Made by a program: the position numbers and the translations under genes. A stretch of 64,000 nt of DNA, taken from NCBI GenBank assembly GCA_001770415.1, contig MEQX01000069.1:16741-80740 (forward strand), read 5' to 3'. Within the stretch, counting starts at the first letter, position 1, and each line of letters begins with the position of its first letter. Positions 1 through 64,000 of the stretch are shown here, one piece after another. Source of the stretch: Betaproteobacteria bacterium RIFCSPLOWO2_02_FULL_63_19. Lineage in GTDB: Bacteria; Pseudomonadota; Gammaproteobacteria; Burkholderiales; SG8-39. The notes under the pieces were generated by a model. It ran no database searches. It saw nothing but the letters and a program-made list of their open reading frames with translations, and was not told where the DNA came from.

Positions 1-199
1 CGATTGGCAGCCTGATTTACGCGTCCGCTCGCAAACGCGGATTGGGGATCACGGTCGAGGATCGCTACTTCACTCAAACCGTCCATCCGTGACGAACGGC
101 CGGACCTCGACGATCGTGGGTAGGCCGATTTACGAGTAGAATATGATACTATTATGATATTATTATCAATATTATATTTCATATATCTAAAGTGTAATA

Positions 200-898
200 T
201 CAAGTATAACCCGGACCTTGGCCACGTGCTTCCCTGACTCGAATTGCCTGCACCCTGACGCGCGCGAGGCCTTTTCTGTAAAACCCGAGCCGCCTGGCAG
301 CGCCCATGGACAGATCGATGATCCGTTGTCCCGACTTGGCATTGTGTACGCTTGGGAAGGGCCCCCGGTCGTTTACCCTCACGATGATTGACTTCCCGTT
401 TTCCAGGCTCGTGACCTGCACGAACATCGGAATCGGCAGGTGCTTGTGTGCCGCGGAAAGCCCGTCCGGATTGAACGCCTCGCCGTTTGCAGTCATCCTG
501 CCACTCTCGTCGCCATACCACGACGCCAGACCCTCTTCCCGGTATTCCTTCGCCTTCGCGGGCGATATAGGAACGTAACGAATTCCCCCGACCACGTAGG
601 CTGACGATTTCACTCTGCCCCTGCGGATCGCCTCCCTGACCGGAAGGCCGTCGACGCTCTGGATTTCTTCGTGGGTCAATGCCCACTCGATGGGTGCTTT
701 GACGACCTCATAGGTGAACTCGCCGATCCTGTAAATGGTTGTCGCCGTGCCCTTGGCGACGGCATAGGTTGTCGTGACGACCCATACGCCGCCCTCCACC
801 ATGTTCTTTGCGGCGCGATAGGGAGCGGTGATCGCGGCACAGCCCGCGGCAAACGATATGACTGCCGCACAGACCAGAGCCGCCATGGGTCTGAGCAT
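200..898 (-). CDS. RlpA-like double-psi beta-barrel lipoprotein
   Basis: Lipoprotein signal MLRPMAALVCAAVISFAAGC; RlpA core GLASWYGDESGRMTANGEAFNPDGLSAAHKHLPIPMFVQVTSLENGKSIIVRVNDRGPF. ORF extends to 1063, but the Met at 898 fits the signal peptide. Confidence 0.85.
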   Translation of the reverse strand: MLRPMAALVCAAVISFAAGCAAITAPYRAAKNMVEGGVWVVTTTYAVAKGTATTIYRIGEFTYEVVKAPIEWALTHEEIQSVDGLPVREAIRRGRVKSSAYVVGGIRYVPISPAKAKEYREEGLASWYGDESGRMTANGEAFNPDGLSAAHKHLPIPMFVQVTSLENGKSIIVRVNDRGPFPSVHNAKSGQRIIDLSMGAARRLGFYRKGLARVRVQAIRVREARGQGPGYT

Positions 899-1101
899 GC
901 CTTCTCGTCGGGTCACCGCATCCGCTGTGCCGCCGAGAACCGCGGCGCGCAAATGGGAAGCGACTCGCACAAGCCGCTTTGCAGGCGAACAGACATCATA
1001 TCCGGTGGGATCCCGCGTCTTGGCCGCCTTCGTCTTGATCATCCGTGCGCAATTCTTATGCAATTTGAGCTATGCTTTTACCATTCCGCTGACGAGGTCA
1101 A

Positions 1102-1476
1102 ATGCCGAGAATTCTGGTCATCGACGACGACCCGACCATGCGGCAGCTGCTGCGCATGCATCTTGGCGCGCTGCACCATTCGGTCGACCTCGCGGCGGAC
1201 GCCTCGGAAGCAATACGTTCCATATTGGTGAAGACCCCGGACCTCATTATTTCCGATCTGAACATGCCGTACATGAACGGATTGGAGCTGTTGCATGCCT
1301 TGCGTGGCGACGAAATTACCAAGAACGTGCCGGTCATCATGCTCACCGGATCTACAAGTGACGAGAACTGGATGGAAGCGATGAAGCTGGGCGTGACTCG
1401 TTACGTCATAAAACCCGTGCAGCTGGAAGACTTGATAAAAGAAATAGATCTGGCGCTGAAGCGCCCGGCCAGGTAA
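1102..1476 (+). CDS. CheY-like single-domain response regulator
   Basis: ILVIDDDPTMRQLL ... LIISDLNMPYMNGLELL ... PVIMLTGS ... VIKPV receiver motifs. Confidence 0.9.
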   Translation: MPRILVIDDDPTMRQLLRMHLGALHHSVDLAADASEAIRSILVKTPDLIISDLNMPYMNGLELLHALRGDEITKNVPVIMLTGSTSDENWMEAMKLGVTRYVIKPVQLEDLIKEIDLALKRPAR

Positions 1477-1618
1477 TCCGCGCTGGCGGTACCGACATCG
1501 CAGAAGAGGCGATATGTGCGCGGTTCCGCATCAATTCCGCTCGGCGCCCCACTCCCGCGGCCAGGCGGTACGCTTCAGGATCGTTTGCCCGGGCATCCCG
1601 CCCCCTCGGCTCGACCCG

Positions 1619-2776
1619 CTATTCCCGCGCCAATTCGCGTGACGGGGCAGGGCTCCGCCGGCCCATGGTCGCATGCGTCGGCGACGCCATTGACTCGCCC
1701 GTTTCATGCCGGGCGCAGTAGACCTTGTAGGCTAGCATCGTAATCAAGAACAACAGCAGCGCAGCGCCGCCGTTGTGTGCCACGGCGAGCAGCAACGGCC
1801 AATGAAGCAGGACCAGAGAAATACCTGCGGTGAATTGCAGTGCGGTCACGCTCAACAGCCAATAGGCGGTTCGTTGCAATCCTTTGGTGTTCAAGGCCCG
1901 CAGCGCGACCCAAGTGATATACACGGCCACGATAATGGCGCCCACACGGTGCGTCCAGTGGATCGCGACCAAAGCCTCGTGGGGAATCGGCTTGCCATCC
2001 GCGGTCATATGCAAATTTCGCCAGAGTGTAAATCCATTGGAAAAATCCATACTCGGGAAAGCGGATCCGACGCACAGCGGCAGGTCTGGGCACGCCCAGG
2101 CGGCGTAGTTGCTGCTGACCCAGCCGCCCAGCGCAATCAGAGTCACCAGCAGTGCGAGCGCCACGACCACTGGAATGCGCAGCGTAGCGGCCGAAGGTTC
2201 GACGGGCGGATGGTCGGTCTGCCGTGCACCGAGCCAGGTCAACAGCGCCAGCAGTGCCATACCTAACATAAGGTGAGTGGTGACGATGAACGGGTGCAAT
2301 AACATCGTCACTGTCCATGCACCGAATGCCCCCTGCAGGCAGACGAATACGAACAGCGCCGTGGGAAACGCCGGCAGGAATTTCCTGTTGCGTCCTCGTG
2401 ACTTGATCCACCTGTGCCAAGCGATAAGCATCAGCGCAGTGATCAGAACGCCGATCCCGATCGCAAAATAGCGATGAATCATTTCAATCCACGCTTTAAA
2501 TACCGTCACGGGGCCATGCGGATCTGCCCGCTCGGCAGCGGAAATGTCGGCGTGCGCCTCGATCGGAGTGGATCGACTGTAACAACCGGGCCAGTCGGGG
2601 CAGCCAAGTCCTGAATCGGTGAGCCGCGTGAATGCGCCGAACATGATCAGATCAAAGGTGAGAAAAAGCGTGATCCATACCAACTTGCGGTACTTGTCGG
2701 GATTGTCGGACACCCACACCATCGTCAGGGGTAACAACGCGATAAGTAGGCCATACGACGCAAGCTTGATTAACAT
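1619..2776 (-). CDS. ctaA: Heme A synthase, COX15/CtaA family
   Basis: [37 protein letters not shown] and multiple TM helices. Confidence 0.9.
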
Positions 2777-2941
2777 GACGGGTGTCCCGGCTCCGAACCT
2801 GACGCGAGCAAGAGAATAGCTCGAAGCGCCTCGACGCGCACATTCAAATAATTTGTGCCGAGAACACGCTCAAGATGGCCGCGGCACGCGGAGGGGCCTT
2901 GCGCTACCATGTGCTGCGAATCAACGAGAAGGAGACTAGCC

Positions 2942-3709
2942 ATCAAAGTTCTCGGGATCGACGTCGGTGGCTCCGGTATAAAAGGGGCGCCAGTGGACAC
3001 GGCACGCGGCGAATTGCTCGAGGAGCGCATTCGTATTGCGACGCCGCGGCCGGCAACGCCGAGAGCGCTGGCGCGTGTGATCGGTCGAATCGCGAGGCAC
3101 TTCGACTGGAAAGGCCCCATCGGCTGTGCCGTACCTGCCGTCGTCAAGGACGGTTGCCTGCGTACCGCGGCAAATATATCCGGCACCTGGATCGGCGTCG
3201 ACGCTACGGCGCTCTTCGCCGTCGCGACGAAATGCCGTGTCGGCGTCATCAACGACGCAGACGCCGCCGGTTACGCAGAGATGCACTTCGGAGCGGGTCG
3301 AAGGCGGCGCGGCCTGGTGATCATGGTGACGCTCGGAACCGGGATCGGCACGGCGCTTTTCATTGACGGATACCTCGTACCGAATACCGAACTCGGCCAT
3401 CTTACGCTGCGAGGGCGTGATGCCGAAAAGTGGGCTGCCGCAAGCGTGAGAGAAGAGGGGGGCTTGAGTTGGACCGCTTGGACGCGGCGGCTCGACGCCT
3501 ATCTGCACTTGATGCACGGATATTTCTGGCCCGATTTGTTCATTATCGGCGGTGGCATTAGCAGGAAGGCCGACAGATTTCTGCCGCTGCTGACCGTGCC
3601 TACGCCGGTCGTGCCGGCAAAGCTGAAAAACGATGCCGGGATCATCGGTGCGGCACTGGCCTATGCGCCCGCGCGAGCGCGCCGGAAACCGCGCAAGACG
3701 CCTCGTTGA
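2942..3709 (+). CDS. ppgK: Polyphosphate glucokinase (ROK family)
   Basis: [19 protein letters not shown] and [15 protein letters not shown] motifs; AAGGAG at 2929-2934 placed 7 nt before ATC at 2942. ORF track opens at 2855. Confidence 0.85.
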
Positions 3710-3775
3710 CCCGCGGAAGCTTGCGCTCGTCGCACGGGTCAATGGTACTGAAAGTCCTGTCTGCATTGGAGTCGA

Positions 3776-4843
3776 ATGCGCATGATCGATAATTTTGTAT
3801 TCCAGTCCCCCGCGCCGCGGGTACTGTTCGGCCGGGGAACCGTTGGTGCCGTTGCGGAGGAACTGAGGCTTCACGGTATCTCGCGTGCATTCGTTCTGTG
3901 CACGGGTTCCGGAACGACACTGGCGCAGCGCATCGCCGCGTCGGTGCCTGCTGGGGCCGGCATCGACGTGTTGCGGCTCGCCGATCCCGGCATCACGACC
4001 AATGATTTCAATAGGGTGAGCGCCCATGCCGAAAAGACCGGCGCCAACGGATTCATCACGGTGGGCGGCGGTACGCCCATCGGAATGGCGAAGGCGGTCG
4101 CGGCCAGCACGGGGCTTCGCTATCTGGCGGTCATTACCACCTATTCCGGCTCCGAGATGGCTTCAAACTGGTCTTACGGCGAGGGAAAAGGGGCGCGCAG
4201 CGGCAGCAGTCTTGCCGCATTGCCATCGACGACCATCTACGATCCCGATCTCACGCTCGGGCTTCCGGCTACGATCTCCGCGCAGAGCGGAATGAACGCG
4301 ATGGCGCATGCGCTGGAATCGCTTTACGGCGTGGATCGAAGTCCGGCCGTGGAAGAACTCGCCGAGACTGCGGTGCGTTATCTGGGCGCGAGCCTGCCGC
4401 GCGTGGTCGCCAAGCCTGAAGACATCGACGCGCGAACCGACGCGCTGTATGGCGCGTGGCTTGCGGCGGCATTCCGTTCGCCGGCCGGCATCGAGCACGC
4501 GATCGCCCAGACCGTACGGCGACGCTGCGGCCTCAGTCACGCGGGCACGCACGCAGTCGTCGTGCCTTATGCGATCGCGTTCAACCGGGTGGCTGCGAGA
4601 TCGGCGATGGAAAGGATCGAGCGTGCGTTGAACGTGAAGGACGCCGGCCTGGGTCTCTACGACTTGAACGTACGCCTGAGGATTCCCGCCAGCTTGAAGG
4701 ACCTCGGAATGAAAGAATCGGACATCGAAACGGCGGTGGATCTGTTGGGTGCAAAATCCATCGTCAATCCGCGGCCCGCATCGCGCGCGGACCTGGTTGA
4801 AATCATTACCCAGGCCTATCACGGAGCGCCTCCGCGGTTCTAG
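3776..4843 (+). CDS. Maleylacetate reductase / iron-containing alcohol dehydrogenase
   Basis: MIDNFVFQSPAPRVLFGRGT; VGGGTPIGMAKAVA; ITTYSGSEM; GMNAMAHALE; AGTHAVVVPYAIAFN. Confidence 0.85.
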   Translation: MRMIDNFVFQSPAPRVLFGRGTVGAVAEELRLHGISRAFVLCTGSGTTLAQRIAASVPAGAGIDVLRLADPGITTNDFNRVSAHAEKTGANGFITVGGGTPIGMAKAVAASTGLRYLAVITTYSGSEMASNWSYGEGKGARSGSSLAALPSTTIYDPDLTLGLPATISAQSGMNAMAHALESLYGVDRSPAVEELAETAVRYLGASLPRVVAKPEDIDARTDALYGAWLAAAFRSPAGIEHAIAQTVRRRCGLSHAGTHAVVVPYAIAFNRVAARSAMERIERALNVKDAGLGLYDLNVRLRIPASLKDLGMKESDIETAVDLLGAKSIVNPRPASRADLVEIITQAYHGAPPRF

Positions 4844-4913
4844 TCGAGTCGTTTCGGGTATCGAAATCGTAGAGAGACATTCGTTCCGTGCAACCGGCGA
4901 TCGGGAATCACGC

Positions 4914-5459
4914 CTAGGAAAGACCGTGTAAATCTATGCCGCGCTTTTCCATTTCCTCGAGTGCGCGCATGAACCAGTAGGTATATTTCCCTGGGGAATT
5001 CAGGACGTCTGCACGAAGCTCGCCGATTTTCACCCATTTCCAGTCATCGGCTTCTTCTGGATTCAGAATCGGGTCGCCACGGTATCTCCCGACCAAGACG
5101 TGATCGATCTCATTCTCCTGCAAGCCGTTTTCGAGAACGATACTGTAGGAAAACACGAAACTCTCGCGGAGGACGCAATCGAATCCCATTTCCTCCCGTA
5201 GCCTGCGGTGAGCCGCAAGAAGCAGTTCTTCGCCGTCTCTCGGATGACCGCAGCAGGTATTTGTCCACAGTCCGCCGCAGTGGTATTTGCCGGTGGATCT
5301 TTTCTGCAGCATGATTTCGCGTCTGTCGTTTCCGACGAAAATCGAAAACGCACGGTGAAGCAGTCCCTTTCGGTGCGTTTCCAACTTGCCCATAGCGCCG
5401 ATCTGTACGTCGTTGTTGTCAACGAGAATCAGCTGTTCCTCGTCCATGGCGTTCTCCAT
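4914..5459 (-). CDS. idi: Isopentenyl-diphosphate delta-isomerase type 1
   Basis: Nudix-like HRAFSIFV, QKRSTGKYHCGGLWTNTCCGHPRDGE, AHRRLREEMGF, ENEIDHVLVG. Confidence 0.92.
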   Translation of the reverse strand: MENAMDEEQLILVDNNDVQIGAMGKLETHRKGLLHRAFSIFVGNDRREIMLQKRSTGKYHCGGLWTNTCCGHPRDGEELLLAAHRRLREEMGFDCVLRESFVFSYSIVLENGLQENEIDHVLVGRYRGDPILNPEEADDWKWVKIGELRADVLNSPGKYTYWFMRALEEMEKRGIDLHGLS

Positions 5460-5723
5460 CCGTAACGGGCCCGGCGACGCGCCCGACCAATCGGCGAGTC
5501 ATCGAATCACGAAGGTGCGCAGCGATGGTTTTCCGGACAATGCCGCGCGAATATCGTAACAGGTCGCCTTTCGGAGCACTTCGTCCGCACTTTGAAGCCG
5601 AAAGGTGAGGCGAACTGCTTCTTCGTCTGGCGAACTGCAGTGTTGGGTTGTCACCATGATAACTCTTGCGTAAGGTGTAACCCCGTGCAAGACAAGCGAC
5701 CAGGATCGACTGCAAAGGACCCG

Positions 5724-6911
5724 ATGCGATGGCGGATGCTGATACTCGCATCGATGGCCTATGGATGCTTCGGACTCGCATTGTCATCCATACCCCCGCT
5801 CGTCGATCCCATTATCGAGGACCTGTCCATGACTTCCGGACAAATGGGACTGGTCCTCGGCGTGTGGCAACTGGTTTTCATAGGCACATCTTCACCGTTG
5901 GGATCTCTTGTCGACCGTTGGGGCGCACGTCGGGCGCTCACGCTGGGCCTGAGCCTGATATTGCTGTCGTTATTGTTGCGAGGGCTCGCCACTGATTTCA
6001 TCACTTTGTCGCTGGCGGTGGCTTTGCTGGGGGCCGGCGGACCGATTATCGCCGTGGGCATGCCCAAAATAGTGGCCCAGTGGTTCTCGGGCAACGATCG
6101 TGGGCCCGCCACCGGAATCTATGTCGTAGGTCGCGACACTGGTTCGGTCTTCGCGCTGGCCACGGCGGCGAGCTTCGTGATTGCACTGACCGGTTCGTGG
6201 CGCGGCATTGCGATCGTGTACGGCGCAATTACGCTGGCGGTGATCGTTTTATGGATCGCTTTCAGCAGGGATTCCGGGGCTGTTGCGACGGCTCACGCGC
6301 CCGATAGCACTGAACGCGATGATGCTCCGGGAAAGGGGGGAGTGACCGGCCTGCTCAGAATTCGGAACGTCCAACTGGTATTGGTGCTTGGGTTCGTCGC
6401 GTTCTTTATGAATCATGCGCTCGGAGCTTGGCTGCCTACGGTCCTTCGGGAGGGCGGAATTCCGCTCGCGGCATCGGGTCGCTGGGTCGCTGCCGGCATT
6501 GCCTTGGCGATGCTTTCCAATTTTGCCGTTCCTTCATTGGCGCGCAAGGGGCTACGCTCGCGCTGGCTGTTCGTCATGCTTCTGGGCGGAGCACTTACGA
6601 CAGCGGGACTCGCTTGGTTCAGCGGGCCGGCGTTGATCGCAATGGTGCTCCTGGGAACGGTCATTCGTTCGCCGGCGATGCAGGTGCTTACGCTGGTATT
6701 GATGGAAACACCGGGCGTGGGCGCCAAGCGGGTCGGCAGCGCCGCAGGCGTGTTTTTCGCGGTGGCCGAAATCGGGGGATTTACCGGTCCGTTGACGATG
6801 GGCATGGTTCGCGATTCGACCGGCAGCCTTACCACCGGATTGTGGATCATTGTCGCGATCACGGCTGTCGCGGCAGCACTTCCGCTTCTTATCCGGGAGC
6901 GGGGCGCCTGA
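5724..6911 (+). CDS. MFS transporter (CynX/NimT-like)
   Basis: About 12 TM helices; GSLVDRWGARRAL MFS loop motif; ATG at 5724 within ORF 5592..6911. Confidence 0.85.
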   Translation: MRWRMLILASMAYGCFGLALSSIPPLVDPIIEDLSMTSGQMGLVLGVWQLVFIGTSSPLGSLVDRWGARRALTLGLSLILLSLLLRGLATDFITLSLAVALLGAGGPIIAVGMPKIVAQWFSGNDRGPATGIYVVGRDTGSVFALATAASFVIALTGSWRGIAIVYGAITLAVIVLWIAFSRDSGAVATAHAPDSTERDDAPGKGGVTGLLRIRNVQLVLVLGFVAFFMNHALGAWLPTVLREGGIPLAASGRWVAAGIALAMLSNFAVPSLARKGLRSRWLFVMLLGGALTTAGLAWFSGPALIAMVLLGTVIRSPAMQVLTLVLMETPGVGAKRVGSAAGVFFAVAEIGGFTGPLTMGMVRDSTGSLTTGLWIIVAITAVAAALPLLIRERGA

Positions 6912-6981
6912 CAGTCAAGCCGGCCGCCGCGCGCCGATCGCGCGATAATGTGCGCTGGCATAAGCAGTAAAGCAAATCGTG

Positions 6982-9354
6982 ATGAGCGTAGACGAAGCGA
7001 TGATAGGGGCGTCGATCCTGCGCAGAGAGGATCAACGTTTTCTCACGGGGCGGGGGCGCTACAGTGCCGATTTTCAGGTGCCGGGCGAAGCGCGCGCCGT
7101 GTTCGTGCGTTCGGCACACGCGCACGCCGAGGTGAAGAACATCGATGTTTCGCCGGCGCTCGCGCTGCCGGGGGTAGTGGCCGCCTACGTCGGCGCAGAA
7201 CTGCGGGCCGAGGGCGTCGGCGTGGTTGAGCTTGACTTCATCACGCGCAACCATGACGGCAGGCCGATGGCGCTGCCTGAGCGCTACGCGCTGTCCGCGG
7301 GTCGCGTGCGCTACGTGGGCGAACCGCTCGCCATCGTCGTCGCCGATTCCGAGGACGCCGCGCGGGACGCGGCGGAAGCCGTCGAAGTGACGTACGAGGA
7401 GTTGCCCGCGGCCGGCGATCTGCGCACTGCGCTCGCTCCCGGCGCCGTTCAACTCTGGCCCGAGGCACCGGGAAATATCGCCTGCGAGACGCGCTATGGA
7501 ACCTGGAGCGAGGTAGAGCGAGCCTTTGCCGTGGCGGCTCACCGCGTGAGGCTCGAACTGGTGAATAACCGGATCGCGGTGAATCCGATCGAGCCGCGTG
7601 CCGCGATCGCGCGCTTCGACGAAATGGATGGGCGTTACACGCTCATTACCAGTCATCAAATGCCGTTTCCGTTGCGCACCGCACTTTCGGAGTCCCTGAA
7701 GGTCCCGGAGTTGAAGGTGCACGTGATCTCGCCGGACGTTGGCGGTGCGTTCGGCGTGAAGGGGCCTAACTACCCCGAGGAACTGGCGCTGCTGTGGGCC
7801 GCCCGGCGCTGCCGGCGTCCGTTGAAATGGGTGTGCGAACGAAGCGAGGCCTTCTGTTCGGACACGCAGGCGCGTGACCGAGTCACCGTGATCGAACTGG
7901 CGCTCGACGCCGAGGCCCGGTTCCTCGCGGTGCGTGTGGACGACCATGCAAATCTCGGCGCGTTCGTTTCCAGCTTCGGCGCCGGGCCCCCGATTCTCGG
8001 CCAGATGGGGCTGATCGCCGGGCCCTATCGCACCCCGCTGATCGCCGGCCGGGTTCGCATGGTGTTCAGCAATACCGCTCCGATCGATGCTTATCGCGGG
8101 CCGGGGCGCGCCGAGTGTTGCCACATGCTCGAGCGGGTCGTCGACCTCGCTGCGCGCGAGCTGGGCATTTCGCCGGTCGAGATCCGACGCCGCAACATGA
8201 TTCCCGCCGAGGCGATGCCGTGGAAAGCGCCTACCGGGAGGCTGTACGATAGCGGCGACTTTGCAGCGGTTTTCGAGCGCGCTCTCGCAAGAGCAGACTG
8301 GCCGGGGTTCGAAGCACGTCGTGCGGGCGCGCGCAGCCGCGGGCAGCTTAGGGGTTTCGGCGTTTCCTATTACCTTGATCACACCGGGATCGGCCCGTCC
8401 GACATGATCCTTTCGCGCGGAATGAAGATGCCGACCTACGAATCGGCCCATGTGCGCCTGAACCGCGAGGGCGGTGTCACTGTGGTCACCGGCACGCACA
8501 CCCACGGGCAGGGCCTGGAAACCGCGCTCGCCCAGATTGTCGCCGCGCGCCTTGGCGTCACCGTCGAGGAGGTCGAGGTGCTGCACGGTGACACCCAGGA
8601 CATCGGTTACGGGCGCGGCACCGTGGGTGCCCGATCGCTGCTCGTGGGCGGGGCGGCGCTCGATGTTGCCCTGACCAAGATCGTCGATAAAGGGCGGCGC
8701 ATCGCGGCGCATCTGCTCGAATGCGCTGCCGCCGATATCGGCTTCGAGCGTGGCCGTTTCGCGGTGCAGGGCACCGACCGCGGCGTGACCCTTGCCGAGG
8801 TGGCGCACGCCGCCTACTTCCCACTGCGGTATCCGTTGAAGGAACTGGAACCGGGGCTGGAAGAGTCGGGCTACTGGGATCCTAAGGTGGTGGCGTTCCC
8901 GAACGGCTGCCACGCGTGCGAAGTGGAAATCGACATGGACACCGGAGTACTTTCGGTACAGTGCTACGTCTCAGTCGATGACTTCGGAAATGTGGTCAAT
9001 CCGCTTCTCGTCGCGGGTCAGGTCCACGGCGGTATTGCGCAGGGGCTCGGACAGGCACTGCTCGAACACAGCATCTATGATCCGGGGAGTGGTCAGTTGC
9101 TAACCGGGTCGCTCGTCGATTATTGTCTGCCGCGCGCGGACGACGTGCCCTTTATTGCGCACGAAACCTATCCCGGCCATCCCTGCACTACCAATCCTCT
9201 CGGTGTGAAAGGCTGTGGCGAGGCCGGCGCGATAGGCGCGCCACCGGCGCTGGTAAATGCCGTCGTCGATGCGCTCGGTCACTTGGGCGTGCGTCACGTC
9301 GATATGCCGGTTAAACCGCAGTCGCTTTGGCGATTGATGCACCGGCGTGCCTGA
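6982..9354 (+). CDS. Xanthine dehydrogenase / CO dehydrogenase family molybdopterin-binding subunit
   Basis: GASILRREDQRFLTGRGRYSADF, DVGGAFGVKG, AYRGPGRAECCHMLERVVD, THGQGLETALAQI, YGRGTVGARS, GVKGCGEAGAIGAPPALVNAV. Confidence 0.93.
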   Translation: MSVDEAMIGASILRREDQRFLTGRGRYSADFQVPGEARAVFVRSAHAHAEVKNIDVSPALALPGVVAAYVGAELRAEGVGVVELDFITRNHDGRPMALPERYALSAGRVRYVGEPLAIVVADSEDAARDAAEAVEVTYEELPAAGDLRTALAPGAVQLWPEAPGNIACETRYGTWSEVERAFAVAAHRVRLELVNNRIAVNPIEPRAAIARFDEMDGRYTLITSHQMPFPLRTALSESLKVPELKVHVISPDVGGAFGVKGPNYPEELALLWAARRCRRPLKWVCERSEAFCSDTQARDRVTVIELALDAEARFLAVRVDDHANLGAFVSSFGAGPPILGQMGLIAGPYRTPLIAGRVRMVFSNTAPIDAYRGPGRAECCHMLERVVDLAARELGISPVEIRRRNMIPAEAMPWKAPTGRLYDSGDFAAVFERALARADWPGFEARRAGARSRGQLRGFGVSYYLDHTGIGPSDMILSRGMKMPTYESAHVRLNREGGVTVVTGTHTHGQGLETALAQIVAARLGVTVEEVEVLHGDTQDIGYGRGTVGARSLLVGGAALDVALTKIVDKGRRIAAHLLECAAADIGFERGRFAVQGTDRGVTLAEVAHAAYFPLRYPLKELEPGLEESGYWDPKVVAFPNGCHACEVEIDMDTGVLSVQCYVSVDDFGNVVNPLLVAGQVHGGIAQGLGQALLEHSIYDPGSGQLLTGSLVDYCLPRADDVPFIAHETYPGHPCTTNPLGVKGCGEAGAIGAPPALVNAVVDALGHLGVRHVDMPVKPQSLWRLMHRRA

Positions 9355-9444
9355 AGGGAAGGCGGAAATGATTCGACGGCTGCCGCGTGTCCCGACCGAG
9401 GCCGAACGGAACAGCGGTGGCCGGCAGGCTTTACGCGGGGGCGA

Positions 9445-10086
9445 TCACCGAGTGGGCATCTCCCCGGTTTCCAGCCAGTGCTCCGCGGCGCGGTAGAACA
9501 CCTTCAGGAGATCCGGACGGTCATCACCGAGTTCGTCGTTGGTCACGCGGTACCCGCGCCTTGACATCATGTATGCCCAGATCCGGTAGGACGGGCGGAA
9601 ACGTTTCAGCTCCGTCCAGTCGATAGGCAGCGCCTGCGCCGGGTCGACCGGCATGATCACGTCCTTGTGATAGATGCCATCGAAACTCGCAAGGCGCCAG
9701 CCCGCGCGGGTACGGCGCACGCGCGAGAAGAAACGACCGTACATGACCGTATCGACTTCGACGCCTTCGATTTCGCTGCGGTTGTGGATCTCCATCAGGC
9801 TCTCGACGAGCGCCCGATCGCCATTGACGCGTATATGCGTGGGGGTGATGAGGTGCGTGCTTAGCCGCCCCTTTTCGGCCATTTCCCGCGAGGCCTCGGC
9901 AAATTCCTTTCCGGTGCCTTCGAACCACGTCGTTTTCACCCGAGAATCGTCTGTGTGGCACTCCGCGAGCTTGTCCCATTCGCCGCGGTCGCGCCAGAAC
10001 CTCTCAAGCCGGACGAGTTCGGCGATTGCGAGCTTGTCGATGAATTCGGTCGAAGCGTCTCCGCGGGACGCGGTGCGGCTGGACAT
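9445..10086 (-). CDS. SnoaL-like / nuclear transport factor 2 family protein
   Basis: KLAIAELVRLERFWRDRGEWDKLAECHTDDSRVKTTWFEG ... THLITPTHIRVNGDRALVES. Confidence 0.75.
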   Translation of the reverse strand: MSSRTASRGDASTEFIDKLAIAELVRLERFWRDRGEWDKLAECHTDDSRVKTTWFEGTGKEFAEASREMAEKGRLSTHLITPTHIRVNGDRALVESLMEIHNRSEIEGVEVDTVMYGRFFSRVRRTRAGWRLASFDGIYHKDVIMPVDPAQALPIDWTELKRFRPSYRIWAYMMSRRGYRVTNDELGDDRPDLLKVFYRAAEHWLETGEMPTR

Positions 10087-10279
10087 GGTTCCTCCAACGA
10101 AAGGTGGTTTTGGAACGAAGCTGCGTCGCCCGGTGACGCTATCCGAGGCGCCCGGGACGTGTCAACGGCGAGTTGGTAGAAGCATGCGGTCGCGCCGGCG
10201 AGCCCCAATTCTCAGCGCGGTCTGACGCGACCTCCTCGGAGGACGTCGCGGTGGGGCCGGTTTTTCAGTCGGGCAAGAC

Positions 10280-10579
10280 TCAGGCGGCTTTGTTATGCAA
10301 GGTCTTCAATCCCGTTGTCGCCGCGGAACCGTTAGATCTCGCACGTAGCTTGCGTACCAGAGCGGCGCCAAAGGCTTTCAAATTTTGGGCGATCCATGCG
10401 CTTTGCGCGGCACGGGCCTGCCATTCGATTTCCGCCAGATCGAGTCCCGTTTCGCGGGTGTTCGGCGCGAACATGTCGCAGCGGATGACTGGATCCCAGG
10501 ACTTCGCGGCAATATTCCCGGAATCGGTTTCCCTGTGTGCGATACTGTGGCTCGAATAGGTGTCGGCGTGGAGTTTCAT
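10280..10579 (-). CDS. Hypothetical protein
   Basis: 99-aa ORF; weak GAGGACG upstream; no recognised domain. Confidence 0.4.
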   Translation of the reverse strand: MKLHADTYSSHSIAHRETDSGNIAAKSWDPVIRCDMFAPNTRETGLDLAEIEWQARAAQSAWIAQNLKAFGAALVRKLRARSNGSAATTGLKTLHNKAA

Positions 10580-11033
10580 ATTGACGTCCTCGGATTATCT
10601 TGTTGGAACCAGCGGCAACAAATCGCTGGCTGAGATAAGCATAGAGTTTCAATCGCTATTAATCCAATAGCTTGTTCGGATGGACTTAATTGGTAGTTGT
10701 TATACTGGGTCTAAGTGGCTGGCGCGGCGCAGCAAATTAGTCTCATGGCAGGATTGGCGGGTACTCGGCCCAGGGCGGTTTTCTGTTTCCCCGCTCGCGG
10801 GTGCGGATCGGCGCGGGTTGTTGACGAACCCCTATCGGCATCGGGTCAACGCAGCCGTTTGCCAGATCAATGACACTGCGGCCAGGTCGCTTCGCCAAAG
10901 GACCTTGCGGGAAGTTGGATGCCCTTGTACCTTTTGAGCCGGCAGGCAGCGAGCATCGAAAGGGGTTTCCAGTCGGCCGATTTTGAACTGGAACGTTAAC
11001 AAGAATGTCCAAGCAGTTCAGGAGGTATATGAA

Positions 11034-11507
11034 ATGAATCTATCGAGAATAATATTCGCCGGTGTGACGACGGTCGCGCTGTCTTCGTTTTCCCACGCGC
11101 AAACCCAGGAGGTGGGGCAAGTGCTGCGCACCGAGCCTCTGGTCGAGCGCGTCGCGGTCCAAAATCAGGTCTGCGACCAGGCTACTCCTGCCGCACCAAA
11201 GGAACGAGGCGTTGCCGGTGCGATCCTGGGTGGAGTGGCTGGTGCCGTGGTCGGCAGCCGTTTCGGGAAAGGGCATGGCAAGGACGCAATGACCGTCGCC
11301 GGTGCCGTCGGTGGAGCGATCGCCGGCGACAGAATTCAAAATTCAGACGTGGCGGCCCAGCCCGTGTGCCGGCAGGTGACCACGTACCAGGATCGAGTCA
11401 ACGGATACCGTGTGACGTTCCGGTATGCCGGACGTGATTACACTCAGGTTCTGCCTAGGGACCCTGGTCCTACCGTTCCGTTGTCGGTGACCGTTACCGC
11501 GCATTAA
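11034..11507 (+). CDS. Glycine-zipper 2TM domain (SmpA/RcsF/17 kDa antigen-like) surface protein
   Basis: Signal peptide MNLSRIIFAGVTTVALSSFSHA; GVAGAILGGVAGAVVGSRFGKGHGKDAMTVAGAVGGAIAGDRI; RBS AGGAGG. Confidence 0.85.
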   Translation: MNLSRIIFAGVTTVALSSFSHAQTQEVGQVLRTEPLVERVAVQNQVCDQATPAAPKERGVAGAILGGVAGAVVGSRFGKGHGKDAMTVAGAVGGAIAGDRIQNSDVAAQPVCRQVTTYQDRVNGYRVTFRYAGRDYTQVLPRDPGPTVPLSVTVTAH

Positions 11508-11524
11508 CGGGGCACGAAACCGGC

Positions 11525-11541
11525 CCGGCGGTTATCGCCGG
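11525..11541. terminator. Candidate hairpin between convergent genes
   Basis: CCGGCG-GTTAT-CGCCGG perfect 6-bp stem between convergent ORFs; no clear T tract. Confidence 0.35.
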
Positions 11542-11576
11542 TTCGGGCGAAGTCCCAGAATCCGCAGGGACGGGGC

Positions 11577-12827
11577 TTATGCCGGGGCTGGCGCGGCCGC
11601 CATTCTCGCGGTGGGTCTTGCATCCATGAACATCTGCCCGATGCCAGCCATCAATCCGATGGCAACCCCGATCTTCCACGCAAGATCATAGGATCCCATC
11701 GCATCGAACAGCAGTCCGCCGCCCCACGCGCCGACGAACGATCCCAGCTGGTGGCTGAAGAACGCGACCCCCGACAGCGTCGCCATGTAGCGAAGCCCGA
11801 AAATATGTCCGATCAGTCCGCTCACCAGCGGCGCGGTTCCCAGCCACAGCAGGCCCATCGCTGCGGAGAAGATTACGGTAGAGGCCGGGGTGGGCCAGGA
11901 CATGAAATAGGCAATGATGATCAGCGATCGCAGTATGTACACGCCTCCGAGCAGGTGCTGTTTGGGCAGCCGTCCACCGAGCCAGCCAAGTAGGTAGCAG
12001 CCGATCGCGTTGAATCCGCCGATGACGGCCAGCGCGGTGGCCGACAGCGCGGGCGACTGGCCGCAGAGCGCTAGATAGGCGGGCAGGTGAGTCGTCAGGA
12101 ATACCAGCTGCAGGCCGCATACGAAGAACGCCACGGCCATGGTGATGTAGCCGCGGTGACGCGCGGCCTCCGCGAGCGCGCCTTTCAGCGACAGCCCAGC
12201 GTCAGTCGAACCAATTTGCTGGCGCGGCGCTATCTTGTCGCCGGCCCCGATGAAAAACGCCCCGGGAAGCATGATGACGCACAGCCCGAGAAATCCGACG
12301 ATAGCGGCTTTCCAGCCGTAGGCGACGAGCAGGTGCTGCGCGAGCGGAGCCGCGATGAATGCGCCGATGGACCCGAGGGCGGAAACCGTCCCCAGCGTGA
12401 GGCTGCGCTTGGCGGGCGATACCACCTTGGCGCTGGCGGCGAGCGCGAGGCTGAGCGACACGCAAGACATCGCCAGCCCAATCATCAACCCCATGCCGAT
12501 GAGCAGCGCGATGGGCCCGGTCGCTATCATCGTCACCGCGAGTCCTGCGGCAAACAGGAACGACCCGGATATCGTAACCGCGCGGCAACCGAAACGGTCC
12601 GCGATCGCTCCAGTGAGCGGTTGCGTCAATCCCCAGACGATGTTTTGCACCGCGAGCGCAAAGGTAAAGTCGGCCACCGAGACGCCGACGTCCGCGGTGA
12701 TCGGTCTGACGAACAGGCCAAAGCTCTGCCGCATGCCCATGCTCATGGTCAGCATCAGGCTGGCCCCTAGCAAAACGGCAACGGTGACGGCACGGTTGTT
12801 CGCGCTGGCTTGCGCCTGATCATTCAT
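11577..12827 (-). CDS. MFS transporter (oxalate/formate antiporter / monocarboxylate-type)
   Basis: GMRQSFGLFVRPITADVGVSVADFTFALAVQNIVWGLTQPLTGAIADRFGCRAV; 12 TM. Confidence 0.88.
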   Translation of the reverse strand: MNDQAQASANNRAVTVAVLLGASLMLTMSMGMRQSFGLFVRPITADVGVSVADFTFALAVQNIVWGLTQPLTGAIADRFGCRAVTISGSFLFAAGLAVTMIATGPIALLIGMGLMIGLAMSCVSLSLALAASAKVVSPAKRSLTLGTVSALGSIGAFIAAPLAQHLLVAYGWKAAIVGFLGLCVIMLPGAFFIGAGDKIAPRQQIGSTDAGLSLKGALAEAARHRGYITMAVAFFVCGLQLVFLTTHLPAYLALCGQSPALSATALAVIGGFNAIGCYLLGWLGGRLPKQHLLGGVYILRSLIIIAYFMSWPTPASTVIFSAAMGLLWLGTAPLVSGLIGHIFGLRYMATLSGVAFFSHQLGSFVGAWGGGLLFDAMGSYDLAWKIGVAIGLMAGIGQMFMDARPTARMAAAPAPA

Positions 12828-13398
12828 CGTTGTTGCACCTTGAGGCAGACGAACGGAGCGGAATTGTACCTAGTTTGGGCGGCTTCCGGCAGCGTGCCGG
12901 GAAGGCGCGGCGCGCCCTGTGGGCGGGTGTAGAATCAAATCGGCGCGGTCACGCCTGGTGAGGATTGTGGTTTCGGCGACGTCGCGGTCCGCGATCGGAC
13001 GGTCATGCAGGGAGAAGAACGATACCAGGGCGGCGCCGGGGCAGAGTCCTCGGAGATGACGTATTTGAACTGACCGTCAAAGTGCAGATGAACGAGATCG
13101 CGCTGCATTCACTCGCCGGATCGGGCGGAACTTTCGGTTACACGACGTCGGGGAACGCCGCCCGGGCAATGGAATTTGCGTTGGAGCCGTTTGTTGTGGG
13201 CGAAACGGTTCCGGAGGCGATGCGCGATCCGCTGTCATCGATGCTCGATCGGCTAAGTAAGGCCGCCGAGGCGCCTGACAGACCCCGGTCCCATCGCGCC
13301 GATTCGATCGATGGCTGCTGGACGATCCGAACACCGGTGTAGGGAGTCAATCGCAATGCGCCGGCTCGGAGGACCGATTTTGGAGGAAGGATACGCAT

Positions 13399-15330
13399 AT
13401 GATCTATGGATATGCCGGCAAGATTGCGAAGATTGACCTTTCCAGCGGAGCCGTGATTGAAGTTCCGACGCAGGGGTATGCCGCTTCGTTCATCGGCGGC
13501 CAGGGCATGGCGTCGCGCCTTTATTGGGAGGATGTCCCGCCGGATATTCACGCCTTCGATCCCGAAAATCGCTTAATTTTTGCGACCGGGCCCTGTGCCG
13601 GTTTTCAGGGTCTGTCCGGGGCCCGCTGGGTCGTCTGCGGCAAATCGCCGGCGACGAGCCCCCACTATTTCACTCATTCGAATTTGGGAGGCAGCTGGGG
13701 TGTCGAGCTCAAAGCCGCCGGATTCGACGGCCTGCTCGTAAATGGGCGGGCGGAGACGCCGGTCTGCATCCTGATTGAAGACGGTGCAGTCAGGATCGAG
13801 TCTGCTTCGGGCCTGTGGGGTAAAGGTGCCGTGCAGGCGCGTCAAATTCTCAAGAGCAGGCACGGCAGTTCACACCGTGTCGTCGCGATCGGCCCTGCGG
13901 GGGAGAACATGACGGCACTGGCCACCCTTCAGGCCGATAACGACTCCAGCGGTTCCGGGGCGCTGGGGGGCGTAATGGGCTCGAAACGGCTCAAGGCGAT
14001 CATAGTCAGGGGGACCGGCCGGGTGCCAGCCGCTCGGCCCGCTCAGCTTCAGGAATTGCTGGAGCATATCGCTGCATTGAGGAAAGACTTTCCGCGCACG
14101 GACACGGGAGCCGGCCGAGGCGGCACGACAGACCACTGTGCCGGATGCACCGATGAATGCACACGCGGCCTGTATGTGGCCGCGGACGGCAGCAAAGGCA
14201 AGTTCATGTGCCAGAGCGCTGCGTCATACAAGGAATGGGCCGAAAAATATTATGGGAAACCGACGGACGTGCCCTTTTTCGCTAACCGGCTTGCCGATGA
14301 CTGCGGAATAAGTACGAAAGCCGTGGCGCCGATGGTTGCCTGGCTCGACCGGTGCTATCGAGCGGGCGTCCTGAAGGATTCGGATGTGGGTCTCCCTCTG
14401 TCCAAGATCGGGAGTTTGGAGTTTATGCAAGTCCTCTTGGAAAATGTCGCTCATCGCCAGGGTTTCGGCGAACTCCTCTCCGAGGGAGTTCACAGGGCCG
14501 CGGCCTCGATCGGCGGTCGCGCCGAAGAACTGCTTAAGGACGCCGTCACCGGCGCCGGCGAGCAGATGAGCTACGTGCCCAAGGCCTATCTCACGACCGG
14601 CCTTCTTTACGCATTGAATCCAAGACAGCCCATTCAGCAGCTCCACGAGGTAAGCCGTCTGGGAATGCAGTGGGTGCAATGGGCAAACGGAGTGCCGAAT
14701 GCCAATCTGTCTAGCACCGCGCTGCGCGCGATCGCCGGCCGGTTCTGGGGAAGTGAAATCGCAGCAGATTTCTCCACATACGAGGGTAAAGCACTCGCGG
14801 CGAAGATGGTTCAGGACCGTCAGCTCGCGAAGGATTGTCTCATCCTTTGCGACAACGTATGGCCGCTCACCTATGTAGAACATTCGGACGATCACGTGGG
14901 CGATCCCACGCTGGAGAGCCAGGTCTTTTCCGCGATTACCGGCAGGGATATGTCCGAGGAGGGGCTCTACCGCGTGGGCGAGCGAGTCTTCAACCTGCAA
15001 CGGGCGATCACGTCCCGCGAGGGGCGGCGTGGCAGGCTTGACGATACCCTTCCGGAGTCGTGTTTCACGGTTCCGCTGGAGAACGAGCGGTTGAATCCCG
15101 GCTGCATTTTCCCGGGTAAGAATGGGGAGACGATATCCCGGAAGGGCGCATTATTCGAAAAGGACAAGTTCTTCGCGATGCGCGACGAATATTACGGGCT
15201 TCGTGGTTGGGATAGGGAAACCGGGTTGCAGACCCAAGCCGGGTTGGAAGGCCAGGGACTCAGTGATGTTGCCGTCGATCTTGCGAAGCGGGTCATGCTC
15301 GCGCGTCCGCGAGAAGCTAATGCCGAATGA
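13399..15330 (+). CDS. Tungsten-type aldehyde ferredoxin oxidoreductase (AOR) family
   Basis: IDLSSGAVIEVPT, GGQGMASRLYWE, FTHSNLGGSWGVELKAAGFDGLLVNGRA, CAGCTDEC iron-sulfur motif and DCLILCDNVWP distal Cys. Confidence 0.93.
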   Translation: MIYGYAGKIAKIDLSSGAVIEVPTQGYAASFIGGQGMASRLYWEDVPPDIHAFDPENRLIFATGPCAGFQGLSGARWVVCGKSPATSPHYFTHSNLGGSWGVELKAAGFDGLLVNGRAETPVCILIEDGAVRIESASGLWGKGAVQARQILKSRHGSSHRVVAIGPAGENMTALATLQADNDSSGSGALGGVMGSKRLKAIIVRGTGRVPAARPAQLQELLEHIAALRKDFPRTDTGAGRGGTTDHCAGCTDECTRGLYVAADGSKGKFMCQSAASYKEWAEKYYGKPTDVPFFANRLADDCGISTKAVAPMVAWLDRCYRAGVLKDSDVGLPLSKIGSLEFMQVLLENVAHRQGFGELLSEGVHRAAASIGGRAEELLKDAVTGAGEQMSYVPKAYLTTGLLYALNPRQPIQQLHEVSRLGMQWVQWANGVPNANLSSTALRAIAGRFWGSEIAADFSTYEGKALAAKMVQDRQLAKDCLILCDNVWPLTYVEHSDDHVGDPTLESQVFSAITGRDMSEEGLYRVGERVFNLQRAITSREGRRGRLDDTLPESCFTVPLENERLNPGCIFPGKNGETISRKGALFEKDKFFAMRDEYYGLRGWDRETGLQTQAGLEGQGLSDVAVDLAKRVMLARPREANAE

Positions 15331-15694
15331 AACAATGGTGCAATTGATGAAACCGATCTCGTGCATTGTGCTGATGTGCATTGCTTGGTCGCTGTCGAGC
15401 GAAGCGGCGAAGGCTGGGGTATTCGTCCGAGGCGTCCCGACGTGCAGCGAATGGTCGGCCGCGCGAGAACTCGCGGCAGAAGACCGATTCCGGGACGAGC
15501 GCATGCGGACATGGCTGCTCGGTTTTCTTTCCGGATTGGCGATAGGCCAAAACAAGGAGTTCTGGGGCGACGCGAATGCGCTCGACAATGATTCCGTGTA
15601 TCAGTGGGTCGATAATTACTGCCTAACAAATTCGGCCAAGGGCCTGGATGATGCCGGAGCGATGCTTTTCATCGAGCGGACCCGCGGAAAGTGA
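15320..15694 (+). CDS. Small exported protein (Rap1a/Tai-like architecture, tentative)
   Basis: Signal peptide then GVPTCSEW...RTWLLGFLSGLAIGQN...VYQWVDNYCLTN; ATG overlaps the AOR stop by 11 nt. Confidence 0.6.
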   Translation: MPNETMVQLMKPISCIVLMCIAWSLSSEAAKAGVFVRGVPTCSEWSAARELAAEDRFRDERMRTWLLGFLSGLAIGQNKEFWGDANALDNDSVYQWVDNYCLTNSAKGLDDAGAMLFIERTRGK

Positions 15695-15871
15695 CTCCTG
15701 GCGTGCATCGTCTTGCGAGTCCGATGAAAGGGCGTCGGAGTTCAACGAATTTCGATCGGCCGGAGGCGCTGCAACCGCGATCGGCTTGAAGTGACACCGA
15801 ACTCGGGTATTATCGGCCCTCTGGAGCTTCGGCTTTGAACATCATGATGGCATCAGGAAAGTAGCGCAACT

Positions 15872-16432
15872 ATGGACGCGGCCCTCGATAAGCGCCCCAA
15901 CGCACAGATCACACATGTGGGCATTTTCGTGCGCGACATGGACGTGATGATCGCGTTCTACACTCGCATCCTGGGACTGGTTCTGACGGACAGGGGACCG
16001 TATTATCGAGGCGGGGAAATATGCTTTCTCAGCCGCAGTCCCGTCGAGCATCATCAGGTGGTGTTCGCCTCCGGGAGGTCCGATCAGGCGGCGTCGACGA
16101 TCAACCAGATTTCGTTCTTCGTCGAAGACCTGGAGACGCTCATACAGTATCACGCGATACTGAAGGAGCAGGGCGTCGCCGGGCTCGACCCGATAAATCA
16201 CGGCAACGCATGGAGCCTGTATTTCCCGGATCCGGAAGGCAACCGCCTCGAGTTGTACACGGTTTCACCCTGGCACGTGCAGCAGCCGTTCGCGGACAAA
16301 CTCGACCTCAACGAAACGGCAAACGTGATCCGGACCAAGACGCTGGCGATGATCGAATCCGATCCGACCTATGGTCCCAGGGAAGAGTGGTCCGCCGGGC
16401 TTCGCGCCAAGATAGAGCAGCGGCAAATTTGA
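15872..16432 (+). CDS. VOC / glyoxalase family protein
   Basis: ITHVGIFVRDMDVMIAFYTRILGLVLTDRG ... NHGNAWSLYFPDPEGNRLELYT. Confidence 0.9.
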   Translation: MDAALDKRPNAQITHVGIFVRDMDVMIAFYTRILGLVLTDRGPYYRGGEICFLSRSPVEHHQVVFASGRSDQAASTINQISFFVEDLETLIQYHAILKEQGVAGLDPINHGNAWSLYFPDPEGNRLELYTVSPWHVQQPFADKLDLNETANVIRTKTLAMIESDPTYGPREEWSAGLRAKIEQRQI

Positions 16433-16649
16433 CCGCATTGGTCTGCTGTTCCGGGGTCGTGGCGGACCGGTCGAGAATCCGACGTCCGCAGGGCGCGTAC
16501 ATATCCGGCCGCGGCCGGTGAATTGCACCACCCGAAGGGATCTGGCGAAACGCTCGTTCGCGAGCGCCTATGCATCCGCTCACGGACAGAAGCTTTTCCA
16601 CCACGACGTTGTGTATGAAGAGCATCTGGCTCTCCATTGCCGTGCGGAG

Positions 16650-17921
16650 CTAGAAGCGGAGAATTCCGCGCAGCGCCTTTACCCCTTCCTCGACAGCGTC
16701 CGCGGGGGAAGGAGGCTTGGGCTGGTCGGCTTCGCGCTGCGGTGCCGGTTCGCTCGCCCGTTCGGGCGCGGATTCCGGCGAGCGGTCGCCCGGAGTATCG
16801 TGCATGGGAGCTGCGCGCCTTCGGGTCGCTTCGCTCTGCGCGAGCATGGTCATCGCCGTTGACTTGAGCCGTAGTTTTACCGCCCACACCTGCTCCCAGA
16901 CCTGCTTCGGGTCCTTCGGGCGCTGCGGATGCACAAGGTTCAGTTCGTTTCCATAGGCGATGAAATTCAACATCGATCCCTCGCCCTTGAAGATTCCGGC
17001 GGGCACGGTGCATTCGGTCGTCTGAGGCGACATGACGACTTTTTCGCGTATCAGACGGCCGACTTCGCCCGGCGAAATGTAGTCCATCAGCGCCTGGCCC
17101 ATCACCTGGTCTTCGCTCGACGACCACATGACGATGTCGGCCTCGCCGTCACCGCGGCCCGTCGCCGTAGCAAAGTAGCCGGTCGCCGTCGATACCGGTC
17201 TCCACTTGACGGCGTACGCGTCGCCCGCGGTCTTGCGCACCGCTTCGAAGGCGACGGCCTCCATGAAGTCATGGCGCCCGCCGATCGTAAAGCGGATCCC
17301 GGGCGAGTAGTTTCCGCTTATCACATGTTCACCGATCAGAGATGCGTTTGCAGGCACGGGACGCGGATCCTCCTGGTTGGGCCAGGTACCGTAGCTGCGG
17401 CTGCGCCCCGGCGCCGGACCGCGCGGACGCGAGATAGCGCGGCTGCGGAAGGCGCGCGAGACATCCTGCGGGGCCATGTTGGCGAAGTCCAAGATCACCG
17501 GCTGGCCGGCGCGCACTTTTTCGCCGCAGCCCCAGTAGATCAGCATCCGGCCCTTGGGGCGTTCGAACCCCGGCTCACCATCGTCGCGCTCGCGAACGGC
17601 CGGGCGCTCGATGCGGGGAGTCACGAGCGGCAGGCTTTGCCCCATTGATAGGCCCGGCGGAACGGCATGGGCGGCACGCGGGTCGCCGCTCGCCGCCTGC
17701 GACGAGTCGAGGTCGAGCTTCATTCTTCTCCCTCCTGCCATGCCGGGCGGCAGCATGCCGCTCATGCCCGGCGGCAGTCCCATGCCCATTCCCACGCCAC
17801 TGGACGTTTCGACGCTCATCCAGTACAGCGCAATCGGCGGCCGGACCTGTTGCTGTGCCTGTGCCAGGGCTGCAAACGAAAATGCCGCGGCGACTGCGGC
17901 GACGAGGATACGGGTTATCAT
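16650..17921 (-). CDS. Hypothetical exported protein with Met/Gly/Pro-rich segment
   Basis: Signal peptide MITRILVAAVAAAFSFAALAQA; GVGMGMGLPPGMSGMLPPGMAGG; no named family recognised. Confidence 0.75.
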   Translation of the reverse strand: MITRILVAAVAAAFSFAALAQAQQQVRPPIALYWMSVETSSGVGMGMGLPPGMSGMLPPGMAGGRRMKLDLDSSQAASGDPRAAHAVPPGLSMGQSLPLVTPRIERPAVRERDDGEPGFERPKGRMLIYWGCGEKVRAGQPVILDFANMAPQDVSRAFRSRAISRPRGPAPGRSRSYGTWPNQEDPRPVPANASLIGEHVISGNYSPGIRFTIGGRHDFMEAVAFEAVRKTAGDAYAVKWRPVSTATGYFATATGRGDGEADIVMWSSSEDQVMGQALMDYISPGEVGRLIREKVVMSPQTTECTVPAGIFKGEGSMLNFIAYGNELNLVHPQRPKDPKQVWEQVWAVKLRLKSTAMTMLAQSEATRRRAAPMHDTPGDRSPESAPERASEPAPQREADQPKPPSPADAVEEGVKALRGILRF

Positions 17922-18238
17922 TGGATCAGCTTTCGAGTCTTAAGAAGAATCCGAATTGTGCATCTTCGCACGGTTTTCAGGTTGGCTCGGGCATACACTG
18001 GTCTCGGTCCCGCTGCGGGTTGGCGCTCGGCTATGCGCAAGGCATTGTTTTCGGATATTGCGTGTTCGCGCCAACTGTGTGCTCGAGTTCACGTCCAGGG
18101 ACTGGGTAAGGCATTGGATCTGGGGACAATGACGCGTTTCTGCACGTCGTTTGCTCCTTGATCTGCACCCGGGAGGGCGGTCTGCGAGCGCGGCAGCAGG
18201 TGCCTTGCAACGGATGTACATCGCGGAAGGAGGACACG

Positions 18239-18445
18239 ATGCGTACTCTGATCATTATCATAATCGTCGCCGCCGCAGGATATTACGCCTACCAGGAAAT
18301 ATTTTCTGGCGGCGGCGACGCGCCCTCGTGCAAGCAGGCATTCCAGTCGTGCAGCACGAAATGCCGGCAAACGACAACCGAGACGGCGCCGTACAACGCC
18401 TGCTTGAAGACGTGCCAAAGCGATCTCGAAGCGTGTGGGCAGTAG
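18239..18445 (+). CDS. Small membrane-anchored Cys-rich protein (twin CX3C)
   Basis: RBS AAGGAGG; N-terminal TM MRTLIIIIIVAAAGYYAYQEIF; six Cys spaced C-x6-C-x3-C-x12-C-x3-C-x6-C. Confidence 0.7.
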   Translation: MRTLIIIIIVAAAGYYAYQEIFSGGGDAPSCKQAFQSCSTKCRQTTTETAPYNACLKTCQSDLEACGQ

Positions 18446-18477
18446 CGGCTTATCGACCACCGAGCAATCTCTGCCAG

Positions 18478-18978
18478 ATGTCAAAAAGACGGCAAATCGT
18501 CCAGACCCTATTGGCTGATCTGACCAATCAGGCGCATGCGGATGCCGTCGTGTATCTGCTGAACGAATACGCGCAGGATGAAATGGGCGGTGGTTCGGGA
18601 CTTTCCGATTTCGCCACACAGAATCTGGTGCGCGAACTCAAGAAGCGTAAGGGGATTCATCCGGTCATTGCGTTCGTGCGGGACAAGCCTGTGGGTCTGG
18701 CTCTGTGCATCGAGGGGTTTTCCAGTTTCGCCTGCAGGCCGCTCCTGAACGTGCACGACATGGTTGTCGCCAGACGGTACAGGGGCCGCGGTATTTCGAA
18801 GCGCTTGCTGGAAAAAGTTGAGGAGATCGCAAAGGAGCTCGGTTGCTGCAAGCTGACTCTCGAGGTGCTGGAAGGCAACAGGATTGCTCAGGCAGCGTAC
18901 AAGGCCTATGGGTTTGACGGCTACGAGCTCGATCCGAAATTTGGCAAGGCGTTGTTCTGGCATAAGAACATTACCTGA
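18478..18978 (+). CDS. GNAT family N-acetyltransferase
   Basis: NVHDMVVARRYRGRGISKRLLEKVEEIAKELGCCKLTLEVLEGNRIAQAAYKAYGF. Confidence 0.93.
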   Translation: MSKRRQIVQTLLADLTNQAHADAVVYLLNEYAQDEMGGGSGLSDFATQNLVRELKKRKGIHPVIAFVRDKPVGLALCIEGFSSFACRPLLNVHDMVVARRYRGRGISKRLLEKVEEIAKELGCCKLTLEVLEGNRIAQAAYKAYGFDGYELDPKFGKALFWHKNIT

Positions 18979-19138
18979 CTCCGCAGTTTCTCATGGTCGG
19001 TGATCGCGCCGCAGGGAGCCGGTCGAGAAGTGAAACGCATGGGGGCTGTTCGGTGACGGGGCCAGGCACGATGCGCATGCGCTAGCGCGGGAGTCCTGTG
19101 CGACCTGTTGCGCGCGTCGGATCGTCTGACGCATTCGG

Positions 19139-19852
19139 CTAATTCTCGTTCTCGAGGTCAACCACGAAGATCTTGACCAGCGCTTCGACCTGCTTTTCAG
19201 GTCGAACGAAGCGAACCCCTGAACGATTTGCGAGAGCGCCATCGTCGAGCTGCACGGGCTTTGTGTAGCACACCTCGATGTCGACCAGGACCGGCTCGTG
19301 TTCTGGGACGACGATTCGGCAGTCAATAAGGACCGTTCCAGGCGGGAGGCGGATTCCAGCGTCGTAGACGATCGCTCCGAGACCCCCAAGACTGATATCG
19401 CTGATGCGCGCCTCAAACGGCATGACCCCCCCGGAATCGGCGACGCAGCGCAGCGAAACATCGGCCGGGACGCGATAGCGTGGAAACCGGCGCCGCTGTA
19501 TTTGGGCGAGCACCGACGGGAATGCGAACCGGATTGCCGGCTTGTCGTCGTGAACGGTGTCACACGGATGCGACGCGGAAAATTCGACGCGTGTCTGCCG
19601 GACGTTCCCCCGGAAGACCACGGTCTCATCTCCCAGAAGCGCGTCGTTGGCTTGTTTTTCGTCGCTGAACGCGATCAGGAAGTATCCGGCGTCGAGATCG
19701 ACGTGAACGACGCGCGTAATGTAGAGGCGCTCGCCGTTGGCGACATGCGCCGATACCATGCTGCCCTCGCGCTCGAGAAGGCGCAGAACGCGCGCGATCT
19801 CGATCTGCGAGCGGTATAAAACGTTGGTCAAGCTTGCGCGGGTCGAGGCCAT
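19139..19852 (-). CDS. YcgR-like flagellar brake protein with PilZ domain
   Basis: RRRFPRYRVPADVSLRCVA...ARISDISLGGLGAIV PilZ motif (RxxxR, D/NxSxxG) with N-terminal YcgR-like domain. Confidence 0.88.
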   Translation of the reverse strand: MASTRASLTNVLYRSQIEIARVLRLLEREGSMVSAHVANGERLYITRVVHVDLDAGYFLIAFSDEKQANDALLGDETVVFRGNVRQTRVEFSASHPCDTVHDDKPAIRFAFPSVLAQIQRRRFPRYRVPADVSLRCVADSGGVMPFEARISDISLGGLGAIVYDAGIRLPPGTVLIDCRIVVPEHEPVLVDIEVCYTKPVQLDDGALANRSGVRFVRPEKQVEALVKIFVVDLENEN

Positions 19853-19921
19853 GCGGTTCGGGAATATCGCTCCGTGACCACGATTCCAGGGCCGAGGCGC
19901 CGAACATTCCGCGGGCGCTGT

Positions 19922-20818
19922 TCAGTTCGCTCCCTGCCGTTTGATGGACGCGGAAGTTGAATCCTCGAACCGAGGCGACGTGCAGTGGAAAATGCATGCA
20001 CCGCAGTGCGGCACGAAAGCGTGCTGGTTCAATCCGGCGTCGAACGGATGCTGCTTCGTCGTCGCCTGCACCGAACGCCAGTCGTCGTCTGTGGGATTTT
20101 CCGGCATGGGAACCTTGGTGCGACGGTAGCCCCTTTCGGCGTAAAGCCACTTGCACTTGACGCCCTTCAACTTTGCGTACTCGAAGGTTTCGTCGCCGAT
20201 GTTAACGGACGTCTTGCCTGTCATCGCCTTGGTCGGGCACACCTTGATGCAGGCGTAGCCGCACGCATTCGGTTGGCATAGAGCGGCCGCGTCATACATC
20301 GGCGATGCCGTCAGCGGCGCATCGGTGATGATAGAGACCAGCCTTTGCCGAGGTCCGAATTCGGGGGTCAGGAGCAGTCCGCTAAAGCCGAACTGTCCCA
20401 AGCCGGCCGCCACCGCGGCGTGCCGGTGCGAGAAGTCCCCCACGGTACCGTACTTGTAGAGGACTCCAGTCGGCGGAAACGGGAGGGCCTTGAATCCCTT
20501 CGCCTCGAGAAATCTCGCCACGCGGTTCGCTGCCGAGGACAAATCCCAGTTCAGCGTGACATACCCGTACCACATGTACGGGCCGAGCGTCTTGCCCGGC
20601 TCGTCGTAGCGTCCCGCGACGTCAATCGTCGTATCGGGGATCTTGGCCGCGCAGACCACCACGGACTTCGCATTCGGTAGGTAGTCCGTTGGGCGCCTTC
20701 CCTCCGGAGCCTCGGCGAGGCGGTGCACGGGCGCGACGCCGAACAGATCGACCCCCATTCGTTCAAGCGCAAGTTCGCGTGCGGCTTCGGTCAGATCGGT
20801 TTCAGCTGCCATGGACAT
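19922..20818 (-). CDS. 4Fe-4S protein, QueG/reductive dehalogenase-like fold
   Basis: CQPNACGYACIKVCPTKAM and CGACIFHC clusters; GQFGFSGLLLTPEFGPRQRLVSIITDAPL. Confidence 0.75.
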   Translation of the reverse strand: MSMAAETDLTEAARELALERMGVDLFGVAPVHRLAEAPEGRRPTDYLPNAKSVVVCAAKIPDTTIDVAGRYDEPGKTLGPYMWYGYVTLNWDLSSAANRVARFLEAKGFKALPFPPTGVLYKYGTVGDFSHRHAAVAAGLGQFGFSGLLLTPEFGPRQRLVSIITDAPLTASPMYDAAALCQPNACGYACIKVCPTKAMTGKTSVNIGDETFEYAKLKGVKCKWLYAERGYRRTKVPMPENPTDDDWRSVQATTKQHPFDAGLNQHAFVPHCGACIFHCTSPRFEDSTSASIKRQGAN

Positions 20819-21029
20819 GACTTCCTCCCCATCGTGCGATGTTGCGTCCCGTCGCGGCAGGTCGGCCGGGTGTTTGAAGCGGCAACCGATCTCGAAGATT
20901 CACGTTGGCGAAACAATTATTTCGACACCCTGAAAGCGCGCGACGCGCGTGGACGAAATCTACCCGATGGTCACGAACTTGTCATTTGTTCAACGAACCG
21001 AAGACCCGGGACGCGCGCCCTGCGGACGT

Positions 21030-21500
21030 TCAGCCGGCCGCGCGCAGCAGCAGACCGATCACCTGTTCCGCATAGGTCCGAGCGCCGGTGTGGCCGGACT
21101 CACGGGGCCCGGCGACGTTGAGTATTCGGATCGCGTGCGAGCTGACGAAGGCGGCGGCTTTGCTTGCAGCGGCATCAGGAGCAAGCGCGTTTCCATCCAG
21201 TACCACGACAGGTTTCCCGAAGCGGTCGCAGAACTCGACGGTCTTGAGCGTGCCACCGGAAAGTTCACCGAAGCAGATTACAACGGTGCCGTCGGAACCG
21301 ATGACGTTCTGGCGGGTGCGCTCGAGGTAGTTGGCCCCGGGCAGCGTGGTCACCGGGTATCGGTCGGGAATCGCGCCGTCCTCCGCTTCGCGCCCTTGCG
21401 GGCACCATCCTCCACAAGGGAACCCGGCTGCCAGGGCTGCATCCAGCGCGCCGCGGTCGACGCCGGTCTGGCCACCGGAAACGATTCTTTGCAGGGTCAT
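21030..21500 (-). CDS. Putative molybdenum carrier / YpsA-related SLOG-fold protein
   Basis: MTLQRIVSGGQTGVDRGALDAALAAGFPCGGWCPQGREAEDG...NVIGSDGTVVICFGELSGGT. Confidence 0.85.
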   Translation of the reverse strand: MTLQRIVSGGQTGVDRGALDAALAAGFPCGGWCPQGREAEDGAIPDRYPVTTLPGANYLERTRQNVIGSDGTVVICFGELSGGTLKTVEFCDRFGKPVVVLDGNALAPDAAASKAAAFVSSHAIRILNVAGPRESGHTGARTYAEQVIGLLLRAAG

Positions 21501-21821
21501 GTCACGCACGCAAAGTTCAAGTCCGGTTACGCCGGGCGTCCGTTGTCCCATTCCAGTTTCCTCGGTGTTGTGAATGTTCAAATATTAACGCGAGCCGTCG
21601 CGCTCCAGTGCTCATGTCACCGTGGACGCAGCGCAGATGATTTACAGAATGAAACAATTGATTACGCCTTGTATCGAGATATCTTGTTAGTCTGACCTCG
21701 GAAGCAGCGGTTGCCATGCGGTGCGGTCTTCGCGACGGGACATTGATTGAACTGGCACAGGCAGCACCGACCGGATGTCGCCGCTATCGAGCTTGGGTGT
21801 TTTGCGCTTTGGAGGTGAACC

Positions 21822-22547
21822 ATGAACTGCTCAAAAGCGTTGCTGTTGGCTTCAGCATTGCTCGCATTTCCCGGTGTATCAACCGCGCAACAGTATCTGG
21901 CCTATACGACCAATACGGTGCTCCTGCGGGCGGGGCCGGCCCGCGAGTTTCCGGTGGTTGCAGTCCTGCAGAATGGCGATGCGGTGGCCGTCCAGGGATG
22001 CCTTCAGGACTACAGTTGGTGTGACGTCGTCGCGGGCCCGAACAGGGGCTGGCTGGATGCGCGTTACATTGCCTATCCGTACCAGGGAGCGACGGTTCCG
22101 GTGATCGATTACGGGGCGGCCGTGGGCATCGGTGTTGTCACCTTCATCATCGGCAGTTACTGGCACGATCACTACGTTGCCCGGCCCTGGTACAGGCAAC
22201 TGCCGCACTGGAGCCACCGGCCGCAGAGAGCAGGCGTACGAGCACCGTATGCTCATCGGCCTGGGCACAGACCGCCGCGTCCAGCCATCCATCCGAGACC
22301 GCCCCACAAGGTGGTACGCGCGGTCAAGGTGCGGCCGGTTCCGGTGATACGTCCCCTCGAACGGCCGCCGCGCGTACTGGTACCGCAGAGACCGCTGAAG
22401 ATGGGTGTGGCGCCGGGGCGAAGGGTGTTTGGATCAGCGCAGAGTCCAACACCGGTTTTCCTCGCGCCTGGACGCTCGCCAACTTCGGTTGTCAAGCCCA
22501 TGGGCACACGCAACGCGGGTGTAAGACCTGACCGCCGGAATCACTGA
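21822..22547 (+). CDS. SH3-domain exported protein with Pro/Arg/His-rich C-terminus
   Basis: Signal peptide; AYTTNTVLLRAGPAREFPVVAVLQNGDAVAVQGCLQDYSWCDVVAGPNRGWLDARYI bacterial SH3 motif. Confidence 0.88.
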   Translation: MNCSKALLLASALLAFPGVSTAQQYLAYTTNTVLLRAGPAREFPVVAVLQNGDAVAVQGCLQDYSWCDVVAGPNRGWLDARYIAYPYQGATVPVIDYGAAVGIGVVTFIIGSYWHDHYVARPWYRQLPHWSHRPQRAGVRAPYAHRPGHRPPRPAIHPRPPHKVVRAVKVRPVPVIRPLERPPRVLVPQRPLKMGVAPGRRVFGSAQSPTPVFLAPGRSPTSVVKPMGTRNAGVRPDRRNH

Positions 22548-23116
22548 GAAAAGAACGTTGCCTTGCTGCCCCGCTCACGGGAAGAACGCGTTCGCAGAAT
22601 TTTCTGGAAGAACAGATTATTCGGTATTTGCAGAAATTGAGGCGTCTCCCCCTCGGCCGGCTCGGAAGGTTCGATACGCAACGTCGTAAACATCAAATTC
22701 ACATCGACGACGCGCCCCCCGATCGCTGTACCGTTTGGCTCGACAAGTTCCACGGTGTCGTCGAGGCGGAACGGGCGGAATGTGAGTATGAGCAGTGCAG
22801 CAGTCGCATTGCTGAGCATGCTCCAGGAAGCCACGAAGCCTACGGCCAACGCGGCCAGACCTGCCGAAATCAGCGCCCAGGCGCTGCCGAACACGCCCAC
22901 GGCCTGCATTAGGATCAGGACAGTGACGGACAAGATCGTCCAGCGCCGGAACGTCTGCAGGCGCCTGGCCATGACCGGTGCCAGATGATTGAAGGCGCGC
23001 AGCCGGTCGATGAGCCGCCGCAAGATCAGCGATACGAGAAACGCGGCGAGGACAATTACGGCCCCCGCCACCAGTTCGTGGGCGAACTTGGCCAGCATGG
23101 GGAGGTATTCGTGCAT
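22541..23116 (-). CDS. Small-conductance mechanosensitive channel (MscS family)
   Basis: GLAALAVGFVASWSMLSNATAALLILTFRPFRLDDTVELVEPNGTAIGGRVVDVNLMFTTLR. Confidence 0.9.
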   Translation of the reverse strand: MHEYLPMLAKFAHELVAGAVIVLAAFLVSLILRRLIDRLRAFNHLAPVMARRLQTFRRWTILSVTVLILMQAVGVFGSAWALISAGLAALAVGFVASWSMLSNATAALLILTFRPFRLDDTVELVEPNGTAIGGRVVDVNLMFTTLRIEPSEPAEGETPQFLQIPNNLFFQKILRTRSSRERGSKATFFSQ

Positions 23117-23398
23117 GACGCTGTTCCTGCTGCCGAAAATACTAAAATAGCATAGTACCGTTCCGCGCCCTTCAACAGCCAACGGTCACGCGATGAGTCT
23201 TGCGTGCGCAACCGATTCACGCGAGTCGACGCTGTCTGGAAGTCACTGTCGTTGACGCTCAGTTGCCATGTCCGACCCGGATCGGAATGATCTTCCTGTT
23301 GCGCAGGAGTCCTTGATCCTCGGCTACGCTCGTGTCGATTTCGTGCCGGGTCTTCTGTAGTGTTCGGACCGGGCGCGAAGAATTCGAATGGAGATGTG

Positions 23399-24388
23399 AT
23401 GCGAAAACACGACGACGCTTTGATCCTCGCGGCAATTCTTGACGGCGCGGGTGGTGCGCGCGAACTGCGCTGGGATGATATCGACTGCTGGCGCGTTGAG
23501 GACGGGGTGCTCTGGCTGCACTTTTACCTCGACGAGCCGCAAGCACAAGAATGGCTGGTTCAGCGCAGCGGGCTGGACCCGATCGTGTGCAACGCGCTGC
23601 TCATGCCTGAAACGCGGCCTCGCGCTGTCGTCATCGGCGATGGCCTGTTGTTGATGTTACGCGGAGTGAACCTCAATCCCGGCGCGGAGCCCGAGGACAT
23701 GGTCTCGGTGCGCGTCTGGGCTGACGCGCAGCGGGTCATTACCGTTCGGCGGCGCAAGCTGATGGGCATGCAGGATCTGATCGATGACTTCGCCGTGCAG
23801 GCCGGTCCCCGCAACGCGGCGGAGTTCGTGGTGAAACTCTCCGAGCACATCACGACACGAATGGCGCCGGTGATTGCGCAAATCCACGAGAATCTCGATT
23901 CGATCGAGGAGGAGGTTCTTACGCGACGGGACGCGGAGATCCGCGGTCGGCTTTCGGAGATCCGCCGGCGCGTCATTCGCCTGCGCCGGTTCATCGGTCC
24001 GCAGCGCGACACACTCACGCAGATGGTGCGCGAGCGCTTGACGTGGTTCGGTCCCGACGATATGACGGCCATGCGGGAGGTCGCTTTCGCGATCACGCGC
24101 CATCTCGAGGACCTGGACGTCGCGCGCGAGCAGGCCATCGTCACGCACGACGAACTGACGGCGTACGTCGGAGAGCAGCTGGGGCGCACGATGTATTTTC
24201 TTGCGCTGGTAACGACGTTCTTCCTGCCGATCACGTTCCTCACCGGGCTGCTGGGCATGAACATTGGCGGGTTGCCTGGAGTGCCTGCGGAGCAGCATCC
24301 AGATGCGTTTGCACTGACGATAGCAGCCATGGTCGCGATCATCGGATTTCAGCTTTGGATCTTCCGGCGCTGGCACTTGATGAAATGA
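23399..24388 (+). CDS. zntB: ZntB / CorA-family metal transporter
   Basis: C-terminal two TM helices with FLTGLLGMNIGGLPGV (GMN motif); N-terminal cytoplasmic domain as in ZntB. Confidence 0.88.
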   Translation: MRKHDDALILAAILDGAGGARELRWDDIDCWRVEDGVLWLHFYLDEPQAQEWLVQRSGLDPIVCNALLMPETRPRAVVIGDGLLLMLRGVNLNPGAEPEDMVSVRVWADAQRVITVRRRKLMGMQDLIDDFAVQAGPRNAAEFVVKLSEHITTRMAPVIAQIHENLDSIEEEVLTRRDAEIRGRLSEIRRRVIRLRRFIGPQRDTLTQMVRERLTWFGPDDMTAMREVAFAITRHLEDLDVAREQAIVTHDELTAYVGEQLGRTMYFLALVTTFFLPITFLTGLLGMNIGGLPGVPAEQHPDAFALTIAAMVAIIGFQLWIFRRWHLMK

Positions 24389-24439
24389 CGCGCAGGAAGA
24401 TTCATGAAGCGGCATTCGGCCCGACGCGGCGCCGGTGTG

Positions 24440-24811
24440 TTACGCCCCGCGCACGCGGTCCAGCATGGCGGGCGGATCTGAAGGCTCGCTGTCGGCGCGC
24501 CACGCGACGTGACCGTCGGGGCGGACCAGGACCAGGCGGCGTTCATAGACCTCGGCTGCTTCGGACTCGGTCACTGTGACGACATCGAGCGGGTAGTCGG
24601 CCGGGAACGGACAGCTATCGACATCTGCCGTGATTCCCCAGCGCCGGCAGAATTCCATCGAGCGGATGTTGACTTCGTTCATCTTCGGCGTGCCGACGAC
24701 GCCGTCGCCTTGCTCTACGAGAAGGCAGGAGACGCCGCGCCAGCCGAGGTCGCAGGCGAGCGCGAGTCCGACCGGGCCGCCGCCGACGATAAGGACCGGA
24801 ATGTCAGTCAT
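24440..24811 (-). pseudogene. FAD-dependent aromatic monooxygenase, internally deleted
   Basis: N-terminus MTDIPVLIVGGGPVGLALACDLGWRGVSCLLVEQ (Rossmann) joined after PADYPLDVV to C-terminal-type YERRLVLVRPDGHVAWRAD; 123 aa versus about 550 aa expected. Confidence 0.75.
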
Positions 24812-24989
24812 GATCGATGCGTTGCTTGCGGGTCGTCTGCACGTTGATCTGCCACCACGCTGGCGATGGAGCACGGATGGAAGTCCGCCATCGCATGCCC
24901 GGTCGCGTGTGTTCGGGCAGTCCAGCATGCATAATACTGCGCGAAGCGGCGTGGTGTTACCGGACAACGAACCAACGAAGGGAAAAACG

Positions 24990-25454
24990 ATGCCGAATAT
25001 CGCTGTAACGCTCAGACAGGAAATAACGCGGCTTGCCCGCAAGGAAATCAAACGGGAAGCCCGGGTGTTGCGCAAAGCATCGGCACAATACCGAAGACTC
25101 ATCGCTGAGCTGAGACGCGAGACCAGGCGCCTGCGGTCGGATGTTCTCCGCTTCGCGCTGCAGGCCGGCAGAGATGCGCCACCGGGCGCTCTCGATGCGG
25201 ATTCAAAGCGAGTCCGCTTTTCCGCAAAGAGCGTGACTGCGCAGCGCAAACGCCTGGGGCTCTCGGCCGCAGACTACGGCAAGCTCGTCGGCGTGACCGG
25301 CCACACGATCTATAAATGGGAGCACGGCGCGTCGCGCCCGCGTCGGGCGCAGATCAACGCGCTGGCGTCGTTTCGTACGCTGGGCAAGAGGGAAGCTGTC
25401 GCGCGGCTTGAACGGATCAACGCTCCGAAGAAAAGGCGAAAGGGCGGGCGATAA
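24990..25454 (+). CDS. Helix-turn-helix DNA-binding protein (XRE-like C-terminus)
   Basis: RKRLGLSAADYGKLVGVTGHTIYKWEHGASRPRRAQINAL; basic N-terminal coiled segment. Confidence 0.8.
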   Translation: MPNIAVTLRQEITRLARKEIKREARVLRKASAQYRRLIAELRRETRRLRSDVLRFALQAGRDAPPGALDADSKRVRFSAKSVTAQRKRLGLSAADYGKLVGVTGHTIYKWEHGASRPRRAQINALASFRTLGKREAVARLERINAPKKRRKGGR

Positions 25455-25471
25455 GAAGCGTCGGAAGCGCG

Positions 25472-26764
25472 ATGCGGAAAGCTGTGCGAATGAACGGCAC
25501 CGTGGTTTCCGGCACCGCCGGACCGACTGTTCGAGAACGTCGCAGGTTCCGGGCCAGATTCGTCGCCGGTTACGCGCTTAGCTATGTGACCGACACCATA
25601 TTGCTGTTCCAGTTCGTCTCGATTGGGACGATCGCGATTTGGGTGCCGATCGCGTACTTCGCCGCGGGAATAACCATAGGCGCCGTCTTCGGTGCGCTTG
25701 TACTGTTTGGTATCAGAGAGAGCGGGAAAGACCCCTACTTCAGCATCTGGCAGGTATTCGTATCGGGCGCAGCCATGCTGGTGTTTCTCGCGCTCGCCCC
25801 CGAGCTGGGAGGGCTCTTCCTGTGCAATCTGATTCTCGTTTTCGGATTCGGCGGTTTGCGAATGTCCTGGCGCGAAGCGCTTTTGTCCTTCGGGCTCATT
25901 GCGCTGGGTACGGGCCTGATCTTGTATCACGCGTCCGAAGTCTCCTTGTTGCCGTATTCGACGCCGTTCGAGAGAGCACTGGTCTGGATAGGATTCGTGC
26001 TGATTCTGGGCAAAGTGGTCGCCCTCGGACTGGTCGGAAGTTCATTGCGGCTTCGGGCGGTGAGGGCCTATCGTGACTCCAAGGCATTGAATGCCGCCCT
26101 TCAAGCGCGGACGTCGGAACTTGTTGATGCAGAGGAACACCTGAGAGCGTCGATTCGCGGCAAGGAGCTGTTGCTGCGTGAGGTACACCACGCCGTCAAG
26201 AACAACCTTCAGATAGTCGCAAGCATGCTGCAGCTCGGGGCCGAGTCGGCAACGAACGAGACGGTGGTTTCGACACTGAATGCGAGTTGCGATCGGGTCC
26301 TGGCCATCGGGCTTGTGCACGAACAAGCCTACGGCGAGGAGAATCTGGCGGCGGTGGACTTGCGCCGCTACCTGGAGTCGTTGACGGAGAACCTGGGGCG
26401 ATCGCTGCAGCCCGACGGCAACGTGGTGGCGCTTCAGACGGCCCTGGAGGACATGACGCTGGGCGCGGATCGCGTGGTCCCCCTGGGGCTGATCGTCAAC
26501 GAGCTGGTCACCAATGCTTTCAAGCATGCGTTCCCGGAACAGCGGAACGGAACCATCCTTGTCTCGCTGCATCGCCGGGCTGACGGGATGGCAGAACTTG
26601 TCGTCGAAGATGATGGCGTAGGATTGCCGGCGGGCGTAGATTGGCGCAGCCTGCCGACCGTGGGGCTGGGCCTGGTCAACGGTTTGGCGAGGCAGTTGGG
26701 CGCCGAAATCTCGCTCGATGGCCGGGAGCGAACACGATTCTGCGTGCGCTTCAGGGAAACCTAG
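25472..26764 (+). CDS. Membrane sensor histidine kinase, HisKA_2 type
   Basis: N-terminal TM helices; LLLREVHHAVKNNLQIVASMLQL; LIVNELVTNAFKHAF; VEDDGVGLPAG; GLGLVNGLARQLGA. Confidence 0.93.
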   Translation: MRKAVRMNGTVVSGTAGPTVRERRRFRARFVAGYALSYVTDTILLFQFVSIGTIAIWVPIAYFAAGITIGAVFGALVLFGIRESGKDPYFSIWQVFVSGAAMLVFLALAPELGGLFLCNLILVFGFGGLRMSWREALLSFGLIALGTGLILYHASEVSLLPYSTPFERALVWIGFVLILGKVVALGLVGSSLRLRAVRAYRDSKALNAALQARTSELVDAEEHLRASIRGKELLLREVHHAVKNNLQIVASMLQLGAESATNETVVSTLNASCDRVLAIGLVHEQAYGEENLAAVDLRRYLESLTENLGRSLQPDGNVVALQTALEDMTLGADRVVPLGLIVNELVTNAFKHAFPEQRNGTILVSLHRRADGMAELVVEDDGVGLPAGVDWRSLPTVGLGLVNGLARQLGAEISLDGRERTRFCVRFRET

Positions 26765-26765
26765 C

Positions 26766-27833
26766 ATGGCGAAGATACTGATTGCGGAGGATGAATACGT
26801 CATCGCGAAGGGAATCCAGTCCAAGCTGGAGAGCTGGGGGCACGAGGTGGCCGGGATTGCTGCGTCCGGAGAGCAGGCGATACGCGACGCGAATATCGAT
26901 ACGCCTGATCTGGTGCTGATGGACATAATGCTGAAGGGCGAAATGAACGGAATCGCCGCGGCAGCCAGGATCCGCGAACGGGCCGGCATCCCCGTCATTT
27001 ATGTGACCGCGTATGGAAGTGACGAATCGGTGCGCGAAGCCGCGCTCACCAATCCTTACGGGTTCATCGTCAAGCCCTTCAACGATGAAACGCTACGCAA
27101 TGCCATCAACAGCGGTTTGCTGAAAAAAGAATGCGAGCAAGCGCGTGATCTTCTTGTAAGGCGCCTGGAGTCGTATTCCGGACGGCTGCTTACTGCCAAA
27201 GGAATCGAGCGTAGGCGCATCGCCTATGGACTGCACGAGGAGATGGCCCGCATCTTGGCGGCGCTGAACATGCGAAGATCGTCGTTGAGGACAACGGGTG
27301 GAACGAACGCAGCGGCGCCATTGCGGACGATGGCGACGCTGCTCACGGAGCAAACCGCGGAGCAGGCGCACCGCATGGTCCGGGAGCTGTGTCCGGTACA
27401 ACTGGAGAACCTGGAGCTGTCCGTCGTGCTGCGACTGTACGCCGCAGCACAGGCCGAGCTGGCAGGCTGGAAGGTCCATATCGACGCCCGTGAAGAAGGC
27501 AGACGAGCGCCGCCCAACGTTGAAATCGCCTGTTTCTATGTGTTTCAGGAGGCGCTGGTCAATATCCTGTGTCATGCCAATGCAACCGATGTCGGGATCG
27601 TGCTGCGACGCAACGCCGAGGAACTGGATCTCAAGATAACCGACAATGGTCCCGGCTTCGACCTCCAGAGCGCGCGGCGGAAGGCGGGAGGCAGGACAAA
27701 CGGGCTGCTCGACATGGAGCGGCGGGTGAAATACGCCGGTGGGCGGCTGGAAATAAGTTCCGCCCCGGGCACCGGAACCCGGATAAGGGCGTATTTTTGG
27801 TTGCAGATTGCCGCACCGCGAAGACCGCGCTGA
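26766..27833 (+). CDS. Receiver domain fused to HisKA_3-type histidine kinase core
   Basis: KILIAEDEYVIAKGI...LVLMDIMLKGEMNG...PVIYVTAYGS...VKPF, then ERRRIAYGLHEEMARIL and DLKITDNGPGFD...NGLLDMERRVKYAGG. Confidence 0.9.
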   Translation: MAKILIAEDEYVIAKGIQSKLESWGHEVAGIAASGEQAIRDANIDTPDLVLMDIMLKGEMNGIAAAARIRERAGIPVIYVTAYGSDESVREAALTNPYGFIVKPFNDETLRNAINSGLLKKECEQARDLLVRRLESYSGRLLTAKGIERRRIAYGLHEEMARILAALNMRRSSLRTTGGTNAAAPLRTMATLLTEQTAEQAHRMVRELCPVQLENLELSVVLRLYAAAQAELAGWKVHIDAREEGRRAPPNVEIACFYVFQEALVNILCHANATDVGIVLRRNAEELDLKITDNGPGFDLQSARRKAGGRTNGLLDMERRVKYAGGRLEISSAPGTGTRIRAYFWLQIAAPRRPR

Positions 27834-27934
27834 TTTCGGACGGCCATCATCGTCGAAGGATTATCGCGCGCCAACCGCCCGGAACCCGCACCTCGGTCGC
27901 AATGCGTATGCTGGTGTCTTGGATATCGGGCGTG

Positions 27935-28702
27935 CTACTGGCAGCCCGAGGTCGCAAGCCAGGTCGATAGCGGACCCAGGTCAAGCAGTTCATTGGCGGA
28001 AATCGGTCCCAGATAGTAGACGTGGTTATCGACCGACGACGTACCCACGTAGGCATTGGTCTGCGTGTAATGTCGGTAATAGTAGTCCGCGGAGTTGTAC
28101 GCGGTGGTAGCGGACGCGGCAGGAGGCGCGAGCAATTCCGGGTAGGTGCTTTCGGCCCAGTTGAACAGGCAATCGACATTGCTCATGCCGGTCCCGGGGG
28201 TCGAGCGTTCGTAGGAGAATCCGGTCCCGCTGGCCGGCCGCACGGACCAGGACAGGAATTTGATGTCGAGGTAGATGTCGTCGGTTTTCAGGTGCAACAC
28301 CGCGTTGACCCCGACCGTGGCCGGAGGGCCGGGGGGGGATCCGACGCTCTTGGCCCAGGTTTCCCAATTGGTGTAGGTGAGCGAGGCGTAGTTCGCCGTG
28401 GTGCCGGTGGCCCACTCGGTGTCGGCCGGGCTGAGGTTATGGCTGAAGGAGTTTTCCCGCGCGGCGTTGTAGAGACCTTGGCTGCCCCCGCGGGTCAGCC
28501 AGACGTTGGAGGTCAGTCGATCCTGATTGGCCGCCTGTTTCGAATCGGTGCCGTCGGCCTTCGTGAAGACCACCCGCGGACCGGTCCACACCGTGGCCGC
28601 CTGCGTGGCGAGCGGCGCTCCCAGGCAGAGCACCAACAGCCAGACAGGGATTCGCACCGCGTGCCGCCGGACCGGCCGCGAACGTCGGGCAAGGAAAGTC
28701 AT
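27935..28702 (-). CDS. Hypothetical exported protein
   Basis: Signal peptide VWLLVLCLGAPLATQAA; 255 aa; repeat of NWETWAKS/NWAES-type sequence; no family recognised. Confidence 0.7.
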   Translation of the reverse strand: MTFLARRSRPVRRHAVRIPVWLLVLCLGAPLATQAATVWTGPRVVFTKADGTDSKQAANQDRLTSNVWLTRGGSQGLYNAARENSFSHNLSPADTEWATGTTANYASLTYTNWETWAKSVGSPPGPPATVGVNAVLHLKTDDIYLDIKFLSWSVRPASGTGFSYERSTPGTGMSNVDCLFNWAESTYPELLAPPAASATTAYNSADYYYRHYTQTNAYVGTSSVDNHVYYLGPISANELLDLGPLSTWLATSGCQ

Positions 28703-28860
28703 GGTCGTCCCCCTTTGGCACTGAACTGACAGGCAAACAGTTCCTTGGACGAATTATTCCGTCGTATGCGCTCCATCGACAGCGATGTCGGCGCTGTCCG
28801 GCGAGCGTCGCGCAAGTCCGTCCGGAAGCTGAAAGCCGCGAGGGTCGAGCCGCATGCCGC

Positions 28861-31800
28861 TCAGGGCGTGCTGGGCACCCATTCGCTGATCGAGGGTTCG
28901 GTAAGGGCTCCGACCGGTGTGAGCTTTTCGTAGTTCAGGCTGTAGACATTGCGGAACAGATCGACGGTGAGTTTTCCGGCGTTGATCCCGCTGGTGCTGC
29001 TGACGTAATTGCCCTGCGGGCCGTAGATGTCCAGCGTGTAGACGTTGGAGGAATTCACCCACAGAACGTAGATGTACCCCACGAACTCCATCTGCACGTC
29101 GAGGAACGTCGCGCCTGTGCTCGCCGCGCGCAAGGGCATGATCGATGAACCGTTGTTCGAGAAGATGCGCACCGGATTGGCGCCGGTGTCGAACGCCTGA
29201 ATCCGGTTGTTGGTCTGCTCGATCACCAGAATTTCGCCTCTGGGCGTGACCGCCATGCAGGCCGGCCCCTTCAGCAGGCCCTCGCGGGTGCCCGGGCCGG
29301 CATAGGCCTGGGCGAGCGGCGCCGCGCTGTCCGCGACGGGGGTTGACGCGGGAACCAGCACCTCGAATTTCGCCAGTGCCGTATTGATGCTGATGAGCTT
29401 GCCGGTGGGATGGATCAGGAACGCGTCAGAGGCGAAGTTGAATTTGCCCACGGCAAGATTCGAATTGGGCAGGTCGATCGCCGGCGGCACGTCCACCTTG
29501 CTCAGCGTAATGCGTCGCACGATATTGCTGCCGCCGGAAGTATCGATGTAGAAATTCCGGCTGGTCGGGCTCGATCGGCTGTAGGCAAGCCGCGCCGGCG
29601 TGAGAAAGCCGCCGCCCGAGGTCTTGTAGCCGCTCTCGGGCGTCGCGGTAAACGATAGATTCGCGAACTGATACAACTGGCCGCCTGCCCCGGAGGCGAA
29701 ATCGGTCACCCCCGCGCTCGAGGCCTTCCACGCGTAGCCGATCGCACCGAACGGCTCGCTCAACGTGATGCCGACCAACTCGCACAGGTTACCCGGGGCG
29801 TTGGCGCAGACAGCGGGTTGCACCGTCGGTGCCGTCGGAGTCGCCTGCCAGACATGCTTGCCCGAGCCGTCTAGAACGATTTTCTGCTTGTGTCCGTAGG
29901 TGGTATTGCTCGTGAGCGGCACTCGGGATTCCGTGATCGTGATCGAAGCCGTGTCGACAGTGTTGTCGATCGGACCCGTGGTCCCGGTTCCTGCAAGCCA
30001 GCCATCGTTCGAGTAGAAGCACACCGACACGTTGACCTTGCCGCCGAGTGGTATTCCTTTGAACGCATGGCTGAGCGGTGCGGTCGTTGTCCCCGCCGGC
30101 ATCGGGATGATGCCGGAGTCGCGCGGCGAACTGCCGTCGCAAACCGCCGCGAGCCGGTAATGCGTCGCGGTCGCGGGAAATCCCGCCACATCGAGCGGAT
30201 CGTGGCTGATGCTGACGGTCAGATCATGCGTCGAACTCACTTCCGTCACGTAGGTCCACGGGGATTGGGCAACCTCGGCACTGGTCTCGGCGATCGTCGC
30301 AATCAGTCCCAGGGCGGCGACGGCCTGCAGCGCCACGCCTATGCCGAAGGGCAGCGTGTCCTCCGCGACGCCTTCGGCCTCGCCTGCCGCGAGGCTTGCC
30401 TGGACTTCGGCCCAGAATGCCGGCGCGGCTTTGACCATCGTGAAGAACACCGGCGCGCCGAGCGTCTTGAACACGGCGGGATCATTGTAGAAGCCGGCCA
30501 GCGCGGTATCGACGATCGCCTGCATGAATATCTGCGCGGTGCCGATCAGTAGTTTGGTCGCGGTGGTCATCTTGGCGGCAAATGCCGGAAACGCGGCCGT
30601 TGCCGCCAGCGCGAGAAACAGCCCCGGAAGTGCAAGGTCGACGACCACGGTCATCACCTCGCCGGGGCGCGTCGTTTCGGGATAGCTGTTGGTTCCGCTC
30701 CCCAGACCGCCCGACAGAATCTGAATCGACGCCGCGCTTTCGGGCACCCGTACGGTGAATGACCAGTGGTTCTCCGCCACAACCGGTATTTCCGGAAACG
30801 GTATTCCCATGACTGCGAACGGTTGGTTCAGCAATGTCAGAAAACCGTCGTAGGTTCCGTTGAAGCCGGTCGAAAACTGCCCGTGGATGTCGGCGGGCAG
30901 CTCCGCGAGCGCGATGGGCCTGCCGTCGCCGTCGAGAAAGCGGACATAGAGTCCCAGATAACGCAGCCACGTGTTGTAAACGGTGAAGCTGAGCGTGCGC
31001 GAGAGCGCGTTGGTCGCAGTGTCGAGGCTCGATGTCCCCGTGACATCGGTGACGCGGTACCCGTTGCCCGAGGACAGATCGCGTGGCGTCCAGGTCACGC
31101 CAGGTGGCGACGCCGCGAACGACGCCGGGCGCGCGCTGGGCGTCGCGACGGATGCGGGCGGCGCGGCGCTGTTGACGACCCATAGCTTGCCTTTCAGCAC
31201 CTGATTGTCCCGGGTATTGGTTTGCATGCCGGCAACGTTCCCGCCGAGCACCGGGTCATTCTTGATCTTGGGCAGAATGCTTTGGATCGCGGCACCGGTG
31301 AGGCGCAGGGTTTCCTCGGAGTGGTGGGTGAAATACAGCTTGTGGCCATTGGACGCGAGCTTGGGCTGGCCGGTGTCGGGGTCGATGCACGGGACCTGCG
31401 TGGCCCAGCCGCCTGTCTCCGTGGCCGGACCCTGGCGGTACAGCGACTGCGCCAGCGCGAGGATGTTGGCGTCGGCGCAGACGATGACCTGCTGCACGTA
31501 GCTCAGCGTGGCCGCATCGAACGAACAGATCTCGGGATGGTTGCAGACCAGCGACACGGCGTGATCAAAATAGCTCTTGTAGCGCAGGTAGATGCCGCCC
31601 GCGCAGTATCCGCCGGACGTTGTCGGGAGTTCCCGCTGCCGCATTGCCGGCGCCGCTGGGCCCACGCAGGTACTGAACTCTCCGAGGAACGTACCGTCGC
31701 CGGCGCTCGCGCAGGATATCGCCAGCGCCTGGCTTACATTCGCGGCAGCGGTTGAAGGCACGTGGTAGAACATGCCGTGCATCGACCAAGCGGTTGCGCT

Positions 31801-32190
31801 TCCCGCTTTGGGCATTCCTTTCACGTACAGCAGCTGCGGGCCGTTCGCTGGCAGTGGGATGTTCTGCGCGCCGTGGGTGATGTTCGCGTCGCTGATCTGG
31901 GCGAGTCCCGGTTCAGCCGACTTCAGCGCCGCGAGCTGTGCATCGGTGATGGCCGATACCGGATGATGCTTCGTGCCCGCCACCAGAAAGAAGTTCGTGT
32001 TCGGGTCGGCGTTGGAAAGGTCGAAATAGTAGTCGCGCCACTCGGCGCTGGTCTCGGCCCGCGGATCGCTGCCGATGATGCCGCAGCTCGCGAGCCACGG
32101 ACCGACGCCGGCGATCAGGCCGGTGCCTGCGGCCTGCTTGAGGAAACGCCGGCGCTGCGGCCTGTAAGGATCGTTCCGGTTCCGCATCAT
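28861..32190 (-). CDS. Very large Tat-exported lipoprotein of unknown function with C-terminal NHL-like segment
   Basis: RRRFLKQAAGTGLIAGVGPWLASC (twin-Arg plus lipobox); C-terminal GPACMAVTPRGEILVIEQTNNRIQAFDTGANPVRIFS. Confidence 0.8.
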   Translation of the reverse strand: MMRNRNDPYRPQRRRFLKQAAGTGLIAGVGPWLASCGIIGSDPRAETSAEWRDYYFDLSNADPNTNFFLVAGTKHHPVSAITDAQLAALKSAEPGLAQISDANITHGAQNIPLPANGPQLLYVKGMPKAGSATAWSMHGMFYHVPSTAAANVSQALAISCASAGDGTFLGEFSTCVGPAAPAMRQRELPTTSGGYCAGGIYLRYKSYFDHAVSLVCNHPEICSFDAATLSYVQQVIVCADANILALAQSLYRQGPATETGGWATQVPCIDPDTGQPKLASNGHKLYFTHHSEETLRLTGAAIQSILPKIKNDPVLGGNVAGMQTNTRDNQVLKGKLWVVNSAAPPASVATPSARPASFAASPPGVTWTPRDLSSGNGYRVTDVTGTSSLDTATNALSRTLSFTVYNTWLRYLGLYVRFLDGDGRPIALAELPADIHGQFSTGFNGTYDGFLTLLNQPFAVMGIPFPEIPVVAENHWSFTVRVPESAASIQILSGGLGSGTNSYPETTRPGEVMTVVVDLALPGLFLALAATAAFPAFAAKMTTATKLLIGTAQIFMQAIVDTALAGFYNDPAVFKTLGAPVFFTMVKAAPAFWAEVQASLAAGEAEGVAEDTLPFGIGVALQAVAALGLIATIAETSAEVAQSPWTYVTEVSSTHDLTVSISHDPLDVAGFPATATHYRLAAVCDGSSPRDSGIIPMPAGTTTAPLSHAFKGIPLGGKVNVSVCFYSNDGWLAGTGTTGPIDNTVDTASITITESRVPLTSNTTYGHKQKIVLDGSGKHVWQATPTAPTVQPAVCANAPGNLCELVGITLSEPFGAIGYAWKASSAGVTDFASGAGGQLYQFANLSFTATPESGYKTSGGGFLTPARLAYSRSSPTSRNFYIDTSGGSNIVRRITLSKVDVPPAIDLPNSNLAVGKFNFASDAFLIHPTGKLISINTALAKFEVLVPASTPVADSAAPLAQAYAGPGTREGLLKGPACMAVTPRGEILVIEQTNNRIQAFDTGANPVRIFSNNGSSIMPLRAASTGATFLDVQMEFVGYIYVLWVNSSNVYTLDIYGPQGNYVSSTSGINAGKLTVDLFRNVYSLNYEKLTPVGALTEPSISEWVPSTP

Positions 32191-32245
32191 GTCTTCCCTC
32201 CGTTTCGCACAGCGTTTCCCATTGATCGCGCCTCGCGGTCGGCTT

Positions 32246-35068
32246 TTACCAGCAGGTGTTGAGCGGCACGGCGAAGCCGTCGCACAGCGGGTTGACCGTG
32301 CAGCTCGAATTGGTGTGGCTCGAATTTGCGAGCGGCGTGATCGGCGAGATCCAGGCCGCATCGCTGCACGGCCCGGCAGCGCCGTTCGGGCAGCCGTTGC
32401 TCGCGTCCGTTGCCGGACGGTGCGCGCTCGCGTACACGTACTGAATGCAGGTCGGCGCGAACTGCGTGCCGGCGACGCACGCGCCGCTCGCGTTGGCGAC
32501 CGTCAGTCCCGGAAAGCCCGTGTATTCGTTGTTCAGGTTGGTCTGGATGCAACTCGCGCTGGGGTCGCTATCGACGTACGCGCTGGTGAAATTCGCGTTC
32601 TGCACCTGGGCGTTGGTGAAGTCCGCGCCCTGCAGGAAGGCGAAGCTGAAATCGGTCGCGGCGCCGGTGGCCGCATTGCGATTGAGGTTGGCGTCCCTGA
32701 ACGAGGTGCCAAAGAGCAGGGCGCCGGAGAAGCTCGCGCCGTTGGCGCGGGTGCCACTCATGTCCACGCCGGCCAGGTAGGCGTTGGCGAAGCGGGTGCT
32801 GTCCATGCTCGCGCGGTAGGCGCTCGCGCAGGTGGGCTTGGCGTAGGTGTCGCACGCCGGTTGGCAGGACTGTGGCGTTGCGCTGTAGAAGCTCGCATAG
32901 CTGAAATCCGAACCATCGAGGTTGGCGCCGGACAGGTTGGCATTCTTCAAGTGGGCGCCCGAGAGGCTGGCCGCAACGCCCAAGTTGCTCGCGTTGAGCG
33001 TCGCGTGGCACAGGTTCGCGGATTCGAGGTTGGCGTAATTCAGCTTCGCGCCCTGCAGCGTCGCGAAGCGCAGGTCGGCGTTGCTCAGGTTCGAATTCGA
33101 CAACTGCGCGCCCGTCAGGTTGGCGTGCTGCAGCTTGACGCCTGCGGACAGATCGAGCTTCTGCATATCGACACCGGCCAGGTTGCAGTATTCGCAGCGG
33201 TCGGTTTGAGTCAGAATGGTTACCGAATCCGTGCCTAGGCGGATGGAACCCGGCGCGAAATTGGCGTCGGCGAAACGTACACAGCCCGACTGGTTGAATA
33301 GGTGTGAGGTGCCTTGGTATTCGTAGCCGGTGTAGACCGTTGCAGTGGTTTGCGGGCCAAGTTGTAGCGAGTTCATGAATCCGCCGAGAATGGACAACTG
33401 GTCGATCGGGACCGTGGGTTGCGGATAGGGCAGGCTGATGCCTTCTGAAACCATCGCCGCGCCGGTGCAATTGGCGCCGGAGAACATCGCCATTTCGCCG
33501 ACTGCCAGCTTCCAGGCTCCGCCCGAATCGGCCATGGAGGCGGGCATGCCATTCGGAAAATAGCGAAAACCTACGCGTATCTCAGGCGGCTGATAAAATC
33601 CCCATATCCCGACGTCGTACGCACTCGTGAGTTGAGTCAGGAGTGCAGGCGACAGCCCATAAATTATCTGGGACGAAAGCAGTTGGATGCTGTTGTCCGA
33701 GGGATTCGACGTCCTGTCCGAGTAGCTCGCGATCGACAGTGTGATCGGCGTGAACTGGCCGGCGTCGGCGATCTGCGACTGCGCAGGATTGCTCGGGTTG
33801 AACGCCAGCGGTGCGACCCAGAGCGGCTCCGGCCAGGGCTGCGAGACTTCGAGCGATACTCTGCCCCCGCGGTAGGTTTGATAGTCCAGCGCATAGGTAT
33901 GATGCTGCGGATCGACAGATTTGCCGGAGCCATCTGAGGCCGGCGAGGTGGTGCAGTAGTACGGCAGTCCGAAAGTACTGAGCGATCCGTCGCCGTATCG
34001 CGTGACCTCGAAAAAGTTCGCGGCATCGAACAGGTAGCGCGTCCGCGTCGTACTGTCCCACGGCCAGAAGTAGGGAGAAATCTGGGCGACTGGCTGGATC
34101 TGGCCCCTGCACCCGAATGCGACCCGGTATCCTGAAGTCGGGTCCACGTTCCCGCCGATATCATTGGCGCCGGTGAAACTCAGATAATTGCCGCTGCGCG
34201 TGTCATACACGGCCCAGTATTCCGGGTGGCTCGGGTCGGAGGCGGCTCGCACGCGCGGTGCGGCCGCACGCGCGGAGGCGAGCATCGGGACAGGGGGCGG
34301 CGCTGCGTGATGTACGAAGATCGTTCGCTTCGATCCCGAACCGCCGTAGGTGTGCCGCATGGTGTAGATGCCTGTGCTTGCGCCGAAATCGATGCAGGGG
34401 GCGCCCGCTTTCAGGCTGAACACCTCTTGGCCGGCGGCATCGAGCAGCTGCAGCGTGTCCGCGCCTACGTCCTGCGCGTCCATGCAGAACTTGTACGTCT
34501 TGGTGGCAAGCTGCAGCGGAAAGCTCTGCGTGCCGGTTTCCGGCGCTGACCGCAGAACAACATGATGGGATTCGGTTGCGACCAGGCTGGAATTGGCCTT
34601 GAAATCCTTCAGCGTCAGCGCCGACAGCTCCTGCAGCACGGTTTCCCAGGCCCAGGAATCGCCGCTCAGGTGCAGTACGACGTCGCCGTAGACCCTGGTG
34701 TCGATGTGCAGCCGGGATATCCTGATCCTCGCGTCGGCGGGGCGCCAGTCGGACGTGATGGTCGCGTTCACCGGGCTCAACAGCGCCGCCTTCAGGAAAT
34801 CTTCACGCGTCACCGAGCGCCGGAGGCCGACCGATTCAACATTCCAGCGGCCGCTTTTTCGCAACAGCAGCACGACGTCGGGATAGACCTGGTCGCCCAC
34901 CTGCAGGCCCGGAAGCGCAAGGCGCTCCGCATCGCTCTGGAACGTCAGGATGGAGTCCGCGATCGGCGGCGAAGAGTACGTCCCTGACGAGCCTGTAAAG
35001 CCGCAGGAAGCGACGTAAAGGGTGATCGCTGCAATGAGCAGCCCGGGCGCGGTTTTCGGCATGTCCAT
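32246..35068 (-). CDS. Lipoprotein with betagamma-crystallin-like segment and pentapeptide repeats
   Basis: Lipobox LYVASC; ATVYTGYEYQGTSHLFNQSGC...GSIRLGTDSVTIL; LDLSAGVKLQHANLTGAQLSNSNLSNADLRFATLQGAKLNYANLESANLCHATL repeats. Confidence 0.82.
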   Translation of the reverse strand: MDMPKTAPGLLIAAITLYVASCGFTGSSGTYSSPPIADSILTFQSDAERLALPGLQVGDQVYPDVVLLLRKSGRWNVESVGLRRSVTREDFLKAALLSPVNATITSDWRPADARIRISRLHIDTRVYGDVVLHLSGDSWAWETVLQELSALTLKDFKANSSLVATESHHVVLRSAPETGTQSFPLQLATKTYKFCMDAQDVGADTLQLLDAAGQEVFSLKAGAPCIDFGASTGIYTMRHTYGGSGSKRTIFVHHAAPPPVPMLASARAAAPRVRAASDPSHPEYWAVYDTRSGNYLSFTGANDIGGNVDPTSGYRVAFGCRGQIQPVAQISPYFWPWDSTTRTRYLFDAANFFEVTRYGDGSLSTFGLPYYCTTSPASDGSGKSVDPQHHTYALDYQTYRGGRVSLEVSQPWPEPLWVAPLAFNPSNPAQSQIADAGQFTPITLSIASYSDRTSNPSDNSIQLLSSQIIYGLSPALLTQLTSAYDVGIWGFYQPPEIRVGFRYFPNGMPASMADSGGAWKLAVGEMAMFSGANCTGAAMVSEGISLPYPQPTVPIDQLSILGGFMNSLQLGPQTTATVYTGYEYQGTSHLFNQSGCVRFADANFAPGSIRLGTDSVTILTQTDRCEYCNLAGVDMQKLDLSAGVKLQHANLTGAQLSNSNLSNADLRFATLQGAKLNYANLESANLCHATLNASNLGVAASLSGAHLKNANLSGANLDGSDFSYASFYSATPQSCQPACDTYAKPTCASAYRASMDSTRFANAYLAGVDMSGTRANGASFSGALLFGTSFRDANLNRNAATGAATDFSFAFLQGADFTNAQVQNANFTSAYVDSDPSASCIQTNLNNEYTGFPGLTVANASGACVAGTQFAPTCIQYVYASAHRPATDASNGCPNGAAGPCSDAAWISPITPLANSSHTNSSCTVNPLCDGFAVPLNTCW
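32560..33200 (-). repeat. Pentapeptide-repeat coding tract (approximate limits)
   Basis: Repeated A(N/D)LXX pentads within 32246..35068. Confidence 0.75.
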
Positions 35069-35340
35069 CCTCCTGGCAAGAAGCTCATGCCCGAACGTTC
35101 CCGTCTGCGCGGGGTACCTCCGAATATCACTAGCACGTCTATTGCGCCGCTTTCTTGTCGTTAGCGTGGAATCGTCCGTTCGATTCCACGCTATTATCCC
35201 GCGGCGGATCGTCTTATTGCGCGATCCTGCATGCTGCGAAGCAGGGGTCGCTTTATCCGATGGCTACCTTACTCCCCTCGAACGCGTGGCACAATGGTTT
35301 GAGCGCCCGGACGGCGCCGGATCGCTCGATCCAATTCCGT

Positions 35341-36309
35341 TCAGGCATGGCGCGCCGACACTCGAGTCGGTGCCGGCGACGATGCGTGCGACCCGGCAAG
35401 AATGTCCGGCTGGAAGCGAAGATCGAGGAAATCCGTCGCCTGTATGCCATCGCGGATGCCGCCGAGTTCGCGCTGCAATGCGACCGAGCGCTCGAATCCG
35501 GGCATGTCGATCCGGCAGTCGAGCTGGAAATGCGGCCGCTCGCGCTCGACCGCGCGCCGCGCCGCCGCCTCGGTGGTGCGGTACTGGCGCGCGGCGAAGG
35601 CGACCCATTCATCGACATGGTCGACCGCGTAATGCGCAGAGCGCTGCGCGCCGCGCAGCACCGCGCGGATCAGCTCCGGATCGCGCGCGATCAGCTCGTT
35701 GCGGGCGACGCGGACGATCCACTGATAGTCCGGCAGGTAGGGCTCGACGAAGGCCGGGGTCCAGTAGTTCAGCAACCCGCGCTCCTCGCCGATGGCGATA
35801 TTGGGTTCGCTGACCAGGCACGCGTCGATCCTGCCGTCGGCGAGGAAATCGATCACGCGCGGGTAGTCGTCGAGCAGCGGCACGAAGGTGACATCGGTGT
35901 CCGGGTTCAGGCCCTCGCAGATCAGGATCCGGCGCATGATCCAGTCGGGGCAGCTGCCCAGGCCGAGCATACCGATGCGCCTGCCCTTCAGTGCCTGATA
36001 GTCTTTAACCGGAATGTCCTTGGCCGCGCCGAAGAACATGTGCGCCTTCTGGCGGCAGCCGCTGGCGACGATGCGGAACGCCTTGCCGGCGGCGATGGCG
36101 TTGATCGCCGGCGGCGACCCCATTTCGCCGATCTCCAGCGCGCCGCTGTCGTAAGCGGCGGCGATCTCAGGTCCGCCGAACACCACTCTGACCGAAAGAT
36201 CGAGCCCTTCGTCCTCGAAGAAACCTCTTTCGATGCCGATGCGCAGCGCGACCGCGCATTTGTCGGTGGGCGTGCCGTAGACCACTTTGCACAACCCGGG
36301 CATGGTCAT
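35341..36309 (-). CDS. NMT1/THI5-like substrate-binding-fold protein
   Basis: ALRIGIERGFFEDEGLDLSVRVVFGGPEIAAAYDSGALEIGEMGSPPAINAIAAGKAFRIVASG; no signal peptide visible. Confidence 0.8.
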   Translation of the reverse strand: MTMPGLCKVVYGTPTDKCAVALRIGIERGFFEDEGLDLSVRVVFGGPEIAAAYDSGALEIGEMGSPPAINAIAAGKAFRIVASGCRQKAHMFFGAAKDIPVKDYQALKGRRIGMLGLGSCPDWIMRRILICEGLNPDTDVTFVPLLDDYPRVIDFLADGRIDACLVSEPNIAIGEERGLLNYWTPAFVEPYLPDYQWIVRVARNELIARDPELIRAVLRGAQRSAHYAVDHVDEWVAFAARQYRTTEAAARRAVERERPHFQLDCRIDMPGFERSVALQRELGGIRDGIQATDFLDLRFQPDILAGSHASSPAPTRVSARHA

Positions 36310-36463
36310 TCTCCTGTTGGCTTTGGATGTCCGGCGCATTATAACGGGATGAAGCCCACCGATTCCGCCGAACGCAGTAATCTGACCGGCATCGCAAACC
36401 ATTGCGCCTGGACATCTTTCACATGATCCGCGGCAAACGAAATGGCCAAGTGAAGGAGGGGCT

Positions 36464-37000
36464 GTGAGCTGTCGATGGGTTGTTCGCCTCGCGCTTTCGC
36501 TGATCGCGATCGTCGGCGCAACGGCATCGGTCGCGGCCGAACTGGACATTCCGGATCTTTCGCTCGACGTCGCCACGCGACGGCAGGAGGACGGTCGGGT
36601 CGGCAAATGGATCCATGAATTCCGGCTCCGGTGCGAAGCGGGAACCTGCAATCTGACGGTCATGACGCTCAACCAATGCGTCGAAAGTGTCCCCGGGGCG
36701 CCGATCAACGTGCAGATCTACCGGCAGGAGGTCGGCGAACTGCGCGTCTCGCGTCGGGACAGCGATACATTGGTCGTGGAATTCGACCACCTGTCGGGAA
36801 CCTCGCGACTGAGAATCGGTTTCGAACGGGTTCAGGTCGGCGCCTATCTGCGCGGCAAGGTTACCTCCTTCAGCGGCGGGTACATCGACCGCTCCGCGCG
36901 GCCGGGCCGTATGGCATTTGTGGAGTACGTGCCGTTGCAAGGGCGCTACAGCAACGTGACGCTGGACTGCAAGCTCGAGCTGCCGGGGATCGAGAAATAG
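36464..37000 (+). CDS. Hypothetical exported protein preceding cyclase
   Basis: GTG start; signal peptide LALSLIAIVGATASVAA; ends RPGRMAFVEYVPLQGRYSNVTLDCKLELPGIEK. Confidence 0.7.
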   Translation: MSCRWVVRLALSLIAIVGATASVAAELDIPDLSLDVATRRQEDGRVGKWIHEFRLRCEAGTCNLTVMTLNQCVESVPGAPINVQIYRQEVGELRVSRRDSDTLVVEFDHLSGTSRLRIGFERVQVGAYLRGKVTSFSGGYIDRSARPGRMAFVEYVPLQGRYSNVTLDCKLELPGIEK

Positions 37001-37005
37001 CGCTC
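36898..37005 (+). repeat. Direct repeat copy A (3' end of exported protein gene)
   Basis: cggccgggccgtatggcatttgtggagtacgtgccg...atcgagaaatagcgctc, matched at 39215-39320. Confidence 0.8.
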
Positions 37006-37294
37006 GGTGATGCGCCGGCGGATCACCGGACGCGCAGACGATACTGTTGACGAATCCGGCGAGGACCGTGTGCCGCGTAATGCGGATAATCCCGCTGCGG
37101 TCTTCTGGCACCGCGCTCCCTGAATTTCCGTTGCCCTCGGCGAACGCGGCGGCGTTCGCGCAACGAGCGGGTGCAATGGATAGCACAACGATGACCCGAA
37201 GTCCGTGGCCACTGCGCATTCGCGCCGTGGGCTTTCCCAGTCGCGCTCGCTTCGGAGAGAGTAAGCTATCATCCCAATCGGAGGCACGACTTCG

Positions 37295-39123
37295 ATGGCT
37301 TATGTGACTGACCTGTATTTCATCGGCGGCAGCGTAATCTATCTGGTCTGCGTGAGCCTCCTGATCGCCGCCATGCGCGGCGGCTGGTTCAATCGGCTGA
37401 CCAGCGGCTATCGGTGGACGTTGATTCTGTCGATCGCGCTGATCGGCGTCGGTTCGACGCTCGTGGTCAGCGTGTGGGCTTATTCCGCCGCGAGAGATCT
37501 GCTGTATCGGGAAATCGTCACGGAACTCGACAACGTCGGCCGTGTCATCGACCAGCAAGTCGAGCGGGAGGTCGCGTTGGCGACTGCTCAGATGGTCGAC
37601 CTGTCGAGGGCAGTGACCATGGCGATGGCGCGCGACACCGCAGCCCAACTCCGCGAGGACGTTGCAGCCGTTCAGGTCGTCAACCCGCGCCTGCTTCAGC
37701 TGCGGCTCGTCGACCCGCGAATGTCCGTCATTGCCGAGAGCAGTGTCACGGGTGTGCTCGATCCGATGGGCCGGCTGGCGGTCGGCACGGCACTGGATGA
37801 CCGGCGATTTGTCTCCGACCCGTTCTTTCCGGAAGCCTTCAAGAAGTTCGTACTCAGAATTGACGTTCCGGTGAAATCCCGCGAAGGAACGATCATCGGC
37901 GTACTCGGTGCACGTTACGACATACAGGAGGCGCTGCAGACGCTGGCAAATACCGCGCGCTTCAATGCCAACGGCTATGCGGTGGTGGTCGATCACACGG
38001 GACGAGTCATTGCCCATCCGGATCCGAAGCGCATCAACGACGACCTCTCCGGCTATCCCGCGGTGAAGGCCGGGCTCGAGGGCAAGAGCGGATCGCTGAC
38101 GGCGCGCAACAAGGCGGGGATCTCGAGGCTGTTTTTCTATCGCCCGCTGAAGGGCCCGGCGAGCGCGGATCCGAAGCGCATGGTTCTGCTCACCGAAATC
38201 GACAGCAACGAAGTGGCGGGCCTGCTGCAAGGGCTGCAGAACCGATTTGTGATCGCGGCGGTGGCCGTGATCGTCATCTGTTTGATATTGACCCGGCTGC
38301 TTGCCGGGGGCATCGAAACGCCCCTCCGCCAGATGATGAGTGCGGCGAAGAAGATCGAGGAGGGCGATCTCACGGTGGAGATCGAGCGCAGGGGCGTCGA
38401 CGAGTTCGGGCGGCTTCTGGTGCGGTCAATTCCATGGTCCGCGGTCTGCGCGAACGGGAACCCATCAAGCAGGTCTTCGGCCAGTACGTGGCCGCCCACG
38501 TCTCGGAAAAGGTGCTGCGCGGGGAAGTCGCCCTCGAAGGCGAGGCGCGCCGGGTCACGGTGCTCTTTTCGGATATCCGCAACTTCACCTCCATGGCGGA
38601 AAAACTGTCTCCGCTCGAGGTGGTCAGGTTTCTGAACGATTACTTTTCAGAGATGGTCGATGCCGTCTTCGAAAACGAGGGGATGCTGGACAAGTTCATC
38701 GGTGACGGCCTGATGGCCATCTTCGGCGCGATCGCGGATGCGCCGGACCATGCCCACAAGGCGGTACGCACCGGCCTGCGCATGAAAGCGCTGGTGGCGA
38801 AGATCAACGGCACCCGCGACATCGGCGGCCTGCCCCCGATCGCCATAGGCATCGGCGTGCATACCGACAACGTCATCCTGGGCAACATCGGATCGCGCAA
38901 GCGGCTGCAATATACGGCGATCGGCGACGGCGTAAATACCTGCTCGAGGATCGAGTCGCTGAACAAGGAGTTCGGAACCACGCTGCTGGTGACCGAGGCG
39001 ACCTACGAACTGACCAAGGACGCATTCGAGTTCGGCCCCGCGCAGAAAGCCACGATCCGCGGCAAGAGCGAACCGGTCATGTGCTACGAGGTGTTGAGCG
39101 AGCGGGCCTCCGCCGTCGGATAG
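37295..39123 (+). pseudogene. Cache-HAMP class III adenylate/guanylate cyclase, frameshifted
   Basis: ORF 37295..38635 carries TM, Cache and HAMP; ORF 38434..39123 carries REPIKQVFGQYVA...VTVLFSDIRNFTSMAEKLSP...GDGLMAIFGA. Frame changes at about 38414-38422. Confidence 0.85.
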
Positions 39124-39214
39124 AGGTACCCGCCCGCCTGGCGTGTGTTCACTCTGGCCGAGGGCCCGTAGCTGGCGGATGGTCCGGTGCGCGTACGCCC
39201 AGGCGAACCCGCCG

Positions 39215-39320
39215 GCCCGGCCGCATGGCGTTCGTCGAATACGTGCCGCTGGTGGGGCGGTACAACAACGTGACGCTGGACTGCAGGGTCCAGCTGCCGG
39301 GCGTCGAGAAATAGCGCTCA
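39215..39320 (+). repeat. Direct repeat copy B (gene fragment downstream of cyclase)
   Basis: Encodes RPGRMAFVEYVPLVGRYNNVTLDCRVQLPGVEK* versus copy A RPGRMAFVEYVPLQGRYSNVTLDCKLELPGIEK*. Confidence 0.8.
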
Positions 39321-39380
39321 GCGTTGCCGCTCAGCCGATCGATTTGGTCCGCGGACGCCCGGAATCGGGAACGTCTCAGG

Positions 39381-39420
39381 GCGCTGCAACCGCAAGCATT
39401 CTTGCTTGCGGCCGCAGCGC
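39381..39420. terminator. Long hairpin between convergent genes, candidate bidirectional terminator
   Basis: GCGCTGC-aa-CCGCAAGCA-TTCT-TGCTTGCGG-cc-GCAGCGC: 9-bp perfect stem plus outer 7-bp perfect stem, 2x2 internal loop. Confidence 0.65.
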
Positions 39421-39834
39421 ACCGGTTCGCTATTTGACGGTGTAGATCAGGTTATACCTGCCATTAATCAGCATTTCATTCCACGGCACGGTGACGCCAG
39501 AATCGACCGTGCCGAGGCCGTAGCCTGCATACACCTGCGCGCCGATGAGCGTGCTTAGATTCAGCTCACCTGCGATGTCGATGGTAATTGTCCCTAGAGT
39601 GACGGGTGAGGCGAAATAAGCGGGGTTCTGCGGATCATACGGCACCCAGGTCCCGCCGGAGTTCTTGAGGTAAACGGCGTTCCCGTACTGCGCCGGAAGC
39701 ACGACCGCAACGTATATCGTCCCCACTTTACTTTGATCATTTCCCGAGGCAACGATCGTTCCGACAACGGTCTTGGAAGTGATGTCGCCTGTCGCCGTAC
39801 CCGACGCGCTGGCGTTTGTGTTGGCAGTCGCGGT

Positions 39835-39955
39835 GACGGTGCAGTTCTGGCTGATCGCGCCGGTGGTGAATGTCTTGCCGTCGGCGCCGAGCGTGCCGGA
39901 ACAGCCGCTCACGCTGTTCACGACGTAGCCGCTCGCGGGAGTGACGGTGAAGCTG
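39835..39955 (-). repeat. Internal repeat 1 of large exported protein
   Basis: Encodes SGCSGTLGADGKTFTTGAISQNCTVTA; nearly identical DNA at 41127-41247. Confidence 0.85.
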
Positions 39956-41126
39956 GTTGTTCCGCCTGAGGCGACCGTCACCGGGCTGGTCTTGTCATAG
40001 GTAACGCGGTCGCCGCCGAGCGTGACCTCGTAGCCGCGCGGGGCCGAACATTGCGCACTGGCGCCGAGCGCACTCTGGCAACTCCAGGTGTACTTGTCGG
40101 TGGCGCTGGTGACTTGCGACGGCGTTGCACCGTCCGCGCAAAGTTGGCCCTCTGGTGTGCCGAAGAATTGCACCTCGGAGAGCCCCGCCCAGGTAGCGGA
40201 ACCATAGGTTGAGAGCACTTTGAACGTGATAAACCGTCCCTTTCCGCTGACCGAATAGGCTTTGCCTAGGCCGTCGCTTTCTTCTGCGAACGTAGTTTTC
40301 ACCGTGCTCGAAACGGTGGAGCCGTCATCGCCCAAGAACAAAACATCCACGTCTTTTATGCCGCGTGTTGTATACAAGGTCTGGCCGTCAAACTCAAAGT
40401 AATTCCATACATGAATGGAAGTCACGTTATGAACGCTGCCGAGGTCGAAGGTGATTGTGAGCGACCCGGCCCCAGTCGTAAAGCTGCCTAACCACATATG
40501 GCTAGCAATCTTGTCATGTGTTGATCCTGTTAATCCAATTCCTCCGATGGCCGCATTCGCGGGTCGCGACGAAAGCTCATGATTCGCACTGGCTTTGACC
40601 ACTGAAATCATTCCCGATGTGTTGTTGTTGCCTTCCGGGGCGCTCAGTAGCGGCTCGCTGCCGCTCGCCGGTCCGCACAAGGACGCAGCGTCGCCTCCGA
40701 CGGTGTGCACCAGTTTAAAGGTGCCGTTCTTCAGCATGTCGTTCCATGGGGCGACAGCGCTGGTATCCGGCGCACCAATGCCGTAGCCGAGATAAATCTG
40801 CGTACCCGCCAGAGCGCTCAAGTTGAGGCCGGTTACGACATCGACGCTGTGCTGTCCCAGAGTGACGGCACCGGCGTAAAACGCTGGATTCGCCGCGTCG
40901 AATTTCACCCAGCCACCGCTCGCGTTCTTGAGGTAGACGCGATCGGGCGTGTCCAACGGCGAATCGGCTGCGAACCCCGAGGGCAGGACCGCGGCGACAT
41001 AGATGGTTCCTGTCTTGCCTTGATCGCTCCCCGAGGCGGTGATTTCTGCCGTTATGGTCCGGGAGGTGATCTCTCCAGTTGCTGTCGCTTTGAAGCCTGC
41101 GGGACGGATGATGGCAGACGCGGTGA

Positions 41127-41247
41127 CGGTGCAGTTCTGGCTGATCGCGCCGGTGGTGAAGGTCTTGCCGTCGGCGCCGAGCGTGCCGGAACAGCCGCTC
41201 ACGCTGTTGACGACGTAGCCGCTCGCGGGAGTGACGGTGAAACTGGT
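41127..41247 (-). repeat. Internal repeat 2 of large exported protein
   Basis: Near-identical to 39835-39955. Confidence 0.85.
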
Positions 41248-43502
41248 TCCATCTGAGGTGACCGTCACCGGGCTGGTCTTGTCAAAGGTCACATTTGCGC
41301 CGGCGAGCGTGACGGAATAGCCGCGTTTGGCGGAACAAACCGCTGTGGTGCCGCCGTTTGAACCTTGGCAACTCCAGTTGTACTGGCTTGTAGTGTCCGT
41401 GACCTGCGTGGGGTTGCCGCTCGCGCAGAGGTTGTCTGCCGGCGCGCTCGTCCACAGCGGTGGGTTATCCGGGTTGCTACCGTGATATCTGTCCGCCGAG
41501 CCGCAGGCGCCGTAGACGGGGACGGCTGCGACATTCGTGTTTACCCCAATGCAGGACACGTCCGACTTGTTATTGGACGCATCCTCCGCCATCAGGCAGA
41601 CGGTATACACGGGATTCGAAAACGTGCTCGCCGACAGTCCAGCGATGGAGAAATTCGTCGGGGTATTGGCGGTCATCGTCCCGCTGCCCGAGGACAGTCC
41701 ATCCTGGCCAAGTTTGACTTGATCCGCGGATACGCTTGATTGCGGTAAGGGATACGGAGCGACAAACACGATCCAGTATCCCGTTGCGTTCTCATTACTG
41801 GTGCTTGTCAGCATGGTGCTTGTCAGCGTGGTGCCGGTGCTGGTCGTGGCCGATACGTCAGTACCGCTCAGCGAGGGCGCTGTCGTGTCTGGGGCGGCAG
41901 TCGTGGTGAACGCAACGCAGCTCACGCTCGACTGGTTCGTGGATCCATCCTCTGCCATCAGGCAGACGGTGTAGCCGGTACTCGCCGACAGTCCAGTGAT
42001 CGAAAAATTCTTGGGCGTGCTGGCGGTCATCGCGCCGCTGCCCGAGGTTACGCCGGCGCTCCCGGTGCTGTTCTGCCCCGCTTTGACCTGCGCCTTCGAT
42101 GGCGCCGTGGCGCCGGTACCCGACAACACGACCCAGTAGCCCGTTGCGTTCTCATCGCTGGTGCTTGTCAGCGTGGTGCCGCTGCTGCTCGTTGCCGACA
42201 CGCCGGTGCCGCTCAGCGTGGGCGCGGTGGTGTCTGCGGCGGCGGTCGTGGTGACATCGACGCAACTGACGCTTGAGAGGTTCGGGATCCCGTCCTCGGC
42301 CATGATGCACAGCGTGTAGCCGGTGCTCGCAGAGAGCCCCGTGATCGAAATATCGGTCGGAACAGCGGGGATCATCGGCGCGTTGCCGGAGGCTAGCGCT
42401 GCCCCACCGATGCTGTCGAGACCCGCCTTGACCTGCGCGGCGCTTGGCGCTGTCGCGCCGGTTCCCGCCAGCTCGACCCAGTAGGCGACAGCCAGCTGGT
42501 CGCTGGTGCTCGAGAGCGTCGTGCCGCTGCTGGTCGTCCCCGAAACCCCGGTGCTGCTCAGTACCGGCGCGTAGGGGTCGGAAAACACCAGGTTGTCGAT
42601 GACGATGTCGGACCACGCCCCGCCGCCTTGCTTGGTTACCGTAAATCCCGTGACCCCGGTCCAAGGGGTTCCGCCGGTGAAGCTGACGCTCGTGCCGCCA
42701 GTTGTCGCGGTGGCATCGACGGTGCTACCGCTTCCGCCGATCTGGGTGAACGTGAACGTATCGCACGTGGTCCGGCACCCCAATACCAGCGATTGCAGAT
42801 CGATCTTGGTATCGAACGCGAAGGTAAGCGTTGGGGGGAAGGATTGATGAAATCGGTGAGATCGTTGGCCAGATTATTGGTGCCGTTCATCCCCCAGTCG
42901 CTTACCAGCAGATTGGCGCCGGTGTCGAGGGTAGCGCCCAATGTGACACCGAAGGCGGTATCGTTGACTTCGGCCGATCCGCCGCCGATCGCCGATTCGA
43001 AGGTGAACGTCGGTGAGACGACGGCCCGGGCGAGCGGAGCCGCGCCGAGCAGGGAAAGAACCAGAACCGCGAAAAGAAAACGCGCCCGATGAACCAGAAA
43101 CGCGCGGATTACCGACGAAAATTGCCCGCTGCAACGATGCATCAAACGCACGCCGTTCGACATTTCACTCTCCTGGTGAATATTCTAATAATTCGCGCGT
43201 CGGAACTTTGCTCCTCCAGGCGCGATGTCCTTCCTGCAACCGCATTGCACAGCCGGCCGACCGCTTCGCAAACAACGGCCGAGCCTACTCACAAAGTGGG
43301 GTAGTACGGGACTATCTTGTTGCTGCGAACGCCTTATATCAGAAACGGCCGGCAGCGTCACTTGCCGCGTGTCGAAAATGACGTTGTCATGCAATGGGTT
43401 GTGCCCGGTTGACGGGCGACGTGCCGTTCCGATTTCGCCGAGCGCTGGCCAGACCGGAGCGTGGCCGACGGCGCGCGTACGGAGTCCTCGATCCGATTGC
43501 GC

Positions 43503-43520
43503 ACGTGATGTAAATCACAC
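43503..43520. promoter_or_regulatory. Candidate CRP/FNR-family binding site
   Basis: acGTGATGTAAATCACac: GTGA-N6-TCAC with GTGAT/ATCAC perfect half-sites, about 150 bp upstream of the TAXI gene. Confidence 0.5.
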
Positions 43521-43667
43521 CGCGTCACCGCGGGTGGTCCATGATTGCATCTTCCCGCCGGAGGAGGACTGCACGCGGCACCGATCGATCGCCGCCACCA
43601 GCGTCGAGGTTGCACGGGTCCGGCGATGCGAATACGTTTCCGTTCACCAATCAGGAGAATGCATACC

Positions 43668-44684
43668 ATGGCAACGCACATTGTGAAAATCGGGGCCGTG
43701 CTGCGGACCTTGGCCGTGACGACTCTGCTTGCGGCCGCCGCCGTCGGCACGGCTGCGCAGGCGCAGACCGCAGGCGGCCCGCCGAAAGACCGGATCTTCC
43801 TCACGATCAACAGCGGTCCGCAGGGCTCGGGCTGGTACGTGGTCTCGGGGCTGATCGCCGAGCAGATCGAGAAGACGTTCCCGAACGCACGCGTGACCAA
43901 CACGCCGGGTCAGCCGGTCGCCAATACCCGCGCCGTCGACGCGAAGCGGGCGGACATGGGCACCGAATTCGGCTGGCTGGCGCTCACCGCGATGGAGGGA
44001 ACGAAGCCTTACAAGAAGCCGGTACACAACGTTGCGGCGATCTCCGGCCTGTACCCGACGCACTTTCAACTGTTCGCGCGCGCCGATTCGGGCATCAAGT
44101 CCTACGCCGATCTCGCCAACAAACGCATCGCCGTGGGCACCGCTGGAACCTCCGGGGACCGGATGACGCAGCGGATCCTCGCGTTCTACGGACTCAATTA
44201 CGACAAGATCCGTCAGAACGGCGGCAGCGTCTCGTTCAGCGCGTACAACGACGCCAAGCAGTTGATGAGCGACGGCCACCTCGACGCGTTCACGATCTCC
44301 TCGACCAAGCCGAACACCCAGGCCGTGGAACTGCAGCTCACGCAGGACATCCGGCTCATCCCGCTGGAGGAGAAGATCGTCGACCAGTACGTCAAGAAAT
44401 TCCGCGGTTTCGGCAAGAGCCAGATCGCCGCAGGAACCTACAAGAACCAGCCGCAGGCCGTCTGGGCGATCAGCGTCCCAGCACTCATCACCGTGCGCAA
44501 GGACCTGCCCGAAAACGTGGTCTATTGGATCACCAAGGCGTGGTGGGACCACGCGAGTCAGATCGGCAAGGCCTACAGCATGGTCAAGGACGATATGGTC
44601 GCGAACGTCGCGCTCAAGGATCTCGTGGTGCCGCTGCATCCGGGCTCCGCGCGGTACTTCAAGGAGATCGGTGTCCTGAAGTAG
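43668..44684 (+). CDS. TAXI-family TRAP transporter solute-binding protein (1)
   Basis: Signal peptide; INSGPQGSGWYVVSGLIAEQIEKTFPNARVTNTPGQPVANTRAVDAKRADMG; LHPGSARYFKEIGVL C-terminus; RBS AGGAG. Confidence 0.9.
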   Translation: MATHIVKIGAVLRTLAVTTLLAAAAVGTAAQAQTAGGPPKDRIFLTINSGPQGSGWYVVSGLIAEQIEKTFPNARVTNTPGQPVANTRAVDAKRADMGTEFGWLALTAMEGTKPYKKPVHNVAAISGLYPTHFQLFARADSGIKSYADLANKRIAVGTAGTSGDRMTQRILAFYGLNYDKIRQNGGSVSFSAYNDAKQLMSDGHLDAFTISSTKPNTQAVELQLTQDIRLIPLEEKIVDQYVKKFRGFGKSQIAAGTYKNQPQAVWAISVPALITVRKDLPENVVYWITKAWWDHASQIGKAYSMVKDDMVANVALKDLVVPLHPGSARYFKEIGVLK

Positions 44685-44773
44685 GCTAGACTCGCCCTTC
44701 GTGACGACGATGTTTCCTGCGCTCTGGGCGGGCGCCGCCCGGAGCGCGAGCCGTTGAAGGACGTGGATAGTTC

Positions 44774-46675
44774 GTGCCGGAGCTGACCCAGGAAGCGAAG
44801 AAGGGCGCTGAGGAATCCGCGCTCAGCCGCGGATTCACCGCGGTGTTCCGCACCCTGCTGATCGCCACCTCGCTGTTCCATCTGTGGACCGGCGTCATGG
44901 GGCCGTTGGAGAGCTGGCTGCACCGCTCGCTGGCGCTGTCGATCTATCTTTCGCTGCTGTTCCTGCTGCCGTTCTACAAGAAGCCGGTCACCTGGCTGGC
45001 GCTCGTGCGAGTGGCGCCGCTGGTGCTCGCCAGCATCGCCATCGGCGCCTACATCTGGGTGATCTACGACGATCTTCCCGACAAGCTAGGCAACCTGAAC
45101 AACTTCGACATGGCGTTCGGCGGCCTGCTGATCGTCGTCGTGCTGATCGCCGTCAAGCGCGCGATGGGATGGTCGCTGGTCATTCTGGCCCTGGCCTTCC
45201 TGATCTACACCCGATACGGCCCCTATTTCCCCGGCATTTTCGGCCACCGCGGCCTGCCGCTCGCCGCCATCGTCGAGATCATCTTTTTCAACATGGACGG
45301 CATCTACGGATTCCCGATCGGAATCATGTCCACGTTCGTATTTCTGTTCATCCTGTTCGGCGCGTTCTTCGAGAGCATCGGCCTCACCGATCTGCTCGCA
45401 AGCCTTGCGCGGTACGTGGCGCAGAGGGTGACCGGCGGGGCGGCGGTGGCCGCCGTGTTGGCCAGCGCGATCGTCGGCAGCGTTTCGGGCAGCGCGATCT
45501 CCAATGTGATGGTCACCGGCGCGTTCACGATTCCGATGATGCGGCGGGCCGGCTACAGGCCGGAAATGGCGGCGGCGATCGAAGCATCGGCCTCCACGGG
45601 CGGGCAGATCATGCCGCCGGTCATGGGCATCGCCGCCTTCGTCATGGCCGAGGTCATCGGCATTCCCTACGTCCAGGTCGTGGTCCTGGCCCTGGTGCCG
45701 GCGCTGCTGTACTTCCTGGGGGTCGGCTGGAGCGTCTATTTCGCGGCCAAGCGCGCAGGCATAGGCATCGACCGCGAAAGCGCGCCCGAATCGCTGGGGC
45801 GGATCATGCGCTCCAAGGGATTTCTGATCCTGCCGTTGATCGCGGTCGTGTTGGCGCTGATGACGGGAGCCAGCCTGATGCGCGTCGCGATGGTGGGCAT
45901 CGTCGCGTCCGTACTCGTCGGGCTGGTCAATCCGCACAAACGCTTTCGCCTGCGGGAGTTCCTGGACTCGCTCGAGAAGGGGGCCGAGGTCGCCGTTTCG
46001 ATGGGCGCGGTGCTGGCATGGGTCGGTTTGACGGTGGGGCTGATCGCCGCCAGCGGTTTCGGTTCACTGGTGGCAGGGACGCTCGTGCGGTCGGTCGGAG
46101 AAAACCTGATTGCAATTCTGCTGATCACCATGCTGATCAGTCTGGTGCTCGGCATGGGGATGACCACGGTCGCGGTATACGTGACCCTCGCGATCACGGT
46201 AGTTCCCGGCCTGGTCGAACTCGGCGTCAACCCCTACGTCGCCCACTTTTTCGCGTTCTATTTCGGCGTACTGTCGTTCGTGACCCCGCCGGTCTGCATC
46301 GCCACCTACGCGGCGGCCGGCCTTGTCGGTGCCAACCCGACCAAGGCCGGGTGGGAAGGACTCGCGCTGACCGCGTCGGGGTTTCTGGTACCGTTTGCAG
46401 CCGTCTATCAGCCCGCGCTGATGCTGCAGGGAAGCGCGGTGGAAGCCGTCTCCGCGATCGGCACCGCATTCTTCGGCGTCGTCGCGCTCAGTGCCGGGCT
46501 GCAGGGGTATTTCTTCAGCAGAGCAGGAAAGTGGGAACGCGTGGCGCTGGCCGTGGCGGGCATTCTATTGATCGTTCCGAACCTGGCCGTTTCGGCGGTG
46601 GGCGCGTGCCTGTTCGCCGGCATCGGCTGGCTGCAGTACCGCTCGTTGCGCCGCCGCGCGGTGCCGACGAATTGA
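44774..46675 (+). CDS. TRAP transporter fused permease (1)
   Basis: GTG start; GSVSGSAISNVMVTGAFTIPMMRRAGYRPEMAAAIEASASTGGQIMPPVMG; many TM helices. Confidence 0.93.
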   Translation: MPELTQEAKKGAEESALSRGFTAVFRTLLIATSLFHLWTGVMGPLESWLHRSLALSIYLSLLFLLPFYKKPVTWLALVRVAPLVLASIAIGAYIWVIYDDLPDKLGNLNNFDMAFGGLLIVVVLIAVKRAMGWSLVILALAFLIYTRYGPYFPGIFGHRGLPLAAIVEIIFFNMDGIYGFPIGIMSTFVFLFILFGAFFESIGLTDLLASLARYVAQRVTGGAAVAAVLASAIVGSVSGSAISNVMVTGAFTIPMMRRAGYRPEMAAAIEASASTGGQIMPPVMGIAAFVMAEVIGIPYVQVVVLALVPALLYFLGVGWSVYFAAKRAGIGIDRESAPESLGRIMRSKGFLILPLIAVVLALMTGASLMRVAMVGIVASVLVGLVNPHKRFRLREFLDSLEKGAEVAVSMGAVLAWVGLTVGLIAASGFGSLVAGTLVRSVGENLIAILLITMLISLVLGMGMTTVAVYVTLAITVVPGLVELGVNPYVAHFFAFYFGVLSFVTPPVCIATYAAAGLVGANPTKAGWEGLALTASGFLVPFAAVYQPALMLQGSAVEAVSAIGTAFFGVVALSAGLQGYFFSRAGKWERVALAVAGILLIVPNLAVSAVGACLFAGIGWLQYRSLRRRAVPTN

Positions 46676-46692
46676 ACCGGAAAGGAGCGCCG

Positions 46693-47223
46693 ATGTCCGC
46701 GCCCGACGACGAGATCGCCTATCACCTGAGCTTCCGCGATGTCATCCGCGTGCTGCAACTGGTCGACGCGAGCCCGTTCCTCGACCTGAAGCTGGAGATC
46801 GGGGCGCTGAAAGTGCATGTGACGCGCGAGCGGGGCGGGGAGGCGCCTGCGCCGTCCGCCGCAGCCGACACCGCGCAGTCGAAGGGCGCGCGTGGCGAGT
46901 TCGCCGAATCGCCGGCGGAACCGCTCGCCCCGGAGCGTCGCGAGGTGCCGGAGGGCACCCCTGTCGTCGCGCCGCTCGCCGGCACGTTCTACCGCGCGCC
47001 GTATCCGGGCCAGCCTCCGTTCGTGGAAGTCGGATCGGCCGTCGAAAAAGGTGCCGTGGTGGGCATACTCGAAATCATGAAGCTGATGAATAACGTGCTC
47101 GCGCCGTGCGCCGGGGTGATCGCGGCGATCTGCGCCGAGAACGAGGCGTTCGTCGAAGTCAATCAGGTACTGGCGATCGTCGCGCCGCGCGACCAAGCAC
47201 GTGGGTCGGAGGGGGCGCGTTGA
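46693..47223 (+). CDS. Biotin carboxyl carrier protein (AccB-like)
   Basis: VVAPLAGTFYRAPYPGQPPFVEVGSAVEKGAVVGILEIMKLMNNVLAPCAGVIAAICAENEAFVEVNQVL. Confidence 0.9.
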   Translation: MSAPDDEIAYHLSFRDVIRVLQLVDASPFLDLKLEIGALKVHVTRERGGEAPAPSAAADTAQSKGARGEFAESPAEPLAPERREVPEGTPVVAPLAGTFYRAPYPGQPPFVEVGSAVEKGAVVGILEIMKLMNNVLAPCAGVIAAICAENEAFVEVNQVLAIVAPRDQARGSEGAR

Positions 47224-48701
47224 AGCCGCTGCGCGTTCTCGACGAGAGCCTGCGCATGGGCCAGCAGGCGCTTTGGGCCACGCGCATGAAGACGAAATGG
47301 ATGCTGCCGATCGCGCCGGTCATGGACCGCGCGGGTTTTTACCAGGTGGCGGCCATGGCGCCGGTGTCGTTCGAGACCGCGGCGATGTATCTGTACGAGA
47401 ATCCCTGGGAGCGGCTTCGGCTGCTGCGCCGGCACATGCCGCATACCAGTTTCGACTTCCTGGTGCGCTCGAGAAACGTGGTCGGGTGGGATCTGAAATC
47501 CAACGACGTGGTGGAACTTTTTCTGCAGACGCTCTACGCGACCGGCATTCACGGCATCAAGGTGTTCGATGGCCTGAACGACTACCGGAACGTCGCTTTT
47601 CACCTGCAGAAAGGCAAGGAACTCGGCTTTCACGTCAAAGGGCTGCTGACATTTACCGTAAGCCCGGTGCACACGGACGAGTATTTCGTGGGCAAGGCCC
47701 GCGAGCTGGAAGCGCTGGGCGTGGACGCCGTCATCATCGCAGATCCCTGCGGCGCCATGCTGCCGGATCGGGCCCGCACGCTGATCGGCCGCGTGCGTGC
47801 CGAATTGCCGGCGATGGAACTGCACTTCTCAACGCACCCCAACAGCGGCGTTTCCACGCCCTGCTATCGGGAGGCCATCCGGCAGGGCATCGACGTGCTG
47901 TGGGGAGCATGTACGCCTTTGGCGAACGGACACTCGTTTCCGCCGCACGCGACGATCGTGCAACTGGCCGCGGAAGAAGGCCGTGCGATCGAACTCGACG
48001 AACGCTGCCTGCGGGAAATGGATGACTGGTTCTACTGGGCTGCCTATCAGGAGCATCGACCGATCGGCAAACCGGCGGAGTTCGATCCCGTCGCCTACGA
48101 GCGAACCATCGCCCATCAGATCCCCGGCGGCATGATGTCCAACCTGGAGAGCCAGTTGGCCGGGCTCGGCATGGCGCACCGGATGCCCGAAGTGCTCGAA
48201 GAGGCGGCGCGCGTCAGGGAGGAACTCGGCTACCCGGTCATGGTCACGCCGTTTTCGCAGTTTGTCGGCGTTCAGGCGACACTGAACGTCGTGACCGGGG
48301 ACCGGTATTCGTCGGTGCCGCGCGAAATGGTGCTGTATTGCCGGGGGCACTACGGCCAGTCGCCGGGGCCGATCGATCCGAATGTGCTGGACCGGGTCGT
48401 GGGTGATCTGCCGCCGATCGACCCGACCGCGCATTATCACGACAACACGATCGAGAAAGCTCGCGCCGCGAGGGGCGATCTGACCGACGAAGAGCTGCTG
48501 ACGACCTTGTTTCTGAGCCCTGCCGCGCTGGAGACATTCACCAAGAACAGAAAGCCCATCGAGTGGGACGCGGGCGCCCGCGCGCCTCTGCTGGCCCTGA
48601 TCGAACAGTTGTGCAGACGACCGAAGCTGCGCGGGGTCGAGGTCCGCTACGCGGACGTCAGCCTGACGCTGTCCACCGAATCCGGCGGTCCGGCGAGCTG
48701 A
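47220..48701 (+). CDS. PycB/OadA-like carboxyltransferase-family protein, divergent active site
   Basis: LRVLDESLRMGQQALWATRMKTKWMLPIAPVMDRAGF, ENPWERLRLLRRHMP, VFDGLNDYRN, C-terminal PGPIDPNV...ADVSLTLS; TTG start overlapping the BCCP stop. Confidence 0.85.
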   Translation: MKPLRVLDESLRMGQQALWATRMKTKWMLPIAPVMDRAGFYQVAAMAPVSFETAAMYLYENPWERLRLLRRHMPHTSFDFLVRSRNVVGWDLKSNDVVELFLQTLYATGIHGIKVFDGLNDYRNVAFHLQKGKELGFHVKGLLTFTVSPVHTDEYFVGKARELEALGVDAVIIADPCGAMLPDRARTLIGRVRAELPAMELHFSTHPNSGVSTPCYREAIRQGIDVLWGACTPLANGHSFPPHATIVQLAAEEGRAIELDERCLREMDDWFYWAAYQEHRPIGKPAEFDPVAYERTIAHQIPGGMMSNLESQLAGLGMAHRMPEVLEEAARVREELGYPVMVTPFSQFVGVQATLNVVTGDRYSSVPREMVLYCRGHYGQSPGPIDPNVLDRVVGDLPPIDPTAHYHDNTIEKARAARGDLTDEELLTTLFLSPAALETFTKNRKPIEWDAGARAPLLALIEQLCRRPKLRGVEVRYADVSLTLSTESGGPAS

Positions 48702-48763
48702 TCCCGGTCGACGAGCCGGCCGGATAATAATCTGCACTGATACCCGAAAAAAGGATACCGACC

Positions 48764-49792
48764 ATGCTGGAACAGTACGTGTCACCCGCAAACAAGATCG
48801 TCGATCTGGTTGCGTCGCTGCAGTTTCCGTTCGCCAACGTGAGACCAGGCGAAAACGTCATGATCGTGACCGATACCAACATGGACCCTTTGATCTGGCA
48901 AGCGATGATGGCCGTGATCCGCTCCAGGGGCGCCGACCCGACGCTGATGATGTATACGCCGCGCGCGCATCACACGGCCGAACCGACGGCGCCGGTGGCG
49001 CACGCGTTGAAGGGATGCGACATCTGCGTTTTCCTGACGACGACCGCACTGGCGCACTCGGATTTCTCCGAGAATCGCGGCAACGTCGGCGTGCTGCTTA
49101 TGGAGGAGGCGAACGTCGAGATACTCACCTCTCCCGGATGTCAGTTGAACGACGAGGACATGCAGCGGATCCTCGCGAGCGAGCGCTGGGTGCGCGAGTT
49201 CTGGATGGAAGGCGGCGATGTCCACGTCGTCACACCGGCCGGCACGGATCTGCGGGCCGCGCTGGTGCCCGGCACGAAGCGCAGCGCCTACATCCGCAGG
49301 GGCATCCTGGTCCCGGAGGCGGAGAAACGCGGCGTCGGAACCTGGCCGTTCGGCGAATGCCGGGTCACTCCGCTCGAGGGCAGCGGCGAAGGCCGCGTCG
49401 TCTGGGACATCTGCGGCCACGCGCCGCCGGGACGCTATCGCAAACCCGTGTCCCTGACCGTGAAGGCCGGGCGCGTGGTCAAGATCGAGGGCGATGGCGA
49501 GGCCGACGAGGTCAGGCGGTATCTGGAAACGCACGGCGACGAAAACTCCTACGCCGCGCCGGCGGAAATCTCGGTGGGCCTCAATCACAAGGCCACGATC
49601 CTGGGCACGGTGCGCAACGACAAGAAGGCCCTGGGCACGGCGCACATCGCCATCGGCCGCAGCGACATCGGCGGCAGCATCGTCAGCGCCACGCATTTCG
49701 ACGGACTGATGGCGCGGCCGACGATCACCGTCAACGGCAAGGCGCTGATCAGGGAGGGCGTGCTGCAGTTCCCGCCGGGATGGACGCCGTGA
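48764..49792 (+). CDS. M29 aminopeptidase / 2,5-dihydroxypyridine dioxygenase (NicX)-like protein
   Basis: RPGENVMIVTDTNMDP, GLNHKATILGTVRNDKKALGTAHIAIGRSDIGGSIVSATHFDGLMARPTITVNGK. Confidence 0.75.
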   Translation: MLEQYVSPANKIVDLVASLQFPFANVRPGENVMIVTDTNMDPLIWQAMMAVIRSRGADPTLMMYTPRAHHTAEPTAPVAHALKGCDICVFLTTTALAHSDFSENRGNVGVLLMEEANVEILTSPGCQLNDEDMQRILASERWVREFWMEGGDVHVVTPAGTDLRAALVPGTKRSAYIRRGILVPEAEKRGVGTWPFGECRVTPLEGSGEGRVVWDICGHAPPGRYRKPVSLTVKAGRVVKIEGDGEADEVRRYLETHGDENSYAAPAEISVGLNHKATILGTVRNDKKALGTAHIAIGRSDIGGSIVSATHFDGLMARPTITVNGKALIREGVLQFPPGWTP

Positions 49793-49834
49793 CCAACACG
49801 TCCGTGCGCCGCTCGTCCGCGCGTGTCGCGGGCT

Positions 49835-51493
49835 CTAGCCCGCTCCGGGAATGACCGGGACCAGCAGATGCGAGTCATACCGCCCGCCGCCGCGCACGAT
49901 ATGCCGGCCGGTGTTGCGCAACGGACCGTGCGCGATCATCGGGCCCTTAGGGGTCAGCTTGTAGAAATCCCGTCCCTGGATCACTGCGCGCAGGCTCTCG
50001 CCCTTGTGGAACAGCGTGCTCGAGACCAGGATCTCGATGTCGATCGGTACGAACTCGCCGGGGTTCAGGCGCAGCTCGCGCTGGTGCAGCAGCCACGGCT
50101 GGTAGTCGGTGGAGCGCACCGGATCGAGCTCGCGGTGAGACACGCGCAGCCAGCCCAGCGCGACGGGACCGTCGTCGTAGACGGCAAAGAACGCGAACGG
50201 CACCTGCTCGCCGGCGGCATCCAGCTTGTGGATCGCGACGAAAAGGTCCATGTCGTCCCCCTCGCTGGTGGCCACCCACAGCCGCAGTTTCATGTGGCCG
50301 GTCAGCTCGGTTTCCTCGGCGAAACGGTGGTCGAACATCGCCCGGCCTTCGCGCGGGTCGTATTCCACGTCCGCTGGAGAGCTCGTCGCCGACGCGACGA
50401 GGGTGCATTCGGCGCAGTCGAGAAACAGCTTCGTATAGCGCGTGCGCGCAAGCGGAAACTCGTCTTCTGCGCGCATCGTGCCGACATAATGGCGTTCGCG
50501 CACCTCGATGTTGACCGTTGGCCAGTCGAGCACTTCGTTCCGCGTTTCCTTGAGGAAGTGGTCGAAGAACGCCCGTTGTTTTTCGACCATGTCCGGCCGA
50601 AGAAAGTACTCCCACTTGTTGCGGCCGTGCACTTCGAGCCACTTCTGTTTCGAAGACATCTGCTTGAAGCCCTCGACGGTACCTCGCGTGTGCAGGCCCT
50701 GGTCTCCCCAGCTGGCGACGACGTAGGCGGGCACCTCGATCAACGGGAGATCGGGCGCCTTGCTCTTCCAGTAGGCGTCGAAGAACGGATGCAGGTCTAT
50801 CATGGCCATCACGTCCTCGACTTCGGTGCTGGAGTAGAGGGAACGCTCCAGCCAGGTCGGCATGAACAGATTTTCCGGAATGCCGCCGTGCTTGGCGCGC
50901 TCCCGGTAGGAATCGCTGTATCCCTCCCACGGATTGATCGCAGCAAGATGGGGCGGACGCAATGCTGCGACCTGCCACTGCATGATGGCGAGGTACGAGA
51001 CCCCCGAGCATCCGACTTTGCCGTTGCTCCACGGCTGCACGGCGACCCACTCGATCAGGTCGTAGTAGTCCTTCGCTTCGTCGGCCGACCAGAACGTCGC
51101 CTTGCCTTCGGAATACCATGTACCCCGCGGATCGACGTTGATGATCGCATAGCCGTGCCGCGTCCAGTACAGCGGATCAGGGGCTTCGAAGGCCGCATGG
51201 CGCGACACCCACTCGGGCCTGACGCCGCCGTTGTCGTGGAAACGCGCATAGGTGCCACGCGGGGAATGTTTTCCATAGGGGCCCCACGCGATCAAAGTGG
51301 GCAATCCCCCAGTCTTGTCGTCGGGCCGGAAGATATCCACGAAGATGCGGACGCCGTCGCGCATCGGCACGGCCACGTCGCGCTCGATGCTCATCCCGTC
51401 TTCGCGGCTGACGCGGTATCCGCGCTCGGCATTCGCCAGCTTCCCCGGCGGCTTGCCGGGGCGGAAAATGTACTCGAAGGTCTCCTTCGACAT
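49835..51493 (-). CDS. CocE/NonD-family hydrolase (X-Pro dipeptidyl-peptidase S15-like)
   Basis: VPMRDGVRIFVDIFRPDDK, YAIINVDPRGTWYSEGKATFW, NGKVGCSGVSYLAIMQWQVA; RBS GGGAGG. Confidence 0.9.
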   Translation of the reverse strand: MSKETFEYIFRPGKPPGKLANAERGYRVSREDGMSIERDVAVPMRDGVRIFVDIFRPDDKTGGLPTLIAWGPYGKHSPRGTYARFHDNGGVRPEWVSRHAAFEAPDPLYWTRHGYAIINVDPRGTWYSEGKATFWSADEAKDYYDLIEWVAVQPWSNGKVGCSGVSYLAIMQWQVAALRPPHLAAINPWEGYSDSYRERAKHGGIPENLFMPTWLERSLYSSTEVEDVMAMIDLHPFFDAYWKSKAPDLPLIEVPAYVVASWGDQGLHTRGTVEGFKQMSSKQKWLEVHGRNKWEYFLRPDMVEKQRAFFDHFLKETRNEVLDWPTVNIEVRERHYVGTMRAEDEFPLARTRYTKLFLDCAECTLVASATSSPADVEYDPREGRAMFDHRFAEETELTGHMKLRLWVATSEGDDMDLFVAIHKLDAAGEQVPFAFFAVYDDGPVALGWLRVSHRELDPVRSTDYQPWLLHQRELRLNPGEFVPIDIEILVSSTLFHKGESLRAVIQGRDFYKLTPKGPMIAHGPLRNTGRHIVRGGGRYDSHLLVPVIPGAG

Positions 51494-51578
51494 GCTTTTC
51501 CTCCCCACCGTGCTGCGGCTCGCGAACTGAACCGGCCACCGCGAGCGCGCTCATGTTTTCCGGCACATCCGGTGCCGG

Positions 51579-52544
51579 GTGCACTGCATCTTATGCTATT
51601 TTCGAATGCCAATGCACCCGCTCGAAGGAGGCAGCGAAGCGGGTGATGGGCAGGCATCGGAGTCGAGGGATAGGGACATGCTCGTCGATATCGTGAGCGT
51701 GCAGACGCGGGACGGGATCACGCTGCACGGCAGTCACCGGGGCGCGCGCACCGGCGTGGTGTCGGCGCTGCCGATCGACGTGCTGGTGATGCACCACGGA
51801 GTCGCCGGCAACTTCTATGGCAGCGACCTGTTCGACGACCTGAGCGATCTGGTCGTGGCTGACGGCTGCGCGGTGATCCGGGCGAACAATCGTGGGCACG
51901 ATCTGGCAAGCTGGGCCGTCGATGCCGTCGGGCGTACGCGCAGCGGTGCCGCATACGAGATCATGGCCGATTCGCTTCACGATTGGGATGCGTGGATCGG
52001 GTTTGCGGCAGATCTGGGGTACGAGCGCATCGGCGTGCTCGGCCACAGCCTGGGCGCGACAAAGACGATCTGTTATTTCGGCAACCGCGGTGACGAGAGG
52101 GTGCGGCTGGCGGTCGCGCTTTCGCCGCCCCGGCTGTCGTACAGCGCGTTCCTGCGTTCTCCTGATGGAGCCGAATTCAGCAGGTACGTGGAGACGGCGC
52201 GCAAGCGGATCGAAACCGGAGATCGCAACGCGCTGATCGACGCGGCGCTGCCGATGCCGTTCCTGGGGTCCGCGGCGACGTATTACGATAAGTACGGACC
52301 CGAGGAGCGCGTCAACATGCTGAAGCACCTGCCCAACGTGAAGCTGCCGTTGCTTGCGATGCATGGAACGACGGAGGCCGCCACGGAACTGGCGATGCGC
52401 GGCGTGCCGGAGGAACTGATGCGGCTGGCCGACGAGATTCCCAACTTCCACTACGCGGTCGTGCCCGAAGCCGATCACTTCTATACCGGGCTGCGTCCGA
52501 AGGCGTGGAGCATCGTCCGCGACTGGCTGATGAGCCAGTCGTAG
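51579..52544 (+). CDS. Alpha/beta hydrolase
   Basis: DVLVMHHGVAGNFYG...GVLGHSLGATKTICYF...ADHFYTG. True start may be 51610 or 51678. Confidence 0.85.
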   Translation: MHCILCYFRMPMHPLEGGSEAGDGQASESRDRDMLVDIVSVQTRDGITLHGSHRGARTGVVSALPIDVLVMHHGVAGNFYGSDLFDDLSDLVVADGCAVIRANNRGHDLASWAVDAVGRTRSGAAYEIMADSLHDWDAWIGFAADLGYERIGVLGHSLGATKTICYFGNRGDERVRLAVALSPPRLSYSAFLRSPDGAEFSRYVETARKRIETGDRNALIDAALPMPFLGSAATYYDKYGPEERVNMLKHLPNVKLPLLAMHGTTEAATELAMRGVPEELMRLADEIPNFHYAVVPEADHFYTGLRPKAWSIVRDWLMSQS

Positions 52545-52566
52545 GCGACCGCACTTGGACGGTACC

Positions 52567-53177
52567 TCAACCCGCGCCTGCTTTAGCTGCGACTCGTGGA
52601 CCCGCACCTGTCCGTTCTCGCCGAGCGCAGCGTCACCGGTGTGCTCGATCCGATGAGCCGGCTCGCGGTCGGGACGGCTCTGGACGCCCGACAGTTCGTC
52701 TCCGATCCGTTCTTTCCTGACGCCTTCAAGAAGTACGTACTCAGAATCGACGTTCCGGTGAAATCCCGCCAGGAAAGCGTCATTGGCGTGCTCGGAGGAC
52801 GTTACGACATACAGGAGGCGCTGCAATCGCTGGCAAATACCGCTCGCTTCAACGCCAGCGGCTACGCCGTGGTGGTCTCGCACACCGGCCGGGCGGTCGC
52901 ACATCCCGACCCCAAGCGCGTCAACGACGACCTCTCCGGTGCGGTCAATGCCATGGTCCGCGGTCTGCGAGAAAGAGATACCATCAAGCAGGTGTTCGGC
53001 CAGTACGTCGCCGGCCACTACAAGCGGCCGGACCTGTTCAAGCTCATACTCGATATTCGCCAGCAAGCGCAATTCCGGCCCGCGGAGGATTCACTGAACG
53101 AGATTGCGAACGCAGGTCCCCTCGAGTTGCAGCCACCGGCGCCGGTGGCGAAGCGCATGAACTCCGCGTCCGAATAA
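52567..53177 (+). pseudogene. Chimeric remnant: collapsed Cache-cyclase fragment joined to nitrilase C-terminal tail
   Basis: VTGVLDPMSRLAVGTALDARQFVSDPFFPDAFKKYVLRIDVPVKSRQES...NDDLSG|AVNAMVRGLRERDTIKQVFGQYVAGHY|KRPDLFKLILDIRQQAQFRPAE...; in-frame TAG at 52584-52586. Confidence 0.85.
53008..53165 (+). repeat. Nitrilase-tail repeat, internal copy
   Basis: 158 bp matching 63843-64000 with about 8 mismatches by eye. Confidence 0.9.
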
Positions 53178-53269
53178 TGCGGACTTGATCGGCTCGGCCC
53201 TTCGCTTGTCGAGCATTCCGCCACGGTCAAGCGATTACCCGAAACGTAGCAGATTGAATCGGAAGCCAT

Positions 53270-54262
53270 ATGAACGAAATCGACCTGACGATATCGACGT
53301 GGGACTACGACCGTGTGCGCGCGCTGATCGACGGGCGCGTCCGGGTCGAAGGTTGCCGCCTGAACTACATTGCACTGAGCCCGGAGGAGTGTTTCCACCG
53401 CGGTCATTTTTTCAAGGAGTTCGAGGCCACGGAAATCGGTTGCAGCTTCTACCTCAACGCGATTTCGATCGGCGACCTTTCCTACCGCGCAATTCCGGTC
53501 TTCCTTTCACGTACCTTCCGGCATTCCGGAATTTATGTCCGGAGCGACAGCGGAATCAAGACGCCCGGGGATCTGAGAGGTCGCCGGGTTGGAGTACCCG
53601 AGTACCAGATGACGGCGGCGATCTGGATTCGCGGCATGCTCAAGGACCAGTTTGGCGTCGACTACGCCGACATCAACTGGGTCGAAGGCGGGCTCGAGGA
53701 ATGGGGCCGCAAGAGCAAGATCAAGCTGACGCTGCCGCCTGGATTCCCGCTGGAACAATCGCCGCAGGGCCGGTCGCTGAACCAAATGCTTGTGGCGGGC
53801 GATCTCGATGCCGTGATCGGCGCGCGAGCCCCGTCGTGCTTCATCGAAGGTGATCCGCGCGTGCGCCGCCTGTTCGATGACTTCAAGAGCGCTGAGAAGG
53901 AATATTTCGCGCAATCGGGGATATTCCCCATCATGCATTGCCTGGCCATCCGCGGTGACGTCGCCGACAGGCATCCCTGGCTCGCCACCAGCCTCTTGAA
54001 GGCATTCGAAGAAGCCAAACGCATAGCCGACCAAGACCTGGAAGAGGTGGCCGCGCTGAAAATCGGGCTACCGTGGCTGGCACAGGAACTGGCCGAGACC
54101 AAGGCGGTGATGGGCGAGAACTTCTGGTCCTACGGCGTGCCGGACAACCGGAAAACGCTGGACGCGATGGTCCGCTACGCGTACGAGCAGGGCGTCGCGG
54201 CGCGCCCGCTCAAGATGGAAGAGGTGTTCATCGCTTCGACCGTGAACACCGCGAAGATCTGA
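53270..54262 (+). CDS. 4,5-dihydroxyphthalate decarboxylase-like / substrate-binding-fold protein
   Basis: LTISTWDYDRVRALIDGRVRVEGCRLNYIALSPEECFHRGHFFKEFEATEIGCSFYL; GRRVGVPEYQMTAAIWIRGML. Confidence 0.8.
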   Translation: MNEIDLTISTWDYDRVRALIDGRVRVEGCRLNYIALSPEECFHRGHFFKEFEATEIGCSFYLNAISIGDLSYRAIPVFLSRTFRHSGIYVRSDSGIKTPGDLRGRRVGVPEYQMTAAIWIRGMLKDQFGVDYADINWVEGGLEEWGRKSKIKLTLPPGFPLEQSPQGRSLNQMLVAGDLDAVIGARAPSCFIEGDPRVRRLFDDFKSAEKEYFAQSGIFPIMHCLAIRGDVADRHPWLATSLLKAFEEAKRIADQDLEEVAALKIGLPWLAQELAETKAVMGENFWSYGVPDNRKTLDAMVRYAYEQGVAARPLKMEEVFIASTVNTAKI

Positions 54263-54653
54263 CGGGCGGCGCTCCGCTTACTCCGCCGCCGCCGCTACCG
54301 GTCTTCGCCCGCGGCTTCGATCGTCTGCACAGGGTGCGGCTCCTGTCTGCTTCGAAGCAGATTTTCTGTTGAGCCTACTGGTACTTGCCAGACGCCAAGT
54401 TTTCCGCGACGGGCACACATGGCATCGTCGTTGCCCTGCGTGACCGGTGTCGAGCGGCTCGCCCCACAGAAACGAGCGGGCCGCACCTCCTGCGGCGCAT
54501 GCCGACAGGCCCTGGTCGGCACCGCTTGCTTACCGATGGTGTAGCCGGCAAATGATGGTCTTTAGCTTAGGCTCATCGGCCTTTCGACGGATCGCCGGAC
54601 ACTGACCTCAATTTCGGCGGTTGCCAATGCTGTCTAGCGGGTCCTAGCGGCCG

Positions 54654-56573
54654 TCATACGCGCGTCGAGATCGATCTTAGACGCATCAGTTTCGGCGAGA
54701 TCGCGACCGCAGTCGCGCCTAGACCTGCAGCGGGGAAGACGATTCCCGGAGCGATCAACAAGAGGCCACCGGCCAGGACAACCAGTCGCTGAAACGAATT
54801 GAGCGAGCCGAAAAGATATCCCTGTATTCCCGCTGCGACCAGAGCCGAACCGACAAAGGCCGTTCCGCCGGCCAGGGCAACTTGGCCTACAGAGCCGTTC
54901 ATCAACAGCCTGTCGTTGAAGACAAACGCGAACGGGATCAAATAGGCTGCAATGCCGATCCGCATTGCCTCCCAGCCAGTCTGCCACACCTTGCTGTTTG
55001 CGATGCTTGATGTGACGAAAACGGCGATGCAGGTCGGTGGCGTATAGAAAGACGCGAGCCCCCAATAAATGACGTAGAGATGCGCCGCCATTTCCGAGAC
55101 GCCCAGGCGCACTAATGCGGGTGCCATCAAGGTTGCGAGAGTCACGTACGCCGGCGTCGCGTCGAGCCCCATACCAACGACCAGACTGACGAGCCCGACG
55201 AACACTAGGGTCAGAAGCAAATTGCCGCCCGCAAGTTCGACGATGAAGCGAGAGACTTTTATTCCTACGCCAGAGAGTTCAAGCGCGCCGATCATGATTC
55301 CAACGGCCGCGGTAATCGACGCGACGGTGATCCAGCGATGAACTCCCTCGTCGAACGCCGATACGATTCTCCGCGGAGTCAACCAAAGCGAGGGGTCGCG
55401 CGAAACGAAGCTGGTTGCCACGACAAATCCGCACGCATAAATGCCGGCCATTCCGGGCGGATAAGAGCTGATGATCAGGAAATAGACCAGGGCAGCGACT
55501 GGAATCATGTAATACCAGCCGCGTCTGAATACCGGCCAGAAACGCGGCAGCTCGGCTTCTGCGAGCGCCTTTATCCCGGCTTTTTTCGCCTGCAGATGTA
55601 CCGAAACGAAGACGATCAGAAAATAGAGGAAGGCCGGAACGAGCGCAGCCGCGACCACCGCGGAATAGGAAACCTCGATCCACTCCGCCATAAGGAAGGC
55701 CATCGCGCCCATGACCGGCGGAAGGATGATCCCGCCGGTAGACGCGACCGCCTCGACCGCTGCAGCGAAGGCGGGTGTATAGCCGATCGACTTCATCATC
55801 GGAATCGTGAAGACGCCGGTGGTGGCGGCATTGCTGGAAGGCGACCCCGAAATCGAGCCGAACATGGCACTTGCCACAACCGCCGCCTTGGCGGGGCCTC
55901 CGCACAACCTTCCAGTGAGCGCCAGAGCCGTGTCCATGAACCAGCGGCTTGCGCCCGCGGCCTGCATCAGCGCGCCAAAGATGAGGAATACGATGATGAT
56001 ATTGGCGGCGATGCCGAGGGGAAGTCCGAATATGCCGGCGCTTCCGACGTAGGAACTGTAGAGCAGGCGATGGAGCGGATAGCCGCGGCCATACAAGAGC
56101 CCGGGCAGATATCTCTGGAAGATCGTAACTAAAACGAAAAAGAGAATAATGACCGGTAATGCCCATCCGGTCGTTCGCCGCACCGCCTCAAGCAGGGGAA
56201 TTACCAGCATCATCGACAGGACCATGCCGGCTGTATCCAGATAGCCGTACTCGGCATAGTTCAGAATGCTCTGATAGGAGAATATGACGAAACACGTGCT
56301 GACGAGAGTAAAACCCAGCAGGAGATAGTCGTACCAACGCACCCGTGGTGGCCGCCGTTCGTCGTTGGCGCCACCTACCTGCCGCGCTCGATGCGCCGGC
56401 AGCGTCAGAAAGATCAACGTCATCGCCGCGCTGAGGCTAACGGCGAGGTGAATCTCGTTCGGAACGAATACACCAAACCATGTCGGAAACTGGGCCACCA
56501 CCACGATGTGGTAACCCGCAATGAGCGTCGTCAGCCCGATCAGAAACGCTGGGCGCCGCACCGACTTACGCAA
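54654..56573 (-). CDS. TRAP transporter fused permease (2)
   Basis: FGSISGSPSSNAATTGVFTIPMMKSIGYTPAFAAAVEAVASTGGIILPPVMGAMAF; many TM helices. Confidence 0.93.
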   Translation of the reverse strand: MRKSVRRPAFLIGLTTLIAGYHIVVVAQFPTWFGVFVPNEIHLAVSLSAAMTLIFLTLPAHRARQVGGANDERRPPRVRWYDYLLLGFTLVSTCFVIFSYQSILNYAEYGYLDTAGMVLSMMLVIPLLEAVRRTTGWALPVIILFFVLVTIFQRYLPGLLYGRGYPLHRLLYSSYVGSAGIFGLPLGIAANIIIVFLIFGALMQAAGASRWFMDTALALTGRLCGGPAKAAVVASAMFGSISGSPSSNAATTGVFTIPMMKSIGYTPAFAAAVEAVASTGGIILPPVMGAMAFLMAEWIEVSYSAVVAAALVPAFLYFLIVFVSVHLQAKKAGIKALAEAELPRFWPVFRRGWYYMIPVAALVYFLIISSYPPGMAGIYACGFVVATSFVSRDPSLWLTPRRIVSAFDEGVHRWITVASITAAVGIMIGALELSGVGIKVSRFIVELAGGNLLLTLVFVGLVSLVVGMGLDATPAYVTLATLMAPALVRLGVSEMAAHLYVIYWGLASFYTPPTCIAVFVTSSIANSKVWQTGWEAMRIGIAAYLIPFAFVFNDRLLMNGSVGQVALAGGTAFVGSALVAAGIQGYLFGSLNSFQRLVVLAGGLLLIAPGIVFPAAGLGATAVAISPKLMRLRSISTRV

Positions 56574-56652
56574 GCCTCATCGGGTGCCCTGGCGCTGGCT
56601 TCGCAACAGCAGACGATTCGGGCCCATGCCCACCAAACGCACTATTGAACGC

Positions 56653-57648
56653 TTATCGCTTCATCAGTGCTTGCTGATTCGCTTCCAACGTCGACGTCCA
56701 CACGCCTTTCTCCTTGAAATACCGTATAGCACCGGGGTGGAACGGCAGCGACACGTGCTTTAGCGTGTTGTCCAAATTGTAATGACGTCCCAAGCGCTGA
56801 TAAGACATTAGTTCCTTGGTATTTTCGAGAACTGCTTTGACGACCTTGTAGACTGTCTCCTCGGATACCCCGGGCCGCGTCAGGAGGTACGTATTCATCG
56901 CAATCACATTGACGTCCTCGGACTGATTCATGAACGTCCCCTTCGGCAAGGTCTGGCCCCACATCACAGAGGGCAGCTGCTTGAGCATTTCATCCCGTTG
57001 CGCCGCAGGCAGATACAGAAAATCGATGATCCCGTCTTTCATCGGCTTTTGAATATTCGCGGCCCCGCGCCCAAAAGGCAGAAGCGCTGCGTCTACGCTG
57101 CCCGCCGCCAGCGCCTTGAGCGCCGCTCCCGTTTGTGTAGTGGCTACTTGGTTGACGCTGGACGGATTAACCTTGAATTGCTTCAGCATGACGCCCATGA
57201 TCATATGGACATCAGGAAGCGCCGGTCGCTTGGCAACAACCGTCCGGCCCGCAAGATCTTCAACACGCTTGATAGCAGCGCTTTTCCTGAGAAACAACCA
57301 GCGCAAGCTCGGGTGCCCCTGAGCGACGAGCTGAATGTCCACTGGCTTCTTGAAATTGACGATTCCTTTATACCCGTTGACCGCGGCGAATGAATTGGCG
57401 AGCGCGAACTCGATATTTCCGGCAGCCAGCCCCCTGACGTTGGCTCCTGAACCGCCTACCGCTTCGACCGTAATGTTGATTCCGGCGTGCTTCTGAATGA
57501 CCTCGGATGCCCCGACCGCCAACACGTAGATGCTGCTTCCAACGCTAGACGTACCGAAGCGGATCGCTTGCTGCCCGGCAGCAGGCAAGGCCATCGACAA
57601 AACGATTCCTGTCGACAGGGCAATGAATGTCTTGAAGAGTTTGCACAT
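56653..57648 (-). CDS. TAXI-family TRAP transporter solute-binding protein (2)
   Basis: Signal peptide; IRFGTSSVGSSIYVLAVGASEVIQKHAGINITVEAVGGSGANVRGLAAGNIEFALA; LPFHPGAIRYFKEKGVW; RBS GGAGG. Confidence 0.9.
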   Translation of the reverse strand: MCKLFKTFIALSTGIVLSMALPAAGQQAIRFGTSSVGSSIYVLAVGASEVIQKHAGINITVEAVGGSGANVRGLAAGNIEFALANSFAAVNGYKGIVNFKKPVDIQLVAQGHPSLRWLFLRKSAAIKRVEDLAGRTVVAKRPALPDVHMIMGVMLKQFKVNPSSVNQVATTQTGAALKALAAGSVDAALLPFGRGAANIQKPMKDGIIDFLYLPAAQRDEMLKQLPSVMWGQTLPKGTFMNQSEDVNVIAMNTYLLTRPGVSEETVYKVVKAVLENTKELMSYQRLGRHYNLDNTLKHVSLPFHPGAIRYFKEKGVWTSTLEANQQALMKR

Positions 57649-58069
57649 GTCAGGCCTCCGTTGGCTAGCTGTCTGGGATACCATGGCCATTCGCGGTCGT
57701 ACAGGCAGACTCACTCGACGTTCCGATGCTCATCGGCGCAACGCATTGGAACCGCAAGAGCCCTCCCCTGATCACCGACGCGCAAGCGGCGGAATACATT
57801 CGCTCAGACGACGAGCGCGGTGAACTTCGAACGTTTGGCCCTGATGGGCCGAATGAAAGTGACAAAAAAGTGTCTCATATCCGGGAACTGCTTACAAGCG
57901 ATGACAAACCCAAGCTTGCTCGTCGTAAGATCCTCGTTGATGCGCGTGGACTTTGCGAGGCTCGTGGGTGGCGAGTGTTGAATATGCATCTGCCAGATGT
58001 TCGTTCGAGTCTCCAGCCTTGCTGGACGATTGAATTGTCTCTTCACTTCAGCTAGAGGAGAAATACGCG

Positions 58070-59290
58070 ATGATTCGGCATAGGACCAGAAGGATGACCG
58101 AGCAGGAGTGGACGTTCGACAAGATAATTCAGGCGAACGGCATGGATATTTCTTTTCCGATGTCCGAAACCCTGTTGCGCACGGTGGGAATGGACTTATC
58201 GGCGGATATCAGGCGCCTTCGTTCGAGGATCAAGAAATACGTGGAGATTTCGCGCGAGATCGCCAAGCTGGCCGCCAAACGCGAAGCAATGGCGACTAAG
58301 GCCGAAGCCCAGGGACACGTTATTACTGCTCGCGACAACTATTTTGCGGCCGCTGTCTTGTATACGGGTGCGCAAGGGACGATCCATGATGACGATAACA
58401 TGGAAAACGCCGTCTACAGTGAGAAGAAGAACGAATGCTACGATAGGTATATCGAGCACGCCCCGCATCCGATAGAAAGAGTCGAAATCGCTTTCGACGA
58501 TCGGTATCTTCCGGGGCTTCTACACCTGCCAACGAGGGAATCCCGCGCATTTCCTTGTGTCGTGCATTTCGGCGGGATGGATGTGGTCAAGGAAATGTTG
58601 ACGTCGGCGTACGGCGATAAGTTCCTTGAACGAGGAATAGCAGTGATGTCCCTTGACGGTCCGGGCCAGAACGAAGCTCGAATCACCCGGAAGATCTGTT
58701 GCACCGCTGACAATTTTGTAACGGCCGGACGAGCCGCGATGGATTTCCTTCTCGATCGTCCGGAGATCGACAGCAACAGGATTGGGATAGCCGGGGTAAG
58801 CATGGGCTCTTTCTGGGTTCCCCAAATTGTGGCCCACGATCACCGGTATAAGGCAGCTGCGGCCTTCCACGTTTGCCATGAACCGGGTATGGCGACGCTT
58901 TTCACGCGAAGCTTCCCGGGATTCAAGGAGCGGTTCATGTGGATGGCGGGTTATGAAGATGAGACAGAATTCGACGAATTCGCTAAGTTGCTCACGCTCA
59001 AGGGACTCGGCCAGCGAATAAAATGTCCGATACTGATCGTTGCAGGGGAAGATGATCAATTGAGTCCGATCGCATATACGCATGAATTTTTCGGCGAGAT
59101 CGAGGCGCCCAAGACACTGGTTATCTATAAGGGCGAGGCGCACGGGATATCGGACAACCTGGATGAAAAGGCACTCATCGCCGATTGGATGATGAACAGG
59201 CTGGAAGGTGTTCCGATAAGGTCGGAACATATTCTTATGGATGGTGCGACCGGCCGCGAACTCCCGACCGGACCGAACACCAACGATTGA
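58070..59290 (+). CDS. Alpha/beta hydrolase (FrsA/DUF1100-like esterase)
   Basis: FPCVVHFGGMDVVKEM...GPGQNEAR...IGIAGVSMGSFWVPQIVAHD...CPILIVAGEDDQLSPIAYTHEFF. Confidence 0.87.
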   Translation: MIRHRTRRMTEQEWTFDKIIQANGMDISFPMSETLLRTVGMDLSADIRRLRSRIKKYVEISREIAKLAAKREAMATKAEAQGHVITARDNYFAAAVLYTGAQGTIHDDDNMENAVYSEKKNECYDRYIEHAPHPIERVEIAFDDRYLPGLLHLPTRESRAFPCVVHFGGMDVVKEMLTSAYGDKFLERGIAVMSLDGPGQNEARITRKICCTADNFVTAGRAAMDFLLDRPEIDSNRIGIAGVSMGSFWVPQIVAHDHRYKAAAAFHVCHEPGMATLFTRSFPGFKERFMWMAGYEDETEFDEFAKLLTLKGLGQRIKCPILIVAGEDDQLSPIAYTHEFFGEIEAPKTLVIYKGEAHGISDNLDEKALIADWMMNRLEGVPIRSEHILMDGATGRELPTGPNTND

Positions 59291-59445
59291 AATATCCCGA
59301 CTGCCGCTGACGGCATCGCCCGGTTCCCAAGCGCTCGCGCACTCGGGCTTAGGTTGATTTCGCATCCCGGGGGCGTCCCCGCGCGGGAGCGCTCAGACGG
59401 AAATTATTGGTAAAAATTTCCATCTGCGCGGTTCGTCGCGCTGTG

Positions 59446-60705
59446 CTATTCGGACCCCTCGGCCATGCCGACCCGGATCGCGGCGCCACGCATCCACAGC
59501 CAGAACAGAAGGCCGAGCGCCCCACCACCCAGCAACGACGGCACCAAGCCGAACACCTCACCCAAATGGCCGACGATAAAGGCGCCGAGTGCCGGCAGTG
59601 CCCGGATGGAGATGCCGTAGAGGCTCATGACCCGGGCGCGCATCCGATCGTCCACGGTATTCTGGATCAAGATTTGATTGCTGATGAGTACCACCGACGA
59701 GGTAAATCCATAGACGAAGAGGCAGGCAACCCCGAGCGCCAGGCTGCTGGAATACAAGAACGCGATGAGTACAACCGCCGTCGCCGCGAAATTGAGCAGC
59801 ATGATCTGCGTGATGCCTCTGGTGGCGCCGCGCCAGGTGAGCCAGAGCGAGGCAAAAACGGCCCCCAATCCCGCAGCCGGCAGCAGCCAGCCAAGTGGCT
59901 CCGGTCCGGATTTAAGGACGCTGCCAACGAATGCCGGCATGATTTCCACGACCGGACGGAGAAAAATCGCCAGCGCAACCGCGACCACCAGCAACATGCG
60001 AATGGTCAAGCTTGACCATGCGTAGCGAACCCCGGCGGCCAAATCATCGATAACACCGGGCGTCGCAAGCGTGCGGGTTTTGCTTTCATCGATGCGGATA
60101 AGCATCAAGGCGAGAAGCAAGGCATAGTAACTTACCGCTTTGAAGGCGAATGCCGCGGCAACCCCGAACCAGACCAGAATGATGCCGGCCAGTGCCGGAC
60201 CGGCAAACCGTGCCGCCTGGGAAATCGAGGACTGGAATGCGATGGCGCCGGACAAGTCGCGGCGTGGCACCAGCCTGGGCATGATCGCGAAATGGGCCGG
60301 GAAAGCGACTCCGTTGCAGGCGCCGAGAAGGATGACGAAGCCGAGCAAGATCTCGATGGTCATCCATTCACCGAAGGTCACCACGGTCATCGCCGAAACC
60401 GTGATGGACGCCAACAGTTGAGCCCAAAACAGCGCGCGTTGCGCGCTGGTCCGGTCGATGATGACCCCGGCAAACGGGCTGACGACGACATTGGGAATGG
60501 TTTCGGCCAACACCATTGTGCCGACCCAGGCGGTGGAGTGGGTCATTTCCCAGGTCATCCAGCCAAGCGCAACGACGAACGCGAAGGTGCCAGTGAGCGC
60601 GAAACCCAGTCCGCTGCAGTAGAGAACGAGGTTCCGCGAGCGCAGGGCCTGGCCGATGCCGCCCAGGGCGCCTAAAGATTTTCCAGTGCCGCGGCCGTCC
60701 GACAC
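59446..60705 (-). CDS. MFS transporter (MFS_3 / EntS-like)
   Basis: ALRSRNLVLYCSGLGFALTGTFAFVVALGWMTWEMTHSTAWVGTMVLAETIPNVVVSPFAGVIIDRTSAQRAL; 12 TM. Confidence 0.9.
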   Translation of the reverse strand: MSDGRGTGKSLGALGGIGQALRSRNLVLYCSGLGFALTGTFAFVVALGWMTWEMTHSTAWVGTMVLAETIPNVVVSPFAGVIIDRTSAQRALFWAQLLASITVSAMTVVTFGEWMTIEILLGFVILLGACNGVAFPAHFAIMPRLVPRRDLSGAIAFQSSISQAARFAGPALAGIILVWFGVAAAFAFKAVSYYALLLALMLIRIDESKTRTLATPGVIDDLAAGVRYAWSSLTIRMLLVVAVALAIFLRPVVEIMPAFVGSVLKSGPEPLGWLLPAAGLGAVFASLWLTWRGATRGITQIMLLNFAATAVVLIAFLYSSSLALGVACLFVYGFTSSVVLISNQILIQNTVDDRMRARVMSLYGISIRALPALGAFIVGHLGEVFGLVPSLLGGGALGLLFWLWMRGAAIRVGMAEGSE

Positions 60706-61049
60706 GGTGGCGCTGTGCTCCGATATCCGGTTCCCCGCCGCGTATCACCCGCCGCCGGCATCAGCAATGCTTTCCGCTGCGCGACAAGGCTCAGCCAGCA
60801 GCTGACCGACACCGTGCAGCGGGATACAAGCGGGCCGCAATTTCAAGACTACGCGGGCAGATTGCGGAGATCAAAATGTGGGCCGAGGTAAACTGATCCC
60901 ATGAAAGCACCGGATCCTATCAAAAAACCAAGTCGATATCGGGTGCGCTTCCGGAACGGTTCCGCCGCGCCGCGTAAGCGGGAGGGGCAGTTTCCGGAGA
61001 GTCGGTGAGTAGCGGGTGTCGTCGGCCGCTGAGGCAATACCGCCGGAAT

Positions 61050-61295
61050 CTATTTCCCCAACTCCTTAGCGATATACACGCGAAACGGGCACCTGCATAA
61101 GTGCTCGATGCCACTGCTAAAGCCGAATCCGCATTCCTGATATCCCTGTTCGTCCAAGCAGATCAGGTTGTGTTCCATGCCAATGTCGCGCGCTTCGCAT
61201 GCGTTTCGAAATCCGTCCCTTATACAGGCGAAGTCCATTGCGCACGACGTCGTGCACATCAGGTGGCTAATTTGGTGCTCGTGTTGTGCATTCAT
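61050..61295 (-). CDS. Small Cys-rich protein (8 Cys in 81 aa)
   Basis: MNAQHEHQISHLMCTTSCAMDFACIRDGFRNACEARDIGMEHNLICLDEQGYQECGFGFSSGIEHLCRCPF; no strong RBS. Confidence 0.5.
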   Translation of the reverse strand: MNAQHEHQISHLMCTTSCAMDFACIRDGFRNACEARDIGMEHNLICLDEQGYQECGFGFSSGIEHLCRCPFRVYIAKELGK

Positions 61296-61910
61296 GGACG
61301 CTTGTTGTCCGGTTCGCCGAAAAAGAGAAGATCCTTGCCTCGCGGTGGTCTGCCAAGATTTGTCAGTAAGCAACCATATTACTTCAGGCGCTGGTGACCG
61401 CGCACTCAGTGCCAGCCGGGGATCATACTCATTTTTGTGCTCACTGTAACGCTACCTCTTCCATGCCTGGCTAAAGTAGAGAGGTTCGGGGTCGCTTCCT
61501 GGACGGTTTCGCCGGGCCGCGGAAGAGACCGCGGCCATTCTCTGTATATTCAGTGAGTCGTCGCCGCACCTGGCGGCTGTTGGCCAGGGGGCTTCACCCG
61601 AGGCCGGCAGTAACCGTGCAGTCTTGGACGTCCTTGATGAACGCCAGCCGAACAGCGCCGCGTTACGCCTCTGCGGCAGCGGAACCCATGTTTCTGGCTT
61701 TCGCGATGAACCAAAGGTGTGGAGTCTGGTCTAGTGCTGAATTGGGTCTGTTAAATGTCCTGGGCCGGCGCTGGCCCCGGTTGATTCGCCGAGGGAACGG
61801 GCCTTGGTCACGAACGTGTCGGCACTATTCCTTATTTTCTGACTCGCTGCTTGTTCGATGTCGGTATTGCGGTCTCGTGTCTTGGAAATTGTTGCCTCGG
61901 GAGCATTCAT

Positions 61911-62744
61911 ATGCAACCGCCCATCCGCTCGATCGTGCATCCCACGGATTTCTCCGAAGCCAGCATCGACGCCTTCGCCCATGCGCTGAAGATCGCACTA
62001 CTGGTCAGGGGAAGGCTCGATATCGTGCATGTGACTGCAGGTCACGACCACGGCGGCGACGCCATGCCGCCCCGGATGCGTCACGCTTTGTCGTTGTGGG
62101 GATTGGCGAAGGAAACGGAATCGCCCGCATCGGTCGGGGAGCGTCTCAACATCAAAGTGACCAAGGTCGAATTGCTGCCACAAAGCCCGAAATTGGGCAT
62201 CCTCGGCTATCTCCACCGAAACCCGAGCGATCTTCTTGTCGTGGCCACGCACGGACGCGAAGGCTTCATGCGTTGGCTGCGCGGGTCAGTCGCCGAATCC
62301 GTCGCGCTGCGTTCCGGCATGCTGACGCTCTTTCTGCCGCCGGATGCGCGGAACTTCGTCAACGAAGCGACCGGCGAGGTTCATCTGAAGCGCGTACTGG
62401 TGCCTATCGATCACGAGCCTGCGCCCGGCGCGGTGCTCGGCACGATAATGGGCTTCATCGCTCTGTTCGAAAAGCGCGGAGTGGAATTGCGTTCGATACA
62501 TGTCGGTACGAAACCGCCAAGCCTGCCCAAGGACGTAAGACTCGACGGCATGACCAAGATCGAATTGCGCAAGGGTCATCCAGTGGACGCGATCAGGACC
62601 GAAGCCGTGGACTGGAATGCCGATCTGATCGTAATGCCCACGGCCGGGCATCGTGGTCTCCTGGATGCGCTCGGGGGCAGCACCAGCGAGCGCGTTTTGC
62701 GTCACGCGCCGTGTCCGGTGCTGACCGTTCCGGTACCCGCGTAG
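61911..62744 (+). CDS. Universal stress protein family (tandem UspA)
   Basis: IRSIVHPTDFSEASIDAFAHALKIALLVRGRLDIVHV...LLVVATHGREGFMRWLRGSVAESV; second domain DLIVMPTAGHRGLLDALGGSTSERVLRHAPCPVLTVPV. Confidence 0.9.
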   Translation: MQPPIRSIVHPTDFSEASIDAFAHALKIALLVRGRLDIVHVTAGHDHGGDAMPPRMRHALSLWGLAKETESPASVGERLNIKVTKVELLPQSPKLGILGYLHRNPSDLLVVATHGREGFMRWLRGSVAESVALRSGMLTLFLPPDARNFVNEATGEVHLKRVLVPIDHEPAPGAVLGTIMGFIALFEKRGVELRSIHVGTKPPSLPKDVRLDGMTKIELRKGHPVDAIRTEAVDWNADLIVMPTAGHRGLLDALGGSTSERVLRHAPCPVLTVPVPA

Positions 62745-62956
62745 TTCAGGTCCAAGGTAGTGCGCGCAAGGTGCGATCCGCCCGGCATCCATCCCGTTTT
62801 GGCGGCAACGCGCACGTGGTTCGTTCTGCAACAGGTTGCATCAGGCCATAAGTCACTGAACGCGGCTCGCCATTGAGGTTCCTGTCCAGCGCTGACACCG
62901 CTTGACTTGCCGATCCGGTTCGGATTACAACCTTGGGACTTTGAGGAGGACATCCC

Positions 62957-64000
62957 ATGGGAGATACGCTGCCGACCATCCGCGTGGCTGCTGTCCAGGC
63001 TGCGCCTGTCCTGTTGGATCGCGAGGCCACCACCGAGAAAGCCTGCCGGCTGATCCGCGAGGCGGGAGCGGAGGGAGCGAGGATCATCGGATTTCCGGAG
63101 GGATTCATTCCCTGTCATCCGCTCTGGTATCACTTCCATCCCGCCAGCAGCGGCCGGAGCAGGCAACTGGCCAGCCGACTGTTCCTGAATTCGGTGGAGA
63201 TCCCGAGCGCGACCACGGATCTGCTTTGCGAGGCGGCGCGGGACACCCGTGCGTACGTCGTCATGGGGCTGTGCGAACGCCTCGCCGGAACCACGGGCAC
63301 GATGTATAACAGCCAGCTGTTCATCGGCCCGGACGGCCAGATCATTGGCCGCCGGCGAAAGATCATGCCGACTCTGGGCGAGCGGATCGTGCACGCGCTC
63401 GGCTCCGGCGAAGGTCTGCGTCCGGTCGAGACCGAATTCGGGCCGCTGAGCGGTCTCATGTGCGGCGAGAACAGCAACCCGCTCGCCACATTTACGCTGA
63501 TGGCCATGGGGACCCGGATACACGTCGCGAGCTGGCCATCGCATTTCACCGAGAACGAATCGATGATCGAAACGATCCAGATGAGCACGCGCGCGCTGGC
63601 CTATCAAGGCGCGATGTTCGTGATCAACTCGGTCGGCCTCGTCAGCGACGACATGATCGACGTGCTGGCCGTGACCGACGCCGATCGGCTCTTTCTGACC
63701 CGGCGTCAGCAGGAACCGGGCGGCGCGTCGGTCATCAGCCCGCGAGGCCAGATCATCGCCGGCCCGATGCCTCCCGGCGAGGGACTGCTCTACGCCGACA
63801 TCGACCTTGCCCAGATCGTGACCCGCAAGACCGTACAGGACTTCGCCGGCCACTACAACCGGCCGGACCTTTTCAAGCTCATGCTCGATGTTCGCCAGCA
63901 AGCGCAATTCCGGCCCGCGGAGGCTTCACCGAACGAGATTGCGAACGCAGGTCCCCTCGAGTTGCAGCCGCCGGCGCCGGTGGCGAAGCGCTTGAACTCC
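62957..64000 (+). CDS. Nitrilase / carbon-nitrogen hydrolase, runs off window end
   Basis: RVAAVQAAPVLLDREATTEKACRLIREAGAEGARIIGFPEGFIP; RRKIMPTLGERIVH; GLMCGENSNPLA (catalytic Cys); open frame to the last base. Confidence 0.92.
   Translation, partial: MGDTLPTIRVAAVQAAPVLLDREATTEKACRLIREAGAEGARIIGFPEGFIPCHPLWYHFHPASSGRSRQLASRLFLNSVEIPSATTDLLCEAARDTRAYVVMGLCERLAGTTGTMYNSQLFIGPDGQIIGRRRKIMPTLGERIVHALGSGEGLRPVETEFGPLSGLMCGENSNPLATFTLMAMGTRIHVASWPSHFTENESMIETIQMSTRALAYQGAMFVINSVGLVSDDMIDVLAVTDADRLFLTRRQQEPGGASVISPRGQIIAGPMPPGEGLLYADIDLAQIVTRKTVQDFAGHYNRPDLFKLMLDVRQQAQFRPAEASPNEIANAGPLELQPPAPVAKRLNS

Follow-up and report, generated by a model that had tools for sequence, protein, structure and literature searches.

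A pyruvate carboxylase-type carboxyltransferase lineage with replaced canonical metal-site residues

Introduction

The carboxyltransferase (CT) reactions of pyruvate carboxylase (PC), OadA and transcarboxylase 5S have a metal and a carboxylated lysine that are regarded as core machinery. In the PC of L. lactis, the cation ligands are Asp534, carboxylysine 703, His732 and His734, with Arg533 also listed, and the water of the cation contacts the keto oxygen of pyruvate. Furthermore, Arg606 binds pyruvate, Thr867 is located between pyruvate and biotin, and Ser870 contacts biotin (PMC9581989). For OadA, the lysine was proposed to act as a relay for the carboxyl group (PMC2881705). A search of a library of open-access papers returned none on metal-less PC-type CTs and none on a CT with a NicX/M29-like partner.

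The present analysis concerns a stretch of 64,000 nucleotides (the window, meaning the whole DNA analyzed) from Betaproteobacteria bacterium RIFCSPLOWO2_02_FULL_63_19. Its new element is a lineage lacking the canonical metal site inside an already known family.

Results and Discussion

Gene and Family Assignment

The features of the locus are collected in Table 1. The reading frame of the CT gene was open over its whole length. The biotin-carrier gene lies upstream, and its TGA stop overlapped the TTG start codon of the CT gene. The protein scored 123.5 bits with PF02436 (PYC_OADA), for which the cut-off is 27, whereas PRK09282 (pyruvate carboxylase subunit B) scored 395.8 bits, below its curated cut-off of 402, and TIGR01108 (OadA) scored 353.8 bits, below its cut-off of 756.5. 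The nearest PDB entry in a single-sequence search was 5ks8, the pyruvate carboxylase beta subunit (E=4e-82). With a six-sequence profile this match rose to E=4e-100 and covered CT residues 1-445. Judged by its domain and an alignable CT barrel, the product is a PycB/OadA-type carboxyltransferase.

Table 1. Features of the locus, its orthologs and the other CT domains of the host.
Feature	Position or source	Strand	Remark
TAXI-family TRAP solute-binding protein	43665..44684	+	TIGR02122, 207 bits
TRAP transporter fused permease	44774..46675	+	TIGR02123, 565 bits; upstream, same gene run
Biotin carboxyl carrier protein (BCCP), 176 aa	46693..47223	+	PF00364, E=3e-14; biotinylation motif EIMKLMN
Carboxyltransferase (CT)-like protein, 493 aa	47220..48701	+	PF02436, PRK09282 and PDB 5ks8 matches
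M13 codon	47256..47258	+	metal Asp in canonical enzymes
K114 codon	47559..47561	+	clade-invariant; K missing at this column in 44/44 others
A174 codon	47739..47741	+	carboxylated Lys in canonical enzymes
S204 codon	47829..47831	+	first metal His in canonical enzymes
NicX/M29-like protein (c9), 342 aa	48764..49792	+	profile match to NicX 7cn3, E=9e-12
L058, ortholog	Betaproteobacteria MAG RIFCSPLOWO2_02_FULL_62_17
L059, ortholog	Ideonella MAG
L060, ortholog	Rhodoferax MAG
Other CT domains of the host	contigs C10, C41, C105, C89, C58, C26, C63 (G000)		L002-L008, L043, L067

Metal-Site Residues

In the window CT, the metal Asp is replaced by Met13, the carboxylated Lys by Ala174 and the first His by Ser204, and the second His is kept as His206. 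The respective motifs were LR-M-GQQ against LRDGHQ, IADP against IKDM, and HFSTH against HLHAH. The protein thus lacks the tetrad of Asp, carboxylated Lys, His and His that is characteristic of PYC/OadA-type carboxyltransferases. The motifs aligned without gaps to PDB entries 5ks8, 2nx9 and 1rqb and to 44 homologs, in single-sequence and profile searches alike, which rules out a misalignment concealing intact ligands. An earlier note, made by eye, had aligned the protein with PycB/OadA and had described three of the four metal positions as changed to Met, Ala and Ser, with one His of the pair retained. The kinship was confirmed by PF02436 and the 5ks8 profile, the three replacements and the retained His held against all the structures and homologs named above, and no alignment brought back Asp/Lys/His/His.

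Orthologs and Phylogeny

Close relatives were sought in 84,980 species genomes, and three loci were found (L058, L059 and L060), with 73-81% identity to the window CT. All three have the same Met, Ser and second His, and also the Ala where it is readable, L058 being masked at position 174. The dN/dS between the window CT and the three orthologs was 0.08-0.14, with high dS. The window CT is a maintained protein under purifying selection, because the orthologs share its residues and the dN/dS is in this range.

In a maximum-likelihood tree of 55 homologs, the window CT was placed in a clade of 11 proteins (support 100/99), with 44 proteins outside. The carboxylated lysine was missing in all 10 readable members of the clade. 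Four members, one of them masked, have the pattern M/A/S/H; three have N/S/H/H (L061, L062 and L068), and the remaining four (L010-L013) have D/(A,I,V)/(I,Y)/H. Outside the clade, the pattern was D/K/H/H in 42/44 and D/E/H/H in 2/44. The ligand changes are not due to chance, because Asp and both His were invariant among these 44 homologs and the lysine position was occupied only by K or, twice, by E. The simplest reading of these patterns would be a single loss of the lysine, followed by separate changes at the other ligands that became fixed in each subclade.

The two CTs with Glu at the lysine position and D/H/H kept are L053 9924-11990 (+) and L065 6428-8452 (+). Their Glu suggests that the gene itself can encode a substitute for the carbamate of the carboxylated lysine, and they form a natural contrast to the clade without the canonical metal site. 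In addition, the host genome encodes nine further PC-type CT domains, eight stand-alone and one in pyruvate carboxylase, which were all canonical at the metal tetrad where read. This is an unusual expansion of an uncharacterized group.

The CT is rare. At E<=1e-110, 6/98 genomes of the family, including its own, and 3/399 genomes drawn from the order had a match; in the draws from the class and from the phylum (at 1e-105), its own genome alone matched. One further match was located on an alphaproteobacterial plasmid. The distribution over families suggests horizontal transfer. Viral contigs, which were searched to deepen the alignment, gave one partial relative and no more thereafter.

Retained and Gained Residues

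According to the alignment, R12, Q16, R83, T343 and S346 were intact in the window CT and invariant in the clade. R12, R83, T343 and S346 correspond to Arg533, Arg606, Thr867 and Ser870 of the L. lactis enzyme. Q16 is the Gln of the RDxHQ motif, which we take to have a role at the substrate or biotin.

Moreover, the clade has gained residues of its own. E9, W90 and K114 were found in 11/11 members and in 0/44 proteins outside, E52 in all 11 members compared with two of the 44 others, and R217 in 10/11 members and none outside. Positions 52 and 114 are E and K across the clade, whereas they are D and R in canonical PycB and PC. In an AlphaFold model of the window CT, which is poor (mean pLDDT 47, built from 3 sequences), K114 falls in a strand predicted to belong to the barrel, with the lost lysine two strands further on.

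Gene Neighborhood

The genes of the window are on one strand in the order TAXI, fused TRAP permease, BCCP, CT and c9. The MKL lysine of the BCCP was intact; the BCCP scored 94 bits with TIGR00531, under the cut-off, and its conservation (46-57%) was below that of CT and c9. The biotin carboxylase gene AccC adjoins the CT module in L058, L059, L060, L062 and L069, while in the window no AccC is adjacent. The host genome has three AccC-like matches elsewhere, one of them within pyruvate carboxylase. The order in L058-L060 was AccC-BCCP-CT-c9 with different transporters in front, namely TctC in L058 and L059 and BCAA-ABC in L060. The N/S/H/H cassettes (L062, on a Sulfitobacter dubius plasmid, and L069) comprised c9, a second BCCP-like protein, AccC, BCCP and CT. 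The second BCCP-like protein lacks a biotinyl-lysine motif, with MRK in L069 (6372-6818) and no matching lysine motif in L062 (9771-10127). Among the carriers, Sulfitobacter dubius DSM 109990 is available in culture. The D/x/x/H members (L010-L013) have thiolase neighbors, and some also have AMP-ligase, AccC and BCCP.

The window also contains a second pair of fused TRAP permease and TAXI protein about 6 kb downstream (54654-57714, -). Very long proteins, among them one containing pentapeptide repeats, are encoded at 28861-35068 and 39430-42783 (-); at 1e-8, Pfam gave no match for those of 1166 aa and 1117 aa.

Partner Gene c9

The product of c9 had no match in Pfam or NCBIfam, and its similarity to NicX was detected in a PDB search with a 7-sequence profile. 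The gene is part of the CT cluster or adjoins it in 7/7 members of the M/A/S/H and N/S/H/H subclades, with L066 among the N/S/H/H loci that have it; around the four D/x/x/H members, no c9 was detected. The iron of NicX, a 2,5-dihydroxypyridine 5,6-dioxygenase, is bound by His265, Ser302, His318 and Asp320 (PMC7910607). By profile alignment, window c9 has Glu268 and a non-Ser residue where NicX has His265 and Ser302, followed by His311 and Asp313, and it also has E198 and H294. This set does not match the Fe ligands, which rules out c9 as a NicX dioxygenase. The His-x-Asp pair is present in the window group and missing in L062, L066 and L069. The residue pattern of c9 presumably resembles that of M29 aminopeptidases. 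Moreover, plasmid relatives of c9 are annotated 'aminopeptidase' and are sited in catabolic clusters. On balance, c9 more probably encodes a metal-dependent hydrolase.

Proposed Function

The CT likely still transfers a carboxyl group, because its substrate and biotin residues are intact, the BCCP gene overlaps its own, and the orthologs add a biotin carboxylase. We therefore lean, with somewhat better than even confidence, towards the CT subunit, with its canonical metal site gone, of a biotin-dependent carboxylase composed of several subunits (AccC-type biotin carboxylase, BCCP and CT). The biotin carboxylase would put CO2 onto the biotin of the BCCP, and carboxybiotin would then swing into the CT barrel, where the carboxyl group would pass to a substrate bound by R12 and R83. 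As in pyruvate carboxylase, T343 would carry a proton back and forth between the substrate and biotin, with S346 in contact with biotin. The Mn/Zn site by which pyruvate carboxylase polarizes the keto group would be missing. The electrostatic job of the metal might be unneeded with a substrate having a more acidic C-H, or with an N-H substrate; alternatively, it might have passed to clade-specific charges, with K114 together with E52/E9 as candidates. That this is a natural PC-type CT lineage without any metal, in which the Lys/Glu pair substitutes or the substrate removes the need, is held more tentatively, at a little under even confidence. The substrate would probably be imported by the TRAP-TAXI transporter, and the NicX/M29-like c9 would process the product. 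As a whole, the system is most likely a catabolic uptake operon with biotin-carboxyl transfer minus the canonical metal.

The description of a conserved scaffold with a rewritten centre in the earlier note was borne out by the fold match and by the Met, Ala and Ser shared among the close homologs, none of which was canonical. Its suggestion of a new chemistry is more aptly phrased as a carboxyl transfer that would proceed without the canonical metal.

Among the other explanations, the best placed, though unlikely, is that a metal is still used and is held at or near the old site by rebuilt ligands (H206 with H202, C177, H238 and H243). H206 is retained throughout the clade. In the M/A/S/H group, every readable member has H238, H243 and C177, which are almost absent elsewhere. 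However, the N/S/H/H and D/x/x/H subclades do not share these residues, and each would need a new metal site of its own. Moreover, the CTs of L053 and L065, which swapped K for E yet kept the three other ligands, are what retention of the metal looks like.

Another reaction linked to carboxybiotin ranks next and is likewise unlikely: this could be transcarboxylation, the decarboxylation of a beta-keto acid, or an N-carboxylation whose product c9 would hydrolyze, the last modelled on urea carboxylase paired with allophanate hydrolase. The pairing of CT with the hydrolase/dioxygenase-like c9 and the window's lack of an adjacent biotin carboxylase agree with such a reaction, and a non-ketone acceptor would make the metal dispensable. 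However, at least five of the orthologous clusters have AccC next to the CT module, which favors ATP-driven carboxylation.

A non-catalytic scaffold or regulator, that is, a pseudo-carboxyltransferase binding BCCP, is improbable. Three metal ligands are lost, and a related cassette type has the degenerate second BCCP-like protein, as might be expected of such a role. However, the remaining catalytic residues are all invariant, purifying selection acts over the whole protein, and no second intact CT was seen in the subclade clusters as a target of regulation. The non-enzymatic role raised in the earlier note is thus not favored, in view of the substrate and biotin contacts kept, the overlapping BCCP gene and the AccC of the orthologous operons. 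Finally, a gene decaying in a single genome or a faulty assembly, for which the nine canonical CT domains of the host might speak, is very improbable and was ruled out by the low dN/dS, the intact frame and the same substitutions in independent assemblies of three other genomes.

A conserved clade that has lost the lysine and then, in separate steps, other ligands, and has kept all the biotin and substrate contacts, is a natural experiment on the purpose of the metal and on the need for a lysine relay. It also points to an uncharacterized substrate and a rare, mobile catabolic module.

Comparison with Known Carboxyltransferases

The CT fold and the PF02436 domain are common to the window CT, OadA and transcarboxylase 5S (2nx9 and 1rqb). 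These enzymes have a metal site, whereas the window CT lacks the canonical one, and the proposed relay lysine of OadA is missing from it. No OadB or OadG pump genes were seen in the flanks of the CT gene.

PycB, the beta subunit of the two-subunit pyruvate carboxylase (5ks8), shares with the window CT the fold, a full-length alignment and the R, Q, R, T and S catalytic positions; the identity to canonical PycB was 36-38%, and the biotin carboxylase is separate in both. In PycB the BCCP is the C-terminal domain, whereas in the window system it has its own gene. Furthermore, the window CT differs in its lost metal ligands, in its partner genes and probably in its substrate.

Stand-alone, uncharacterized CTs of the PycB-like type that come with AccB/AccC, CoA transferase or thiolase, among them those on plasmids of Cnuibacter, Caballeronia and Rhodococcus, have the same gene module and 36-39% identity to the window CT. 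The canonical clusters carry CoA transferase and thiolase (Cnuibacter) or have acetoacetate decarboxylase nearby (Caballeronia), and these genes suggest that the general, underlying function of the wider CT group is a ketone-type carboxylation. In the Rhodococcus pyridinivorans plasmid (L065 2656-10004), the CT is accompanied by a pyruvate-phosphate-dikinase-like protein, AMP-ligase, BCCP, AccC, an OB-fold protein and thiolase, which resembles a cluster for ATP-driven ketone activation. The stand-alone CTs probably carboxylate ketone-like substrates in a biotin-dependent manner. Their metal tetrad is still D-K-H-H (in Rhodococcus, D-E-H-H), whereas the window CT keeps neither, and their partners are thiolases and ligases, whereas that of the window CT is the NicX/M29-like protein.
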